From positions 1 to 48,447 of the forward strand of contig NZ_AYTW01000023.1 of the NCBI RefSeq assembly GCF_002752635.1: a stretch of DNA of 48,447 nt, in the 5' to 3' direction. Below, piece by piece: positions 1 to 48,447 of this stretch. A model generated the notes under the pieces. The model searched no databases. It saw only the letters and a list, made by a program, of their open reading frames with translations, and was not told the DNA's origin. Origin of the DNA: Mesotoga sp. Brook.08.105.5.1. GTDB taxonomy: Bacteria > Thermotogota > Thermotogae > Petrotogales > Kosmotogaceae. Position 1 is the stretch's first letter. Each line of letters starts with the position of its first letter. Made by a program: the position numbers and the translations under genes.

Positions 1-582
1 AACTCAAGCTCTCTTTGCACCAAGAATGCAAGGAAACATACAACGAAATGACCCTTTATCCTTCTTGGTGTCCAGTGGAACATCGGTCTCACTTCAAGAT
101 TGCTCTTCATTATCCTAAAGGATTCTTCTATCTTCCATAAATCATGATGCTTGGATAGGATCGTTCTTGGATCAACCTTCTTCTCACTTGTCTGGATAGC
201 ATAGTATCCGTCTAGCCTGCTGGATTTCTCTATCGCATCTTTATCCAGAACCCACCTGGCATTGTCTGCGTTTATCTGTTTGAGATATTTCTTTCCTCCA
301 CGCTTGTTCGCGGCATCGATCTTCACTGTATATGACATGTCCCCAACCAAGGATCTCTTCTCCTTGTAAATCTTCAATAGAACAAACCTTCTTTCCACTA
401 GCAAGCTCTACCAACCTTTGTCCAATTCTGAGCAAAGAAGGATTGTCCTCTACTCTTCCAAGGTTAAAGATAACCCTGTGACGACTCTTTCCTTCTTCGT
501 CACGGTAAGATTCAACTAACTGAGCATACGTAAAGTTCTTAGATTTCGTGGGCTTTATAAACATGACTACATTATACAACAC
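1..582 (-). pseudogene. IS1634-type (IS4 superfamily) transposase, internally deleted remnant
   Basis: The segment at about 350-582 encodes the typical N-terminus of IS1634-family transposases (MFIKPTKSKNFTYAQLVESY, followed by a HRVIFNLG stretch). The better start is the ATG at 564. The segment at about 1-345 encodes the C-terminal catalytic part in another frame, with a LDGYYAI block and a KIEESFRIMKS block that carries the family's catalytic Glu, then a MFHWTPRRIKGH stretch. The two parts join near 345-350 with a frame change, and the 200 or more residues that normally separate them are missing. This is therefore an internal deletion plus frameshift, not a simple point error. The C-terminal end runs off the left edge of the window. 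The element cannot make an active transposase. Family assignment is by motif recognition. Confidence 0.8.
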
Positions 583-700
583 AATAGAATACTCCTATAA
601 GCAAGTACTAGTATAATTAATAGCCAACTCCAACTTATAATCAGTTGCCACTACAAAATATAGACAAAAAAATAGCGCCTACGAAACCATGCGGGTTTGA

Positions 701-1098
701 GAAGCTATCTTCTCTGCTTTATGGGTTAAAGTGATAAACTCAAGAGACAATATCTCCAGAATGGATGTAATAGCCACGCTGATGAAGTCTCCAACAAATG
801 ATGAAATAAGGACAATGACAAGCACCGCTCTTATACCACAGTTTATCAGCAACGTGCCTGCTGCAATCCCCTTTTCCTCGTTTACCGAGAGCAACAAAGG
901 ACTTTTTATGAGCGTGAACATTGGAGGTAGCGGCACTATCATAGCCTCTCTGGCTAATCTGATAGCTTTTAGAATCTACGTGAAAGATAGGGGCAGAAAC
1001 CTCAGATACCTGCAGTATTCACGATTTCGAGTTCCATAACACTTTTCCTAAGCCCCATTTTCGGCTTTCTAAGGCTCAAACTTGTTGGATTTCAATAG
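701..1098 (+). pseudogene. C-terminal remnant of an anion transporter (YbiR/ArsB-type ion transporter superfamily)
   Basis: Translation from 701 gives a hydrophobic segment, then TSTALIPQFISNVPAAIPFS and a VNIGGSGTIIASLANLIAF stretch. In this superfamily 'S-N-V-P-A' and 'N-I-G-G-x-G-T-x-I-A-S-x-A-N' mark the paired ion-binding loops. The open frame ends at 1039. From about 1015 another frame continues with a further hydrophobic helix (VFTISSSITLFLSPIFGFLR) and stops at 1098, which points to a frameshift near 1012-1017. The N-terminal two thirds of the transporter are absent; a stop lies just upstream at 698. Only about 130 of roughly 370 expected residues remain. Substrate cannot be inferred. 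Confidence 0.55.
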
Positions 1099-2186
1099 CC
1101 TGCAATTGAGAGTTCGGTCACATTGTAGTCAAGACTGTTTGGGCTCATCTGCTTTGTATAAAGAAGACGACCGGTTTTTCGATCGTAAACGTGTTGATTC
1201 GCGTACGTTCCGTTTGTCTGTTGAAGCATTATAACTTCAGTTCCATCTTGAAGCTTGCCAATGTAGCTCACACTGGTTACAACATTCGTGATGGGGTCTC
1301 GATCGATGTCCTGTACCTTTGTGAGCGAATTAAGGGCTTGAGCAGGAAGCCATATCGGGCCGTTCAACTGAGCCACACCGGTTACGGTGTGAAATTCCCC
1401 CGGAAGGTTTCCGTACTGCATGATTGTCATTTTTACGTAATCCCAGGAAAGCGAGGACGTTACCGGAGTTATCGTAGCCTGAGTCTGTGCGGGAGTGGTA
1501 TATGAGCCGGGTATGTTGATCGTGTAAGTTCCTGAATATGACGTGGTCGTCAATTTCCAGGAGGGCCTTTGAGAGTTGAACCAGGGGAGATCAACATATC
1601 TAGCAGAAAGAAACTCCATTATGTTTTGATGTATATCTGTCCCCGACTGAGCTTGAGTCAGAAGATAAAGAAGAATACCTGAGGCTCGGTCATAAGTATA
1701 GACGTGTTTAGTATTTATTCCTCTCGATTCAATCCTGACGGCTTGCACCGTCTGCCCGCCGTATTGAATAGGCATCTCCGCAGCAGTCGTATTATCGCTG
1801 TTGAATTTCGACAAGTCGTTGAAAACCGCTGGATTTAACCACAAGTCGGAAACACCCGGTTTCTCTATAGTTCCAAATGAAAGACTGGGATAATAGCCGC
1901 CCCTCATCTCCATAAAATAAGTTTGTAAGAGCGCTAAGGATCCTTCTTCCAATGCCACAACATCCATCTGATAGAGGCCTACGCCGGAACCGCCGGTATC
2001 CGACAACCCTCCCCCGGGTTTCATCACGGCAGTGCTTGCCCTGTAGCTGAGCCTAAGTCCGGGAGCCATCCATTCAAGGGGACTATCCGAGTATTCGGGA
2101 AAGATAGCTAGCCAGACGCTATTCGCAAAAACCAAGGAAAACGCAAAAAACGCCACGAATAGTATGCTTGTGATTTTTCTGGTCAT
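1092..2186 (-). CDS. Secreted protein of unknown function with an internal duplication
   Basis: The start is the ATG at 2186, because AGGAGGTGGG lies just upstream and the signal peptide (MTRKITSILFVAFFAFSLVF) follows directly; the open frame extends further upstream but without a ribosome site. The mature protein of about 340 residues has no domain I recognise. Two halves resemble each other: residues about 145-210 and about 290-355 both run from a 'WL(N/P)A' stretch through a beta-rich segment to 'HVYxYDRxSGxLLY', shown as HVYTYDRASGILLYL and HVYDRKTGRLLYTK. This suggests a duplicated beta-sheet module with an exported, probably periplasmic or surface location. The stop overlaps by a few bases the decayed transporter tail on the other strand, so the two are convergent. 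Confidence 0.7.
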   Translation of the reverse strand: MTRKITSILFVAFFAFSLVFANSVWLAIFPEYSDSPLEWMAPGLRLSYRASTAVMKPGGGLSDTGGSGVGLYQMDVVALEEGSLALLQTYFMEMRGGYYPSLSFGTIEKPGVSDLWLNPAVFNDLSKFNSDNTTAAEMPIQYGGQTVQAVRIESRGINTKHVYTYDRASGILLYLLTQAQSGTDIHQNIMEFLSARYVDLPWFNSQRPSWKLTTTSYSGTYTINIPGSYTTPAQTQATITPVTSSLSWDYVKMTIMQYGNLPGEFHTVTGVAQLNGPIWLPAQALNSLTKVQDIDRDPITNVVTSVSYIGKLQDGTEVIMLQQTNGTYANQHVYDRKTGRLLYTKQMSPNSLDYNVTELSIAGY

Positions 2187-2402
2187 TCGACCCACCTCCT
2201 GCTTATTAGATTGTACAACAGTAAAGGTTCGAAAAGCGGCAGGGAAGAAGGCAGGAGATAGTAGGGAGAACCGCGGAAGCATCTTCAACAATTCGTTTGC
2301 AACAGCCAATTCCGAGCAACCAGAACTAGCCTAAGAGATGCCAAGATTCGATACTATGGTCACCTAATGCTTTTAACAGTTGACTCATCGAGCAAGAGTG
2401 CA

Positions 2403-3329
2403 TTACTTCGCAATGACAGTGGTGAATTCAATTGTTGTAGAAGTTATCGGAAGCATATCCGGTCTTATGCCAAGAATTTCCGACTGCGGTGTCGGTTCGG
2501 CTCTTACCCGAACGGAGTTTTCAACCCTCGAGTTCCAGCCGGCCTCTTCAAGGCCTCTTACGAATTCTTTCGAGACGTGAAGGCCTCTGTCACTCACATA
2601 AGCAAGGTTTAGATCACCGTCTTCAAAGAAGATGCAAAGCGCTATCAGCTTTTTCGAGACTCTTCTTACCTCTTTGAAGACTTTCTTGGAATCTTGCATG
2701 TTTTGAAACCCTGCGGCACTTACGATGACATCTATTGAGTCATCTTTGAGCGGGAGATTTGCTGCATCAGCATTGATTTGAACAACTCTCTCTCCCCAGC
2801 CTCTGTAACGCAAGTACTGGAGAAGCCCGAAGCTGCTCGAAGGACTAATATCGACAGACAAGTATTCTTTTTCGGTAGAAGACAGTAGTTCTTCAAGCAG
2901 TCCGCCCATTCCGGTTGCCAGATCGAGGACCAAGCCCTGTTCCTTCTTGATCAGTTCAACGGTACGATTAAGGCTCTCGGTCATCGTGTGGTTGCATTCT
3001 TCTGTGTAAAGGGCCTCTCTCGACGGTCGGAGAAGTCTCTGGAAGTCGTCGAATTCTCCTCGATACCAGAGAGCGGTAGCCTTTATGAAACTGTCAGCCG
3101 GAGAAAGCTCATCCTCAGAAGGCTCAAAGAAACGCCTTTCAAGCTCCTCCTGACCGTTCATAAAACGCTTTCCGACCAAAGCTTATTGATCCTCACCCGA
3201 CAGAAGGAAATCCAATACTCCCATTCGCTTTTGAAATCTCCGATAGCAGGAGGTTCATTCAAAAACATCTTCATTACTTATGATAGAAGAACCACACCCA
3301 GTGCACTGCAGAAGCCTCTTGATGTTCAT
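2403..3329 (-). pseudogene. Class I SAM-dependent methyltransferase with a broken N-terminal zinc ribbon
   Basis: The ancestral start is the ATG at 3329, preceded by AAGGAGGTG. One frame reads through the whole region. It begins with MNIKRLLQCTGCGSSII, then meets TGA at 3255-3257, continues TSC...MGVLDFLLSGEDQ, meets TAA at 3183-3185, and is then open to the stop at 2403. The TGA sits exactly where the third cysteine of a CxxC...CxxC zinc ribbon is expected (FE-stop-TSC). The open part, 2403-3179 with a TTG start, or 3161 from the first ATG, is a Rossmann methyltransferase. It shows the SAM loop LDLATGMGGLLEEL, the acidic LSVDIS strand, and a DVIVSAAGFQNM motif-IV-like strand. The catalytic domain alone could still be made, but the TTG has only a weak ribosome site. 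Substrate is unknown; zinc-ribbon methyltransferases of this layout often act on rRNA or small molecules. Confidence 0.75.
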
Positions 3330-3411
3330 CTTGGCACCTCCTTGGTGGCAAATAGAAGAGGTTATTTGTGTCTTCATTATAATTATGATATGAAAGAAAA
3401 TCTGCAGGCGA

Positions 3412-3699
3412 GTTTGGTATGCTTCACGATGCGGACAACCTCCTTCAGAATATGTACGGTATTTTTCTCGACGAAAGAACGTTTGTTCTTTCGACAAACG
3501 GACAGGATACGGTTCTTAAATACCTAATGGAAACGGGCTTTTCAGTTACAGCATAGACAATGGCAAGACGACACTTCTTACGCCTCTGAATTATCCCACC
3601 TCACTGGTTGCAATGTCCTGGTAACAAATCCGTCTCATAGGTTGTTGCATAATCGAATAGAGAAGTGTTCCGAAAACGGGGTGATGGATTGTTCCTGCT
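3412..3699 (+). other. Degraded coding-like stretch, function not recognised
   Basis: Plus-strand frames give protein-like pieces: MLHDADNLLQNMYGIFLDER onward to about 3540, then in a shifted frame a 'DNGKTTLLTPLNYPTSLVA' piece up to about 3620. Stops and frame changes separate them. The pieces lie directly upstream of, and in the same direction as, the decayed acetyltransferase, so they may be its leader or a separate dead gene. I cannot assign a family. Confidence 0.25.
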
Positions 3700-4483
3700 C
3701 GAAAAACCCGACTACTCTATTGTGGCTGCCCGCTTTAACTCTTTTGAATCCCATTTGGCTGTAAGGTCTGTTTTAGAAGGAAATATCCAATCGGTCGCAT
3801 ATATTCGAATGATTTCACAAATCCAAATCTTGCAGTCATATGGCCTCTCACAAATGTTCTATACGTAGCAGGTGATTACTCAAATCACTTGAGCTGTCCG
3901 AATTTCTACAGAAGGAAATCATCCCGGCTTCAAGAAATGGGGTACTCCAGGTCTGATAATCACTTTTGATCAATCTTCAGAGTGGAAATACGAGCTCGCT
4001 AATCTCTTGGGAGACAAAATAGACGAGATGCCTAGGAGATATTATATTTCAGTGAAGCTGAGGGAGAGAAACCGGCCACCTACCGGTTTTGAGATCATGA
4101 CTGTGAAAACAGCGCTGGAAGAAAGATCACTCAAAGGGCAGACCGGCTGGTTCAATGCCTTCTGGCCGGATACTTGCTCCTTTCTGCGCTCGGGCATAGG
4201 ATACTGCGTGGTGAAGAACAACCAGATAGTCGCTTGGTGTATCACGATATACTCTGGAGAGCGTCGGAAATTGGGGCTTGAGACCCAGGGGATTTTCGGG
4301 GGCTCGGTCTCGGCTCTCTTACGTCAGCGCTCTGCGTAAGAGATTGCGTTGATAAAGGGCTTAGACCTGAATGGCACTGCAGGGAGAGCAACCCAGCCTC
4401 AATTGGGGTAGCAGAGAAGATCGGATTCTCGGATCCTGTACATTACAAGAGTCTCTTTTTGAATTTGACGAAAGGCTCATAGT
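3700..4483 (+). pseudogene. GNAT-type acetyltransferase (PF12746-like), multiply frameshifted
   Basis: Pieces of one protein can be followed through several frames. A HLAVRSVLEGN piece lies near 3750, FTNPNLAVIWPLTNVLYVAG near 3810-3870, LSEFLQKEIIP near 3900, and the longest open piece at about 3965-4300 contains FWPDTCSFLRSGIGYCVV and a WCITIYSGERR block. A frameshift near 4293 moves the rest into another frame with RGLGLGSLTSALC, the acetyl-CoA loop region, then GLRPEWHCRESNPASI, which ends at the stop at 4481-4483. The order and spacing match full-length members of this GNAT family of about 250 residues. At least three frame changes make it non-functional. The family name is from recognition of the C-terminal half. 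Confidence 0.7.
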
Positions 4484-4783
4484 ATCTGTACCCGGTTAGT
4501 TTTCCAAGTCGGCCATAGAAGGATCAGTATCTTGACTTACCCTGGCAATTGAACTTCAGCTTAGGCATTGATTCGTTAAGTCATAAAGAGAACTTATTGA
4601 CCAACAGAGATGAAGTAGTGAATTGTGATAACATAAACATGAATTTGTGCTAAACTTTATATGAAAGCCACGGGACAATTTCTCACAAGGCCGGATCGTT
4701 AAAGCACGGTTCTCATTTAGTAATCACAGCCTTCCATTCTTTCTTCTGGCTCTTTCCGTAACTCGAATAAGGAGGAATGAAAT
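4484..4783. other. Intergenic stretch, no gene seen
   Basis: This 300-base AT-rich stretch separates the decayed acetyltransferase from the small Cys/His-rich protein. No plausible open frame with a ribosome site is present. The promoter of the downstream gene must lie here, but I cannot point to a convincing -35/-10 pair. Confidence 0.4.
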
Positions 4784-4996
4784 ATGTCTTATAAACACTA
4801 TTATGTTGGTGACAGCGCTATGCTCTCTGGTGACTACGAGGTTCACACAAGGGACTGCGTTGAGATGGTGAGGATAAAGTCGAGGACTTACCTTGGCTAT
4901 TTTGACAACTGTCAGGATGCAGTTAGGAAGGCAAGTGATATCTATCCCAATGTGTGTGGATGCAAGTACTGCTCTCCCGGGTGTCACAGGAGGTAG
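4784..4996 (+). CDS. Small Cys/His-rich protein, putative metal-binding (copy A)
   Basis: This 70-residue protein starts at an ATG with AAGGAGGA at a good distance upstream. It has a fixed pattern of possible metal ligands: EVHTRDC near residue 24, FDNC near residue 45, then VCGCKYCSPGCH at the end. A paralogue at 14392-14595 keeps the same ligands in the same order (EIHTEHC, FVNC, DGCAYCCSECH), with a shared KS(R/K)T-LG-F core between them. Small proteins with this pattern recur in many bacteria as uncharacterised proteins. The arrangement H-x3-C, C, GC-x-YC-x3-CH fits a zinc-binding fold, but that is inference. No membrane segment or signal peptide is present. Neighbours give no functional hint. 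Confidence 0.8.
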   Translation: MSYKHYYVGDSAMLSGDYEVHTRDCVEMVRIKSRTYLGYFDNCQDAVRKASDIYPNVCGCKYCSPGCHRR

Positions 4997-5252
4997 CCAT
5001 CGCAACTGCGAGGAAGCAGCAGAGTAATTATGGGTTTGGTTAGTTGAATGAGCTGGTTACGTCAATAACAAGATTGAATGCCTCAAGGGATCTCGTTAAG
5101 CTGAGTTTTGGTCTAATTTCACATGCCTGATTTTCCGACTTAATGACTGCGTTATCCTCTATTCGAGAATGCTACTCATGCTAGAATCGTTTGGATCTAA
5201 ATTGCTCTTGGGTTCTAAGAGACAATTGTGGACTCTTGGAGGAGAAAGCTAT

Positions 5253-6497
5253 TTGAAAGACGAAAGAATGAAGGTCGGAATCGGTTTTGCAACTGGGAGA
5301 AAGCACTTTCAGAGGGTTTTGCGCAGCTACGTCTACAACTGGAAAGAATCTGAACTGGTTGACAGCAAAGAGCTTACCCTGAATCTATTTGTTGCGTATG
5401 ATCTGAACTACAAGAATACACAGAAGGCAAATTACACCAGGATCAGTTCCAGTGTGAACGAATTACTGTTCTCCAAACATTTCATAGGTCAGAAGGAACT
5501 AGAAGAAGAAAAGAGATTGCTAATCAAGAGTGGGATTGTTGATTCGGAAGAAGCTTCGTTGGTTTTTGGAAAAGGATACGCTTCCCAGAGAAACATCGTT
5601 CTTTACACTGCTCTGAAGAATCACATAGATTGCCTTCTCTATCTTGATGATGATGAGTATCCATTTGCCGTTTTGAACAACATGGGTTCCGTTTCGTGGA
5701 TAGGCCAGCATGTTTTGAAAACGCATTTGAATTATATTGACCGGGCCGACATCACCTACGGTTATCACTGTGGTTACATTTCACCGATCCCATTCATAGA
5801 GTTTTCGCCAGCGCTACCGGAAGATACGTTCAGACTGTTTATTGAGGCGATAAGCAATGACATAGTTAAGTGGGAGACTCTTAGAAGACTTATAGTAGCC
5901 GGAGGAGTCTCGTACGCCGATCCGGGCATACTGAACAGTGGTGAAGTCATTGAAGTTGAAGAGGTAAATCATGCGAAGTTTATCTCAGGATCGAACCTCT
6001 GTTTGAATCTTAAGGACCCGAGCAGACTATTTCCCTTCTATAATCCCCCTGGAGCACGAGGTGAAGATACTTTCTTGAGTACCTGCCTGAGTGACAGGAA
6101 GGTGCTGAAAGTTCCACGTTACGCCTTTCACAACGCTTTCTCGACATACAACCATATTTTGATGGGTGTTCTCCCCACCAGTCTCAGCCCAATAAGAGCC
6201 GACTCGAGAGAGATAGTAAGGCGTTTCTACAGATCATGTATAGGCTGGATAAGATACAAGCCTCTGCTTCTCTACATAACTGATCGCGATAACTATTCAG
6301 AGAAAATCGAAGAGATGAAAATCGACCTTAGGGAAACATTACCTTGCATTTCATCGTACTTTGGTACCGATTCATTCTACAACATTTCCAGAGAGCTGAA
6401 TAAGTACCATAAGTCCGTTGAGAAACACTACGAACAATTTGAAAGAGCTAAAGGGATTTGGTCAAAGATATCTGGTTATCTCCGGGAAGCTTATTAA
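5253..6497 (+). CDS. GT-A-like glycosyltransferase
   Basis: The likely start is the TTG at 5253, because GGAGGAG ends nine bases upstream; an upstream ATG at 5169 and an internal ATG at 5268 are alternatives. The product is 414 residues. It opens with a beta strand (MKVGIGFATGRKHF) typical of the nucleotide-sugar fold. Residues about 130-165 contain GYASQRNIVLYTA followed by LLYLDDDEYPF, a DDD motif of the kind that binds the metal-sugar-nucleotide complex. Residues about 270-285 contain PPGARGEDTFLSTCL, resembling the acceptor-side GED/ED motif of family-2-like enzymes. The C-terminal 100 residues are charged and probably helical. Donor and acceptor are not predictable. It stands alone rather than in a polysaccharide cluster. 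No membrane helix is seen, so it is probably cytoplasmic. Confidence 0.7.
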   Translation: MKDERMKVGIGFATGRKHFQRVLRSYVYNWKESELVDSKELTLNLFVAYDLNYKNTQKANYTRISSSVNELLFSKHFIGQKELEEEKRLLIKSGIVDSEEASLVFGKGYASQRNIVLYTALKNHIDCLLYLDDDEYPFAVLNNMGSVSWIGQHVLKTHLNYIDRADITYGYHCGYISPIPFIEFSPALPEDTFRLFIEAISNDIVKWETLRRLIVAGGVSYADPGILNSGEVIEVEEVNHAKFISGSNLCLNLKDPSRLFPFYNPPGARGEDTFLSTCLSDRKVLKVPRYAFHNAFSTYNHILMGVLPTSLSPIRADSREIVRRFYRSCIGWIRYKPLLLYITDRDNYSEKIEEMKIDLRETLPCISSYFGTDSFYNISRELNKYHKSVEKHYEQFERAKGIWSKISGYLREAY

Positions 6498-6551
6498 GGA
6501 TTGTGAATAGGTATTTGATCTGAAGCTTACATGGAGTTCCCAAAGGAAAAA

Positions 6552-6737
6552 TCAGAACTTCTCAGGCTTTTCTGCATGGAGATCGAAGATATGTCCGCAT
6601 TCTCTGCAAACGCGCACGATCACCTTAGAGCCCATCGAAAGAGGCTTTCCTAAAGGCATAAGTGCTGCATAGCCTGACCAGTAACCCTTTCCTATGTCCA
6701 GTGAGCCACAGTTTGGGCACTTGTCTGTTCGAATCAT
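6552..6737 (-). CDS. Small zinc-ribbon protein
   Basis: This 61-residue protein carries CPNCG at residues 7-11 and CRECG at residues 44-48, a standard rubredoxin-like zinc ribbon. The segment between is glycine-rich. The ATG at 6737 has GGAGGT upstream at normal spacing. No partner domain is present. It is convergent with the glycosyltransferase. It is probably a nucleic-acid or protein-binding accessory protein, but the sequence does not say which. Confidence 0.7.
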   Translation of the reverse strand: MIRTDKCPNCGSLDIGKGYWSGYAALMPLGKPLSMGSKVIVRVCRECGHIFDLHAEKPEKF

Positions 6738-6959
6738 CGAATACCTCCAGTAGTCATTTCAAAATTGAAATGATCCAGTATTCCATTAAAGCAAATCTAG
6801 AACGAATAGGTAATCTTGCTTTGCTGTCAACCATCAGTCGACTCTAGAACCATTTTGGTACTCAGTACTCAGCTCAACAGTAAGCATTTCGCTTATGTCA
6901 TGAACGCCGCATAGATAGTTGGAGCTTGAAAATCATGACCAAAGCGAAAGATAAGTCCT

Positions 6960-7400
6960 TCATCTTTTTGAAGAAATGAAGGCGGCGAAAAGAACCACAA
7001 CTCCTCCTGCAAGCAGGATTGTCCACCCAAGCCAGTGAACTTGCGGTCCGCCGATTATATTCGCTATTTCCTCTCCAGAACTACCGGGAACATTGCTCTG
7101 GATAAGCTCTTTAAACTGAGTTCTCAAGGAGTTCTCGTCGGGCAGGTCCTTAATTACGGTAATCAACCTCGCTACTACAACCCCAATCGAAGCAAGCCCG
7201 GAAAGAAAGACCATCGATCTCACTTTCACGATTCCCATGATACCTGCAAAGATAGCAATTGCTAGTGTTAGTGAGCCATACAGATCTCCGCCGTTGAAAA
7301 AGGTCGCTTCGCTTCCTCCGGGGAAACGTACTATCGGCAGGAACAAACCAGCTATAATCATTGCCGCTCCAATAACAGCGAGAAAGATGCTCTTTTTCAC
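6960..7400 (-). CDS. Four-helix integral membrane protein, unknown function
   Basis: The start is probably the GTG at 7400, which has AGAGGTGGA just upstream; an ATG at 7427 has no ribosome site. The product of 146 residues has four hydrophobic segments at about residues 4-24, 41-62, 65-82 and 120-142. A polar loop (about 85-118) lies between helices three and four. The C-terminus ends in SSKR. It looks like the small membrane proteins common next to envelope genes. I cannot name a family. No operon partner is seen. Confidence 0.65.
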   Translation of the reverse strand: MKKSIFLAVIGAAMIIAGLFLPIVRFPGGSEATFFNGGDLYGSLTLAIAIFAGIMGIVKVRSMVFLSGLASIGVVVARLITVIKDLPDENSLRTQFKELIQSNVPGSSGEEIANIIGGPQVHWLGWTILLAGGVVVLFAAFISSKR

Positions 7401-7567
7401 AATCTCCACCTCTTTTCTGATGTTCAACGAGTATTAGACTTTTATCTAGCCTCGGCCAATAATATCAGAATACCATTCCAAGGTGTTGGATGTCTTATCT
7501 CCGATATACAGATAATGAAGTCTAAATCTAACTCAAAGGGAGGTGTTCTTAATCTCCTTCAATTCGA

Positions 7568-7627
7568 TTTTGAATAGATTCTATTTTGATGCATCAACTC
7601 TCTCTTGAGTAGATTTAATTATGATGC
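7568..7627. repeat. Two-copy direct repeat, 34-bp period
   Basis: TGAATAGATTCTATTTTGAT at 7571 recurs 34 bases on as TGAGTAGATTTAATTATGAT, and both copies run on into GCAT. The copies lie in the non-coding stretch between the membrane protein and the decayed secreted protein. It may be an operator or a relic; nothing ties it to a gene. Confidence 0.45.
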
Positions 7628-7672
7628 ATTACGATCTCATCGGGAGAGCCCTGATTGTGAAAATGTCGGTTA

Positions 7673-8156
7673 TCAGATCGCGACTTCAAGGGTTTCGTTT
7701 CCGAATTCGCTCTCCACAAACGGGAACTGCATTACCTTCTCCAGAGGCTAAACATCCTTCGGACTTTCTTCTGGCATCATGTGGACTGAATTCTGAACTA
7801 CAATTCTCAGCTGATCAAGGTTCCCGAAGTAGAAATCCTTATAGATTCTGCTCCACCAGATCGAGATCTCTGTATAAGAGATTGCTTTCAAAGCCAGTGA
7901 AGAACATCTCTACGCAGTCCACGAACTTTCTTTGAATGTCTATTTCTTCAATATATTCGTAGAGTTTCTCACCTGTATTTATCTGAGGGTAGTATATACG
8001 GATTGTGTCTCTGGTCTCATCGAATGTAACTGAGAATTCCATTTTGACTTTGTTTCGTTCTGTGTGGTGTAGTAATCCGAACTCTTCTCAAGAGCGCAAA
8101 CTGGTGCCGTCGCAAATAAGGCAAATGCTAACAATACTATCAAACTCTTATATCAT
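7673..8156 (-). pseudogene. Decayed secreted protein of unknown family
   Basis: An AGGAGGT ribosome site (8162-8168) precedes an ATG at 8156 that runs into a stop after two codons. One base out of frame is a clear signal peptide (SLIVLLAFALFATAPVCA), followed by about 17 further residues. A frame change near 8045 leads to the open stretch MEFSVTFDETRDTIRIYYPQ at 7839-8042. A further change near 7850 leads to IYKDFYFGNLDQLRIVVQNS, then a TAG, then a tail ending at 7673. The pieces form one plausible exported protein of about 155 residues that has at least three disruptions. No domain is recognised. Confidence 0.6.
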
Positions 8157-8437
8157 ATAGACCTCCTAAAATCGTTAGACAAATCCGATAAAAGTTGTTC
8201 TATTATACAAATTCTCATTTTTCCTAGAGAAGATTAACAAACTCTCTAGAGTGAATGGGCAGAGAATCTTTGGCGAAGACGAACAGTATATAGACCTAGA
8301 TAGGAGTTGTGTTCTCGTGCAAAGAAGGATTAAATTTGATAAAATTGGTCATATTAAGAACTTTGTTTTAGATATCGGAAGGAACAGTTCTTAAGATCGA
8401 TCTGGTCACGGCTCTTAAATGTTATGGAGGGAAATCT

Positions 8438-9046
8438 ATGAAACCAAAAATATCGGTGCTATTTACAGCCATACTAGTTGCGTTTCTTATATCACCGCTT
8501 TCTGCAGGAAATCTGGAACCTCTAGCAAGAGCCCCGATTATTGCAACGGCGATAGGCGACGGTGCTGCATCAGACGTTCTCGCCCTAGTCTGTGAAATGC
8601 ACGGAATTGATTACGAGAACATCCTTCAGTTGAAACCCGAAGACTTCACCGAGAGACTCGACTCGAAGAACGCGCCCGGAACACTTTTTATTGCCCCTGG
8701 TGCCATGGTCGAGGGGGATCTATATACTGTATGCGGCGTTGAGGAAATCGATGTCGGTCAGGAGGTCTCCAGAATAGAGGAGCTCGTATCGATAGCGAAA
8801 GCGCGAGGAGTTCCTGTTGTAGCCATTCATATTGAAGGTGGCTTCACTTCACCAGACAACGATCCGAGGCAGTCCTTCGACTTGCTTATGCCGAAAGCCG
8901 ACTACATAATTCTGGTATCACCGGGAGGACCGAGTGAGTATTTCTCCGCGCTCTCGGAGGAAACCGACGTTCAGGTGATAGTGGTCGACAAAGCTGAAAG
9001 AATTATCGATGCTCTTGATCTCTTATTCTCAATGGGTGGATCTTGA
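8438..9046 (+). CDS. Exported DUF6305-like protein
   Basis: The ATG at 8438 has GGAGGGAAA upstream and starts a signal peptide (MKPKISVLFTAILVAFLISP) ending near SAG. The mature part of about 180 residues is an alternating alpha/beta protein. It has an ATAIGDGAASDVLALVCEMH segment, then LFIAPGAMVEGDLYTVCGVE, then VPVVAIHIEGGFTSP, then ADYIILVSPGGPSEYF. This order matches the DUF6305 family, which I recognise only by pattern. Its biochemical role is unknown; the flavodoxin-like strand order and external location suggest binding of a small ligand. It is monocistronic in this window: the next gene starts 350 bases downstream. Confidence 0.6.
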   Translation: MKPKISVLFTAILVAFLISPLSAGNLEPLARAPIIATAIGDGAASDVLALVCEMHGIDYENILQLKPEDFTERLDSKNAPGTLFIAPGAMVEGDLYTVCGVEEIDVGQEVSRIEELVSIAKARGVPVVAIHIEGGFTSPDNDPRQSFDLLMPKADYIILVSPGGPSEYFSALSEETDVQVIVVDKAERIIDALDLLFSMGGS

Positions 9047-9397
9047 TGTAACGCTCGAAACATAGTCTCACATAATCAGTCTTTAAATCTCTTTGATAGC
9101 TTCGGATAGAATGAGAGTCCTCATGAGTCTTCTTCTTTTTTAAGGATCAAAGATTGAAGTTCCTTCCATTGATGGTTTCTGGGTGTTGAAATATTCAAGT
9201 ATATTAAGACACTCTCACTGTTTATTGACTGAACGATAAGGGCTTTCCAATTCGCCAAATGGTTATCGATACAAATTTGCCTCTTCAGGTACTTTGAATT
9301 CTTCGTGAGTTGCTCCAGCTCATTGCTCACCTTTTTGCCAGTGATAGAATTGACATGCGGGAGGAAGGAAAAATAACCCCGGAAAGGATGGTTATCT
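9047..9397. other. Intergenic stretch, no gene seen
   Basis: The 350 bases between the DUF6305-like gene and the TPR-like gene contain no open frame with a ribosome site on the plus strand. The minus-strand open frame crossing it runs into the downstream gene and has no coding character. Confidence 0.4.
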
Positions 9398-9859
9398 ATG
9401 GATTCTGAAAAGCTTACGGAGCACGAATGGCACAAAAAGCAGGCGATAGAGAACTTCAACCTTACATGGGACCTTATTGACAAGAAAGACAGAACTGCAG
9501 AAGATGACCTTCTTATGATACACACCGCTCACGCATCACGCTTTCACTGGGGTGTGGTGGGTACCCCGATTGAATTTGCGAGGGGGGAGTGGCAAGTGTC
9601 CAGGGTTTATTCTTTGCTTAACATGGCAGAGTCAGCTTTGTATCATGGTGAGCTTTCGCTGAAATATTGCACCGACAATGCCATAAGTGGTTTCGATCTT
9701 GCCTTTGGCTATGAAGCCGTTGCTAGAGCCTACATGATTGCAGGAAAACGTGACCGTATGGATGAGTACATAAAGCTGGCAAGAGAAGCAGCCGATTTAA
9801 TCGACGAAGAGCAGGACAAGAACTACTTTCTTTCGGAGCTGGAAAGCATCTCTCTTTAG
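9398..9859 (+). CDS. Conserved TPR-like helical protein of unknown function
   Basis: This 153-residue protein is all-helical. It has a conserved-looking core of WDLIDKKDRTAEDD, then AHASRFHWGVVGTPIEFARG, then EWQVSRVYSLLN, and ends in a paired-helix segment (FDLAFGYEAVARAYMIAG). The last part has the alternating small/large residue pattern of tetratricopeptide helices. Proteins of this length and pattern occur widely in bacteria without a known role. There is no signal peptide. The ribosome site (GGAAAGGATGG) is only moderate. A strong terminator follows. Confidence 0.65.
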   Translation: MDSEKLTEHEWHKKQAIENFNLTWDLIDKKDRTAEDDLLMIHTAHASRFHWGVVGTPIEFARGEWQVSRVYSLLNMAESALYHGELSLKYCTDNAISGFDLAFGYEAVARAYMIAGKRDRMDEYIKLAREAADLIDEEQDKNYFLSELESISL

Positions 9860-9923
9860 CAGAAATTGATAGCCGGCTGACTGAAAATGATTCCGAACCA
9901 AACGCAGCAGAAAGACAAATAAG

Positions 9924-9950
9924 AAGGGCCCCTTTCGCGGGGCCCTTTAT
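9924..9950 (+). terminator. Rho-independent terminator, probably bidirectional
   Basis: AAGGGCCCC and GGGGCCCTT form a nine-base-pair stem around a six-base loop, followed by a T-rich tail. It lies between two convergent genes and can serve both. Confidence 0.85.
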
Positions 9951-9962
9951 TCAGAAAGCAAG

Positions 9963-11882
9963 CTAATTGACTTCCTGCAGAGCTGCCTCTTCAAGGTATT
10001 CAGCGAGTTCAAACAGGTCTACTTTGTAGACTCCCCATCCTGCCTCATCAACCTCTAAGAAATCTATTCCGCGAATTGCATTTCTCTCAACGTATCCTTG
10101 ACCTTCTGGAGAAGATCGATAGAGAAGAGGTCCGGCGGTCTCGATGGGAAGAATCTTCCAGTTGTTCGTGGGGGCGGGATCTACTTCGCCAATATATTGT
10201 ATGTACTTTATTATTGCCTCCCGGTTTATCTCCGTTGTGGCAAGTATAACGTTATCGGCTACATGTGGGAAATTTCCTCCTCCACTCCCTCGGTAGTTGT
10301 TTGTCACTACCAGGAACTCCATTGACGCATCAAGCGGATTGCCTTCAAAGGTCGCAGAAATCAGTCGCTGGCCGGCAGGCCTGGTTATGTCGTAAACGTA
10401 TTCTATTCCTTCAATCACATCGAAGTTGTATTCCCTGAAATCGTAGTTGACTATATGTTGCGGCTCTGCAGACGACGGGTCAATCTGATTGAAGTTACTT
10501 GCGGCCGCCTCGAGCCAGTCTTTTATCTGTTCGCCGTTAAGTTTTGCCACATAAATAGTATTCGGGTAAATGTAGATGTCAGTAATTGAGCCGATCGAGA
10601 TGTCTCCTTGAACGTGTGTGAAATATGTCGGGCCCTGTCTGCCGGCAATGAATGGAGCAGCAGCGCTGAGAATTGGGAGCCATTCGTATTCGGAACCGGC
10701 AAATTCACGCTCCGCCCACCATATTTGAGCTTCGTTTATGATCTGAGTGACAGGATTGTCCATTATTCTTGAGAAGTAAGACGTTATCTCAGTATCGGTC
10801 CAGCCGATGGGAGTTCTTACATACTCAATCGTCGCTTCGTGCTTCGGCCAAACGAGTTCAGCCAGAAGCGGATGAGTTTCGACATCGGCGTCAACGGGAA
10901 CAAGAGCTGCCGAACCATCTAACACTTCCCACTCTCCCGTATTCCAGTCATAGGCGAGGTCGAGACTTATTACACCTAAGTGTGAACCCCAAGAGCCCGG
11001 AAGTACAGTAGGAACACCGAAGATTAGGCCCTTGTCGTTATCGATGCTCTCGATGTCTGCAAAATCCCCAGGGAAATGAGAATGTTGGTGACCAAGAATC
11101 ATTGCGTCAATACCTTCGATCTGAGCGAGATAATAGCCGGCGTTCTCCTGAGCGTCATAACTGGTTATTTCATCTGTGGAGATTCCCGTGTGGGCAACTG
11201 CAATTACGAGGTCTGCCTGGTCTCTGAGGATAGGAATGTACTTTTCTGCTTGTTCGACAATACCCTGTGTGAAGACGTTGCCTTCAAGATGACGTCTTCC
11301 CCAGCTCATAATCTGTGGCGGCGTGAAGCCGATCACACCGATCTTGATCGGGATTCCATCGACTTCTCTCTCGAGAATTACGTATGGGTCGGTCAAGAAT
11401 CCCTTGGGATCATCTGCAAGCCTTATGTTTGCTGATACCCAGGGAAAAATCGAATTGCTTTTCGCGCGTTCAAAGAATTGCAGGCCAAAGTCAGTAACAT
11501 CGTGATTTCCGACGGAGACTGCATCGTAACCTATGTAGTTGTAGGCACGGACGATGGTCTGGAAGTCGAATCCCTTAAGAGGATTCACATCGGCCTCGTA
11601 ATCTCCGACAAGGCTTCCCTGAATGAAGTCGCCTGTGTCGAAGAGCAGAGTGTTTGCGTTTTCGTCTCTCACTTTTTCGATGAGCGTGAAAACCTTTGCA
11701 AGACCAATACTCTCATTCGGTTTGTCCCCCATGTAGTCGTAGGGCATTATGTATTGATGCATGTCTGTTGTACCCATTATGACAAGGGTATGGGCAGTCT
11801 TGCCAGCAGCAGAAAACAACGCACTCGAAAAAGCTACCAGAATCAGCAGAACCAGTGACAGAACCTTTCTTCTATCAGGCAT
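9963..11882 (-). CDS. Exported 5'-nucleotidase / 2',3'-cyclic-nucleotide phosphodiesterase family enzyme
   Basis: This 639-residue protein starts at ATG 11882 with AAGGAGGAG upstream and has a signal peptide at residues 1-28. The N-terminal metallophosphatase domain (about 30-330) shows all family metal-site motifs: GTTDMHQ, FDTGDFIQGS, VGNHDVTDFG, VAHTGIS and LGHQHSHF. The C-terminal 5'-nucleotidase domain (about 360-600) binds the nucleotide. CpdB-type enzymes hydrolyse 2',3'-cyclic nucleotides and 3'-nucleotides outside the cell to recover nucleosides and phosphate. The GTTDMH form and the length fit CpdB better than UshA, but the substrate is inferred. It is monocistronic, with a shared terminator downstream. 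Confidence 0.88.
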   Translation of the reverse strand: MPDRRKVLSLVLLILVAFSSALFSAAGKTAHTLVIMGTTDMHQYIMPYDYMGDKPNESIGLAKVFTLIEKVRDENANTLLFDTGDFIQGSLVGDYEADVNPLKGFDFQTIVRAYNYIGYDAVSVGNHDVTDFGLQFFERAKSNSIFPWVSANIRLADDPKGFLTDPYVILEREVDGIPIKIGVIGFTPPQIMSWGRRHLEGNVFTQGIVEQAEKYIPILRDQADLVIAVAHTGISTDEITSYDAQENAGYYLAQIEGIDAMILGHQHSHFPGDFADIESIDNDKGLIFGVPTVLPGSWGSHLGVISLDLAYDWNTGEWEVLDGSAALVPVDADVETHPLLAELVWPKHEATIEYVRTPIGWTDTEITSYFSRIMDNPVTQIINEAQIWWAEREFAGSEYEWLPILSAAAPFIAGRQGPTYFTHVQGDISIGSITDIYIYPNTIYVAKLNGEQIKDWLEAAASNFNQIDPSSAEPQHIVNYDFREYNFDVIEGIEYVYDITRPAGQRLISATFEGNPLDASMEFLVVTNNYRGSGGGNFPHVADNVILATTEINREAIIKYIQYIGEVDPAPTNNWKILPIETAGPLLYRSSPEGQGYVERNAIRGIDFLEVDEAGWGVYKVDLFELAEYLEEAALQEVN

Positions 11883-12056
11883 CTAACCACTCCTCCTTCA
11901 CTATACTGGTTGCTTTCTACTATGTGAGTTAATGCAGCAACCGTTTTGGATTATTATTATACAACCAGACCTGACTGTAGGCAAAGAAGTACATTACCTG
12001 TTCTAAAGTGCTCTAGAATATTGGCAGGAAATAGAGAGTATTGCAGTGGAGAAGTC

Positions 12057-12983
12057 TCATAACGCTTTGAACCAGGGTACGTTTAAGTCGCAGATCGTCG
12101 AGATTGCCGAGTCATAAAGTGCATTTGCTGCCTCTGAATATCCCCCAACAAATGTTCTCACCGCACCCATTCTCTTTAACCTGCGGAGTCCTTCTGTTAA
12201 CATTGCCTTTCCCAGACCTCTATTGTGGTACTCCGGCACAACCCCAACCGGCTCATAATATCCGGTTCTGGTGACGTCATCATACCATATCGTGCAGAAG
12301 CCGGCTATCTCGCCGCCGGGAGCAACTGCGACAATATCTAGATCTCTCCTGTACAGGGGTTGCTTCTGGATATTGAGATACCATTCCCAGCCCTCGTAAT
12401 CTTCGTCCGGCTCGTCAGGATGAAAGGCCCTCCAGGAAGCCCAGCTTCTGGAAGGTAGTTCTTCTGCATTTCCAAGAGAGCGGATCTCGAAACCTTTTGA
12501 GATCGAGACCTCTACAATTTGACCTTTCAAGTCTCGTCGATGCTGATGTTCTGGCCAATCTCCTCGCGAATAACCTCTTCTCTTCAAAATCTCTATCCTT
12601 CTTCTTTCCTGAGAATCGGCGAACACCCAGAGCCTCTTGACTCCGTCTTTCTCGCTAAAAAGGTGCTTCTCCGAGACTTCAAGCATCTCTTCTTCCAGCT
12701 CTTCGCAGTCAAAAGACGGATGTACTTGAGAATGGACCTCGCCGAACCCCTCTCAGTTGACGGCCGTCACAATCTTCTTGTTGCCGTCTTCCCAGAATAT
12801 AATATGCTCATTCAGTGAATAGACTTTCAAACAGTTTTCCATCACATGCCAACGCCAGTAGTGGAGTCTAGCAACATGCCAGGAGTACTCGCGCAGTCCA
12901 TTGTCCGTAAAAACCTTCCTAAGGAACTCTCTCAGCTTACAGTAATCCTCTTCACTCTCATATCTCGGCATTCTGTACTCCAT
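12057..12983 (-). pseudogene. Tandem GNAT acetyltransferase interrupted by one in-frame TGA
   Basis: A single frame runs from ATG 12983, which has GGTGGAGAGG upstream, to the stop at 12057. It is broken only by TGA at 12753-12755 (KKIVTAVN-stop-EGFGEV). The intact frame would encode about 308 residues. The C-terminal GNAT domain is complete and shows EPVGVVPEYHNRGLGKAML, the acetyl-CoA-binding motif A (Q/RxxGxG/A). The N-terminal half is a degenerate GNAT domain, the usual arrangement in two-domain members. A CGA-to-TGA change would explain the stop. A downstream ATG at 12686 could restart translation of the second domain. The substrate is unknown. Confidence 0.75.
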
Positions 12984-13040
12984 TTTCGCCTCTCCACCTC
13001 AGTAATTTTCAACGTTCAGTTCTAATATTTAATTGTTAAA

Positions 13041-13064
13041 GCCGGGCTGATTTATCGGCCCGGC
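13041..13064 (-). terminator. Rho-independent terminator after gldA
   Basis: GCCGGGC and GCCCGGC pair around a ten-base loop. Reading on the minus strand the stem is followed by TTTAACAATT. It lies 30 bases beyond the gldA stop. Confidence 0.7.
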
Positions 13065-13095
13065 GACTTTGGCTTAATGAGATGTAAACTTGTCT

Positions 13096-14187
13096 CTATT
13101 CCTGCAAGCGGTACTTCCCATACGCGTCCGCTGCCTTGAGAGCAGAGAATACTGTTTCGGGCCTTACCTCAACCAGTTCGTTATGAATCGTCTCGCCTTC
13201 TGCGGAGGAAGTCTCCGCGACTTTCATCAGCTGTTCGTATGTAGCGTTCCCCAGCCCGATACCTTCAAGCGTTGTTGGAAGTCCGACTGTTTCACAGAAG
13301 CAGAACACTTCATCGATTACAGCGGGATCCTTTTCAGTAAGGAACAGCGACGCAAGCGTTCCGAAGGCTACTTTTTCTCCGTGGAAAAACTCGTGAGTCT
13401 CTTCCAAGATGGTGAGTCCATTGTGAATCGCGTGAGCCGCGGCAAGTCCTCCACTTTCGAATCCAAGGCCGCTCAGCAGAGTATTGGCCTCGATGACTTT
13501 CTCGAGAGCCGAAGTTACCACCTGTGCCTGGCAGGCGTTCTTTGCCTGCTCTCCATACTTCAATAGAGTTTCGTAGCAAAGTCTTGCAAGGGAGTAAGCC
13601 GTCATCGAACCAGGATTACCCGTCATGTTCTTGGCGTTTCCGATCTCGCAAGATCTTGCTTCAAACCAGGTTGCAAGAGCATCGCCCATTCCAGAAACAA
13701 GAAATCTTGCGGGTGCGGATGCGATAACCTTGGAATCTACCAGAACAAGATCGGGGTTTTTCGGGAGGAAGAGATATCTCTTGAACTCTCCTTCAGGTGT
13801 ATATATTACAGATAGCGCGCTGCAAGGCGCATCCGTTGAAGCAATGGTTGGAACAACGGCCACGGGAATCTTAAGGTTGTGAGCAACGGCCTTGGCTGTG
13901 TCCAGTGTCTTTCCTCCTCCAATTCCGACAAGCACGTCGGCCTTGCCTGTGGCTTTGTCGGAAAGCCGATCGATCTCTTCGTCGGAACACTCTCCGCTGA
14001 ATTCAATGATCTCGGCAGAGACTTCTTCAAGCAATGAATCCTTGATAGAAGGAATTATGTTCTCGTACACGAACGGATCGGTTATAAAAAAGGCGTTTTC
14101 ACCGAATCTTTTCAGTTCCTTTCCCAGAGAATTCAGCGCATAGGCTCCCTGAACGTATCTCCCAGGGAAGATCGTAGCTTTTATCAT
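13096..14187 (-). CDS. gldA: Glycerol dehydrogenase
   Basis: The start is the ATG at 14187, eight bases after AAGGAGG; the product is 363 residues, normal for the family. It oxidises glycerol to dihydroxyacetone with NAD+ and belongs to the iron/zinc polyol dehydrogenases. The NAD-binding loop is GIGGGKTLDTAKA (about residues 90-103), followed by VVPTIASTDAPCS. The three metal ligands are visible: the Asp of GMGDALATWFEA, the first His of AAAHAIHNG, and the second His of HEFFHGEKVAFG. The protein is cytoplasmic. It has its own terminator and no glycerol kinase or dihydroxyacetone kinase beside it. Closely related 1-phosphate dehydrogenases are less likely given the motif set. Confidence 0.92.
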   Translation of the reverse strand: MIKATIFPGRYVQGAYALNSLGKELKRFGENAFFITDPFVYENIIPSIKDSLLEEVSAEIIEFSGECSDEEIDRLSDKATGKADVLVGIGGGKTLDTAKAVAHNLKIPVAVVPTIASTDAPCSALSVIYTPEGEFKRYLFLPKNPDLVLVDSKVIASAPARFLVSGMGDALATWFEARSCEIGNAKNMTGNPGSMTAYSLARLCYETLLKYGEQAKNACQAQVVTSALEKVIEANTLLSGLGFESGGLAAAHAIHNGLTILEETHEFFHGEKVAFGTLASLFLTEKDPAVIDEVFCFCETVGLPTTLEGIGLGNATYEQLMKVAETSSAEGETIHNELVEVRPETVFSALKAADAYGKYRLQE

Positions 14188-14391
14188 GGACAACACCTCC
14201 TTATCTAAATAATTATAACGAAAAAGCCGACTAAGTTTGTGAAATAAAGATCAATATTTACTGTGCTTTTTCCCTTGATCACTGAATATTCTTGTAAGCA
14301 GCTCCGGATGCTATAATTTCAAATAGGATGTCCTTAGTGCGGACTATCTACCGAGACAATCTATGCAATTGTTTGAAGGAGGTGTTGTGAA

Positions 14392-14595
14392 GTGATTTAC
14401 TACGTAGATGACAGCGCAAAGCCGGCCGGAGAACACGAGATTCATACCGAACACTGTGAGAGACTGAGAGAAGTGAAGTCGAAGACAATGCTGGGAGATT
14501 TCGTGAACTGCTTTGGAGCGCTTCAGAAGGCTCGCGAGCTTTACCAGAATGTTGACGGCTGTGCTTACTGCTGTAGCGAATGTCATAAGGACTGA
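14392..14595 (+). CDS. Small Cys/His-rich protein, putative metal-binding (copy B)
   Basis: This 67-residue paralogue of the protein at 4784-4996 starts at GTG 14392, with GAAGGAGG nine bases upstream. The conserved ligand pattern is EIHTEHC, FVNC and DGCAYCCSECH. Copy B has an additional Cys in the last motif (YCCSEC) where copy A has YCSPGC. The N-terminus is five residues shorter. The two copies are about 45 percent identical by eye. Having two unlinked copies in 10 kb suggests a maintained function, but no role can be read from the sequence. A terminator follows 80 bases downstream. Confidence 0.8.
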   Translation: MIYYVDDSAKPAGEHEIHTEHCERLREVKSKTMLGDFVNCFGALQKARELYQNVDGCAYCCSECHKD

Positions 14596-14672
14596 CACAT
14601 GTACAACTTGCTACACCCTAACTCGACAATCTATCGATGAGTTCACAACAAATGTCTTATATCTTATTATCT

Positions 14673-14698
14673 GAACAGCCTTGAAGGCTGTTCTTTTT
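14673..14698 (+). terminator. Rho-independent terminator
   Basis: GAACAGCC and GGCTGTTC form an eight-base-pair stem around TTGAA and are followed by TTTTAT. It is positioned to end transcription of the small Cys/His-rich gene. Confidence 0.85.
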
Positions 14699-14878
14699 AT
14701 CGATCGATTTTCTGTTGTAACTGCAGAGCTCGCGTGCAAGATTTCCGCATGGAATACTTGTTCTCGAACTGGGGTCGTTGTGTCGCCCGACGGAACTTCT
14801 CCATCGTTCCACGAATGCTATAATCTGTGAAGGTTTCGAGAAAACACTGTTGAAGAGATTGAAGAAGAGAGTGATCAA

Positions 14879-15772
14879 ATGGATAGAGTAATTGTGGTTG
14901 GGAATATCGATGTAGATATAATAGCAGGTGCGGTGGATGACTGGCCCGAATGGGGCACGGAGATCGGCGTTGATTCAATCGAAATGCGTATTGGCGGCCA
15001 GGCGGCTAACACGGCTGTTGTGCTTGCCGATCTCGGAGTACCGGTGGATATTGTGACGGTAGCGGGAAATGATCTCTTCGGGAAGACGTTCAAGGAGAGA
15101 TTCAAAGATATGGGAGTGTCGGTAGAAGGGTTTGATCTTATCCAGGGCAGAACACCATATACAATTGCGGTTACCCATATAGACAGCGAGAGGAGTTTCA
15201 TCAGTAACGAGACGATAATGCACCATCTAGATGTTGACTTCGTAAAAAGCAAACTCACTGGTGTTAAGGGAGCGCACATTTTGTTCTGCGGGATAAATGT
15301 TCTTAACGGTCTAAGAGAAAGCAACCTGCAGACATTGCTGGAAGCTCTCAGAAAAGAAAACACAATCTATCTCGATCCCGGATGGCCACCGGATGGCTGG
15401 AGTCTTTTCAGAATTCAGATTCAGAGACTGCTAGATTCGGTGGACTGGTTTATGCCCAATGAAGCGGAGCTCATGGAAGCTACTAACCAGTCAACGATAG
15501 AGGCTGCAACTGAAACGTACCTCGAGGACTATGAAGGTCAGGCAATGGTCAAGATGGGTTCCAAAGGTTCTCTTATGATTGGAAGAGAGAATTCAAGACT
15601 CTATCCCACAGCGGAATCCAAGAATGTTGTAGATACAATAGGTGCTGGAGATTCTTTCAACGCTGGGTTCATATACTCTAATTCGTCGAATGGTGAGCCA
15701 GATATTAACTTTGCGCACAGAGTAGCTAGAGATTGGATTGAGGGGCGATACAGAAGTAAGATCATGATCTAG
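14879..15772 (+). CDS. PfkB-family carbohydrate kinase
   Basis: This 297-residue protein has the ribokinase fold. The N-terminal signature is MRIGGQAANTAVVLADLG (about residues 38-55). The C-terminal signature is VVDTIGAGDSFNAGF (about 246-260), with the Asp of GAGD as catalytic base and GAG forming the anion hole. MPNEAELMEA at about 195 is the conserved strand before the ATP site. Family members phosphorylate ribose, fructose, ketodeoxygluconate or nucleosides with ATP; the sequence does not fix the sugar. The region after the GAGD motif is about 40 residues, slightly shorter than usual. The gene is followed by the GDSL esterase gene in the same direction. Confidence 0.85.
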   Translation: MDRVIVVGNIDVDIIAGAVDDWPEWGTEIGVDSIEMRIGGQAANTAVVLADLGVPVDIVTVAGNDLFGKTFKERFKDMGVSVEGFDLIQGRTPYTIAVTHIDSERSFISNETIMHHLDVDFVKSKLTGVKGAHILFCGINVLNGLRESNLQTLLEALRKENTIYLDPGWPPDGWSLFRIQIQRLLDSVDWFMPNEAELMEATNQSTIEAATETYLEDYEGQAMVKMGSKGSLMIGRENSRLYPTAESKNVVDTIGAGDSFNAGFIYSNSSNGEPDINFAHRVARDWIEGRYRSKIMI

Positions 15773-16893
15773 AGAATAGCAGTTATGTTGCTCGATGTTA
15801 ACGCAACGGTCGGTAGGAAGCGGCTCCGACATTCCTGCTCGTAGTATAGAGGAGGGTTACTATTATCGGAAGGGTTCCACATAACGGATCAGTTCTCCTG
15901 CTTCTCTTTTGCCAGAGGGTTGAGAGATAATCTGCATTTGGATTGAATGGAGGGGTTGAGAAGAGTGCTTCTTAAAGAAGGGCAAAGAGTTCTCTTTCAA
16001 GGAGACAGCGCAACAGATGCCGGCAGAGACAGAGAAGACTTCTTTGGTCTGGGAAACGGTTACCCCGCTATTATTTCTGGGCTTGTCGGAGCCGCATATC
16101 CCGGGTTAAGAATAGATTTTCTAAACAGGGGTGTCGGAGGCGATAGGGTGAAGGATCTTCGAGAACGCTGGAAAGCCGACTGTATTGATTTATCGCCAGA
16201 CTGGATTTCAATACTTGTCGGGGTAAATGACTGCTGGCGGTTCTATGACAGCAATAACAAGACCGAACCAGTCATCTTCGAAAGAGATTATAGGTATCTG
16301 CTCGAACCAGTTACCGCTATCGGGGCGTCTTCAATAATTATGGAACCGTTCTTTCTCCCGTTAAGAGGCGAGATGGAGTTCTGGGCAGAAGACCTTGGAC
16401 CGAAGATTCAGATAATCAGAAGACTTGCGAGGGAATATGAGGCCATTTACATCCCGCTTGACGGGATTTTTGCTTCTGCGGCAACAATGAGAGAGCAGGG
16501 TTTCTGGGCAGAAGATGGTGTCCATCCCTCTCGAGAGCTCATCATTACCCACATGATGTTCTCTGGAAGCCATCTCATCATCTCCTGGTTTTTAACTAAG
16601 ACCCTGGACGCGGAGTGTCAACGATGAACCGCTCTTCTGCTCTTGATCTTAAATCCCCGCTCGAGCGGGGGGGACCGCTTGCGGTGGGGTGTGTGCTCTT
16701 TGAAGCGCGTCTCACATCGATCCGACTGGCCGAGTTTTATCGGATGTATAACTCTTCACGTGATTGGTCTGTCTGTGCTATATGTTCTTGCCAGGAACCA
16801 ACAACCGCTCTCTCAGGAGTATTCCAGGGCAGCGGCTTTTCCAGTCCTCAAAGACCAACACCCTCCGCCACTTCTTGGCCCTCCTCCCTCAAG

Positions 16894-17409
16894 CTCATCA
16901 TTACCCATAAGTCAGGTAGAAAAAGTGTCTGCATATTCAAGGACAATGAGCAGCTTTATGAGACCCTGCCAGACGGTCTTTACCCCTGGATATCCATCGC
17001 TCTTTCTTCCAATGAAGCCGCCAATTCTTCCCAGCATGTAGACTATCTCGTTTATTGTCGGTGGTTCATTTGGCAAAGGTTTGTCTTTGTTTGCCATCTT
17101 GTACAGGACCTTCCATTCATTTTCATCGAGAAAGAACAATGACCGCTTTTCGTTGAACTCTCTTCCAAGATATGTAAGCCATAAGAGGAACCATGCAACA
17201 ACATTATATATGGCTATTGCAACCTCTAGTCTTTTCCTCTCCTCCAGCTGAAGGTTCTCTACCTTGCATCCACTCTTTAGTGTGTAATGGAATCTCTCTA
17301 TTATCACCTCCATACCCCATAAAAAGAAGTATTCACAATATTGATCGATCTATCCTCTTAATCTATCACTTCTCTTGCATTTTCTCCAATACTTGTGGGT
17401 AATGATGAG
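16894..17409 (-). mobile_element. Inner IS4-family element, 516-bp internal-deletion derivative
   Basis: The ends CTCATCATTACCCATAAGT and, inverted, CTCATCATTACCCACAAGT match at 18 of 19 positions. The element is flanked on both sides by the identical 10-bp duplication CTCCCTCAAG (16884-16893 and 17410-17419), which lies in the palindrome of the MITE-like element. A complete IS4-type element would be about 1.4 kb or more, so most of the transposase gene is gone. With both ends intact and an unmutated duplication, the insertion is recent and the element might still be moved by a transposase supplied in trans. Confidence 0.85.
16912..17330 (-). pseudogene. IS4-family transposase, C-terminal fragment
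   Basis: The open frame encodes about 133 residues: IIERFHYTLKSGCKVENLQL carries the catalytic Glu and the Lys of the IS4 Y-R-E-K signature. It is followed by AIYNVVAWFLLWLTYLGR, then NEWKVLYKMANKD, and an RIGGFIGRKSDGYPGVKTVW block typical of the Tn5/IS4-type dimerisation end. The two catalytic aspartates and the whole N-terminus are missing. The stop is at 16912, close to the left inverted repeat. Confidence 0.85.
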
Positions 17410-17608
17410 CTCCCTCAAGGGAGGACTTAAGATCAGGATCATCAGGAGCCAAATACAGCATATACTACCAATGGAGAAGAAGCATAATATGATTTCTATT
17501 TAGCTCCGTAACTTATGGGTAATGAAGAGCGCTCGAGAAGGGCACACTCTAATTGCTTTTCACTGGCTTCAGGCAATGAATATCGTTTCTTGATTCCGCT
17601 TCTTGGTG

Positions 17609-18156
17609 TTAAATTGTCGGCTTGATACTGTAGTCTACAAGGTGATCGTAGTATTCGCGATTCCTTTCGTATTCCGAGCGGTATATGATGCTTTTGGAAT
17701 CCAATGCGTGATCTATTGCGAGAATGCCATCAAGGTGATCTATCTCATGTTGAAGCAGCTCCGATTTTGCCTGATCGACTCCCTTCCACTCGTGTTCGAT
17801 TCCCCTTTCATCTTCATACACGATATCTATCGAAAGACTTCTCTCGAGCCTAATAAGCAGATGTGGAAAGGACATGCAGTCGTCCCACATAGTGAATCTA
17901 GAATCACTTACGCCAGTAATTCGGGGGTTAATAATGGCAAAACTCTCCTGTCCTAGTTGAGAGCGATCATCCTCTTTAGGATGCCGATCTGTGGTGCCGC
18001 AATGCCTCTACCGAAGCCATTATCCTTTCTGAATTCATCTAGTGTCTGTTTCAGCATAACGATCTGTCTTGTTGTTTCCTCGCTCTGAAAGTCACTGACC
18101 GGGGAACACTTCTCCCGAAGCAAGAAGTTTCCTAGAACTAATACATCACGCGTCAT
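17609..18156 (-). pseudogene. Peptide deformylase-like gene with one frameshift
   Basis: The 5' part (ATG 18156, with GGGAGG upstream) encodes a deformylase N-terminus with GRGIAAPQIG, the family motif 1 region. A one-base loss near 17955 (AAC-TAG instead of AAC-CTA-G) shifts the frame. The rest continues in another frame with FAIINPRITG, WDDCMSFP and ELLQHEIDHLDGIL. The last is the HExxH zinc motif 3; WDDCMSFP replaces the usual EGCLS motif 2 but keeps the zinc-binding Cys. Deformylase removes the N-formyl group of nascent proteins. This divergent copy is unlikely to be the housekeeping one. It overlaps the end of the NUDIX gene by a few bases, so the two were translationally coupled. Confidence 0.8.
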
Positions 18157-18763
18157 GGCTTACCTCCCGATCGTTCTCGCTGTCTCTTTTCAAAAGATTT
18201 GCGAGGGCCACAGCCGTTCCGAGCGGAAATAGCATTGTGCTTGCTTCCAGGTAACCTGCGACAATCTCTCCTCCTGACGAGAGTATGTCATCAAGCCCTA
18301 TCTTGCGTTCAAGGCTTTTAACAAGCATGCTTTTCGGTAGAGCGATCAGCGCGCTAACCTCTTCGGGATCAAGTATGAAGGGCGAGTCGTCAACGAATTC
18401 CGCTTCAAAGCAGGCTATAACATACGGTTTCGCTTTAGGCAAATCTTCTCGCCGATCCAGCATCCTGTAGATGATTCTTGGAGCTGGAGTGGGGAGCACA
18501 ATAGTGTCGAGAACCCTTCCATCGGAATCCACTAGATCGGTTCTTGCCGAGTTACTTACCTTTACAGACTTTCCTGTCTCTTCGACTGCTTCGCGTTTTG
18601 CTGCCTGGATGAAGCTCTCGTTTTCTTCACAATGGCCGCCTATTCCTGCGAAGAACCTTTCCCCCGGCTCTGTTCGGTGCTTCCTTCCGGAAACATGAAA
18701 GAGGTATTGGTCCCGGTATTCTAGAATTAGTCCGGTGCCCTTTTCGGAATTATCTGGAATCAA
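18146..18763 (-). CDS. NUDIX hydrolase
   Basis: The NUDIX box is complete: GHCEENESFIQAAKREAVEE with TGK after it, matching Gx5Ex7REUxEExGU. The product is about 205 residues, with a C-terminal extension of about 100 residues beyond the core. NUDIX enzymes hydrolyse nucleoside diphosphate derivatives; the substrate is not predictable. The start is uncertain: TTG 18763 is the first possible codon but has no ribosome site. The stop overlaps the ATG of the deformylase-like gene, so both formed one transcript. The neighbourhood does not reveal a pathway. Confidence 0.8.
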   Translation of the reverse strand: MIPDNSEKGTGLILEYRDQYLFHVSGRKHRTEPGERFFAGIGGHCEENESFIQAAKREAVEETGKSVKVSNSARTDLVDSDGRVLDTIVLPTPAPRIIYRMLDRREDLPKAKPYVIACFEAEFVDDSPFILDPEEVSALIALPKSMLVKSLERKIGLDDILSSGGEIVAGYLEASTMLFPLGTAVALANLLKRDSENDREVSHDA

Positions 18764-18891
18764 ACTGTTGATACTCGTAATATTCTATCCTTCGATACTC
18801 GATTATTGAGCCAATCATTTGCTTATTTAAGGGTTCGATTGTTGATTTGCTCGAAAACCGAAAACACTGGTCTACAGATACATAGAGCTCG

Positions 18892-20505
18892 TTAGCCTTC
18901 AAATCGAGCGTTCTTAACGTTCTTTATGACGGAATCGGCCGCCAGCTTTCCCGTAAGTATGCTTATCGGTACGCCAGAAGGACTGTAAGTCCACTGGCCT
19001 GCCTGAAGAACATCCGGTATATGCGTCTTGACTGAGCTGTTTACTTTCATCATGCTGGAGACCACAGGTATCGGTTCTTCGAACGACCAGCCTACGATCG
19101 ATCCCTCTGAGCTGCCGACATAACTCTCTATTGAAAGCGGACTGCTGGAAAATGCGAAGACAACCCTATCTTTCAGCATCGGATAGATTGAATTCGAGAG
19201 AACTCCGATCATTCTTTTTTCGATCTCACCTTTCAGCTCCTCGTACCAGCCGGCTTCATACGCTCTTTTCACGATCTCGTATTCGAAGAGAGTGCTTACA
19301 ATCAGGCCGGTCTTTCCTTGAGGAGCCAGGTTCTTGTCTTTAAGCGCCGGGATCGAAATCTCGTAAGTGCTCAGTTCGCAGAATCTGTCCAGCCAGCTCA
19401 AAACCTTCTCTTTCGAACTCTTCGACCAGTTCTCCAGAAGAGCCTTCATTTCGCTGCGATGAATTTCTCCCAATCCTTTCCTCGAAGGAGTATAGAAGAA
19501 GTGACCGCTGGCTATCGCTTCAAATTTTTCGGGAGGTTCATCCACCGCGATGAAGATGCTGAAAATAGAATCGGTACCGTGTTTCTTCGAAATCTCGGAC
19601 CTAAATTTGTTAAGCGTTTTTACTGAGGTTTCGGGCAGATTGTCTGTTTTCACAATTGAGTAAAGCTTCTTTAGGTCGGCAGCCCAAACTAGTTTTCTGT
19701 ATTTGTAGGATCTTCCACCGGTATCGACGATTACTTTTCTTCCAGCATTGACCTCTGTTACTTCCCTACCTGTCTCGATTTCCCCGCCAAATTGGACTAT
19801 CTTTTCTCTTACGCGTTCGGCCATAGTTCCAACTCCACCTTTTGGGTAGAAGTAATCCTGATAAAGGTAGAAATAACTCATGGCGAAAAAAGTCGGGGTG
19901 TTCTTGAAGAAATGCTGGTCTATTATGTCTCTCAAAGACCTATCTTCAACAATCTTCTCAAGAAAATCCTCTACGGGCATTTGGAATTTCCCGATTCTTC
20001 TGAGGGTGAAGAGGAACTTGAAGAGCCACGGGAAGTATACTTTCAAAAAATATGATTTGTTGTTCTTGAAGTCCATGAAAAGAGGATTATCGACTCCGTA
20101 AAGGATCTCCATATCCTTCATGATCCTCTTGATGAATGAAATCACTCTCTCGATCTCTTCATCGCTTCCGGGATACATCTTCCTCAGAAGATCTGAATAC
20201 TCCTTAAGACTCTCCTTTGAGGTCACACGTATGACAGTGTCTTCAATTCCCACCGATACGGGACTCTTGACTATTTCGATTTCTATTCCGAGTTCCCTGA
20301 GCATCGGCAGAATGATACCGGCGCTTTCAAGTGCTCTAACTCCTCCGTCAAATTGAAACCCATCCCTCCAGAAAGAGTTGATCAGACCACCACACTTCTC
20401 GTTCTTTTCCAGCAGGAGGACTTTGGCCCCTGCTTTTGCGATATATGCGGCGCTGGTCATTCCAGCTATTCCTCCGCCAACGACTATAACGTCATAGGTC
20501 TCCAT
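18892..20505 (-). CDS. FAD-dependent oxidoreductase of the phytoene desaturase (CrtI) type
   Basis: This 537-residue protein opens with DVIVVGGGIAGMTSAAYIAK, the FAD dinucleotide-binding fold, followed by LLLEKNEKCGGLINSF and a GFQFDGGVRALES segment typical of CrtI/amine-oxidase-like enzymes. Around residue 215 comes YFYPKGGVGTMAERVREKI, the conserved Gly-rich strand of the phytoene desaturase group. The C-terminal 'Gxxxx...SPSGVPISILTGKLAADSV' region closes the FAD site. It probably desaturates or reduces a lipid or isoprenoid. Its ATG overlaps the SDR stop by 14 bases, and the NTF2-like gene lies just upstream, so the three form an operon. No phytoene synthase is near, so carotenoid synthesis is not implied. 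Confidence 0.8.
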   Translation of the reverse strand: METYDVIVVGGGIAGMTSAAYIAKAGAKVLLLEKNEKCGGLINSFWRDGFQFDGGVRALESAGIILPMLRELGIEIEIVKSPVSVGIEDTVIRVTSKESLKEYSDLLRKMYPGSDEEIERVISFIKRIMKDMEILYGVDNPLFMDFKNNKSYFLKVYFPWLFKFLFTLRRIGKFQMPVEDFLEKIVEDRSLRDIIDQHFFKNTPTFFAMSYFYLYQDYFYPKGGVGTMAERVREKIVQFGGEIETGREVTEVNAGRKVIVDTGGRSYKYRKLVWAADLKKLYSIVKTDNLPETSVKTLNKFRSEISKKHGTDSIFSIFIAVDEPPEKFEAIASGHFFYTPSRKGLGEIHRSEMKALLENWSKSSKEKVLSWLDRFCELSTYEISIPALKDKNLAPQGKTGLIVSTLFEYEIVKRAYEAGWYEELKGEIEKRMIGVLSNSIYPMLKDRVVFAFSSSPLSIESYVGSSEGSIVGWSFEEPIPVVSSMMKVNSSVKTHIPDVLQAGQWTYSPSGVPISILTGKLAADSVIKNVKNARFEG

Positions 20506-21463
20506 GATTGAGGCCCCCTATCCGCAGGCTTTCCTGCCAGAGTTCTTCAGCTGTTTCGGTATCAAGGGCCGGCGGGGCTGGAATCTCCTCGGTAGTCAAA
20601 TTGAAGAATCTTCCACTTATGCCTTCTAAATCGCGTGAAACACCCAGATAGTAAAGAGATTCAGCTGAAATCTCCGGTGAGCGGGAAAATCTGTCGACGA
20701 AATTTTTCTTGTACCATTTGTAAAATGCCCCGTTTTCTTTTCCTGTACCCGTTCTAACTGCACCGGGGTGCATAGCGTTGATTGTTACACCACTCCCCTT
20801 GAAGTATTCGTTGAATATTTTCATACTGAGAAGTTGGGCGGTCTTAGCGAAACCGTAGGCTTTAAGGCCACTGTAGTGTCTCTTCTGCCAGTTAAGTTCA
20901 TCTGTCTTAATTCCCCACACAGCAAAGCGATGACCTTCTGAATTCACAAGTAATACCCGCGACTTCTCCTGTGCCTTAAGCTTGTCTCTTAAGATGTAGT
21001 TTATAACGAAAGAAGAGAGATAGTTCACGGCAAATGTAGTTTCAAGGCCGTCGACAGTCAGTTCCTTTTGCTTAAGGAAGACTCCGGCATTGTGTATGAG
21101 GACATCTATGGGATCTCCAATCTTAGATAGCTCTTCCCCAACCCTCTTGCTGTCTTCTAGGCTGCTGAAATCGGCTATCATATATGAAGGTTCAACTCCG
21201 AAGTCCCGTCTGAGCTCTTCGCACAGGCTTTCCGATTTCTCTTTGTTTCGGTTTATGGAAAGGATCCTTGCCCCATGGCTGGCATACTTCCTGCATGTAT
21301 AGTATCCAATACCCGAAGTGCCTCCGGTAACAACCACCAGGCGATCCTCGAAATCATCACTGCAAATCTTTGGATCAGACTTGTTGTTCTTTATCATCGC
21401 GCGAATGTTTGACCACTTGTATTGTTTCCAGTATTTGCGGATGGGGTTCCTGCCTCTCTCCAT
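20492..21463 (-). CDS. Short-chain dehydrogenase/reductase
   Basis: The likely start is the ATG at 21463, seven bases after GGTAGGTG. The SDR motifs are all present: VVTGGTSGIGYYTCRKYA (cofactor loop), the DFSSLED acidic turn, NAGVF, the Ser of LLVNSEGHRF, and YGFAK with the catalytic Tyr and Lys. Residues about 185-200 carry NAMHPGAVRTGTG. The sequence resembles retinol dehydrogenase/protochlorophyllide-reductase-like SDRs, which act on hydrophobic alcohols or aldehydes. It is the middle gene of the NTF2-like/SDR/CrtI-like operon and overlaps the next gene. NADP preference is suggested by the Arg-Asn following the second strand (INRNK). Confidence 0.85.
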   Translation of the reverse strand: MERGRNPIRKYWKQYKWSNIRAMIKNNKSDPKICSDDFEDRLVVVTGGTSGIGYYTCRKYASHGARILSINRNKEKSESLCEELRRDFGVEPSYMIADFSSLEDSKRVGEELSKIGDPIDVLIHNAGVFLKQKELTVDGLETTFAVNYLSSFVINYILRDKLKAQEKSRVLLVNSEGHRFAVWGIKTDELNWQKRHYSGLKAYGFAKTAQLLSMKIFNEYFKGSGVTINAMHPGAVRTGTGKENGAFYKWYKKNFVDRFSRSPEISAESLYYLGVSRDLEGISGRFFNLTTEEIPAPPALDTETAEELWQESLRIGGLNHGDL

Positions 21464-21472
21464 ATACAGCAC

Positions 21473-21916
21473 CTACCCGAAGTGTTTTTTCATGAAACGC
21501 CTGTAAGGCTTTCTGAATGAGGGTATGTTGTCGAAGATAGTACCCCAAAGGTCATAGTAATCTCGCTGCTCAATTATCTTTCCCTCTTCACTAATAGATA
21601 GACGGCTCGCACCGTAAATCACGGAAGTCCTCGTTTTCTTGAAGAGTATCGTCATCTCCCATTCGACAAAGACAACTTTATCTTCCTTAATGACTCTTAG
21701 AACAGCCATCTTCAGCTCTTTAGATCTCTCGGCGAGTCTTTCTGTCATTTTCTTGAATTCTTCGATCCCCCGGATTTCCTGGATCGTGTCTTTAAAGAGA
21801 ATGTTGTCGTCGTAGTAAGGAAGAATGTGAGACCAGTCCGGTTTCCCTTCGGTGTTGTAGGTCTTTGACCAAAGTTCTCTTATTTGATCCGCACTTGTTA
21901 TACAAAACGTATCCAC
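21473..21916 (-). CDS. NTF2-like (SnoaL-type) protein
   Basis: The start is probably GTG 21916, eight bases after AAGGAG. The product of about 147 residues has the NTF2-like layout: an N-terminal helix (ITSADQIRELWSKTY), WSHILPYYDDNILFKDTI, a helix (GIEEFKKMTERL), and a curved beta sheet at the end with a VFVEWEMTILFKK strand. Such folds form hydrophobic pockets and act as ketosteroid-isomerase-like or cyclase-like enzymes, or as carriers. It is the first gene of the three-gene operon, and its stop lies nine bases before the SDR start. A role on the same lipophilic substrate is inferred. Confidence 0.7.
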   Translation of the reverse strand: MDTFCITSADQIRELWSKTYNTEGKPDWSHILPYYDDNILFKDTIQEIRGIEEFKKMTERLAERSKELKMAVLRVIKEDKVVFVEWEMTILFKKTRTSVIYGASRLSISEEGKIIEQRDYYDLWGTIFDNIPSFRKPYRRFMKKHFG

Positions 21917-22145
21917 AATCACTACTCCTTAAAGCAGACAGGAGGAGAAAGCTTCCAAAATCCTGCATGTGCTTCCAGCAATTAGCTCGCAAAAAACATC
22001 TTAAGAAAATCGTATCACGGCGCCCCTTAAGAAAGTATATTTGGAGGATAACAAAATAGCAAGCTCTCCTTCCTCCTAATGAATTGTGAACAGGAAGCTT
22101 GAGAGAAGGAGTTTTCTCAATACAGTACGTCCGATGAACGTCTCG

Positions 22146-23012
22146 CTACCGCAAACTAGAGAAACCCATTGCGGCATGATAAGAGCTTCGAACGAGAGGA
22201 CCAGATGCCACGAACAAGAACCCCATTTCCAGAGCGAAGGTCTTGAAACTTTCAAACTTCTCCGGCGTAACGTAATCGACGACCGGTAGGTGTTCATGAG
22301 AGGGCTGAAGGTACTGCCCAATCGTCAACATGCTGCAGCCGGCATCAAGCAGGTCGTCTATTACGTATCTAACTTCCTCTTCGTTTTCGCCCAGTCCAAC
22401 TATTATTCCAGACTTGGTTACTATTGTAGAATCGATTTCCTTTACTCTTCTCAGAAGCTCAATTGAGCGGCCATAAGCCGCTCCGGGTCTGACCTTGTCG
22501 TACAAGGAAGGTACCGTCTCCACGTTGTGATTCAGCACGTCCGGATGCTCTCTGACGATTTTTTCTAGTGCCTTCCAGTTACCATTCAGATCAGGGATCA
22601 GTAGCTCTACGGTCGTATCAGGACAGTTCTTTCTCAATTCACGGACCACATCGACAAACTGAGAAGCGCCACCATCATCCAGATCGTCCCTTGTAACCGA
22701 GGTGATTACAGCGTGCCTCAGTTGAAGAATATGAACGGCGTTAGAAATGTTCTCCGGCTCCTTTGGGTCTGGAGAGCCGGGTATTCCTTTCGAAACGGCG
22801 CAGAATCGACAGCGCCTTGTGCATACGTTGCCTAGTATCATGAAGGTTGCGGTTCTGGAAGCGAAACACTCACCTACATTGGGACACCTCGCTTCTTCGC
22901 AAACGGTGTGAAGCCGTAGGCTTCGCAACATGACTTTTATGTCACTCAGTTTACTTCTGTCAGTGTTAAGCTTTTCCTTAAGCCATTTTGGTTTCTCTAT
23001 CACTTTGAACAC
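22146..23012 (-). CDS. lipA: Lipoyl synthase
   Basis: This radical-SAM enzyme inserts two sulfurs into protein-bound octanoate. All family signatures are present in its 288 residues: the auxiliary cluster motif CEEARCPNVGEC (C-x4-C-x5-C), the radical SAM motif CTRRCRFC (CxxxCxxC) and the terminal RSSYHA, whose Ser binds the auxiliary cluster. The annotated GTG 23012 is plausible; a second GTG at 23003 has better spacing from GGAG. The start lies within lipB, so the two are translationally coupled. Together they supply lipoate for 2-oxoacid dehydrogenases or the glycine cleavage system. Confidence 0.95.
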   Translation of the reverse strand: MFKVIEKPKWLKEKLNTDRSKLSDIKVMLRSLRLHTVCEEARCPNVGECFASRTATFMILGNVCTRRCRFCAVSKGIPGSPDPKEPENISNAVHILQLRHAVITSVTRDDLDDGGASQFVDVVRELRKNCPDTTVELLIPDLNGNWKALEKIVREHPDVLNHNVETVPSLYDKVRPGAAYGRSIELLRRVKEIDSTIVTKSGIIVGLGENEEEVRYVIDDLLDAGCSMLTIGQYLQPSHEHLPVVDYVTPEKFESFKTFALEMGFLFVASGPLVRSSYHAAMGFSSLR

Positions 23013-23691
23013 TCTCCAGACATTCTCTCGAAATCTCCACTATCTTGCTTTCAAAGATAAGTGCGAACTTCTCTTTCACTTTCTCAATGATCTCTCGGAA
23101 GTCAAAACTGACTGTAAGATCATCCATCGAAACAACTGCATAGTCCTTTATTCCGCATGGATTTATCAGTTTGAAGTGACCTTTGTTCACCTGAACATTC
23201 AGAGCAAATCCGTGCATTGTGTACCATCTCTTTACCGCTATACCGACGGCGGCTATCTTCTCCTCTTTGACCCATACGCCCCTGTATTCCGGTTTTCTTC
23301 CTGCTTCTATACCGTAATCTTGCAACAACGTTATTACTACCTCTTCAAGAGAATTCACGTACCAGGGAAGATTCTTCTTCCATTTTCCAAGATTCAGAAT
23401 CGGATATGCAACAAGCTGACCCGGGCCGTGATAGGTTATATTACCTCCCCTGTCGGTGTCTTGGAGCGCGACCCCCAGGCGTTTGAGCTCACTCTCGTCA
23501 ACCAGAAGATTCTCTCTTCCTCCCGACCTACCTATAGTCAGCACCGGTTCGTGTTCAAGAAGAATCAGTATGCAGTCCGCTTTTCCCGCCATTACTTTTT
23601 CAAGCGCTCTATGCTGTATATTCAGCCCGTCAAGGTAGTTTGTGAGCCCATTAAGACTTATTGAATAGCAAGTTCGATTTTCCAAGGTCAC
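22978..23691 (-). CDS. lipB: Octanoyl-ACP:protein octanoyltransferase (lipoyl transferase B)
   Basis: LipB moves octanoate from acyl carrier protein to lipoyl domains, the step before LipA. The 237-residue protein shows RGGNITYHGPGQLVAYPI and the catalytic Lys in KIAAVGIAV. It also has HGFALNVQV and the catalytic Cys in LINPCGIKDY. It starts at GTG 23691, and the GTGA overlaps the stop of the penicillin acylase gene; GGAG lies six to nine bases upstream. At the 3' end it overlaps lipA by 35 bases. The unusual feature is coupling to an exported acylase rather than to a dehydrogenase gene. Confidence 0.95.
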   Translation of the reverse strand: MTLENRTCYSISLNGLTNYLDGLNIQHRALEKVMAGKADCILILLEHEPVLTIGRSGGRENLLVDESELKRLGVALQDTDRGGNITYHGPGQLVAYPILNLGKWKKNLPWYVNSLEEVVITLLQDYGIEAGRKPEYRGVWVKEEKIAAVGIAVKRWYTMHGFALNVQVNKGHFKLINPCGIKDYAVVSMDDLTVSFDFREIIEKVKEKFALIFESKIVEISRECLESVQSDRETKMA

Positions 23692-26006
23692 TCAGCTCCA
23701 ACCTTATCTGATTTTTCGGTAACTGAAGAAGGTAATATTCTAACGAATTCCGCATATTTCATGACTTCTTCTCGACTTAAGGGAGCGGGGCGGGTTTCTC
23801 CAGCGACCCACAACGCTACCTGATCAAAGAAATGAGGACTTCTCGGATCTTCGGATATCCCGGGCGGCAGAAACGCTCGAGAGTTGTCGATGTTCGAAAG
23901 GTCCACTACCTGAGTATAAGAATTTCCCAGCTGAGACCAGATGGTATTTGCTGAGGTTGTCGTGAGAGACGGCATGATTCTATTTGCATTCGGAAGTATT
24001 GAGGGAAAACCCTCTAAATTAGCCTGATAGACCATCACTAGTGATCTGACTTGAGAAGTGCCTTCTCGGATGTTGGCTGTTGCAGTCTCAATAACCTGAT
24101 TGACCCAAACCGCGAGTTCCTCCTCATCCGTCAGCATGCCGTAGATCTCATTTTCGCTCAAGACGGAACGAAGGAGAAAAATGTTTCCCGCATGGCCTCC
24201 GCCGTATTTTGAGGCTAGAGTGGCAGTAGAAGAATCGACCCTCAAACTGCGATGCATTGTTTGGACAAGAGTCTCAGCAATATCTGCTGCCCCGCTGTTC
24301 TCAACCAGGCGATAGTCCCAATCACTGAAAACGTTTAGAAGCCTCGATGAGCTTTGAGACAACAGATTCCTTTGAAGCAAGAGGTCTGCCAGATCGAGAA
24401 AGTCTCGGGCTATTGACGAAACATTATCTCGATGTATTTCAGAAAAGCTTGAAAAAGTGAAGTCATTTTGATTATCGAGAAGCTCGTAAAGTCTCATGCT
24501 TCTAGGGTTATGTCCGGTCCCTCCGGTGCCTATCGTTAGGGAATACGGATACCAGTCGCCAACGGGCAGGTGATTTGCGCTGGCAACGAACCCCAAAGAC
24601 GGATTCAAAACATGGGGAAGATCTTCAAAGGGCACGTATCCAATCCATTCCTTGTTGCCCGTCCAGCCTATCTGGGGAAGGCCAAGTCTTCCGGAACGGA
24701 TCGGAATTGCCGCAGCCGTATGGTATCCGATATTTCCCGACACGTCGGCATACACAACATGTATCCCAGGGAACATGTAATCGCTCAATCCGCCGGTGAA
24801 TTCTTCCCAGTTCCTTGATCTCATCATGGATAACATACCCGTTATCGGTGTCTTCATCTCGTCAATAGCAACGTATTTCAGTGAGAAGTTTTCTGCACGC
24901 CCTGCTCCTTTTAGAAACAAGTCTACGAGGGGACCATGAATAGTCTTACTAACTGTGATTTCAACCGGTTCTTCATCACGAACGTAAATGACCTCTGTGG
25001 TAGACTGCACAGGATACCAGACATCTTTGAAGAGAAATTCGGATCTATCTTCACTTAGTTTCTCCTGAAAGAGGTCTCCATTGTCAGAACCGAGCGCGGT
25101 TGCACCCCATGCAAGGTCTTCGTTCCAGCCAATGAGAAAGCCAGGCGAACCTGCAACACAGATTCCTCTCACATTGTAGTTGCCGCCGCTGAGGTGTATT
25201 TCATACCAGAGAGAAGGAAGAGTAACGGCAATCTGCGGGTCGCTCTCAAGGAGAGGACTCCCTGTGAGAGTCTTGCTTCCCGATACCGTCCATGCGTGGC
25301 TGGCCTTCAATGAGTCCCATTCCATCCATTCACTTGATTCGTGCTGTTCGCTTTCCATAAGCCGTCGGTATGCGTCGGGGTCGGTTCGAAGGAAGTCGGA
25401 TTCAGTTACAATCGCAGCTGAATTGTCTGTAACGATCGGGTCTTGAGTTACGCCGCTCCGCAACCGCTGCTCGTAGTTTCGAAGGGCCGTGACTTCGTTT
25501 TGCCACGACCGATCGAATCTCTCTGATAGGCGCATCCACACAGCAATACTATCGGCAACCGTCCATGGATCCGGGACGATTCCAATCTCATCGAAGACAG
25601 GATTCAGGTTATCGAGATTAGTCTCAAGATAGTAGTTTACTCCTTCAGCATAGGCTTCGAGTATAGACTTCGTCTCACCGTCCAGATGATTGGCGATCTC
25701 TTGCGCGTGTTTGTAAAGCCCGAGCGTACGCATAAGCTTGTCCGACTCTAGCCAGTCCTTGCCGTAGATCTCTGACAGCTTTCCCGAGACTTTTCTGCGT
25801 GAGAGCTCCATTTGGAACATTCGGTCTTCTGCCGTTGCATAACCTGCTCCAAAAAAGAGCTCCGAATCCGTATCTGCATAGACGTGGGCAACTCCCCAGT
25901 AATCACGAATTATCTCTATCTGACTTGCAAACAACGTCATAGGGGAAGTTAAAAGAGCTGCAAGCATGAAGAATGTTAGTATCAAAAATCCAGTTTCTTT
26001 TCTCAT
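23688..26006 (-). CDS. Exported penicillin acylase family (Ntn) amidohydrolase
   Basis: The start is the ATG at 26006 (MRKETGFLI), with AGGGGGTG upstream; the signal peptide ends near residue 27. The alpha-chain part begins EIIRDYWGVAHVYADTD and contains FFGAGYATAEDRMFQMEL, both typical. The nucleophile Ser is expected in KASHAWTVSGSKTLTG (about residue 238), where the precursor is cut to expose the beta chain; SPLLESDPQI follows. Total length of 772 fits the family. Members cleave amide bonds of penicillins, acyl-homoserine lactones or lipopeptides outside the cytoplasm; specificity cannot be read here. The Asn and Arg of the active site were not located with certainty. It overlaps lipB. Confidence 0.88.
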   Translation of the reverse strand: MRKETGFLILTFFMLAALLTSPMTLFASQIEIIRDYWGVAHVYADTDSELFFGAGYATAEDRMFQMELSRRKVSGKLSEIYGKDWLESDKLMRTLGLYKHAQEIANHLDGETKSILEAYAEGVNYYLETNLDNLNPVFDEIGIVPDPWTVADSIAVWMRLSERFDRSWQNEVTALRNYEQRLRSGVTQDPIVTDNSAAIVTESDFLRTDPDAYRRLMESEQHESSEWMEWDSLKASHAWTVSGSKTLTGSPLLESDPQIAVTLPSLWYEIHLSGGNYNVRGICVAGSPGFLIGWNEDLAWGATALGSDNGDLFQEKLSEDRSEFLFKDVWYPVQSTTEVIYVRDEEPVEITVSKTIHGPLVDLFLKGAGRAENFSLKYVAIDEMKTPITGMLSMMRSRNWEEFTGGLSDYMFPGIHVVYADVSGNIGYHTAAAIPIRSGRLGLPQIGWTGNKEWIGYVPFEDLPHVLNPSLGFVASANHLPVGDWYPYSLTIGTGGTGHNPRSMRLYELLDNQNDFTFSSFSEIHRDNVSSIARDFLDLADLLLQRNLLSQSSSRLLNVFSDWDYRLVENSGAADIAETLVQTMHRSLRVDSSTATLASKYGGGHAGNIFLLRSVLSENEIYGMLTDEEELAVWVNQVIETATANIREGTSQVRSLVMVYQANLEGFPSILPNANRIMPSLTTTSANTIWSQLGNSYTQVVDLSNIDNSRAFLPPGISEDPRSPHFFDQVALWVAGETRPAPLSREEVMKYAEFVRILPSSVTEKSDKVGAE

Positions 26007-26293
26007 GTTCACCCCCTAGATTCATCATCTGGAATGACCTTCCAATTATAGAGCACTCCATCCTCTGGATGAATTTGAGGCGAGTATCGCTCTTTTTGTG
26101 GCAGTCGAAATAGTAAAAGGGATCTCATTGTTGACTTAGCATACCTTTCCTGTGACCTTTGCAGGATTAATATGCAGGAATTCAAAGACTCATTTCATCC
26201 GCGAATTGCCTGAAAGAATTTATGACAGCGAAAGAGCTACGTGATAAGTCTTCCACAGTGGAATAGGTTCATATGGGCTTTGTTGGGCAGAAT

Positions 26294-26319
26294 AAGCGGA
26301 GAGGTTTCCCTCTCCGCTT
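26294..26319 (-). terminator. Rho-independent terminator after the SLH nucleotidase
   Basis: AAGCGGAGAGG and CCTCTCCGCTT form an eleven-base-pair stem around TTTC. It lies 17 bases beyond the nucleotidase stop on the minus strand; the T tract after it is weak (TTATTCT). Confidence 0.75.
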
Positions 26320-26335
26320 CATCTAGTGATTCAGA

Positions 26336-28366
26336 TCAATTGGCAGGATTAATTATTACTATTCTTCCCTCATTCACAGGAGCGATCGTTCCATGCCTTT
26401 CAACGTATTCCGCGAAGGCGTCTCTCAGGAAAGACTTTGTCACAATAGTCTTCTCCATTTCGAGGAACATTGTGAACTTGTCTCCTCCGCCCGTGAGGAA
26501 GTCGTTAGCCGTAAGGGTATAGGTCTTTTCGAGGTCGAGAGGTACGCCGTTGGATGTCACGGATATCAATCGCTCATACGGTGGTTTAGAAGCGTCGAAT
26601 GTGTATTCAAGCCCCGATACCTGTAAGAACTGACCGGCGGCGGCCGGGTAGGCCGAAATGCCGTGTTCAAGGATGTCCCATATCTGTTTTCCCGTTGCCT
26701 TTACGGCAACTACGAGGTTGTCGAAGGGGAGAACGGTATATACGTCCTTTATTGTTATATCTCCCGCGGGAACACTTGCTCGAACTCCGCCTCCGTTCTG
26801 GATTGCGAAATCAGTCCCCGTCATCTCTCTCAGACTGTCGGCTATAGCGTTGGCCAGATTGGATTCTTTGAGGCGCACAGTTCCTCGTTCTCCATCGAGA
26901 TCGACTTCGGTCCTTCCAATTACTGTACCGAGCCTATCGTCGAGCTGCGAGACATAACTCTCTACCACTTCAACCACGGCCTCATCCTGCGGCAGATTTT
27001 GGCTCATGAAGACGTGAGCAAAGTTGATTCCGATTACCTCGCCTCTGTAGATATTTAGATTAGTCTTTGAGATCAGCTCTGCATGTTTACCTGAAGAGAT
27101 TACCCAGCTTCCGTTTATCTTCTCCGGGAAAGCGACAACGTCTCTTCCGCCTTCAAATATCAGATCGTATCCGGAGACCTTTATCGGTAGTACTCTGTTT
27201 CCACCATGCAAGTGTGCAAGGGCGAAAACCAGATCTACCTGGGGAGACACTTCATCCAGGACTCTCTGCGCGGCCGAATACTGCTCTTCAAATGTTATTC
27301 CGGCAACATTTCTGGGGTGTGTATACCAGGCGCTGCTGTCATCGGTAAGCCCCACAATCGCTATCTTGAGACCCGCAATCTCCTTGATTATGTATGGCTC
27401 AAGAAAGTATGGGGATTCTCCCAGGTATAAAGTATTGGCGCCAAGGAATGGGAAATTCGCAAGCTGGCTATTTCTTTCCATAACGTTGAATGGGAAATCG
27501 AAGTCGTGGTTGCCGAGTACCATCGCATCGTAACCCATCATGTTCATTATCTTTATTACAGGTTCACCTTCGAAAAGATTGGCAACATTTGTGTTATAGG
27601 GAGCATCTCCTACGTCGAGAAGGAGAAGGTTGGGCTGCATTGCGCGTTCGGTGTTGACAAAGTATGCCATTTTCTCAACCGCTCCGACGGGATATTTCGC
27701 CCCACTGGGGAAGTATGGCTCGATGTGACCATGAATATCTGCGGTCGCCAGAATGGTGATAATCGTGAAGTCTGGGTTTTCTACGAAGTTGGAAAGGATT
27801 TGCGCAGCTTCCTCTCTTCTCAGTGGTCTGTCAAGAGAAAGCAGCTCGGCAGGTGCGTAAACTAGCTCTCTAAGTTTTGCTTCATAATCTACAGGCTCAT
27901 CTACTCCGAAAAGAACCTTTGCTACAGCAAGTCCGAATTCAGCTGCGGTTATTGGTTCAAACGGCCTATATTCTCCGTTGACCACCTCTTCTGCACGGAT
28001 CTTTATAAGCCCCTCGATGTATTCCTCTCCTTCGATATCGACGATATCTTTGGCAGACGGAACAACGAAAGCCTCATCAATAACACCAAGTGGATCGGTG
28101 TAGACGAACTTCTTCTCAACCTCTTCTTCGATCTTCATCGAATGAATCGTTGACAATTTGAATGTCTTGACAATCCACTCGGCCGCGTCAGCTCTTGAAA
28201 GAGCCTCAGCTGGATAGAAATACCCATCAAATGCCTCAACTATTCCCGAGGCATGAAGTTTTTCGATCGCAGCAGAATACGGACTGCCCGCGATATCTTT
28301 GAAGGTTGCAAAGGATAGAACACAAACCAGAATCAGCGCAATCAATACGAACTTACTCCTCAACAT
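26336..28366 (-). CDS. Surface 5'-nucleotidase-like protein with N-terminal SLH-type region
   Basis: The ATG at 28366 has AGAGGAGGG upstream and opens a signal peptide. Residues about 22-195 contain an S-layer-homology-like region: FKDIAGSPYSAAIEKLHASG, FYPAEALSRADAAEWIVK, YRPFEPITAAEFGLAV and LRREEAAQIL. The metallophosphatase domain follows with ATADIHGHIEP, LDVGDAPYNTN, LGNHDFDF and ALAHLHGG. The family's GHxH metal motif is replaced by EGGRD near residue 405, so two histidines are missing. The C-terminal nucleotidase domain is well kept, with AIQNGGGVRASVPAGDIT. SLH segments anchor proteins to the cell wall or sheath. It may act on nucleotides at the surface with altered metal use, or be a binding protein. 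Confidence 0.85.
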   Translation of the reverse strand: MLRSKFVLIALILVCVLSFATFKDIAGSPYSAAIEKLHASGIVEAFDGYFYPAEALSRADAAEWIVKTFKLSTIHSMKIEEEVEKKFVYTDPLGVIDEAFVVPSAKDIVDIEGEEYIEGLIKIRAEEVVNGEYRPFEPITAAEFGLAVAKVLFGVDEPVDYEAKLRELVYAPAELLSLDRPLRREEAAQILSNFVENPDFTIITILATADIHGHIEPYFPSGAKYPVGAVEKMAYFVNTERAMQPNLLLLDVGDAPYNTNVANLFEGEPVIKIMNMMGYDAMVLGNHDFDFPFNVMERNSQLANFPFLGANTLYLGESPYFLEPYIIKEIAGLKIAIVGLTDDSSAWYTHPRNVAGITFEEQYSAAQRVLDEVSPQVDLVFALAHLHGGNRVLPIKVSGYDLIFEGGRDVVAFPEKINGSWVISSGKHAELISKTNLNIYRGEVIGINFAHVFMSQNLPQDEAVVEVVESYVSQLDDRLGTVIGRTEVDLDGERGTVRLKESNLANAIADSLREMTGTDFAIQNGGGVRASVPAGDITIKDVYTVLPFDNLVVAVKATGKQIWDILEHGISAYPAAAGQFLQVSGLEYTFDASKPPYERLISVTSNGVPLDLEKTYTLTANDFLTGGGDKFTMFLEMEKTIVTKSFLRDAFAEYVERHGTIAPVNEGRIVIINPAN

Positions 28367-29744
28367 GATATCCCTCCTCTTTGTAAGGTGCTGTAATAAT
28401 AAAAGAAATCATAAATCTCCAAAATTGATTCCACCCACGGACCGCGAAGCAATGCTAAGAATAGTATAATGCCGCGAAACGATATATCAAGCTCAAGTTC
28501 AGTCACTCATCAGTAACTGTTTCAGCGATTATAACAGCCTTACATAACGATACTCATAACTTGTTCGAAAACTCCCATATCTCCTCTGTAATCCTTGGAA
28601 TTCCAGGTATCTAATGCGTTGAGATTGTTTTCTAGCAAATATCATGTAGTGTTTCAAGAATGAGAATTCATCTATCCGCACAATCTCCATAAGCGTAGGC
28701 CACAGCCAAGGGGCGAAGCGGGGGGTATAGGGTCTGGTAAGAGCATTAGAAGCTGTTCTTGGAAGAGCGGCTGTTTGTTCCGATGCTGTGCGTCCAGGTT
28801 CTTCGTTATTGGTCCAAGATTCCGTAATGCTGAAGCCAGAGACGTCCCTGGTTATTCTCCTCAGATCATGAACTCGTCCTTCGAAAGAGCCGCTGCGCGC
28901 TTAAGAACAAGAACCCGCTGAACGCTGTTCAAAACAACGTTGTCCGTCACGGTCCTCAGGTTCTCTTGCTCTTTCCTACCACGAACCCGCTACCCCCAAC
29001 CCCGGCCTTTTGCTTTCCCTTACAACTTGCAACTTGCAAGTGTTCGCGTTTTTCGCCGCGTGGATCGAGATTCTGACCAGGACCTTCGTCAGAATGACGA
29101 AAAGCAAGAAAAGACTGTCATCCACGTAGAACCTTCCCTTAAATCCACTCACTTAGCCTGCCCTGAGATGCTCCTGTTCAGGGTCATCCCGTGATGGTTT
29201 TGCACGGGATCTGGGTTTCGTCTCATCGATCTCTCTCGCCTAGCTTTCAGCGGATCTTAGCCCACGAAGCCGGAACTAGCCTTTGCACTTAATACACCCG
29301 ATCTTCATAACCCGTTTCTGATAAACCGCCCCTAAGAACCCGAATTTCTTAACCCGTTCCTATACTAGGCTCTTCCGCCCGGCGAAGTCGGAACTGGGCT
29401 TTGCGAAGCAAAGACTGGCTTCTGAATTTCTCCCGCTGAAAGCGGCATCAATTACTGCGCAGCAGCATTACTTCTGCTCTTGGTCTTGGTCTTCTCTAAG
29501 GACGGAGAACCGCTGACGGTGGACCTGAGAAGGCCTCCTGCGAAGCAGCATTACTTCTGCTCTTGGTCTTGGTCTTCTCTAAGGACGGAGAACCGCTGAC
29601 GGTGGACCTGAGAAGGCCTCCTGCGAAGCAGCATCACTTCCTGGCGAAGCCAGCCTTGCGTCTTATTCCGCTCTTTCCTGCAGCCAACCTCTAACCTCGT
29701 TTTTTGTTCTCACAACTTGCAACTTGGAACCGATCCTTTGCTCT
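28367..29744. other. Long non-coding repeat mosaic
   Basis: No open frame here has a ribosome site or recognisable protein. The stretch is built of short motifs that recur in other gaps of the window. Examples are ATTCTGACC...AGAATGACGA near 29070, a GTCATCCCG...CGGGATCT inverted motif near 29185, a GGAGAACCGCTGACGGT block in the 83-bp tandem repeat, and the 93-bp repeat at 29653. Similar motifs fill 35374-36223. The two bordering genes both read on the minus strand, so this is the upstream region of the SLH nucleotidase. Confidence 0.6.
29461..29634. repeat. Tandem repeat, 83-bp unit
   Basis: The unit begins AGCAGCATTACTTCTGCTC and ends GGCCTCCTGCGA. Copies start at 29461 and 29544, and a third begins at 29627 but diverges after eight bases. 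The first two copies appear identical, which indicates a recent duplication. The unit contains the GAACCGCTGACGGT motif also found near 36140. Confidence 0.85.
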
Positions 29745-29745
29745 T
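29653..29745 (+). repeat. Dispersed intergenic repeat, copy 1 of an inverted pair
   Basis: This stretch, starting GCCTTGCGTCTTATTCCGCT and ending GATCCTTTGCTCTT, reappears in inverted orientation at 35598-35690 with about 90 percent identity by eye. It abuts the stop codon of the M20 peptidase. Confidence 0.75.
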
Positions 29746-31145
29746 CACCCGCAAAGCTCGATTATCGCCTGTGTGAATATCTTCGCACTGGTCAGCAGAT
29801 CTTCAATCACTGCAAATTCATCGGGGCCGTGCATATTGTTCTCGCTTCCAGGCATAGTACAACCAAATGCCACACCGTTCTTCAGTCGATGAACGTACGT
29901 TCCACCTCCCATCGAGATGCAGTATCCCTTCTTTCCGGTGTAGCTTTCGTAACATCTAAGAAGTGTCTTGACGAATTCCGAGTCACCTGGAACGTGGTGA
30001 GGAGGTTTTATATCATCGTTTTGCAGAACTATGCCATACTCGGCCAGTTTTGCCTTAATTACGTCAAGGAGGTTCTCTTTCATTGCGCATAAAGGAGCCC
30101 TGCAATCGAAAGTCCCGTTGAGGCTTGAACCATCGTAATCCATCATATTAAGGCTTATTGTAAGCTTGCCGGAGAGTTCATCGCTCATCGCAACGCCAGC
30201 AGCCTCACCTAGCCAATCTCCGTGAGGAAATACTGAGTTCAGAGCTTTCAGCCGTTCAAAGCCGGTACTATGAGAAACCGGGAGTCTTGAGATGACCTCC
30301 AGCAAACCCGTCAAAGCATTTATCCCCTTATCTGGAGTCGAAGCATGGCCTTGAAGTCCTTTAGCCGTGATTGAAGTCTTTTCCCCCTCAGTGGTTAAGT
30401 TGAACGAGATGCCACTCAGTTCGCTTACGGCATCACAGTAATCTCTGATCTCTTCAGGATCGATTCCTTCGACCACCGCAGATGCTTCTCCGGGAACGAC
30501 ATTGCTCTTGATGCCTGCCTTGAAGCTTACGACCCTTGGAGTCTCGGTTGACTCTTCAAACCTGGATTCGAACTTTCCCTGGAGCCCTCCCTTTTCTATA
30601 TTCACAACCGGGAAACTCGCATCCGGCGAGAAGGTCACAGGAGCCTCCTTTTCGATTCCATAGTAGTAGCGTATGTCGGATGATCCACACTCCTCATCTG
30701 TTCCTAAAATAAGTCTGACGCCGGCTTTCAGGGGGATGTCAAGATCCCTTACAGCCTTCATGGCGTATAGAGCAGCTACTGCAGGACCTTTGTCGTCGAT
30801 CGTTCCGCGACCGTAAAGCTTTCCGTCCTTGACGACTGGGTCGAAAGGCTCCGTAACAGACCAGCCGTCTCCCCCAGGTACTACATCGAGATGGGCCAGG
30901 ATGTCCAGCTTGTTTTCAAGTTCATTGAAATCGACAGCACCAACGTAGTTGTCGTAGTTTTTGGTTTTAAAACCCATTTTCGATGCCATTTCCAGAGCTG
31001 CAGCCAGTACTTCCGCCGGTCCATCGCCATACGGTCTACCCTCTTTCGCTTCTTCCCTGTCGCTCTTTATTCTTACCAGTCTCATAATGTCTCTTATCAT
31101 GAGTCCTTTGTTTTGCTCGAAGTAGTCTTCAATCAGTTTCTTCAT
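29745..31145 (-). CDS. M20-family dipeptidase (Sapep/PepV type)
   Basis: This 466-residue metallopeptidase has the full set of M20 metal motifs: ILAHLDVVPGGDGW, GRGTIDDKGPAVAALYA, GTDEECGSSD with the catalytic Glu, and TFSPDASFPVVNIEKGGLQG. The C-terminal metal His is in SMGGGTYVH. PepV-type enzymes cleave a range of dipeptides in the cytoplasm using zinc or manganese. A lid domain occupies about residues 190-370. The ATG at 31145 lies 15 bases from GGTGGAGGTGA, farther than ideal, and the stop of the upstream aminotransferase gene lies in that ribosome site, so translation is coupled. A joint role in peptide or sulfur amino-acid catabolism is inferred. Confidence 0.9.
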   Translation of the reverse strand: MKKLIEDYFEQNKGLMIRDIMRLVRIKSDREEAKEGRPYGDGPAEVLAAALEMASKMGFKTKNYDNYVGAVDFNELENKLDILAHLDVVPGGDGWSVTEPFDPVVKDGKLYGRGTIDDKGPAVAALYAMKAVRDLDIPLKAGVRLILGTDEECGSSDIRYYYGIEKEAPVTFSPDASFPVVNIEKGGLQGKFESRFEESTETPRVVSFKAGIKSNVVPGEASAVVEGIDPEEIRDYCDAVSELSGISFNLTTEGEKTSITAKGLQGHASTPDKGINALTGLLEVISRLPVSHSTGFERLKALNSVFPHGDWLGEAAGVAMSDELSGKLTISLNMMDYDGSSLNGTFDCRAPLCAMKENLLDVIKAKLAEYGIVLQNDDIKPPHHVPGDSEFVKTLLRCYESYTGKKGYCISMGGGTYVHRLKNGVAFGCTMPGSENNMHGPDEFAVIEDLLTSAKIFTQAIIELCG

Positions 31146-31157
31146 AAGAATTAGTCT

Positions 31158-32255
31158 TCACCTCCACCTGTTATAAGTCTCAGATAATGCGTATCCGCGT
31201 CTTGCAGCTGCATCGAAAAGGTAACCTAGTGATTCCTCTATCTTGCCTCTAGGTGCAGCAACGTTCATCCGTGTGAATCCCTTTCCCCCTATTCCATAGT
31301 TTATACCACGGTCTAGGTCGAGGTATGCCTCATTAAGCAGAAAGGATTGCAGCTCGTCATCATCTAACCGAAGGCCACGCCAATCTATCCATATCACGAA
31401 GGACCCTTCTACTTCGGATGCTCTAACATCTGGAATGTTGCTTCTAAAGAAATTCCTGATCATGTTTATGTTCTCAGCAACATATTTCTTCATCTCCCGT
31501 ACCCAGTCAGAGCCTTTCGGTCCGTATCCGGCACATACCGCCGCGTGGGTCAAAGGATCAATGCTTCCGTAATGATCGGCATCCCGCTGAACCCTGAACT
31601 TATCTCTTGTTTCGGAATCGGGGATAATCATATTTGCATTGTTAACGCCCGTGAAATTGAAGACCTTTCCCAGCGAGGTCGCAACTATCGAGTGGCTTTC
31701 GTTTCCAGCGACCTTAGCGTAAGGAACTGCCGAATTGCCGTTGAAGGTTATCTCTCCGAATATCTCGTCACTGAAGACAAGGACGTTATATCTTTGAGCA
31801 AGTGAGGAGATTATCTCTAGATCTGAAGGCCGCCACACTTTCGCAATGGGGTTGTGAGGATTGCACAATACGAAAAGCCTGTTCTTATCAACCTTCATGC
31901 ATCTCTCAAGGTCGTCGAAATCCATCGAGTACTTTCCGTCTTTGTAGATCAGAGGATTGCTTACTATCTCTCGATTCGTCCTTCTGACTGCCTGTTCATA
32001 CCTGTTGTAGACAGGAGGCTGTACGATAACGCCGTCTCCCTCTTCTGTGAATGCCCTTATTGTCGTTGCGACTGAGTGAATCGTGCCGTAGGTAGGCACT
32101 ATCCAGTCTTTCTCTATCTCCCAGTCTCGCATGTTCTTCATCCACCAGCGTATGCTGGAGAGATACTTATCATCGGCAAGAGTGAATCCCATAAACCCAA
32201 TCTTCGCTCGTTTTACAAGGGCGTCGATTATTGCCGGAGCGGTCTTGAAGTCCAT
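31158..32255 (-). CDS. MalY/PatB-type PLP enzyme, probably truncated at the N-terminus
   Basis: The sequence is a fold-type I aminotransferase of the cystathionine beta-lyase (MalY/PatB) group. It has DWIVPTYGTIHSVATTIRAF, VQPPVYNRYEQAV, LFVLCNPHNPIAKVW, VFSDEIFGEITF and SLGKVFNFTGVNNANMIIP, whose Lys forms the PLP Schiff base; the usual form is S-x-S-K-T-F-N. The C-terminal WIDWRGL and GKGFTRMNVA (carboxylate-binding Arg) are also present. It begins at MDFKTAPAI, which in relatives lies at about residue 35; the usual leader with a glycine-rich and VADMDF segment is missing. Upstream frames contain a stop and unrelated sequence. There is no good ribosome site at 32255. It may be inactive. Confidence 0.8.
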   Translation of the reverse strand: MDFKTAPAIIDALVKRAKIGFMGFTLADDKYLSSIRWWMKNMRDWEIEKDWIVPTYGTIHSVATTIRAFTEEGDGVIVQPPVYNRYEQAVRRTNREIVSNPLIYKDGKYSMDFDDLERCMKVDKNRLFVLCNPHNPIAKVWRPSDLEIISSLAQRYNVLVFSDEIFGEITFNGNSAVPYAKVAGNESHSIVATSLGKVFNFTGVNNANMIIPDSETRDKFRVQRDADHYGSIDPLTHAAVCAGYGPKGSDWVREMKKYVAENINMIRNFFRSNIPDVRASEVEGSFVIWIDWRGLRLDDDELQSFLLNEAYLDLDRGINYGIGGKGFTRMNVAAPRGKIEESLGYLFDAAARRGYALSETYNRWR

Positions 32256-32441
32256 CTCGGCACCGGCAAAGCTTCGTATGGGGGCTTGTAACGGATACCG
32301 TCAATAACCTCGGCGGAAACAAACTCATGATACCCTCAGACAACTTCGCCGCTCATTCTATTTCTTCTTCTTCGCTTTCACAGAAAATCGCGATGATGAA
32401 CTCAACGAAGCTAACCGTGGAGGGACAATGCTTCTGTTGTA

Positions 32442-32660
32442 ATGTGGGCAGAAACGACAGCGATTTTCACAACGTATATTCCGGCCGGGGAGGAACAGGT
32501 TCCTGTTTTACAGGCGCCAGCCCCGATTCCGCTCGTCGCCGCTTCCAGTGTTAACGGAGGCAAGGTTGTCGCCGTTTCCTGTGCTTTTACCTTTCATGGC
32601 ACTCTGATGAGATTGGCTCCAGGCGACAATGACCTATTTAGAGCCATAGTCGAATGGTAA
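32442..32660 (+). pseudogene. C-terminal fragment of a large protein, family uncertain
   Basis: The open frame has protein-like character at its end: AIFTTYIPAGEEQVPVLQAP, then NGGKVVAVSCAFTFHGTLMR and APGDNDLFRAIVEW, then a stop. The 'G-G-(K/R)-V-V-x-(V/F)...GDN-x-x-F...W' pattern is seen at the end of DUF4350-like/GATase-like domains. There is no upstream start or body, so it looks like the tail of a deleted gene that lies where the leader of the MalY-type gene would be expected on the other strand. A deletion may have joined the two. Confidence 0.35.
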
Positions 32661-32683
32661 GCATCGATGAAAGAGTGGAGTGA

Positions 32684-33253
32684 CTACTGCAAGTTTCCGG
32701 ATTTGTCGTTATTCTCAGGTTTGATAATTGTATACTTCTCGAAAAGCCGGACGGTAATGATGCCGCATAGCGCTCCGAGTACAATCCCGGTGATAACGTC
32801 CGAGAAGTAACTGAAATAGACGTATATTTCGGCAAGCGCTATGAAAGCAGAGAGAAGGACAAGGGGAACTCTGAGCATCTTGACGTTGTTCCAGAGAACG
32901 GCTGTGTAGGCAAATGCAATAGTAACCGGAGAAGATGGGAATGAGTAAGTTTCGGGAGTCGGAAAGATTATCGCGTACCCCTCGATGAACTCGAGTGGCC
33001 TCAACCTCCCGAAGATGGGCTTAAGGATAACGAAGGCAACAAGCAGACTTATCGCTAGCCCAAGCGAAGTCATGTAGCCGGCCCTGCGGAACCTCTTGTC
33101 GAAGAGGAGAAGGACCGTCAGTAGTATCCATACGAGGGCCCCCCTTTCGAGAAACAGCATAAAAGAAAGGAACAGATCCATTACCTCTCCAGATATTGCC
33201 GAGTTCAGCGAATTCATTAACGAAAGCTCAAATTCATTCAACGCATCCCACAT
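32684..33253 (-). CDS. PAP2-fold membrane protein lacking the phosphatase catalytic residues
   Basis: The 189-residue protein has five or six hydrophobic helices and the PAP2 outline. The KPIFGRLRP segment (about residue 80) matches the family's KxxxxxxRP motif. The second motif, normally PSGH, reads SFPSSPVTIAF, without the His. The third, normally SRxxxxxHxxxD, reads AEIYVYFSYFSDVITG, keeping only the Asp. The catalytic His and the transition-state-stabilising Arg and His are thus gone. It sits in the cytoplasmic membrane. It is probably a non-hydrolytic member, for example in lipid binding or transport. It begins at ATG 33253 with GGTGG upstream. Confidence 0.75.
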   Translation of the reverse strand: MWDALNEFELSLMNSLNSAISGEVMDLFLSFMLFLERGALVWILLTVLLLFDKRFRRAGYMTSLGLAISLLVAFVILKPIFGRLRPLEFIEGYAIIFPTPETYSFPSSPVTIAFAYTAVLWNNVKMLRVPLVLLSAFIALAEIYVYFSYFSDVITGIVLGALCGIITVRLFEKYTIIKPENNDKSGNLQ

Positions 33254-33278
33254 ACAGCCACCACCAAAATCCTATCAA

Positions 33279-33303
33279 AAGAGGCGGCTCAACACCGCCT
33301 CTT
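33279..33303 (-). terminator. Rho-independent terminator
   Basis: AAGAGGCGG and CCGCCTCTT pair around CTCAACA. On the minus strand it lies 25 bases beyond the stop of the phosphatase fusion gene. Confidence 0.75.
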
Positions 33304-33327
33304 GATAATAACACCTTCAGTATCCGA

Positions 33328-34383
33328 TTATCTTAGAATATCTTGAATAGCGGCGATCTCTGTGTAAGTGAGACCGGCCCTCTTCGTCAGGTAGTCAAGC
33401 GCAACGCTCTTGACGTTGACATCGTCAACTGGATTGCCATTGTTCATAAGAACAAAGAGATCGGCGATAATCTTCTTCACTGCATCGTAGGCTGCCGTTC
33501 CCTGCTTCACATTGTAGTAGTTCTCATAGGATTTGACATAGTCCGCGTAGATCTCGTTGGTCTTTGCGTTCATAATCGCTCCAAGCAGAGCGGAGGCGAT
33601 TCCGGCCCTGTCCTTGCCTTCAACGCAGTGGATAAGATACGGCGGCTCGTGAGAGATCATGAACCTCAGGCCCTCTCCAAGTTTCTTCGCGAAATCTTCA
33701 GCAAGAGGATCTACTCCCATATTTAGGTTTATCAGGTTTCCGGCTTCACCGATTGCCTTGTAATACTCCGAGTACTCCCAGTTCGATGCAAGCTCTTCGT
33801 CTGAATCGGAGAGATTGATTACAGTCCTGATTCCCGCTTGCTCTATTAGGGCCGATGCGTAAGGCGACCTGGGATCGCTGATTGAAGGATGGGAACATCT
33901 GTATAGCTTACCGGGTGCGATCTCTCCCATCGTTACTTCCCTGAAGTTTGCAAAGATCTCATCGCTAGCATAATCATCCCTTACATCCGTTCTTACAAGG
34001 TGTCTGATCTCCAATTCGTCCCTATAGGCCCCCTTCTCGATAAGCCCCATATTAAGAAGATCTCCAACGGCAAGTCCGTACGTCTGAGCGAAATTGCCAT
34101 AGTTGATGGCAAGAAGAACATGGTCGCCGGAATACCTTGCCAGCGGCTGTCCCCTGTCGACATCGCCGTATGTAGTTACGAATGGAACCATGATCGTTGT
34201 AGTGCCCATAGTCACGTAAACAAGATCTCCAGCTTCAATGGCGGCATAAACAACTGCTTCCATCGGAATATTCGTATGAACGTTACCGTACTTATCAATC
34301 TCGGCTACTGCACCAACGATTCCGGCAAGCATCAAAGCTGACAGAACCACAAAAACACCCAGTAACAACCCTTTCTTAAGCAT
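33328..34383 (-). CDS. Exported fusion: SAM-hydrolase C-terminal-like domain plus tyrosine phosphatase
   Basis: The ATG at 34383 has GGTGGAGGTG upstream and starts a signal peptide (residues 1-26). Residues about 27-125 match the C-terminal beta domain of SAM hydroxide adenosyltransferase/hydrolase (DUF62) proteins: EIDKYGNVHTNIP, TYGDVDRGQPLARYSG and LLAINYGNFAQTYGLAVGD. Residues about 140-351 are a tyrosine phosphatase of the PF13350 type, starting FREVTMGEIAPGKLYRCSHP and carrying the P-loop YLIHCVEGKDRAGIASALLG (HCx2GKDR, catalytic Cys). The N-terminal catalytic domain of DUF62 is absent, so the beta domain may bind a nucleoside-like ligand. The export signal places the phosphatase in the periplasm. 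Confidence 0.85.
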   Translation of the reverse strand: MLKKGLLLGVFVVLSALMLAGIVGAVAEIDKYGNVHTNIPMEAVVYAAIEAGDLVYVTMGTTTIMVPFVTTYGDVDRGQPLARYSGDHVLLAINYGNFAQTYGLAVGDLLNMGLIEKGAYRDELEIRHLVRTDVRDDYASDEIFANFREVTMGEIAPGKLYRCSHPSISDPRSPYASALIEQAGIRTVINLSDSDEELASNWEYSEYYKAIGEAGNLINLNMGVDPLAEDFAKKLGEGLRFMISHEPPYLIHCVEGKDRAGIASALLGAIMNAKTNEIYADYVKSYENYYNVKQGTAAYDAVKKIIADLFVLMNNGNPVDDVNVKSVALDYLTKRAGLTYTEIAAIQDILR

Positions 34384-34755
34384 AAAACACCTCCACCTAT
34401 CCTATTTAGACGTTAAGATATTTGCACCATAATTATATCACCAGCGACTTTTAATCACGAAGAGACCAATCATCATTATCCGCATGATACGATTATCAGA
34501 CAACCGAATAGTTCTGTTGTCACGCACTACGACTCCCGCTACTCCGTTTATACCACACATGGAGACGTACAGAAACGAACAAAGAAGTGTTCGCACTCTT
34601 TTCCGAAGAATTCTCAAGAAGAGACTCTGGCCGCTAGAGACTGAATCGACCAGCTCCGTTCTAGAATCAATAGGGAGATGTTTGGCAGATAAGTACTCAC
34701 TTTTCGGACGAACTATTGATTTCATCTCCTAATTCGGATCGTGGAGGAGAATGAG
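34384..34755. other. Divergent intergenic region
   Basis: This 370-base stretch separates two divergently read genes and must contain both promoters. A possible open frame at 34484-34732 is low in complexity and lacks a ribosome site. No convincing -35/-10 pair stands out. Confidence 0.35.
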
Positions 34756-35373
34756 ATGAAGAATGTTCGCCTGATAGTGGTTTTGGCACTTGTTTTTTTC
34801 TTTCTTACAGGCTGTCCTATCAAGAATGGCAAGCCAGAGTGGGGAGTTATAGAAACGATTGTCAAGAATATTGGAGAGCACTTTCAGATCAACCTTGCCG
34901 AGTACAGCTCAGACCCGGACGGTCATCTTATATCGTACAAGCTAATAGGAGGACCAGGAACCGTTACAGGGAGCCTTTACGAGTGGACAGTCAGCGGGCC
35001 TCTCGGCAACATCACAGTGATAGTAAGGGCGGAGGATGAAAAGGGATTGTCTACTGACAAGACATTCACGATAACGGTCAAGTCGTTCCCCAACGTCCCG
35101 TCAAGTCCTTTCCCGGCAAATGGTGCAAAGGATACGAACTTCGAGGTGACCCTGTCCTGGGAAGGCGGAGACCCCGACGGAGATCCGGTACTATATGATC
35201 TCTACCTCTCTACAGCTCACAATCCCACTCTTTTCATATCGAATCGAACTACCAACAGCTATACCAAGAGCGGTCTCTCGCCCAACACAACATACTACTG
35301 GAAGATAGTTGCAAGAAACGAGGGGTCGTCTGGCGTAGCCGGCCCAATATGGAGCTTCACAACAAAGAAATGA
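34756..35373 (+). CDS. Lipoprotein with cadherin/Ig-like and fibronectin type III-like domains
   Basis: The start is the ATG at 34756 with GGAGGAG upstream. The signal peptide ends in the lipobox FFLTGC (Cys at about residue 20), so the protein is lipid-anchored. Residues about 30-110 form an Ig-like module with the calcium-type SSDPDGHLISY and VRAEDEKGLSTDKTF. Residues about 115-205 form a fibronectin type III-like module with LSWEGGDPDGDPVLYDLYLS and TYYWKIVARN. It is likely a surface binding or spacer protein. The same lipobox style appears in the other lipoproteins of this window. Confidence 0.75.
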   Translation: MKNVRLIVVLALVFFFLTGCPIKNGKPEWGVIETIVKNIGEHFQINLAEYSSDPDGHLISYKLIGGPGTVTGSLYEWTVSGPLGNITVIVRAEDEKGLSTDKTFTITVKSFPNVPSSPFPANGAKDTNFEVTLSWEGGDPDGDPVLYDLYLSTAHNPTLFISNRTTNSYTKSGLSPNTTYYWKIVARNEGSSGVAGPIWSFTTKK

Positions 35374-36223
35374 AATCCAGCGAGGGGCAATATGAAACTG
35401 TATATAGGGGGAGAATCCCCAAAATCGAGATGTTCGCTGTGCTCACGGGAAGACCAAGATTCTGACCGGGATCATGTAAGAATCACGAAAAAGAACATTT
35501 GTCATCCCGATATGCAACTGATCGGGATCTCGAATGTAAGAGCCGCTTTTCGCTGAACGCTGAAAGATCCGCTTGCTAGAAGACGCTGTGCGCTGGAAAG
35601 AGCAAAGGATCGGTTGCAAGTTGTGAGTTGTGAGAACAAAAAACGAGGCTAGAGGTTGGTTGTAGGAAAGAGCGAAATAAGACGCAAGGCGCCGGAAAGC
35701 ATCGGCGGACGCAAGGCTGGGAAGAACATCCCAAGTCGCAATGCTGGCAAAGATCGCGCCAGGACGCAATGTCCGCTTCGCGGGCTAAAAGCCGGTGAAC
35801 GCTCCAAAGAACCGCTGTTCGCTTATCGCTTGGAAGAGAAGAAGTTCTCCGTTGGGTGTCCAAGAGGAAAGATCTGTTCTTCGTTCCAGAGCAGAGCGAG
35901 GATCTGTTCTTTGTTCTTGGTCAAGGTCATATTGCCTAAGCATGGCACACCCAGACCAGGAAATTGTCAGGCCGACGAACTGAGCTGGTTTTGACAAACC
36001 AGATTCCACCATTCTTTGCTCGATAGGAACTTTAGCTCTTTGCTCTTGGCCAACCACCAACTACGTATCACCAATAACGGCTCTTAGCGCGAAGCTTCTT
36101 CTAAAACTCAAAGCGTCTTCTCTGGCTCCATCGGAGAGCGGAGGACCGCTGACGGTTAACGTATTTTGCTCTTTCCAGCGTTAAGCGGCTCTTATAGAAG
36201 GACGTTTCTCTTGAAAGCCGAAA
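35374..36223. other. Non-coding repeat mosaic
   Basis: No supported gene is present. The stretch includes an ATTCTGACCGGGATC motif near 35460, a TCATCCCG...CGGGATCT inverted motif near 35505, the inverted 93-bp repeat at 35598, a CGAGGATCTGTTCTT motif near 35890 that recurs inverted near 47530, and GGAGGACCGCTGACGGT near 36134. These motifs are shared with 28367-29744. Confidence 0.55.
35598..35690 (-). repeat. Dispersed intergenic repeat, copy 2 of an inverted pair
   Basis: AAGAGCAAAGGATCGGTTGC at its left end is the reverse complement of the right end of the copy at 29653-29745, and the similarity continues to GACGCAAGGC. The two copies are 5.9 kb apart in opposite orientation. Confidence 0.75.
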
Positions 36224-36649
36224 TCAATACTCGTTGGATCTGGAAATGAGCCATTTGCCAGATTCGTTCTTAATCCTCCAGATGTAAGTCCTGTAGTCAA
36301 TCGGTCCGGAATTCCATTTGATTTCTACGCTGAATTCCACTCTGGCTTCCGTGACTCCCTCGTTGAAATCAACGTCAACGTTGCTCGTCCTGTCGAAGTG
36401 AATGACGTTCCTTCCTTCAAATCTGCTTGAATAAGCATCGATGATCTGAGAGTACGATTTGGTTGCCGTGTTTATTATGGCCGGATTTGTGTACAGCCCC
36501 GCAAGCTCTACAGAGTTCTCCGCTTCCCAATACTTCTCGAAATCGCTCACAAGTCCACTCACCTTGATCGTCGGGCCTAAAATGAAACAACCCGAAAGCA
36601 ACAGCAACACAACGACCAAAGATAATATTGACAGAATTATCTTTTTCAT
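36224..36649 (-). CDS. Lipoprotein with NTF2-like domain
   Basis: The 141-residue protein starts at ATG 36649 with AGAGGGGG upstream. Its signal peptide ends in the lipobox LLLLSGC (Cys 21). The rest has the NTF2-like pattern: a helix (VSDFEKYWEAEN), LYTNPAIINTATKSYSQIID, then three long beta strands with FNEGVTEARVEFSVEIKW, DYRTYIWRIK and GKWLISRSNEY. Such domains act as small-molecule-binding or dimerisation modules. There is no evidence for an enzyme activity. Confidence 0.7.
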   Translation of the reverse strand: MKKIILSILSLVVVLLLLSGCFILGPTIKVSGLVSDFEKYWEAENSVELAGLYTNPAIINTATKSYSQIIDAYSSRFEGRNVIHFDRTSNVDVDFNEGVTEARVEFSVEIKWNSGPIDYRTYIWRIKNESGKWLISRSNEY

Positions 36650-37133
36650 CTCTTCGCCCCCTCTGCAAAATAACTTTCATCCGAAGCACATTCCATGAAA
36701 CTCCTGTCCTCTCACTTTCGTCCCTTGCTTAAGTTTCATCTCGATCCTTGCTTTAGAAAGAATGCCCGTCTGCAACCATGCTCTCATCAAAGCGTTCCAG
36801 TCAACGAGAAGAGCTCCTATCGCTGTAATGTCATTAGATCTCACAGATGACTGTTCTGAGCGAGATGCACCCCCATCTCCAGTTCGCTGCTCTCCTCCCA
36901 AATACAATGGAGCGAAAGTCTTTCTTCATCCATGCATTGAAGAGGACAAGAAATTCTAGCACCTGCATTGTCGAAATCGGCTCGCGGGAAGGACTCATTC
37001 CCTTTTCCGACACACCGCTTCGATGAAGACCCCACGCCTCGATAGCAATGCTTAACACCCTATTAGTAACAGTTCTCTCTTATTTCATGTGGATGGTTTA
37101 GACTAAAGATAAGAAGTAGACGGAGGTGTTACC
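36650..37133. other. Intergenic stretch with faint traces of a dead gene
   Basis: Three minus-strand frames between 36677 and 37058 contain overlapping open pieces, the most protein-like being VDWNALMRAWLQTGILSKAR near 36750. None has a ribosome site and they cannot be joined into a known family. The last 60 bases must carry the promoter of the beta-helix gene. Confidence 0.25.
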
Positions 37134-38087
37134 ATGAAGAAGCTTCTCTTTGTGTTGCTAATATGCTTTGTAATAAGCTCGATCAGCCTTGGACAAGGCG
37201 CGGCCGGCATCTTGGTGGTCGGCGACCCGGACGGCCAGTACTCAACCATACAGGCAGCAATAGATGACGCGAAGGCCGGAGATACGGTGATGATTCTCCC
37301 CGGAACATACAGAGAGGGTCTGACTGTAAGCAAGGAGATCAAGCTTATAGGGTCGTCCAGAGACGAGGTTATAATAACACCCGAAGAAGGAAAGGATCTC
37401 GGGATATTTGTCAGGGGCGCTGCAAATTTCTCGATCGAGAGCATCACTGTCATTTCGAGCGGCGCGGCAATCAACGTATCGAGATCCTCGGGCAAGATAG
37501 TAGACTCCTTCATTGCGGGCGGAAGATTCGGAATCTCTTTCAGCGGCACCGGAATGACCCTTGAAGTAATCGACTCACATATAACCTGCTATCTCGGAAT
37601 GGACAATGAAGATCATCTCGAAACCAGACTCGCAGGAATCTACGCATATGGCAGCGCAACAGTGATTGCAGAGAACTCCGTATTCGAAAGAAACGGAGTA
37701 GGGATGAGCCTAACCAACGATATCAAGTACCAGATCCAGAACTGTACATTCACAGGAAACACGATAGGAGTTTCGCTCGGTGGAGACGCAACCGGTTCTC
37801 TTGTGGGAAACATAGTCACGAAAAACGTCGAAAACGGAATACTGATAAACTCATCTTCCACAACCACACTCAAAGACAACCTCTTCTACGACAACATCTG
37901 GCACGGACTCGATCTTTACCTCAACAGATGTACCGAGTGCGAGTGTGGGGGCGAAGAATTCAACGGCACGGTCGTTGGATCGGGGAATGTATTCAAGTCC
38001 GAAGACGAGATCTGCCCGATCGACTACTGGGACGAAACCTTCTACAGTTTCGACGAGGATCTGGGAAAGAGCGAGGACGAAGACTGA
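37134..38087 (+). CDS. Secreted right-handed beta-helix protein
   Basis: The ATG at 37134 has GGAGGTG upstream and starts a signal peptide ending near residue 23. The start of the mature chain, DGQYSTIQAAIDDAKAGDTV followed by MILPGTYREGLTV, is the classic opening of NosD/pectin-lyase-like beta-helix proteins. From residue about 85 short repeats of about 22 residues follow, such as SVFERNGVGMSLTND and CTFTGNTIGVSLGG, each adding one coil. A Cys cluster (RCTECECGGEEF) lies near residue 265. The very acidic C-terminus ends in EDED. Such proteins bind or cleave polysaccharides, but no catalytic residues can be assigned. Confidence 0.8.
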   Translation: MKKLLFVLLICFVISSISLGQGAAGILVVGDPDGQYSTIQAAIDDAKAGDTVMILPGTYREGLTVSKEIKLIGSSRDEVIITPEEGKDLGIFVRGAANFSIESITVISSGAAINVSRSSGKIVDSFIAGGRFGISFSGTGMTLEVIDSHITCYLGMDNEDHLETRLAGIYAYGSATVIAENSVFERNGVGMSLTNDIKYQIQNCTFTGNTIGVSLGGDATGSLVGNIVTKNVENGILINSSSTTTLKDNLFYDNIWHGLDLYLNRCTECECGGEEFNGTVVGSGNVFKSEDEICPIDYWDETFYSFDEDLGKSEDED

Positions 38088-38344
38088 ACCCGACAAACCC
38101 CCAGGACATCGGCAATGCTTACGACGCTTTCAAAGCACTCAAAATAAGACCCCGGATCTACTCAAAGAGATTGCATAAGTGACCACTGTGGTGGTACGTC
38201 TGTTTTTCTTTTCATTTTTCCCCTTGTTTAGCTGCTTTCAGATTCGTTGCTGTCAAAGTTGAGTTACTGGCGAAATAAAGACCATCGGCGTACTGCCTCT
38301 TTCGCTTCTCGAATCTTGAATGTCCCCTATTTGCCAACTCTCAG

Positions 38345-39958
38345 TTAGAAGGTGATGGTCGAATTGGCAATAGTCCAGCTCTTGTTCCAGAATGTGTAAC
38401 TTACGTCTGGAATCCCGTCACAGAGGTCCTTCAACCAGCCTGCCATGTGCACTCCGCCATTTACGTCGAACCCTGCCGTAACTTTGTAGCCTACCTGTGT
38501 TGTGCTTCCAGCCGAGGCAATGGTTTCACCTTTCAACCACGGAACAAACTGGACAAAAGGACCGGCGATATAGTAGACATATGCCGATAGAGTTAGCGGG
38601 ATAGAGCCTTTGGCCCAGGCATTCACTTTTGCGTTCGCGTCGAATTGGAGGCCAGAGTAGTTTGCCGAGTACGAAACGCTCTTGCTCCAACCGTTCTGAT
38701 ACGTGACCGTTAGCATTGTGTTTGCCGAGAGTGTTGTCGACGCATTGAAGCCTATTACACCGGAAATACCAGCTTCAGCGTTCGCATCGAACTTGACTTC
38801 CATGACGAGTGTTACCGGAACACAAGATACCCAGAAGGTTATCCACTTGGTCTTGGTTGTTATGTTCTTTGTCCAATTCTTTGTGATCGTCGCTCCGGAT
38901 GAGACCTCAATGAACGGCGTCAATGAAGGGCTTAAGCTTACAGTCGTCTGGAATTTCTTCAAGACGTATTTGTATTTCCACCAGCTGACTTTCTTCCATT
39001 CGTGCTCCCACAGAAGTGATGCGCCGAATGTTAAGCTGACGGTCAATCCGGGCTCGACTGTCAAGGTTTGGTACGAGAACTCGTTCGAGAATGTATGGGA
39101 AACATAGAAGCTCCACGAACCGGAATAATCTTCTTTGAAGTCATAAGGTTTCGGTTCGGTCAACGACCGAGTTTTCAAACTCTTGAAAACAACGGTGAAG
39201 GCAGCATAATCTCTCAGCTTCTCCATAAGATCTTCGTTGTCGGATTTTACTAGGTTGCTTGGCGAACCGCCTCCGGTAGTGGTCTCTTCCTTAATGGTAA
39301 CCGTATTTTTGTCGTAGGTAAGACTTGCCTTGAACTTCGTGCCCCCACCCAGATCTATTGACCAATCTTTTAGAGGTTTGTCGCCGTGAGGGGATAGTAA
39401 CTCGAAGATCTCCGATCCCTCCGGAAGAACGATTATAGTTGTCTTTGTAGTAACGAGCGAGTTCTTGGAGGAGCCTAGGAAGGCAGTTTCAAATGCTTTA
39501 CCGTCTATCAGGTCTTCGAAGTACTTGAGCATTATCTTCTCTTCAGAGAAATTCTTGCTCGAGAACTCGTAACTTCCCGGGAACTCCTTCGATTGCTTGA
39601 TTAGCCCGCTTACCTTCATAGTAATAACACTCTTGTAGTTGCCACTCTTATCGACCGATATGTCTATGTCTCTGTCTCCAAAGTTAGGTACGGATGCGTA
39701 GAGAAAGAAGTAGCCCTTGGAGATTTCGTCATAGAAGTTACTGAAAACCTCTTCACGCACTTCGCGATCGGAAAGGGCTTCACTGTGCTTAATGTATACT
39801 TTTGCCAGATCAGAGGATGGGACATATTCAGTACGGGTAATTACCGCGTTACCACCTGGTTCGATTACGATTTTGTCCTCTACCGTACGCTTGAACTGAG
39901 TAGAAAAGACCAATACCGATGACAAAACGATTACCGCAATCAGGATCTTTCTGAACAT
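38345..39958 (-). CDS. Large secreted beta-rich protein of unknown function
   Basis: The start is the ATG at 39958, with AAGGAGGTG upstream; the open frame extends further but without a ribosome site. After the signal peptide (MFRKILIAVIVLSSVLVFS) comes a domain of about 260 residues with long amphipathic strands. It is followed by a region rich in Trp, Tyr and Ser/Thr, for example WEHEWKKVSWWKYKYVLKKF and NASTTLSANTMLTVTYQNG. The second half alternates hydrophobic and polar residues like a beta barrel or sandwich, and two CV/CD cysteines are present. I recognise no family. It is probably a periplasmic or outer-sheath protein. Confidence 0.65.
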   Translation of the reverse strand: MFRKILIAVIVLSSVLVFSTQFKRTVEDKIVIEPGGNAVITRTEYVPSSDLAKVYIKHSEALSDREVREEVFSNFYDEISKGYFFLYASVPNFGDRDIDISVDKSGNYKSVITMKVSGLIKQSKEFPGSYEFSSKNFSEEKIMLKYFEDLIDGKAFETAFLGSSKNSLVTTKTTIIVLPEGSEIFELLSPHGDKPLKDWSIDLGGGTKFKASLTYDKNTVTIKEETTTGGGSPSNLVKSDNEDLMEKLRDYAAFTVVFKSLKTRSLTEPKPYDFKEDYSGSWSFYVSHTFSNEFSYQTLTVEPGLTVSLTFGASLLWEHEWKKVSWWKYKYVLKKFQTTVSLSPSLTPFIEVSSGATITKNWTKNITTKTKWITFWVSCVPVTLVMEVKFDANAEAGISGVIGFNASTTLSANTMLTVTYQNGWSKSVSYSANYSGLQFDANAKVNAWAKGSIPLTLSAYVYYIAGPFVQFVPWLKGETIASAGSTTQVGYKVTAGFDVNGGVHMAGWLKDLCDGIPDVSYTFWNKSWTIANSTITF

Positions 39959-40110
39959 GCTTACACCTCCTTTGAAGTCATACGTCTGAGTATAGCACCA
40001 AGGGTTAGTCGGTTTTTCCGGTTTGCAAGAGAGGTGATTCACCGTGGGTGGTCATACAAGAGAGGTGGTTTTCGCAAGGGGATTGAAGATCGTAACTGAA
40101 CAAACAAAAG

Positions 40111-41187
40111 CTAAGGAAAGATGACTGCAAAAGGGTGAATTTCGCCGAAATTGAGGAAGACGGAAACGGCTGAGCCGCCCTCATCGTTGTCCGTCAATAT
40201 GCGTGAGAAATCCGGGCCACCAGCTCTGTACCTCCCGAGTATCTTGAGTACCTTGAGTGTAAGCCAGCGAGAAGGTTCCTTTTTTTGACCGAAATCCCAG
40301 TTCTTCCAGGCCATCCAGACTGATTCGGGTATGAATCTCCCAGAAGAGGTACGTTTTGACTCCACTATTTCTATCATTTCATTGATGCGATGGTCATTAA
40401 CTTTTGTGGATGACCTTGAGACAACATCGAGTACATGGAGTATATCGAACCAGACTTCCGGACACTTCAACTTCGAGAAGTCGGTACCCATGTAGAATAT
40501 GTATGGATGATAATCTATTCTCCTTTCCCAGAGCGAAAGAAGAGACTCCACACCGAGTGAGACATTACTGCTTTTTCTGAACTCGGGGATTTCGAGAAGG
40601 AGCTTTGTCATTATGAGAGTGGCGTAGGGACAAGGATCTTCCTTTCTTCCAGGTCCGCGAAAGCTTCCGAGTTCTGGTGATGCGGCACATGGCCAGCCGT
40701 TGTCTCTTACCAGTTTTGCAAGGTATTCTACAGCCATCAGCACTCGTGCATCCTCTTGAAATCCCATTCTTGCTAGCGAATAAAGTGTTACCGGAGCATC
40801 ACAAAGCGCCCATGCAAACTGATCCGTTCCCAAACCGCCGAATTTCGAAGGGATATTCATGAGGACCTGGAAAGGACCTTGCGGAGAGCGATGCCGAAAT
40901 ATCTTCCCGATAATTTCTCCAACTCCAGGAGCATCGTTTCTTATCCCAAGATCGGCTAGAAATGTCAATTTGTGAATCAAATGTCCGGCATTCTTGTGGC
41001 TAGTTAGGACAGAGCCTGGCCAGTCTTGTAGCTCGGCGATCAACGATTTTATCTCCGGACAGTGGAGCATTCTCTTTCGTGATTCAATGACATCTTCGTT
41101 CTCTTTATCCTTAATAAGGAGATCCAGTCTGGTCTTGTACTCAACCCATGCAGAACCTTCAAGGAGCCATTCTATAGTCTCTTCCAT
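40111..41187 (-). CDS. Alpha/alpha-toroid protein (prenyltransferase/terpenoid-cyclase-like fold)
   Basis: The start is the ATG at 41187 (MEETIEWLLEGSAWVEYKTR), with GGAGG upstream; the longer open frame has no ribosome site. The 358-residue protein is built of paired helices with motifs like DQFAWALCDAPVTLYSLARM, DNGWPCAASPELGSFRGPGR, CPYATLIMTKLLLEI and SRWLTLKVLKIL. These are the QW-like repeats of squalene-cyclase and prenyltransferase barrels. No DxDD or zinc ligands of true cyclases or prenyltransferases are seen. Similar proteins are common and uncharacterised. The last 30 residues look unlike the rest and could follow a frameshift. Confidence 0.65.
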   Translation of the reverse strand: MEETIEWLLEGSAWVEYKTRLDLLIKDKENEDVIESRKRMLHCPEIKSLIAELQDWPGSVLTSHKNAGHLIHKLTFLADLGIRNDAPGVGEIIGKIFRHRSPQGPFQVLMNIPSKFGGLGTDQFAWALCDAPVTLYSLARMGFQEDARVLMAVEYLAKLVRDNGWPCAASPELGSFRGPGRKEDPCPYATLIMTKLLLEIPEFRKSSNVSLGVESLLSLWERRIDYHPYIFYMGTDFSKLKCPEVWFDILHVLDVVSRSSTKVNDHRINEMIEIVESKRTSSGRFIPESVWMAWKNWDFGQKKEPSRWLTLKVLKILGRYRAGGPDFSRILTDNDEGGSAVSVFLNFGEIHPFAVIFP

Positions 41188-41415
41188 GATTCGCCTCCAA
41201 AAAATGGCAAGAGCCTTCTTGGCATACTCTGATCTAGATCTTAGCACTGAAAGTGACAGATACAAGTGAATGGGCACCTATAATCGTTATCCGGAAAGCG
41301 AAAGAGAGATGTTCTCTACGGAAACGGTCTTTCTTGCGCGAAGTTGTGATAAAATCACGATAGCAGATGGAGTCAAGATTTTACCAGATACCTGTAAACA
41401 GGAGGGGTGATCATT

Positions 41416-41586
41416 ATGTCAAGAACGGTATTGATGCTCGCCGGTGTTGTGGTACTGGTCATGGCTCTGCTAGCTTCACTAAACATCTCGACCGTTGTAG
41501 AGCCCGTCTGGCACGTCATCTTCAAGTGGATCGGCGGCGCCGCAATGATCCTTGTCGCTTATATGGACAAGGGCAAGAAGACCTAG
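41416..41586 (+). CDS. Small membrane protein, 56 residues
   Basis: The ATG at 41416 has GGAGGGGTG upstream. The product begins MSRTVLMLAGVVVLVMALLA and has two hydrophobic segments (about 4-22 and 32-49), ending in DKGKKT. It is too short for most gene calls but has a good ribosome site and a hairpin terminator. The function is unknown. Confidence 0.65.
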   Translation: MSRTVLMLAGVVVLVMALLASLNISTVVEPVWHVIFKWIGGAAMILVAYMDKGKKT

Positions 41587-41850
41587 CTGTTCTCAGTCGA
41601 TTGCCGGCCCGGGGAGTATTCTCCGGGCTGATTATTCTTCGCGTTCGATTCCGCAGTAATTCGGAAGTCAGACAACAAGCGTTTCAACTCCTCAATTTCA
41701 ATGTTTTCAGGATTTCCGAGGCTGTCTGCAAAGTACTGTTGGGTACATCATAACGGTCACCCTCACTATCGCTCTCGTCGACAAAGAACTCAGGCATCAG
41801 ATTGTGCTTGGAGTTGATGCCTCATACTTCGTCGGATTTTGTTTCAAGCT
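41583..41850 (-). pseudogene. Decayed reading frame downstream of the SIR2 gene
   Basis: On the minus strand, one frame gives QLETKSDEV, a TGA, then NLMPEFFVDESDSEGDRYDV. After a shift near 41735 a second frame gives QYFADSLGNPENIEIEELKR followed by LLSDFRITAES, and ends at 41583. The composition is that of a real protein, acidic and hydrophilic. It directly follows the SIR2 gene in the same direction, so it is either that protein's lost C-terminus or a small partner gene. It overlaps the end of the small membrane gene and its terminator on the other strand. Confidence 0.35.
41607..41630 (+). terminator. Hairpin terminator of the small membrane gene
   Basis: GCCCGGGGAG and CTCCGGGC pair around TATT with a two-base bulge. 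It lies 21 bases past the stop; the T tract is weak (GATTATTCTT). Confidence 0.6.
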
Positions 41851-41870
41851 GCAGTTAGTGCGCTATCGTA

Positions 41871-43964
41871 TTACTGTCTGGTGGGATCGTTGTTTTTCTC
41901 TTCAAGCGCTTCGATCAGCCTTCTTATTTCGGGGGAGTCGACTGCCGACTCTTCAACGATTGAAAGCATCTCTTCGATGACAGGATTTAATCTCAGGCCA
42001 GCAATATGTTCCGATCCTTTGTTCACTTTGTTTGCTTCGGCTTCGATGGTTTCAACGACCATTTTCTTGAGAGATATAGAAGTTGCTCGAAGCGAGTTTC
42101 TGATGATCTTTACAATTTCCACTCGCAGTACCGGATTAGTCAGCCACCCGTTGTCTAGAATGACCCCGATACGGTAGTCGTCCGAGCATGATGGATCTTC
42201 CGATATGGCGTACAACAGGATTCTCCACAAGATGGGAGCTTTAGATCTCCGCCACCATTCGTAATAGAACTCCCTGCTCTTGTCATCGGTTTTTATAAGG
42301 AAGAGGATAGTGTCTCTCATCATATCTATGAATATGTGGAGCCATTCGGGCCCCGCCTCTCCTTCGCTCTCCTCGATTACTTTCCTAGCGCCGCATATGC
42401 TGTCGTGCTCTCTCAAGGTACTGTTCAAAACAGACATGTCGGCGACCGCTTTCATAAGCTGGGAGGTAAGGATCGACAGTATGTCTTCATAAAGGATGGC
42501 GAGGTTCGGTTCGAGCAGTTCCGACCAGAGCCTCTTCAGGCAATCAGTCGTTACAAGGGGTTCAAGGTCGTATTGTCTGTGGAAGAGAGAAAGCGTCGCC
42601 TCTCTTCCCGTCTGGGATAAAGAAAAGAAGTTCTGAATTGTCTTCGTTATTATCCAGGGACTTTCAGTTATTTCGACCTTCTTCAGAGCTTCGAGCATAG
42701 CTTGATCGGGTGTGTCGCGTTTGTGCCAGTTGTTGAGAATCAGGTTGAGCCATTCCGCCAGACAGTCGCCCGGTTTCTCTATCTCATTATTAGCGAGATA
42801 CTGGACGATTGAGGAGACCAGATATGGGTGCAGCAGAGAGTTTCTTGAGACCAGAAAGGTAAGGTGCTCCTGATCTGAACTTTCGAAGGCTGTCTTAACG
42901 AACCAGTCGGCAAGGTTTCTCTCAATCTCGTCAAGTGGGCCGTCTTCATTGAAGAGGCTGTCGAGAAGTCCCCTTGAATCGAGCCACCGCACCCAGTCGA
43001 AGTCATTTGCAAAACGGCAGAAGACCCTCGTGAGATCCTCACGATTGAGGCAGTATGTCAGGTAGCTGTCTGCTTTCCTATCTTGGCCGGGCTTCTTGGA
43101 TGCGAACCTGCCGATTCTCTCGGTATGACAGTTCAGGTCAGAACTTGCGAGAGAGGTCCACTTCTCGAGTGCCTTTTGAAGCTCGAGATGGGCAGTTGCT
43201 TCTTCGGGCACGAGTGGGTATGAAACGGGGATTACGTTGATTTCCTTCCATCTCTCTGCATCGCTAGCGCTGACGAGAGCGTATCTGTTTGACTGCCTTA
43301 TGTCCAAACCTCTGGCCAGATAATCGACAATGGTGTCCCTGTGACTGTAACCTATAAACAAAATCGTGTAGTCGGAGAGATAGAGATCGCGCAAGAAGTC
43401 TCTAGCCCAGCCCTCTGTGAGATATGCCCTTCCGAAGTCTCTGTTGGTAACTACCAACCATCTTGCGTCCTGCTCTACGTTTCCGTGCAAATAGACGATT
43501 CCCCTGAAATCGTCGCCTCTTGGAAGTGCGGGAGCTCTGAAGGTTTCAAAACCCGCATATCTATCTTTGTATTCCCTGATGGTTGTGAGAAAGTGAGCAT
43601 CGTAGTTGGTCGTAACGATCTTCAGGTCGTGAGGCCCTTTGAATAGAAGTGGGATCAGCCTGTGAAGCTCCGATGGCTTGGAACTCTCTTCACTCATGAT
43701 CTGCCTGACGATTTCGTGGACGCCCTCTTCTTCCCGTTTCGGGTTCAGGCTTCCGAGAAAGACGTCGGGCGGCTGGACTCTCTGCTGCCTCGCGTAATAC
43801 TTCTGCTTGTATCGCTTCGCGACGGCTTTCGCAAGGTCAACAAAGCCGGGAATGTTCGAGGGGGAGGCCATCGAAACGCCGGCTCCAGCAAAGACGACGA
43901 GCCTGCCTTCCTCCTGGGCCCTGATAAGCTCGGTGGGGACGTTCACATTATCTGTTATGAACAT
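41871..43964 (-). CDS. SIR2-domain protein, candidate NAD-degrading phage-defence effector
   Basis: The start is the ATG at 43964 (MFITDNVNVPTELI), with AGAGGGA upstream; the product is 697 residues. The N-terminal 280 residues are a SIR2 (SIR2_2-like) domain with VVFAGAGVSMAS (NAD loop), KIVTTNYDAHF (TTNxD), GIVYLHGNVEQDARWLV (catalytic His) and ILFIGYSHRDTIVDYLARGL. The C-terminal 400 residues are helical with no known sensor motif. Sirtuin domains of this kind in large bacterial proteins deplete NAD to abort phage infection (DSR-type, ThsA-type and related systems). There is no adjacent TIR, HerA or Argonaute gene, so this would be a stand-alone system. The end may be truncated, since protein-like sequence continues downstream. 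Confidence 0.82.
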   Translation of the reverse strand: MFITDNVNVPTELIRAQEEGRLVVFAGAGVSMASPSNIPGFVDLAKAVAKRYKQKYYARQQRVQPPDVFLGSLNPKREEEGVHEIVRQIMSEESSKPSELHRLIPLLFKGPHDLKIVTTNYDAHFLTTIREYKDRYAGFETFRAPALPRGDDFRGIVYLHGNVEQDARWLVVTNRDFGRAYLTEGWARDFLRDLYLSDYTILFIGYSHRDTIVDYLARGLDIRQSNRYALVSASDAERWKEINVIPVSYPLVPEEATAHLELQKALEKWTSLASSDLNCHTERIGRFASKKPGQDRKADSYLTYCLNREDLTRVFCRFANDFDWVRWLDSRGLLDSLFNEDGPLDEIERNLADWFVKTAFESSDQEHLTFLVSRNSLLHPYLVSSIVQYLANNEIEKPGDCLAEWLNLILNNWHKRDTPDQAMLEALKKVEITESPWIITKTIQNFFSLSQTGREATLSLFHRQYDLEPLVTTDCLKRLWSELLEPNLAILYEDILSILTSQLMKAVADMSVLNSTLREHDSICGARKVIEESEGEAGPEWLHIFIDMMRDTILFLIKTDDKSREFYYEWWRRSKAPILWRILLYAISEDPSCSDDYRIGVILDNGWLTNPVLRVEIVKIIRNSLRATSISLKKMVVETIEAEANKVNKGSEHIAGLRLNPVIEEMLSIVEESAVDSPEIRRLIEALEEKNNDPTRQ

Positions 43965-44968
43965 GATCTTTCCCTCTTTCTTCCACGATGTGATCGACTT
44001 TTCAAAGGCGCGGAATCTGCCTCCACAAGACATCTCTATGATGCAATGATACTACTTCTCAGCTGACTGCGTTTCATATGTGGCTTCTGAGAAGAAGCCT
44101 TGCTCTGAAGCTGACGAAGAAGGCAGTCCTGCCTAAGCCGCTCGAAAAGAGAGTACGCATCGCCGGAGGGCCCATAGAGTTACAGCGGAGGCTTCCGATT
44201 TTGAGGCGGGCCAAAACAATAAAGAGTAATAGGATTCCCGACAGGGTCTCCATGCATATGAGCAAAAACACCTTGTCCAAACGTTAGGGTGGGATGCCGA
44301 CGACTTAATTTGACAAACGCCTTAGCCGAACTCGAATAAAAAGCTTTCCCCATTCCCCAGTTCGACAAAAGCACTGTTGCACTGCTGGGCAATTCTGGGC
44401 ACAATGAACGTTCCCATGAAGATAATCCTCATCTGTCAGTGGCCAACGGTTTGCCGGGGAAAGGGCCTCAGAAGTGCGGGAAGCTTTCGAAAGTTAATGA
44501 GAGTATGCGTTATGGTCACATATATGCGAAATTACTAATATGGATTCTAAATATACTTTGTTTTTCCTTGGTAGATCTGGCATTCAACACATAATGTAAC
44601 TTTTGCGGCAATGAGTCGGATTGAAATGCTTTGTCGAAGTCCCTTCAGAGAGTCATCAATGCAAGCAATCTCACTAAAAAATTCTCCAGAGGCGGATTAT
44701 GAGATCAGTGTCTAAAAGTATACAGTTCATCGATGAGAAATGATATGAAATGACCATGAAATCTCAATTTCTAAACCCTTGGAGTTCGAGTGCTTTTCAT
44801 TCCGCTGATGCTAGACTGAATTAAAGAAAGAAATACGCCCTTCTCTGTTCCTCACTCATACTCTCTCTACACATTCAGGCTCCTTGGATAGTTTATGAAC
44901 TGGCTATTGGAAGTTTCATAGAATCTTGTGAAGGATTACCAAATGTTGTTCATGGAGGAGGGATGAAG
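43965..44968. other. One-kilobase region without a recognisable gene
   Basis: Short open frames on both strands at 44074-44404 lack ribosome sites and recognisable motifs. The rest is AT-rich (44500-44830). This is the divergent space between the SIR2 gene and the repeat lipoprotein gene, so it should hold both promoters; I cannot locate them with confidence. Confidence 0.4.
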
Positions 44969-47074
44969 ATGAAAAGAGCTTATGTGTATCTTGTCGTTGC
45001 ATTGCTTCTTGTTATGATCACCGGTTGTCCCGCTTTCTGGAAAGCGGCCGATGCGACTCTTAAAGAGCTTTTGTACAACGGAGTTGAAGTTCCGGAATTC
45101 AGCGCGAAGAAAACTGACTATTCGATTGTGCTTCCGGCAGGCACTACTGAACCGCCGACCGTTACTGCCGTTCCTGCAGTTGAAGGAGTGAATATAGTTA
45201 TAGCGGATGCCGAGACCCTTCCAGGAACTGCAACGGTACTGGTCACCTCTCTTAACGGAAAGGAGAGTTTAACCTATAGCATCTTCTTTACAGTTAAGGT
45301 TGTGATCTCAATCACGGCAGATCCTCCAAATGGGGGAGAGTTCAGTGGAGACGGCGAGTACATCTACGGAGATCTCGTTACGATAATGGCCACGCCATCC
45401 ATTCATAACACTTTCAGTGGTTGGTATCTCGACGAACCTGAAGAAGCGAGTTTTGAGGAAAGCGGTGACGATCCTATTTACACTGAACCAGTTGTTTCTT
45501 TTCAGGCTCTGAAGGATGTTAGCCTGATGGTAGGATTCAATCCAATGCAGTATACCTTCAATCTTGTGCCTGTTCCCCCTGAAGGTGGAGAAGTGGCCGG
45601 CGGAGGAGCTGTAGATTATGGGGATTCTCTAAATCTGAGCGCATGGTCTAATGAAGGCTATGGCTTTGCAGGATGGTGGATTGACAGCTATATGTTTAGT
45701 GATCAAGCCGTTGACATGGTTAACACCATCGAAATCCTCGAGCATACTGAATGCATAACCTGTACGGAATTCACAGTAGAGGGTAGATTCGATCCTTCGG
45801 CCCCACAGTGGCATCTCAACGTTACGATTGAGGCGACTCCGGTTTATGGCGGTGAAACCTGGGGTTCGGGACTGTATTCTTACGGAAGTTACGTAACTGT
45901 CGGGGCTACACCTTCAGACCATTTCAATTTCGATGGGTGGTACTTTGACGGGGTACAGCTAAGTGAAGGCGCTACTTACACGTTCCCGGCAAATTACTGG
46001 TACACTGAGGGTGCCACATACACCCCGCTTCCCTTACAGGGAGTATTTGAAGATATACAATATTCATTCTATGCGGTTGCAGAACCTCCTGAAGGCGGAA
46101 CGGCAACCGGTGGAGGAACTGCCGCTTATGGAGACAACGTTTCATTCCTGGCCGTACCAAATGAGTCGTACACATTTGAGGGTTGGTACTACGGTGAGGA
46201 AAACATGAGTGGATCCCCGAGCTTCACCCTTGACACCGCCAGCTTTCTGGATACTCATACGCTTCCCGTAACCAGTACAGAAAACACCTTCATCTTTACG
46301 GCGAAGTTCCAACCTCAGACCCCGCCACCGGGATGGCTACTGATTACGATCGATGCTTCACCTACGGACAAAGGCGAGGTGAGCGGCGCAGGCAAATATT
46401 CGTATGGAGAAGATGTCACGCTTGGAGCAACGCCGATTGAGCACTTTGATTTCGGAGGTTGGTACACTGACGGAGAAATGTTGAGTGAGGATCTTCCATA
46501 CACATTTAACACATCGGAGTGGCTGCCGACACAGGGTGTGACCGATACCCTTCCAATAGTCGCTTGGTTCCCGCCGGTCTTCTATCATTTCAACGTAGTT
46601 GCAAATCCTCCCGAAGGCGGGGAAGTTATGGAAAGTGGTGTATTCATATACGGCGATCCGATGACGCTGGGTGCGGTTCCTAATGACAATTACGTATTCA
46701 GGAACTGGACTTTCGAGGGAGCTGAGTTCAGCGATAACCCATTATGGGAAGGGAATTCCACCTTCTTCCTTGCTAGATCGACTTGTATCGGCTGCACTGA
46801 ATTTACCATAGTTGGCAATTTCGACCTGGATGTGCCCGACACAATTACTGTGAACTTGAGATCTGAACCACCGGAAGGTGGTCAAGTTAGCGGAGGAGGT
46901 CAATTTCCAAAGGGGTCGAGCACGGTTATAAGTGCGATGCCGAATCCTGGATATGGATTTAGTGTCTGGTGCTACGATCCATGCGGGAGCGTCTTCAGTG
47001 AGAGTCAGACTCTTACTATAAGCAATCTGCAGGAAAACATTAGCCTGTTTGCATCATTCCATCCGCTTAACTAG
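44969..47074 (+). CDS. Repeat lipoprotein with cadherin-like and seven bacterial-repeat domains
   Basis: The start is the ATG at 44969, seven bases after GGAGGAGGG; an ATG at 44963 is too close to it. The lipobox is MITGC. Residues about 28-108 form a cadherin-like beta-sandwich (LKELLYNGVEVPEFSAKKTD, then YSIVLPAG). Seven units of about 80-90 residues follow, beginning near residues 113, 196, 284, 366, 458, 540 and 627. Each has the pattern 'P-P-x-G-G-x-(V/F)-x-G-x-G-x-Y-x-Y-G-x...F-x-G-W', for example PPEGGEVAGGGAVDYGD. This is the InlB-type B/Listeria-Bacteroides repeat family. Two units contain an extra CxxC (ECITCTEF and TCIGCTEF). It is a surface adhesin or spacer by analogy. Confidence 0.8.
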   Translation: MKRAYVYLVVALLLVMITGCPAFWKAADATLKELLYNGVEVPEFSAKKTDYSIVLPAGTTEPPTVTAVPAVEGVNIVIADAETLPGTATVLVTSLNGKESLTYSIFFTVKVVISITADPPNGGEFSGDGEYIYGDLVTIMATPSIHNTFSGWYLDEPEEASFEESGDDPIYTEPVVSFQALKDVSLMVGFNPMQYTFNLVPVPPEGGEVAGGGAVDYGDSLNLSAWSNEGYGFAGWWIDSYMFSDQAVDMVNTIEILEHTECITCTEFTVEGRFDPSAPQWHLNVTIEATPVYGGETWGSGLYSYGSYVTVGATPSDHFNFDGWYFDGVQLSEGATYTFPANYWYTEGATYTPLPLQGVFEDIQYSFYAVAEPPEGGTATGGGTAAYGDNVSFLAVPNESYTFEGWYYGEENMSGSPSFTLDTASFLDTHTLPVTSTENTFIFTAKFQPQTPPPGWLLITIDASPTDKGEVSGAGKYSYGEDVTLGATPIEHFDFGGWYTDGEMLSEDLPYTFNTSEWLPTQGVTDTLPIVAWFPPVFYHFNVVANPPEGGEVMESGVFIYGDPMTLGAVPNDNYVFRNWTFEGAEFSDNPLWEGNSTFFLARSTCIGCTEFTIVGNFDLDVPDTITVNLRSEPPEGGQVSGGGQFPKGSSTVISAMPNPGYGFSVWCYDPCGSVFSESQTLTISNLQENISLFASFHPLN

Positions 47075-47161
47075 AACCTCTCTGCGCGTGAAAGCGAAGC
47101 TTTGTTGATTCATTTTGAGAAGCGTGACATATAAACTGAAGACAGGAGTATCGGATAATTG

Positions 47162-47194
47162 AGAAAGCCTGTGGAACGAATCCTCAGGCTTTCT
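47162..47194. terminator. Bidirectional hairpin terminator
   Basis: AGAAAGCCTG and CAGGCTTTCT pair around a 13-base loop. It lies between two convergent genes and overlaps the last codons of the VOC fragment. Confidence 0.6.
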
Positions 47195-47519
47195 TCTCTA
47201 CAAAACCGATTCTGAAACCTTCTGGGTCTTTGATTACGAATTTCAGGATTCCATAAGGAGTCGTTTCAAGTGGAGTATCGATCTCCACAGAGTCTTTGAT
47301 TCTGTTCCAAAGCTCTTCGATACCGGTGATTCGGAAGTTCAAGATGTCTGAATTGCCGTTTCTTTTCAATCCCGGAGTTTCGATTATCCCAAAGCCGGCC
47401 GTTCCATCGAGTTTATAGGACTGCCACCTGGCGTGGTGGGCGCTGAAGAGTTTAGAGGTATGAGGATAGAGGTATGAAGAACCCAGAATCATCATCCCAC
47501 TCCTGATTTTTGGCCTCAA
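47184..47519 (-). pseudogene. VOC/glyoxalase-superfamily protein, N-terminally truncated
   Basis: From HARWQSYKLDGTAGFGIIET onward the frame is a normal VOC-fold C-terminal half, with FRITGIEELWNRI, TTPYGILKFVIKDPEGFRIG and a terminal Glu-Lys-Lys tail. The first 30 residues (MRPKIRSGMMILGSSYLYPH) are unlike the family, which should start with a beta strand and a SxxFY motif. The DNA upstream carries an intergenic repeat motif (AGATCCTCGCTCT) shared with 35890. The original N-terminus was therefore replaced, most likely when repeat DNA or the group II intron inserted nearby. Activity is unlikely. Confidence 0.65.
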
Positions 47520-47608
47520 CCAAGAAGAACAGATCCTCGCTCTGGAAGATTCAGAGAAGAACTAGTCTCTGGTGAGTAGCCCAGGGGGATTTCACCCCCA
47601 GGCTCTCT

Positions 47609-47644
47609 CAGAACCGGACTTGAACCTCTCGATTCATCCGGCTC
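47609..47644 (-). ncRNA. Group II intron domain V
   Basis: The minus strand reads GAGCCGGATGAATCGAGAGG and then TTCAAGTCCGGTTCTG. The 5' GAGCCGG pairs with CCGGTTC at the end, the middle part GAGAGGTTC forms the inner hairpin, and the AGC triad of other introns is present as part of GAGCCGG. The length of 36 bases is typical (34-36). Confidence 0.8.
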
Positions 47645-47647
47645 CCA

Positions 47648-48447
47648 TTATCCAGCCATATAGAATATCCCCATTGTCCAGTGTACAAATAGATGAGGCT
47701 CTCTGCGAGCAAGAGCTTCTAGCCATTTACCCGCTTTTGTAAGACCTCTCCTTTTCTTGTACTTGTTTCTTACCCACTGAACTAAGGCTTTGTTTAGCCG
47801 ACTCAGTACTGTATACATTTCAAATCTGCGAAAGTGTCCGTAGTAGTTTATCCAACCTCTTATTACCGGGTTGATCCTTTCTGAGAGTTCTTCAATACTC
47901 AGGTATGACTTGGTTTGAAGTCTCATTCTCCGGATCTTCTGTCTCATCGCCTTCTTTGCCTGTTCACTCACTGCAGGGGTGAAGCTGTAGAAGATCCTCC
48001 CATTTCTGTCTTTGCAGCTACGAACTCTGAAGGTGTATCCTAGAAAGTCAAAGCTTGTATTTGGATACTCGTCCTTCCTCTTATCGTCTTTGCAGTAGAC
48101 AATACGGGTCTTCTCTGGATGAAGCTCCAGTTTGCATTCTTCCATTCTTTCTTTGAGACTTTCAAGAAGAAGCTGGGCTTCCTCCAGAGTTCTACAGTGT
48201 ATCACTCCATCATCTGCATATCTGGCAAAGGGCTTATCCGGATGAGTCCTCTCCATCCACTTGTCGAAGGCGTAATGCATGAAGAGGTTAGCCAGTACAG
48301 GGCTTATTACCCCTCCCTGTGGCGTTCCCTTGCTCCTCTCTTCGACTCTTCCATTAGGTTTCTGAAAGGGTGCTTTCAGCCATCTCTCTATGTAGAGTTT
48401 TAGCCATGGAATCTTCACATGTTTCTTGACTGCCCTCATTAGTAGTT
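47648..48447 (-). CDS. ltrA: Group II intron reverse transcriptase/maturase (LtrA-like), partial
   Basis: The frame is open through the right edge of the window, and the first Met seen at 48439 is internal. The reverse transcriptase motifs visible are GTPQGGVISPVLANLFMHYA (RT4), FARYADDGVIHC (RT5, catalytic YADD), LELHPEKTRI (RT6) and FDFLGYTF (RT7). The maturase X domain follows, with the GIIM pattern INPVIRGWINYYGHF. There is no HNH endonuclease at the end, as usual in class C introns. The protein splices its own intron and copies it into new DNA sites. RT0-RT3 lie outside the window. Confidence 0.92.
   Translation of the reverse strand, partial: LLMRAVKKHVKIPWLKLYIERWLKAPFQKPNGRVEERSKGTPQGGVISPVLANLFMHYAFDKWMERTHPDKPFARYADDGVIHCRTLEEAQLLLESLKERMEECKLELHPEKTRIVYCKDDKRKDEYPNTSFDFLGYTFRVRSCKDRNGRIFYSFTPAVSEQAKKAMRQKIRRMRLQTKSYLSIEELSERINPVIRGWINYYGHFRRFEMYTVLSRLNKALVQWVRNKYKKRRGLTKAGKWLEALARREPHLFVHWTMGIFYMAG

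Follow-up and report, generated by a model that had tools for sequence, protein, structure and literature searches.

A predicted exported phosphatase of Mesotoga that joins a lone SAM hydrolase C-terminal barrel to a PtpB-type domain

The DUF62, or SAM hydroxide adenosyltransferase, family combines an N-terminal catalytic domain, SAM_HAT_N (PF01887), with a C-terminal β-barrel, SAM_HAT_C (PF20257), and includes T. maritima DUF62 (2zbv), SalL and the fluorinase FlA. In FlA, SAM is contacted by Asp210 at the methionine amine, by Asn215 at the adenine and by Ser269 and Arg270 at the methionine carboxylate (PMC1282579). The His-Arg-Asp triad of DUF62 is described in a 2023 review (PMC10491745), and a 2025 study of StDUF62 questions whether the enzyme's physiological role is (R,S)-SAM hydrolysis (PMC12120602). 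The PtpB-type protein tyrosine phosphatases (PTPs; Y_phosphatase3, PF13350) are represented by M. tuberculosis PtpB (1ywf) and a C. difficile PTP (8dhj). Catalysis by PtpB proceeds through attack of a cysteine on a phosphate held by the P-loop. A literature search, which lay mostly outside subscription journals and gives weak evidence of novelty, returned no report of a fusion between such a barrel and such a phosphatase, and the excerpt of PMC8787120 holds nothing on the protein described here.

The window is a stretch of 48,447 nucleotides from Mesotoga sp. Brook.08.105.5.1. One of its genes encodes the protein considered here (the window protein), whose parts are listed in Table 1. The unit formed by a SAM_HAT_C barrel and a PTP (Y_phosphatase3) domain is designated β-PTP.

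Table 1. Positions in the window of the β-PTP gene, its parts and other phosphatase genes
Feature	Position	Strand	Basis
Whole gene, 351 aa: signal peptide, SAM_HAT_C barrel, linker, Cys phosphatase	33328..34383	-	
Ribosome-binding site GGAGG, ATG 6 bases further on	34390..34394	-	sequence reading
Residues 1-20, signal peptide-like, MLKKGLLLGVFVVLSALMLA	34324..34383	-	hydropathy; low pLDDT at 2-19
Residues 21-116, SAM_HAT_C (DUF62 C-terminal) β-barrel	34036..34323	-	Pfam 24-109; VIA 19-113 on 2zbv
DKYGN, residues 30-34, in barrel	34282..34296	-	alignments
Residues 117-139, conserved linker	33967..34035	-	conservation over relatives
Residues 140-351, PtpB-type (Y_phosphatase3) phosphatase domain	33331..33966	-	Pfam; VIA on 1ywf
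P-loop HCVEGKDR, residues 252-259, Cys253 nucleophile, Arg259	33607..33630	-	sequence motif
PAP2-family phosphatase, next gene downstream of the β-PTP gene	32684..33253	-	Pfam; gene order
SLH-anchored UshA-type 5'-nucleotidase, ~5 kb downstream; context only	26336..28366	-	
Second 5'-nucleotidase-type protein (PF00149 + PF02872)	9963-11882	-	Pfam

Architecture and predicted structure

Pfam assigns residues 24–109 of the window protein to SAM_HAT_C (56.4 bits, cut-off 25.5, E = 3.9e-15) and residues 152–301 to Y_phosphatase3 (59.6 bits, cut-off 22.2, E = 5.8e-16). SAM_HAT_N was not found in the window protein by the Pfam scan and was found in L011 and L055. The AlphaFold2 model, built from a 21-sequence alignment, has a mean pLDDT of 91 and a pTM of 0.86, and both domains are predicted at high confidence. 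The first-pass annotation had proposed a lone DUF62 C-terminal domain joined to an HCx2GKDR phosphatase with the catalytic half absent, and had set as its test beforehand a resemblance of residues 27–125 to that domain. Pfam and both predicted folds agree with this proposal: in superpositions by VIA-align, residues 19–113 of the model match 2zbv with Z = 18.2 and an rmsd of 1.3 Å over 95 residues, at 28% identity. The phosphatase, residues 140–351, superposes on PtpB with Z = 16.0 and an rmsd of 3.9 Å over 188 residues, followed by the C. difficile PTP (Z = 15.5) and the inositol-pyrophosphate phosphatases PFA-DSP1/Siw14 (Z about 12.5–12.9). Among solved chains, residues ~20–115 are nearest in sequence to a chlorinase, SalL and T. 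maritima DUF62, and the phosphatase half is nearest to the C. difficile PTP and PtpB.

The phosphatase half carries a C(X)5R P-loop with GKDR, together with NFR and YR(S/C)S motifs. Among 74 distinct relatives, rows with fewer than 250 aligned residues having been dropped, the catalytic residues are almost invariant (Cys253 73/74, Lys257 73/74, Asp258 72/74, Arg259 74/74). One paralogue (L145, 1108–2196, minus strand) reads QGKDGQNR at the P-loop, lacks its Cys and is probably a dead phosphatase. The mean conservation, given as the fraction of the commonest residue, is 0.64 in the linker, 0.60 in the PTP and 0.51 in the barrel. Arg135 of the linker and Asp141 just past it are present in all rows, and Tyr120, Asp137 and Tyr138 in 97–99%. 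Such strong conservation of the linker argues for a fixed arrangement of barrel and phosphatase rather than a loose tether. Orthologues in five close genomes are 88–91% identical to the window protein and give dN/dS values of 0.06–0.07 for the barrel and 0.03–0.04 for the PTP, the synonymous sites of the latter being near saturation; against three remoter orthologues dN/dS is mostly saturated. The gene is under purifying selection and, given these orthologues and the low dN/dS, is not a chance reading frame.

The signal peptide of the first-pass annotation is likewise upheld by the N terminus, which is positively charged and hydrophobic in a simple hydropathy and motif script. We infer that the protein is exported as well as catalytically active. 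Of 72 reading frames, 68 have a hydrophobic segment that the script scores as signal-like; three of the remaining four belong to loci that end before the N terminus and one has an over-extended start. Envelope anchors occur on some relatives, namely a LysM domain after a tandem β-PTP–β-PTP in L133 and three SLH repeats in L166.

Distribution and fusion partners of the family

The gene is no rarity: the survey reveals a broad family, present in Thermotogota, many Spirochaetota and a few Bacillota. Some match occurs in 41 of 61 near-relative genomes and the complete two-domain protein in 18, and the remaining matches are mostly SAM hydrolases caught through their barrel. The barrel model matches in 99 of 103 Thermotogota genomes, and β-PTP is present in 21 of the 103 (the 18 near relatives plus G077, G078 and G079), a count based on open frames and translations. 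A search of named genomes of bacteria and archaea gave 43 loci, two with the PTP only (L123 and L124) and 41 with β-PTP relatives, counting the partial L116 and L117; grouped by record titles, the 41 comprise 13 from Thermotogota, 24 from spirochaetes, including Treponema vincentii and Breznakiella, and four from Bacillota. In Spirochaetota the barrel model matches 119 of 392 genomes, mostly in frames of SAM hydrolase size; in one spirochaete order a β-PTP query matches 78 of 139 genomes, 64 of them with E below 1e-30. The class to which a clostridial member belongs gave matches in 43 of 291 genomes, five near full length.

Carriage by phages or plasmids was rejected: a tblastn search of phages gave no match, and plasmids gave four matches, all with the PTP only. 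In BFVD, two proteins of 598 and 600 aa labelled "tyrosine phosphatase" (A0A8S5V632 and A0A8S5T7U1), from phage-labelled contigs, align with the whole window model over 331–352 columns and may be a similar fusion. On the Photobacterium plasmid pDA100, L181 (1129–2235, plus strand) has a PTP (PF13350) behind an N-terminal stretch without a Pfam match, which we take to resemble a carbohydrate-binding early-set fold; judged from translations it adjoins apparent amylase-type genes and looks like a bacterial glucan-phosphatase arrangement.

Two further enzymes are fused to the β-PTP unit. (i) Five Thermotogota proteins of 630–647 aa (L010, L011 and L050–L052) consist of a signal peptide, a SAM hydrolase with complete N and C domains (Pfam was run on L011 and L050), a second barrel and the PTP. 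In the model of L011 (pLDDT 84.5, pTM 0.54), residues 40–313 superpose on T. maritima DUF62 with Z = 29.7 over 260 residues, and residues 436–647 on PtpB with Z = 16.0. The hydrolase motifs DPGVG and FHGRD are kept in four of the five; L050 is degenerate, with DPDVG and DHRRD, and has lost GN from the first barrel. (ii) Three spirochaete proteins, L135, L151 and L152 (936, 918 and 909 aa as read), carry a 5'-nucleotidase of the exported type in front of the β-PTP. Their β-PTP parts are 67–77% identical, so one assembly error does not account for this fusion. In addition, L019, from the Kosmotogales-type genome G014, which belongs to the family of the window genome, has a signal peptide, a barrel and a 5'-nucleotidase and no PTP.

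In a tree of 70 β-PTP regions, the SAM hydrolase fusions cluster together, with support of 100/100 in the group table and 96/92 for their own branch of the full tree. The nucleotidase fusions make up a second cluster, for which the two values are 100/99 and 90/94, and both clusters stand beside plain β-PTP proteins. In the simplest reading, the plain β-PTP would be the parent form that was joined later to other enzymes; it looks parental because it is widespread and encloses the SAM hydrolase form as a single small group, in a tree that is unrooted. A barrel tree of 51 rows, which has few supported branches, many open forks and long-branch warnings, unites in one supported group (98/93) all β-PTP barrels, the barrel of L019 and, from the long proteins, the second barrels. 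The first barrels of the long proteins fall outside that group, among SAM hydrolases. Internal duplication as the source of the two barrels is disfavoured by this tree, subject to its long-branch warnings.

Other SAM hydrolases were seen in the fetched loci. L053 (2708–3577, plus strand; genome G024) has the SAM hydrolase N and C parts with an in-frame TAA and neither second barrel nor PTP. L054 (2083–3012, minus), L055 (2140–3024, minus) and L056 (1916–2863, plus), from three genomes of the family of the window genome, have apparent signal peptides and intact catalytic motifs and so look like exported DUF62 enzymes. In the spirochaete locus L132 (847–2420, plus), a SAM hydrolase is followed directly by the S component of an ECF riboflavin-type transporter.

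Ligand positions of the barrel and gene neighbourhood

In the alignments, Asp30 of the window protein corresponds to Asp183 of SalL and Asp210 of FlA, and Asn34 to Asn188 of SalL and Asn215 of FlA. SalL was converted to FlA numbering by a constant offset of 27, which S242/S269 and R243/R270 also fit. At the SAM-contact positions the window protein thus has Asp30, Asn34 and Ser85, with Gly86 in place of Arg270. The adenine-contacting Asn is present in 64 of the 74 relatives (His in eight, Gly in one, a gap in one), and the Asp that contacts the methionine amine in 32 of the 72 with a residue there. The corresponding columns in 14 SAM hydrolases of the fetched loci have Asp in 14, Asn in 12 and Ser269 in 13. 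Only one of the 14 has Arg270, so its absence from the window protein says little. This pattern is consistent with adenine recognition having been kept and methionine recognition lost, as judged from aligned residues, and the YGN turn may have been kept for structure instead of adenine binding. Asp225 is lost in five of the nine rows with His or Gly at position 34, as against five of the 64 with Asn. Co-variation of the two positions was rejected as independent evidence because most of the variants in the tree sit together.

The PAP2 gene lies 74 bases downstream of the β-PTP gene on the same strand, and this order recurs in eight of 48 anchored loci (49 given), the window included, all in its genus. 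Over the 48 anchored loci, the gene-order survey found no neighbour common to several phyla and no sensory partner or conserved regulator. A separate 5'-nucleotidase gene occurs in two of 122 (redundant) β-PTP loci, the window and L067; in the latter (genome G018) it shares the strand of the long fusion and lies ~0.7 kb upstream, separated from it by one gene. Gene neighbourhood was rejected as a functional clue, PAP2 being limited to the genus of the window and the 5'-nucleotidase to two loci. Rfam found no SAM riboswitch in the window, and the window protein has no PADLOC match that would point to an anti-phage role.

Elsewhere in the window, a 720-aa SIR2-domain protein (41871–44033, minus), with a match to the Dsr1 models of PADLOC in its N-terminal part (E = 3.4e-43), adjoins two unannotated frames (38345–40042 and 40111–41277) in a possible defence locus. 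A group II intron RNA (RF00029; 47571–48439, minus) has an adjoining reverse transcriptase/maturase frame.

Possible function and comparison with known systems

The gene product would be a secreted, cysteine-dependent phosphatase, periplasmic or on the toga side, from which the export signal is cut off. A small phosphomonoester would be bound by the P-loop, HCVEGKDR with Arg259, and its phosphate attacked by Cys253, as in PtpB. The N-terminal barrel, by descent a SAM hydrolase C-terminal domain, would form with the linker a module fixed at the front of the phosphatase, no longer having catalysis of its own and serving most likely for structure, oligomer contacts or recognition of a nucleoside moiety in the substrate. 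The enzyme would probably act in nucleotide/adenosyl breakdown and salvage outside the cytoplasm, alongside an exported 5'-nucleotidase and an exported SAM hydrolase. An exported phosphatase that works beside extracellular nucleotide/adenosyl breakdown, with a barrel that is structural or nucleoside-recognising, is the account that we tentatively prefer, at rather less than even confidence. The part in nucleotide or adenosyl breakdown is a leading guess of similar strength, made because the fused enzyme partners act on nucleotides or SAM; the nucleotide-type substrate, like the function of the barrel, is conjecture. The fusions show association, not shared substrate. Several further observations stand against the nucleotide reading. 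A nucleoside site that lacks the DUF62 N domain would be incomplete, and the adenine Asn is replaced by His in eight relatives and by Gly in one. A separate 5'-nucleotidase gene accompanies only two of the 122 loci, the sole conserved neighbour is PAP2, confined to the genus of the window, and one relative (L145) lacks the catalytic Cys. In addition, the solved phosphatases nearest to the model are protein-tyrosine and inositol-pyrophosphate phosphatases, not nucleotidases.

Nearly as likely as the nucleotide/adenosyl role, though itself held at well under even confidence, is an exported PtpB/LipA-like phosphatase that acts on phosphotyrosine proteins, phospholipids or inositol phosphates, with a purely structural or oligomerising barrel that binds no nucleoside. 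The order of closest folds (PtpB, the C. difficile PTP, then PFA-DSP1/Siw14) suits it, as do a barrel that is less conserved than the PTP and is missing the half of the ligand site that an N domain would supply, and the PAP2 gene downstream in the genus of the window. The PAP2 family includes lipid phosphatases. Against this alternative stand the enzymes joined to the unit or its barrel, which are 5'-nucleotidases or SAM hydrolases, and the presence of the adenine-contacting Asn in most relatives.

The adenosine- or SAM-sensing phosphatase of the first-pass annotation, in which a ligand on the barrel would switch the phosphatase on or off, is improbable. The barrel is a genuine C-terminal domain of the DUF62 type, Asn34 is mostly kept and the conserved linker would allow coupling; however, half of the DUF62 site is missing and the gene-order survey offers no sensory partner or regulator. 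SAM sensing in particular is unlikely and finds no support here, since the catalytic half is absent and the methionine-side contacts are poorly kept (the amine Asp in 32/72 relatives versus 14/14 hydrolases); to our knowledge, SAM outside the cell is also not an expected signal. A link of the barrel to nucleosides stays plausible through the 5'-nucleotidase and SAM hydrolase fusions of relatives, which speak no less for catabolism than for sensing. Least probable by far is a decayed remnant, a truncated SAM hydrolase–phosphatase fusion whose barrel was left by chance. Full-length proteins with two barrels do exist, L050 with degenerate hydrolase motifs among them, and G024 has the broken copy L053 without PTP, but the plain β-PTP is widespread, with the SAM hydrolase form one small group within it in the unrooted tree, dN/dS is 0.03–0.07, and it is the second barrel of the long proteins, not the first, that groups with β-PTP barrels. 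A bolder extension of the preferred nucleotide/adenosyl account, which we regard as speculative, would make the barrel a nucleoside-grasping module reused outside the cytoplasm. With the PtpB-type domain it would form an undescribed class of Cys-based exported nucleotide phosphatase, wired by lineage to a SAM hydrolase or a 5'-nucleotidase as single-chain periplasmic nucleotide/adenosyl-stripping enzymes.

The new element is the set of fusion partners: an exported SAM hydrolase or 5'-nucleotidase on β-PTP, and a 5'-nucleotidase on the barrel. Exported SAM hydrolases, and reuse of a hydrolase domain in secreted phosphatases and nucleotidases, suggest adenosyl/nucleotide chemistry outside the cytoplasm that the clearance of (R)-SAM in the cytosol leaves unexplained. 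The preferred account also offers a substrate hypothesis for the β-PTP group, which is common in treponemes and in Pfam is labelled merely as a tyrosine phosphatase family.

Compared with the known systems, the barrel of the window protein is that of the DUF62 family. Unlike the DUF62 enzymes, the window protein lacks the N-terminal catalytic domain, and therefore the His-Arg-Asp triad, and has a signal peptide and a fused phosphatase. Its PTP shares with the PtpB-type enzymes, including 8dhj, the fold, the P-loop and the GKDR, NFR and YR(S/C)S motifs, and the protein differs from them in the SAM_HAT_C barrel, the conserved RxDYxSD linker and the signal peptide. The PTP fold is also that of the SIW14/PFA-DSP inositol-pyrophosphate phosphatases, but these are eukaryotic, have no barrel and are remoter than PtpB by both Z and sequence. 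The UshA-type 5'-nucleotidases (PF00149 plus PF02872) resemble the window protein in predicted export, in the barrel that is joined to one of them in L019 and in the β-PTP fused to them in L135, L151 and L152, whereas their unrelated metallophosphatase catalytic domain is absent from it.
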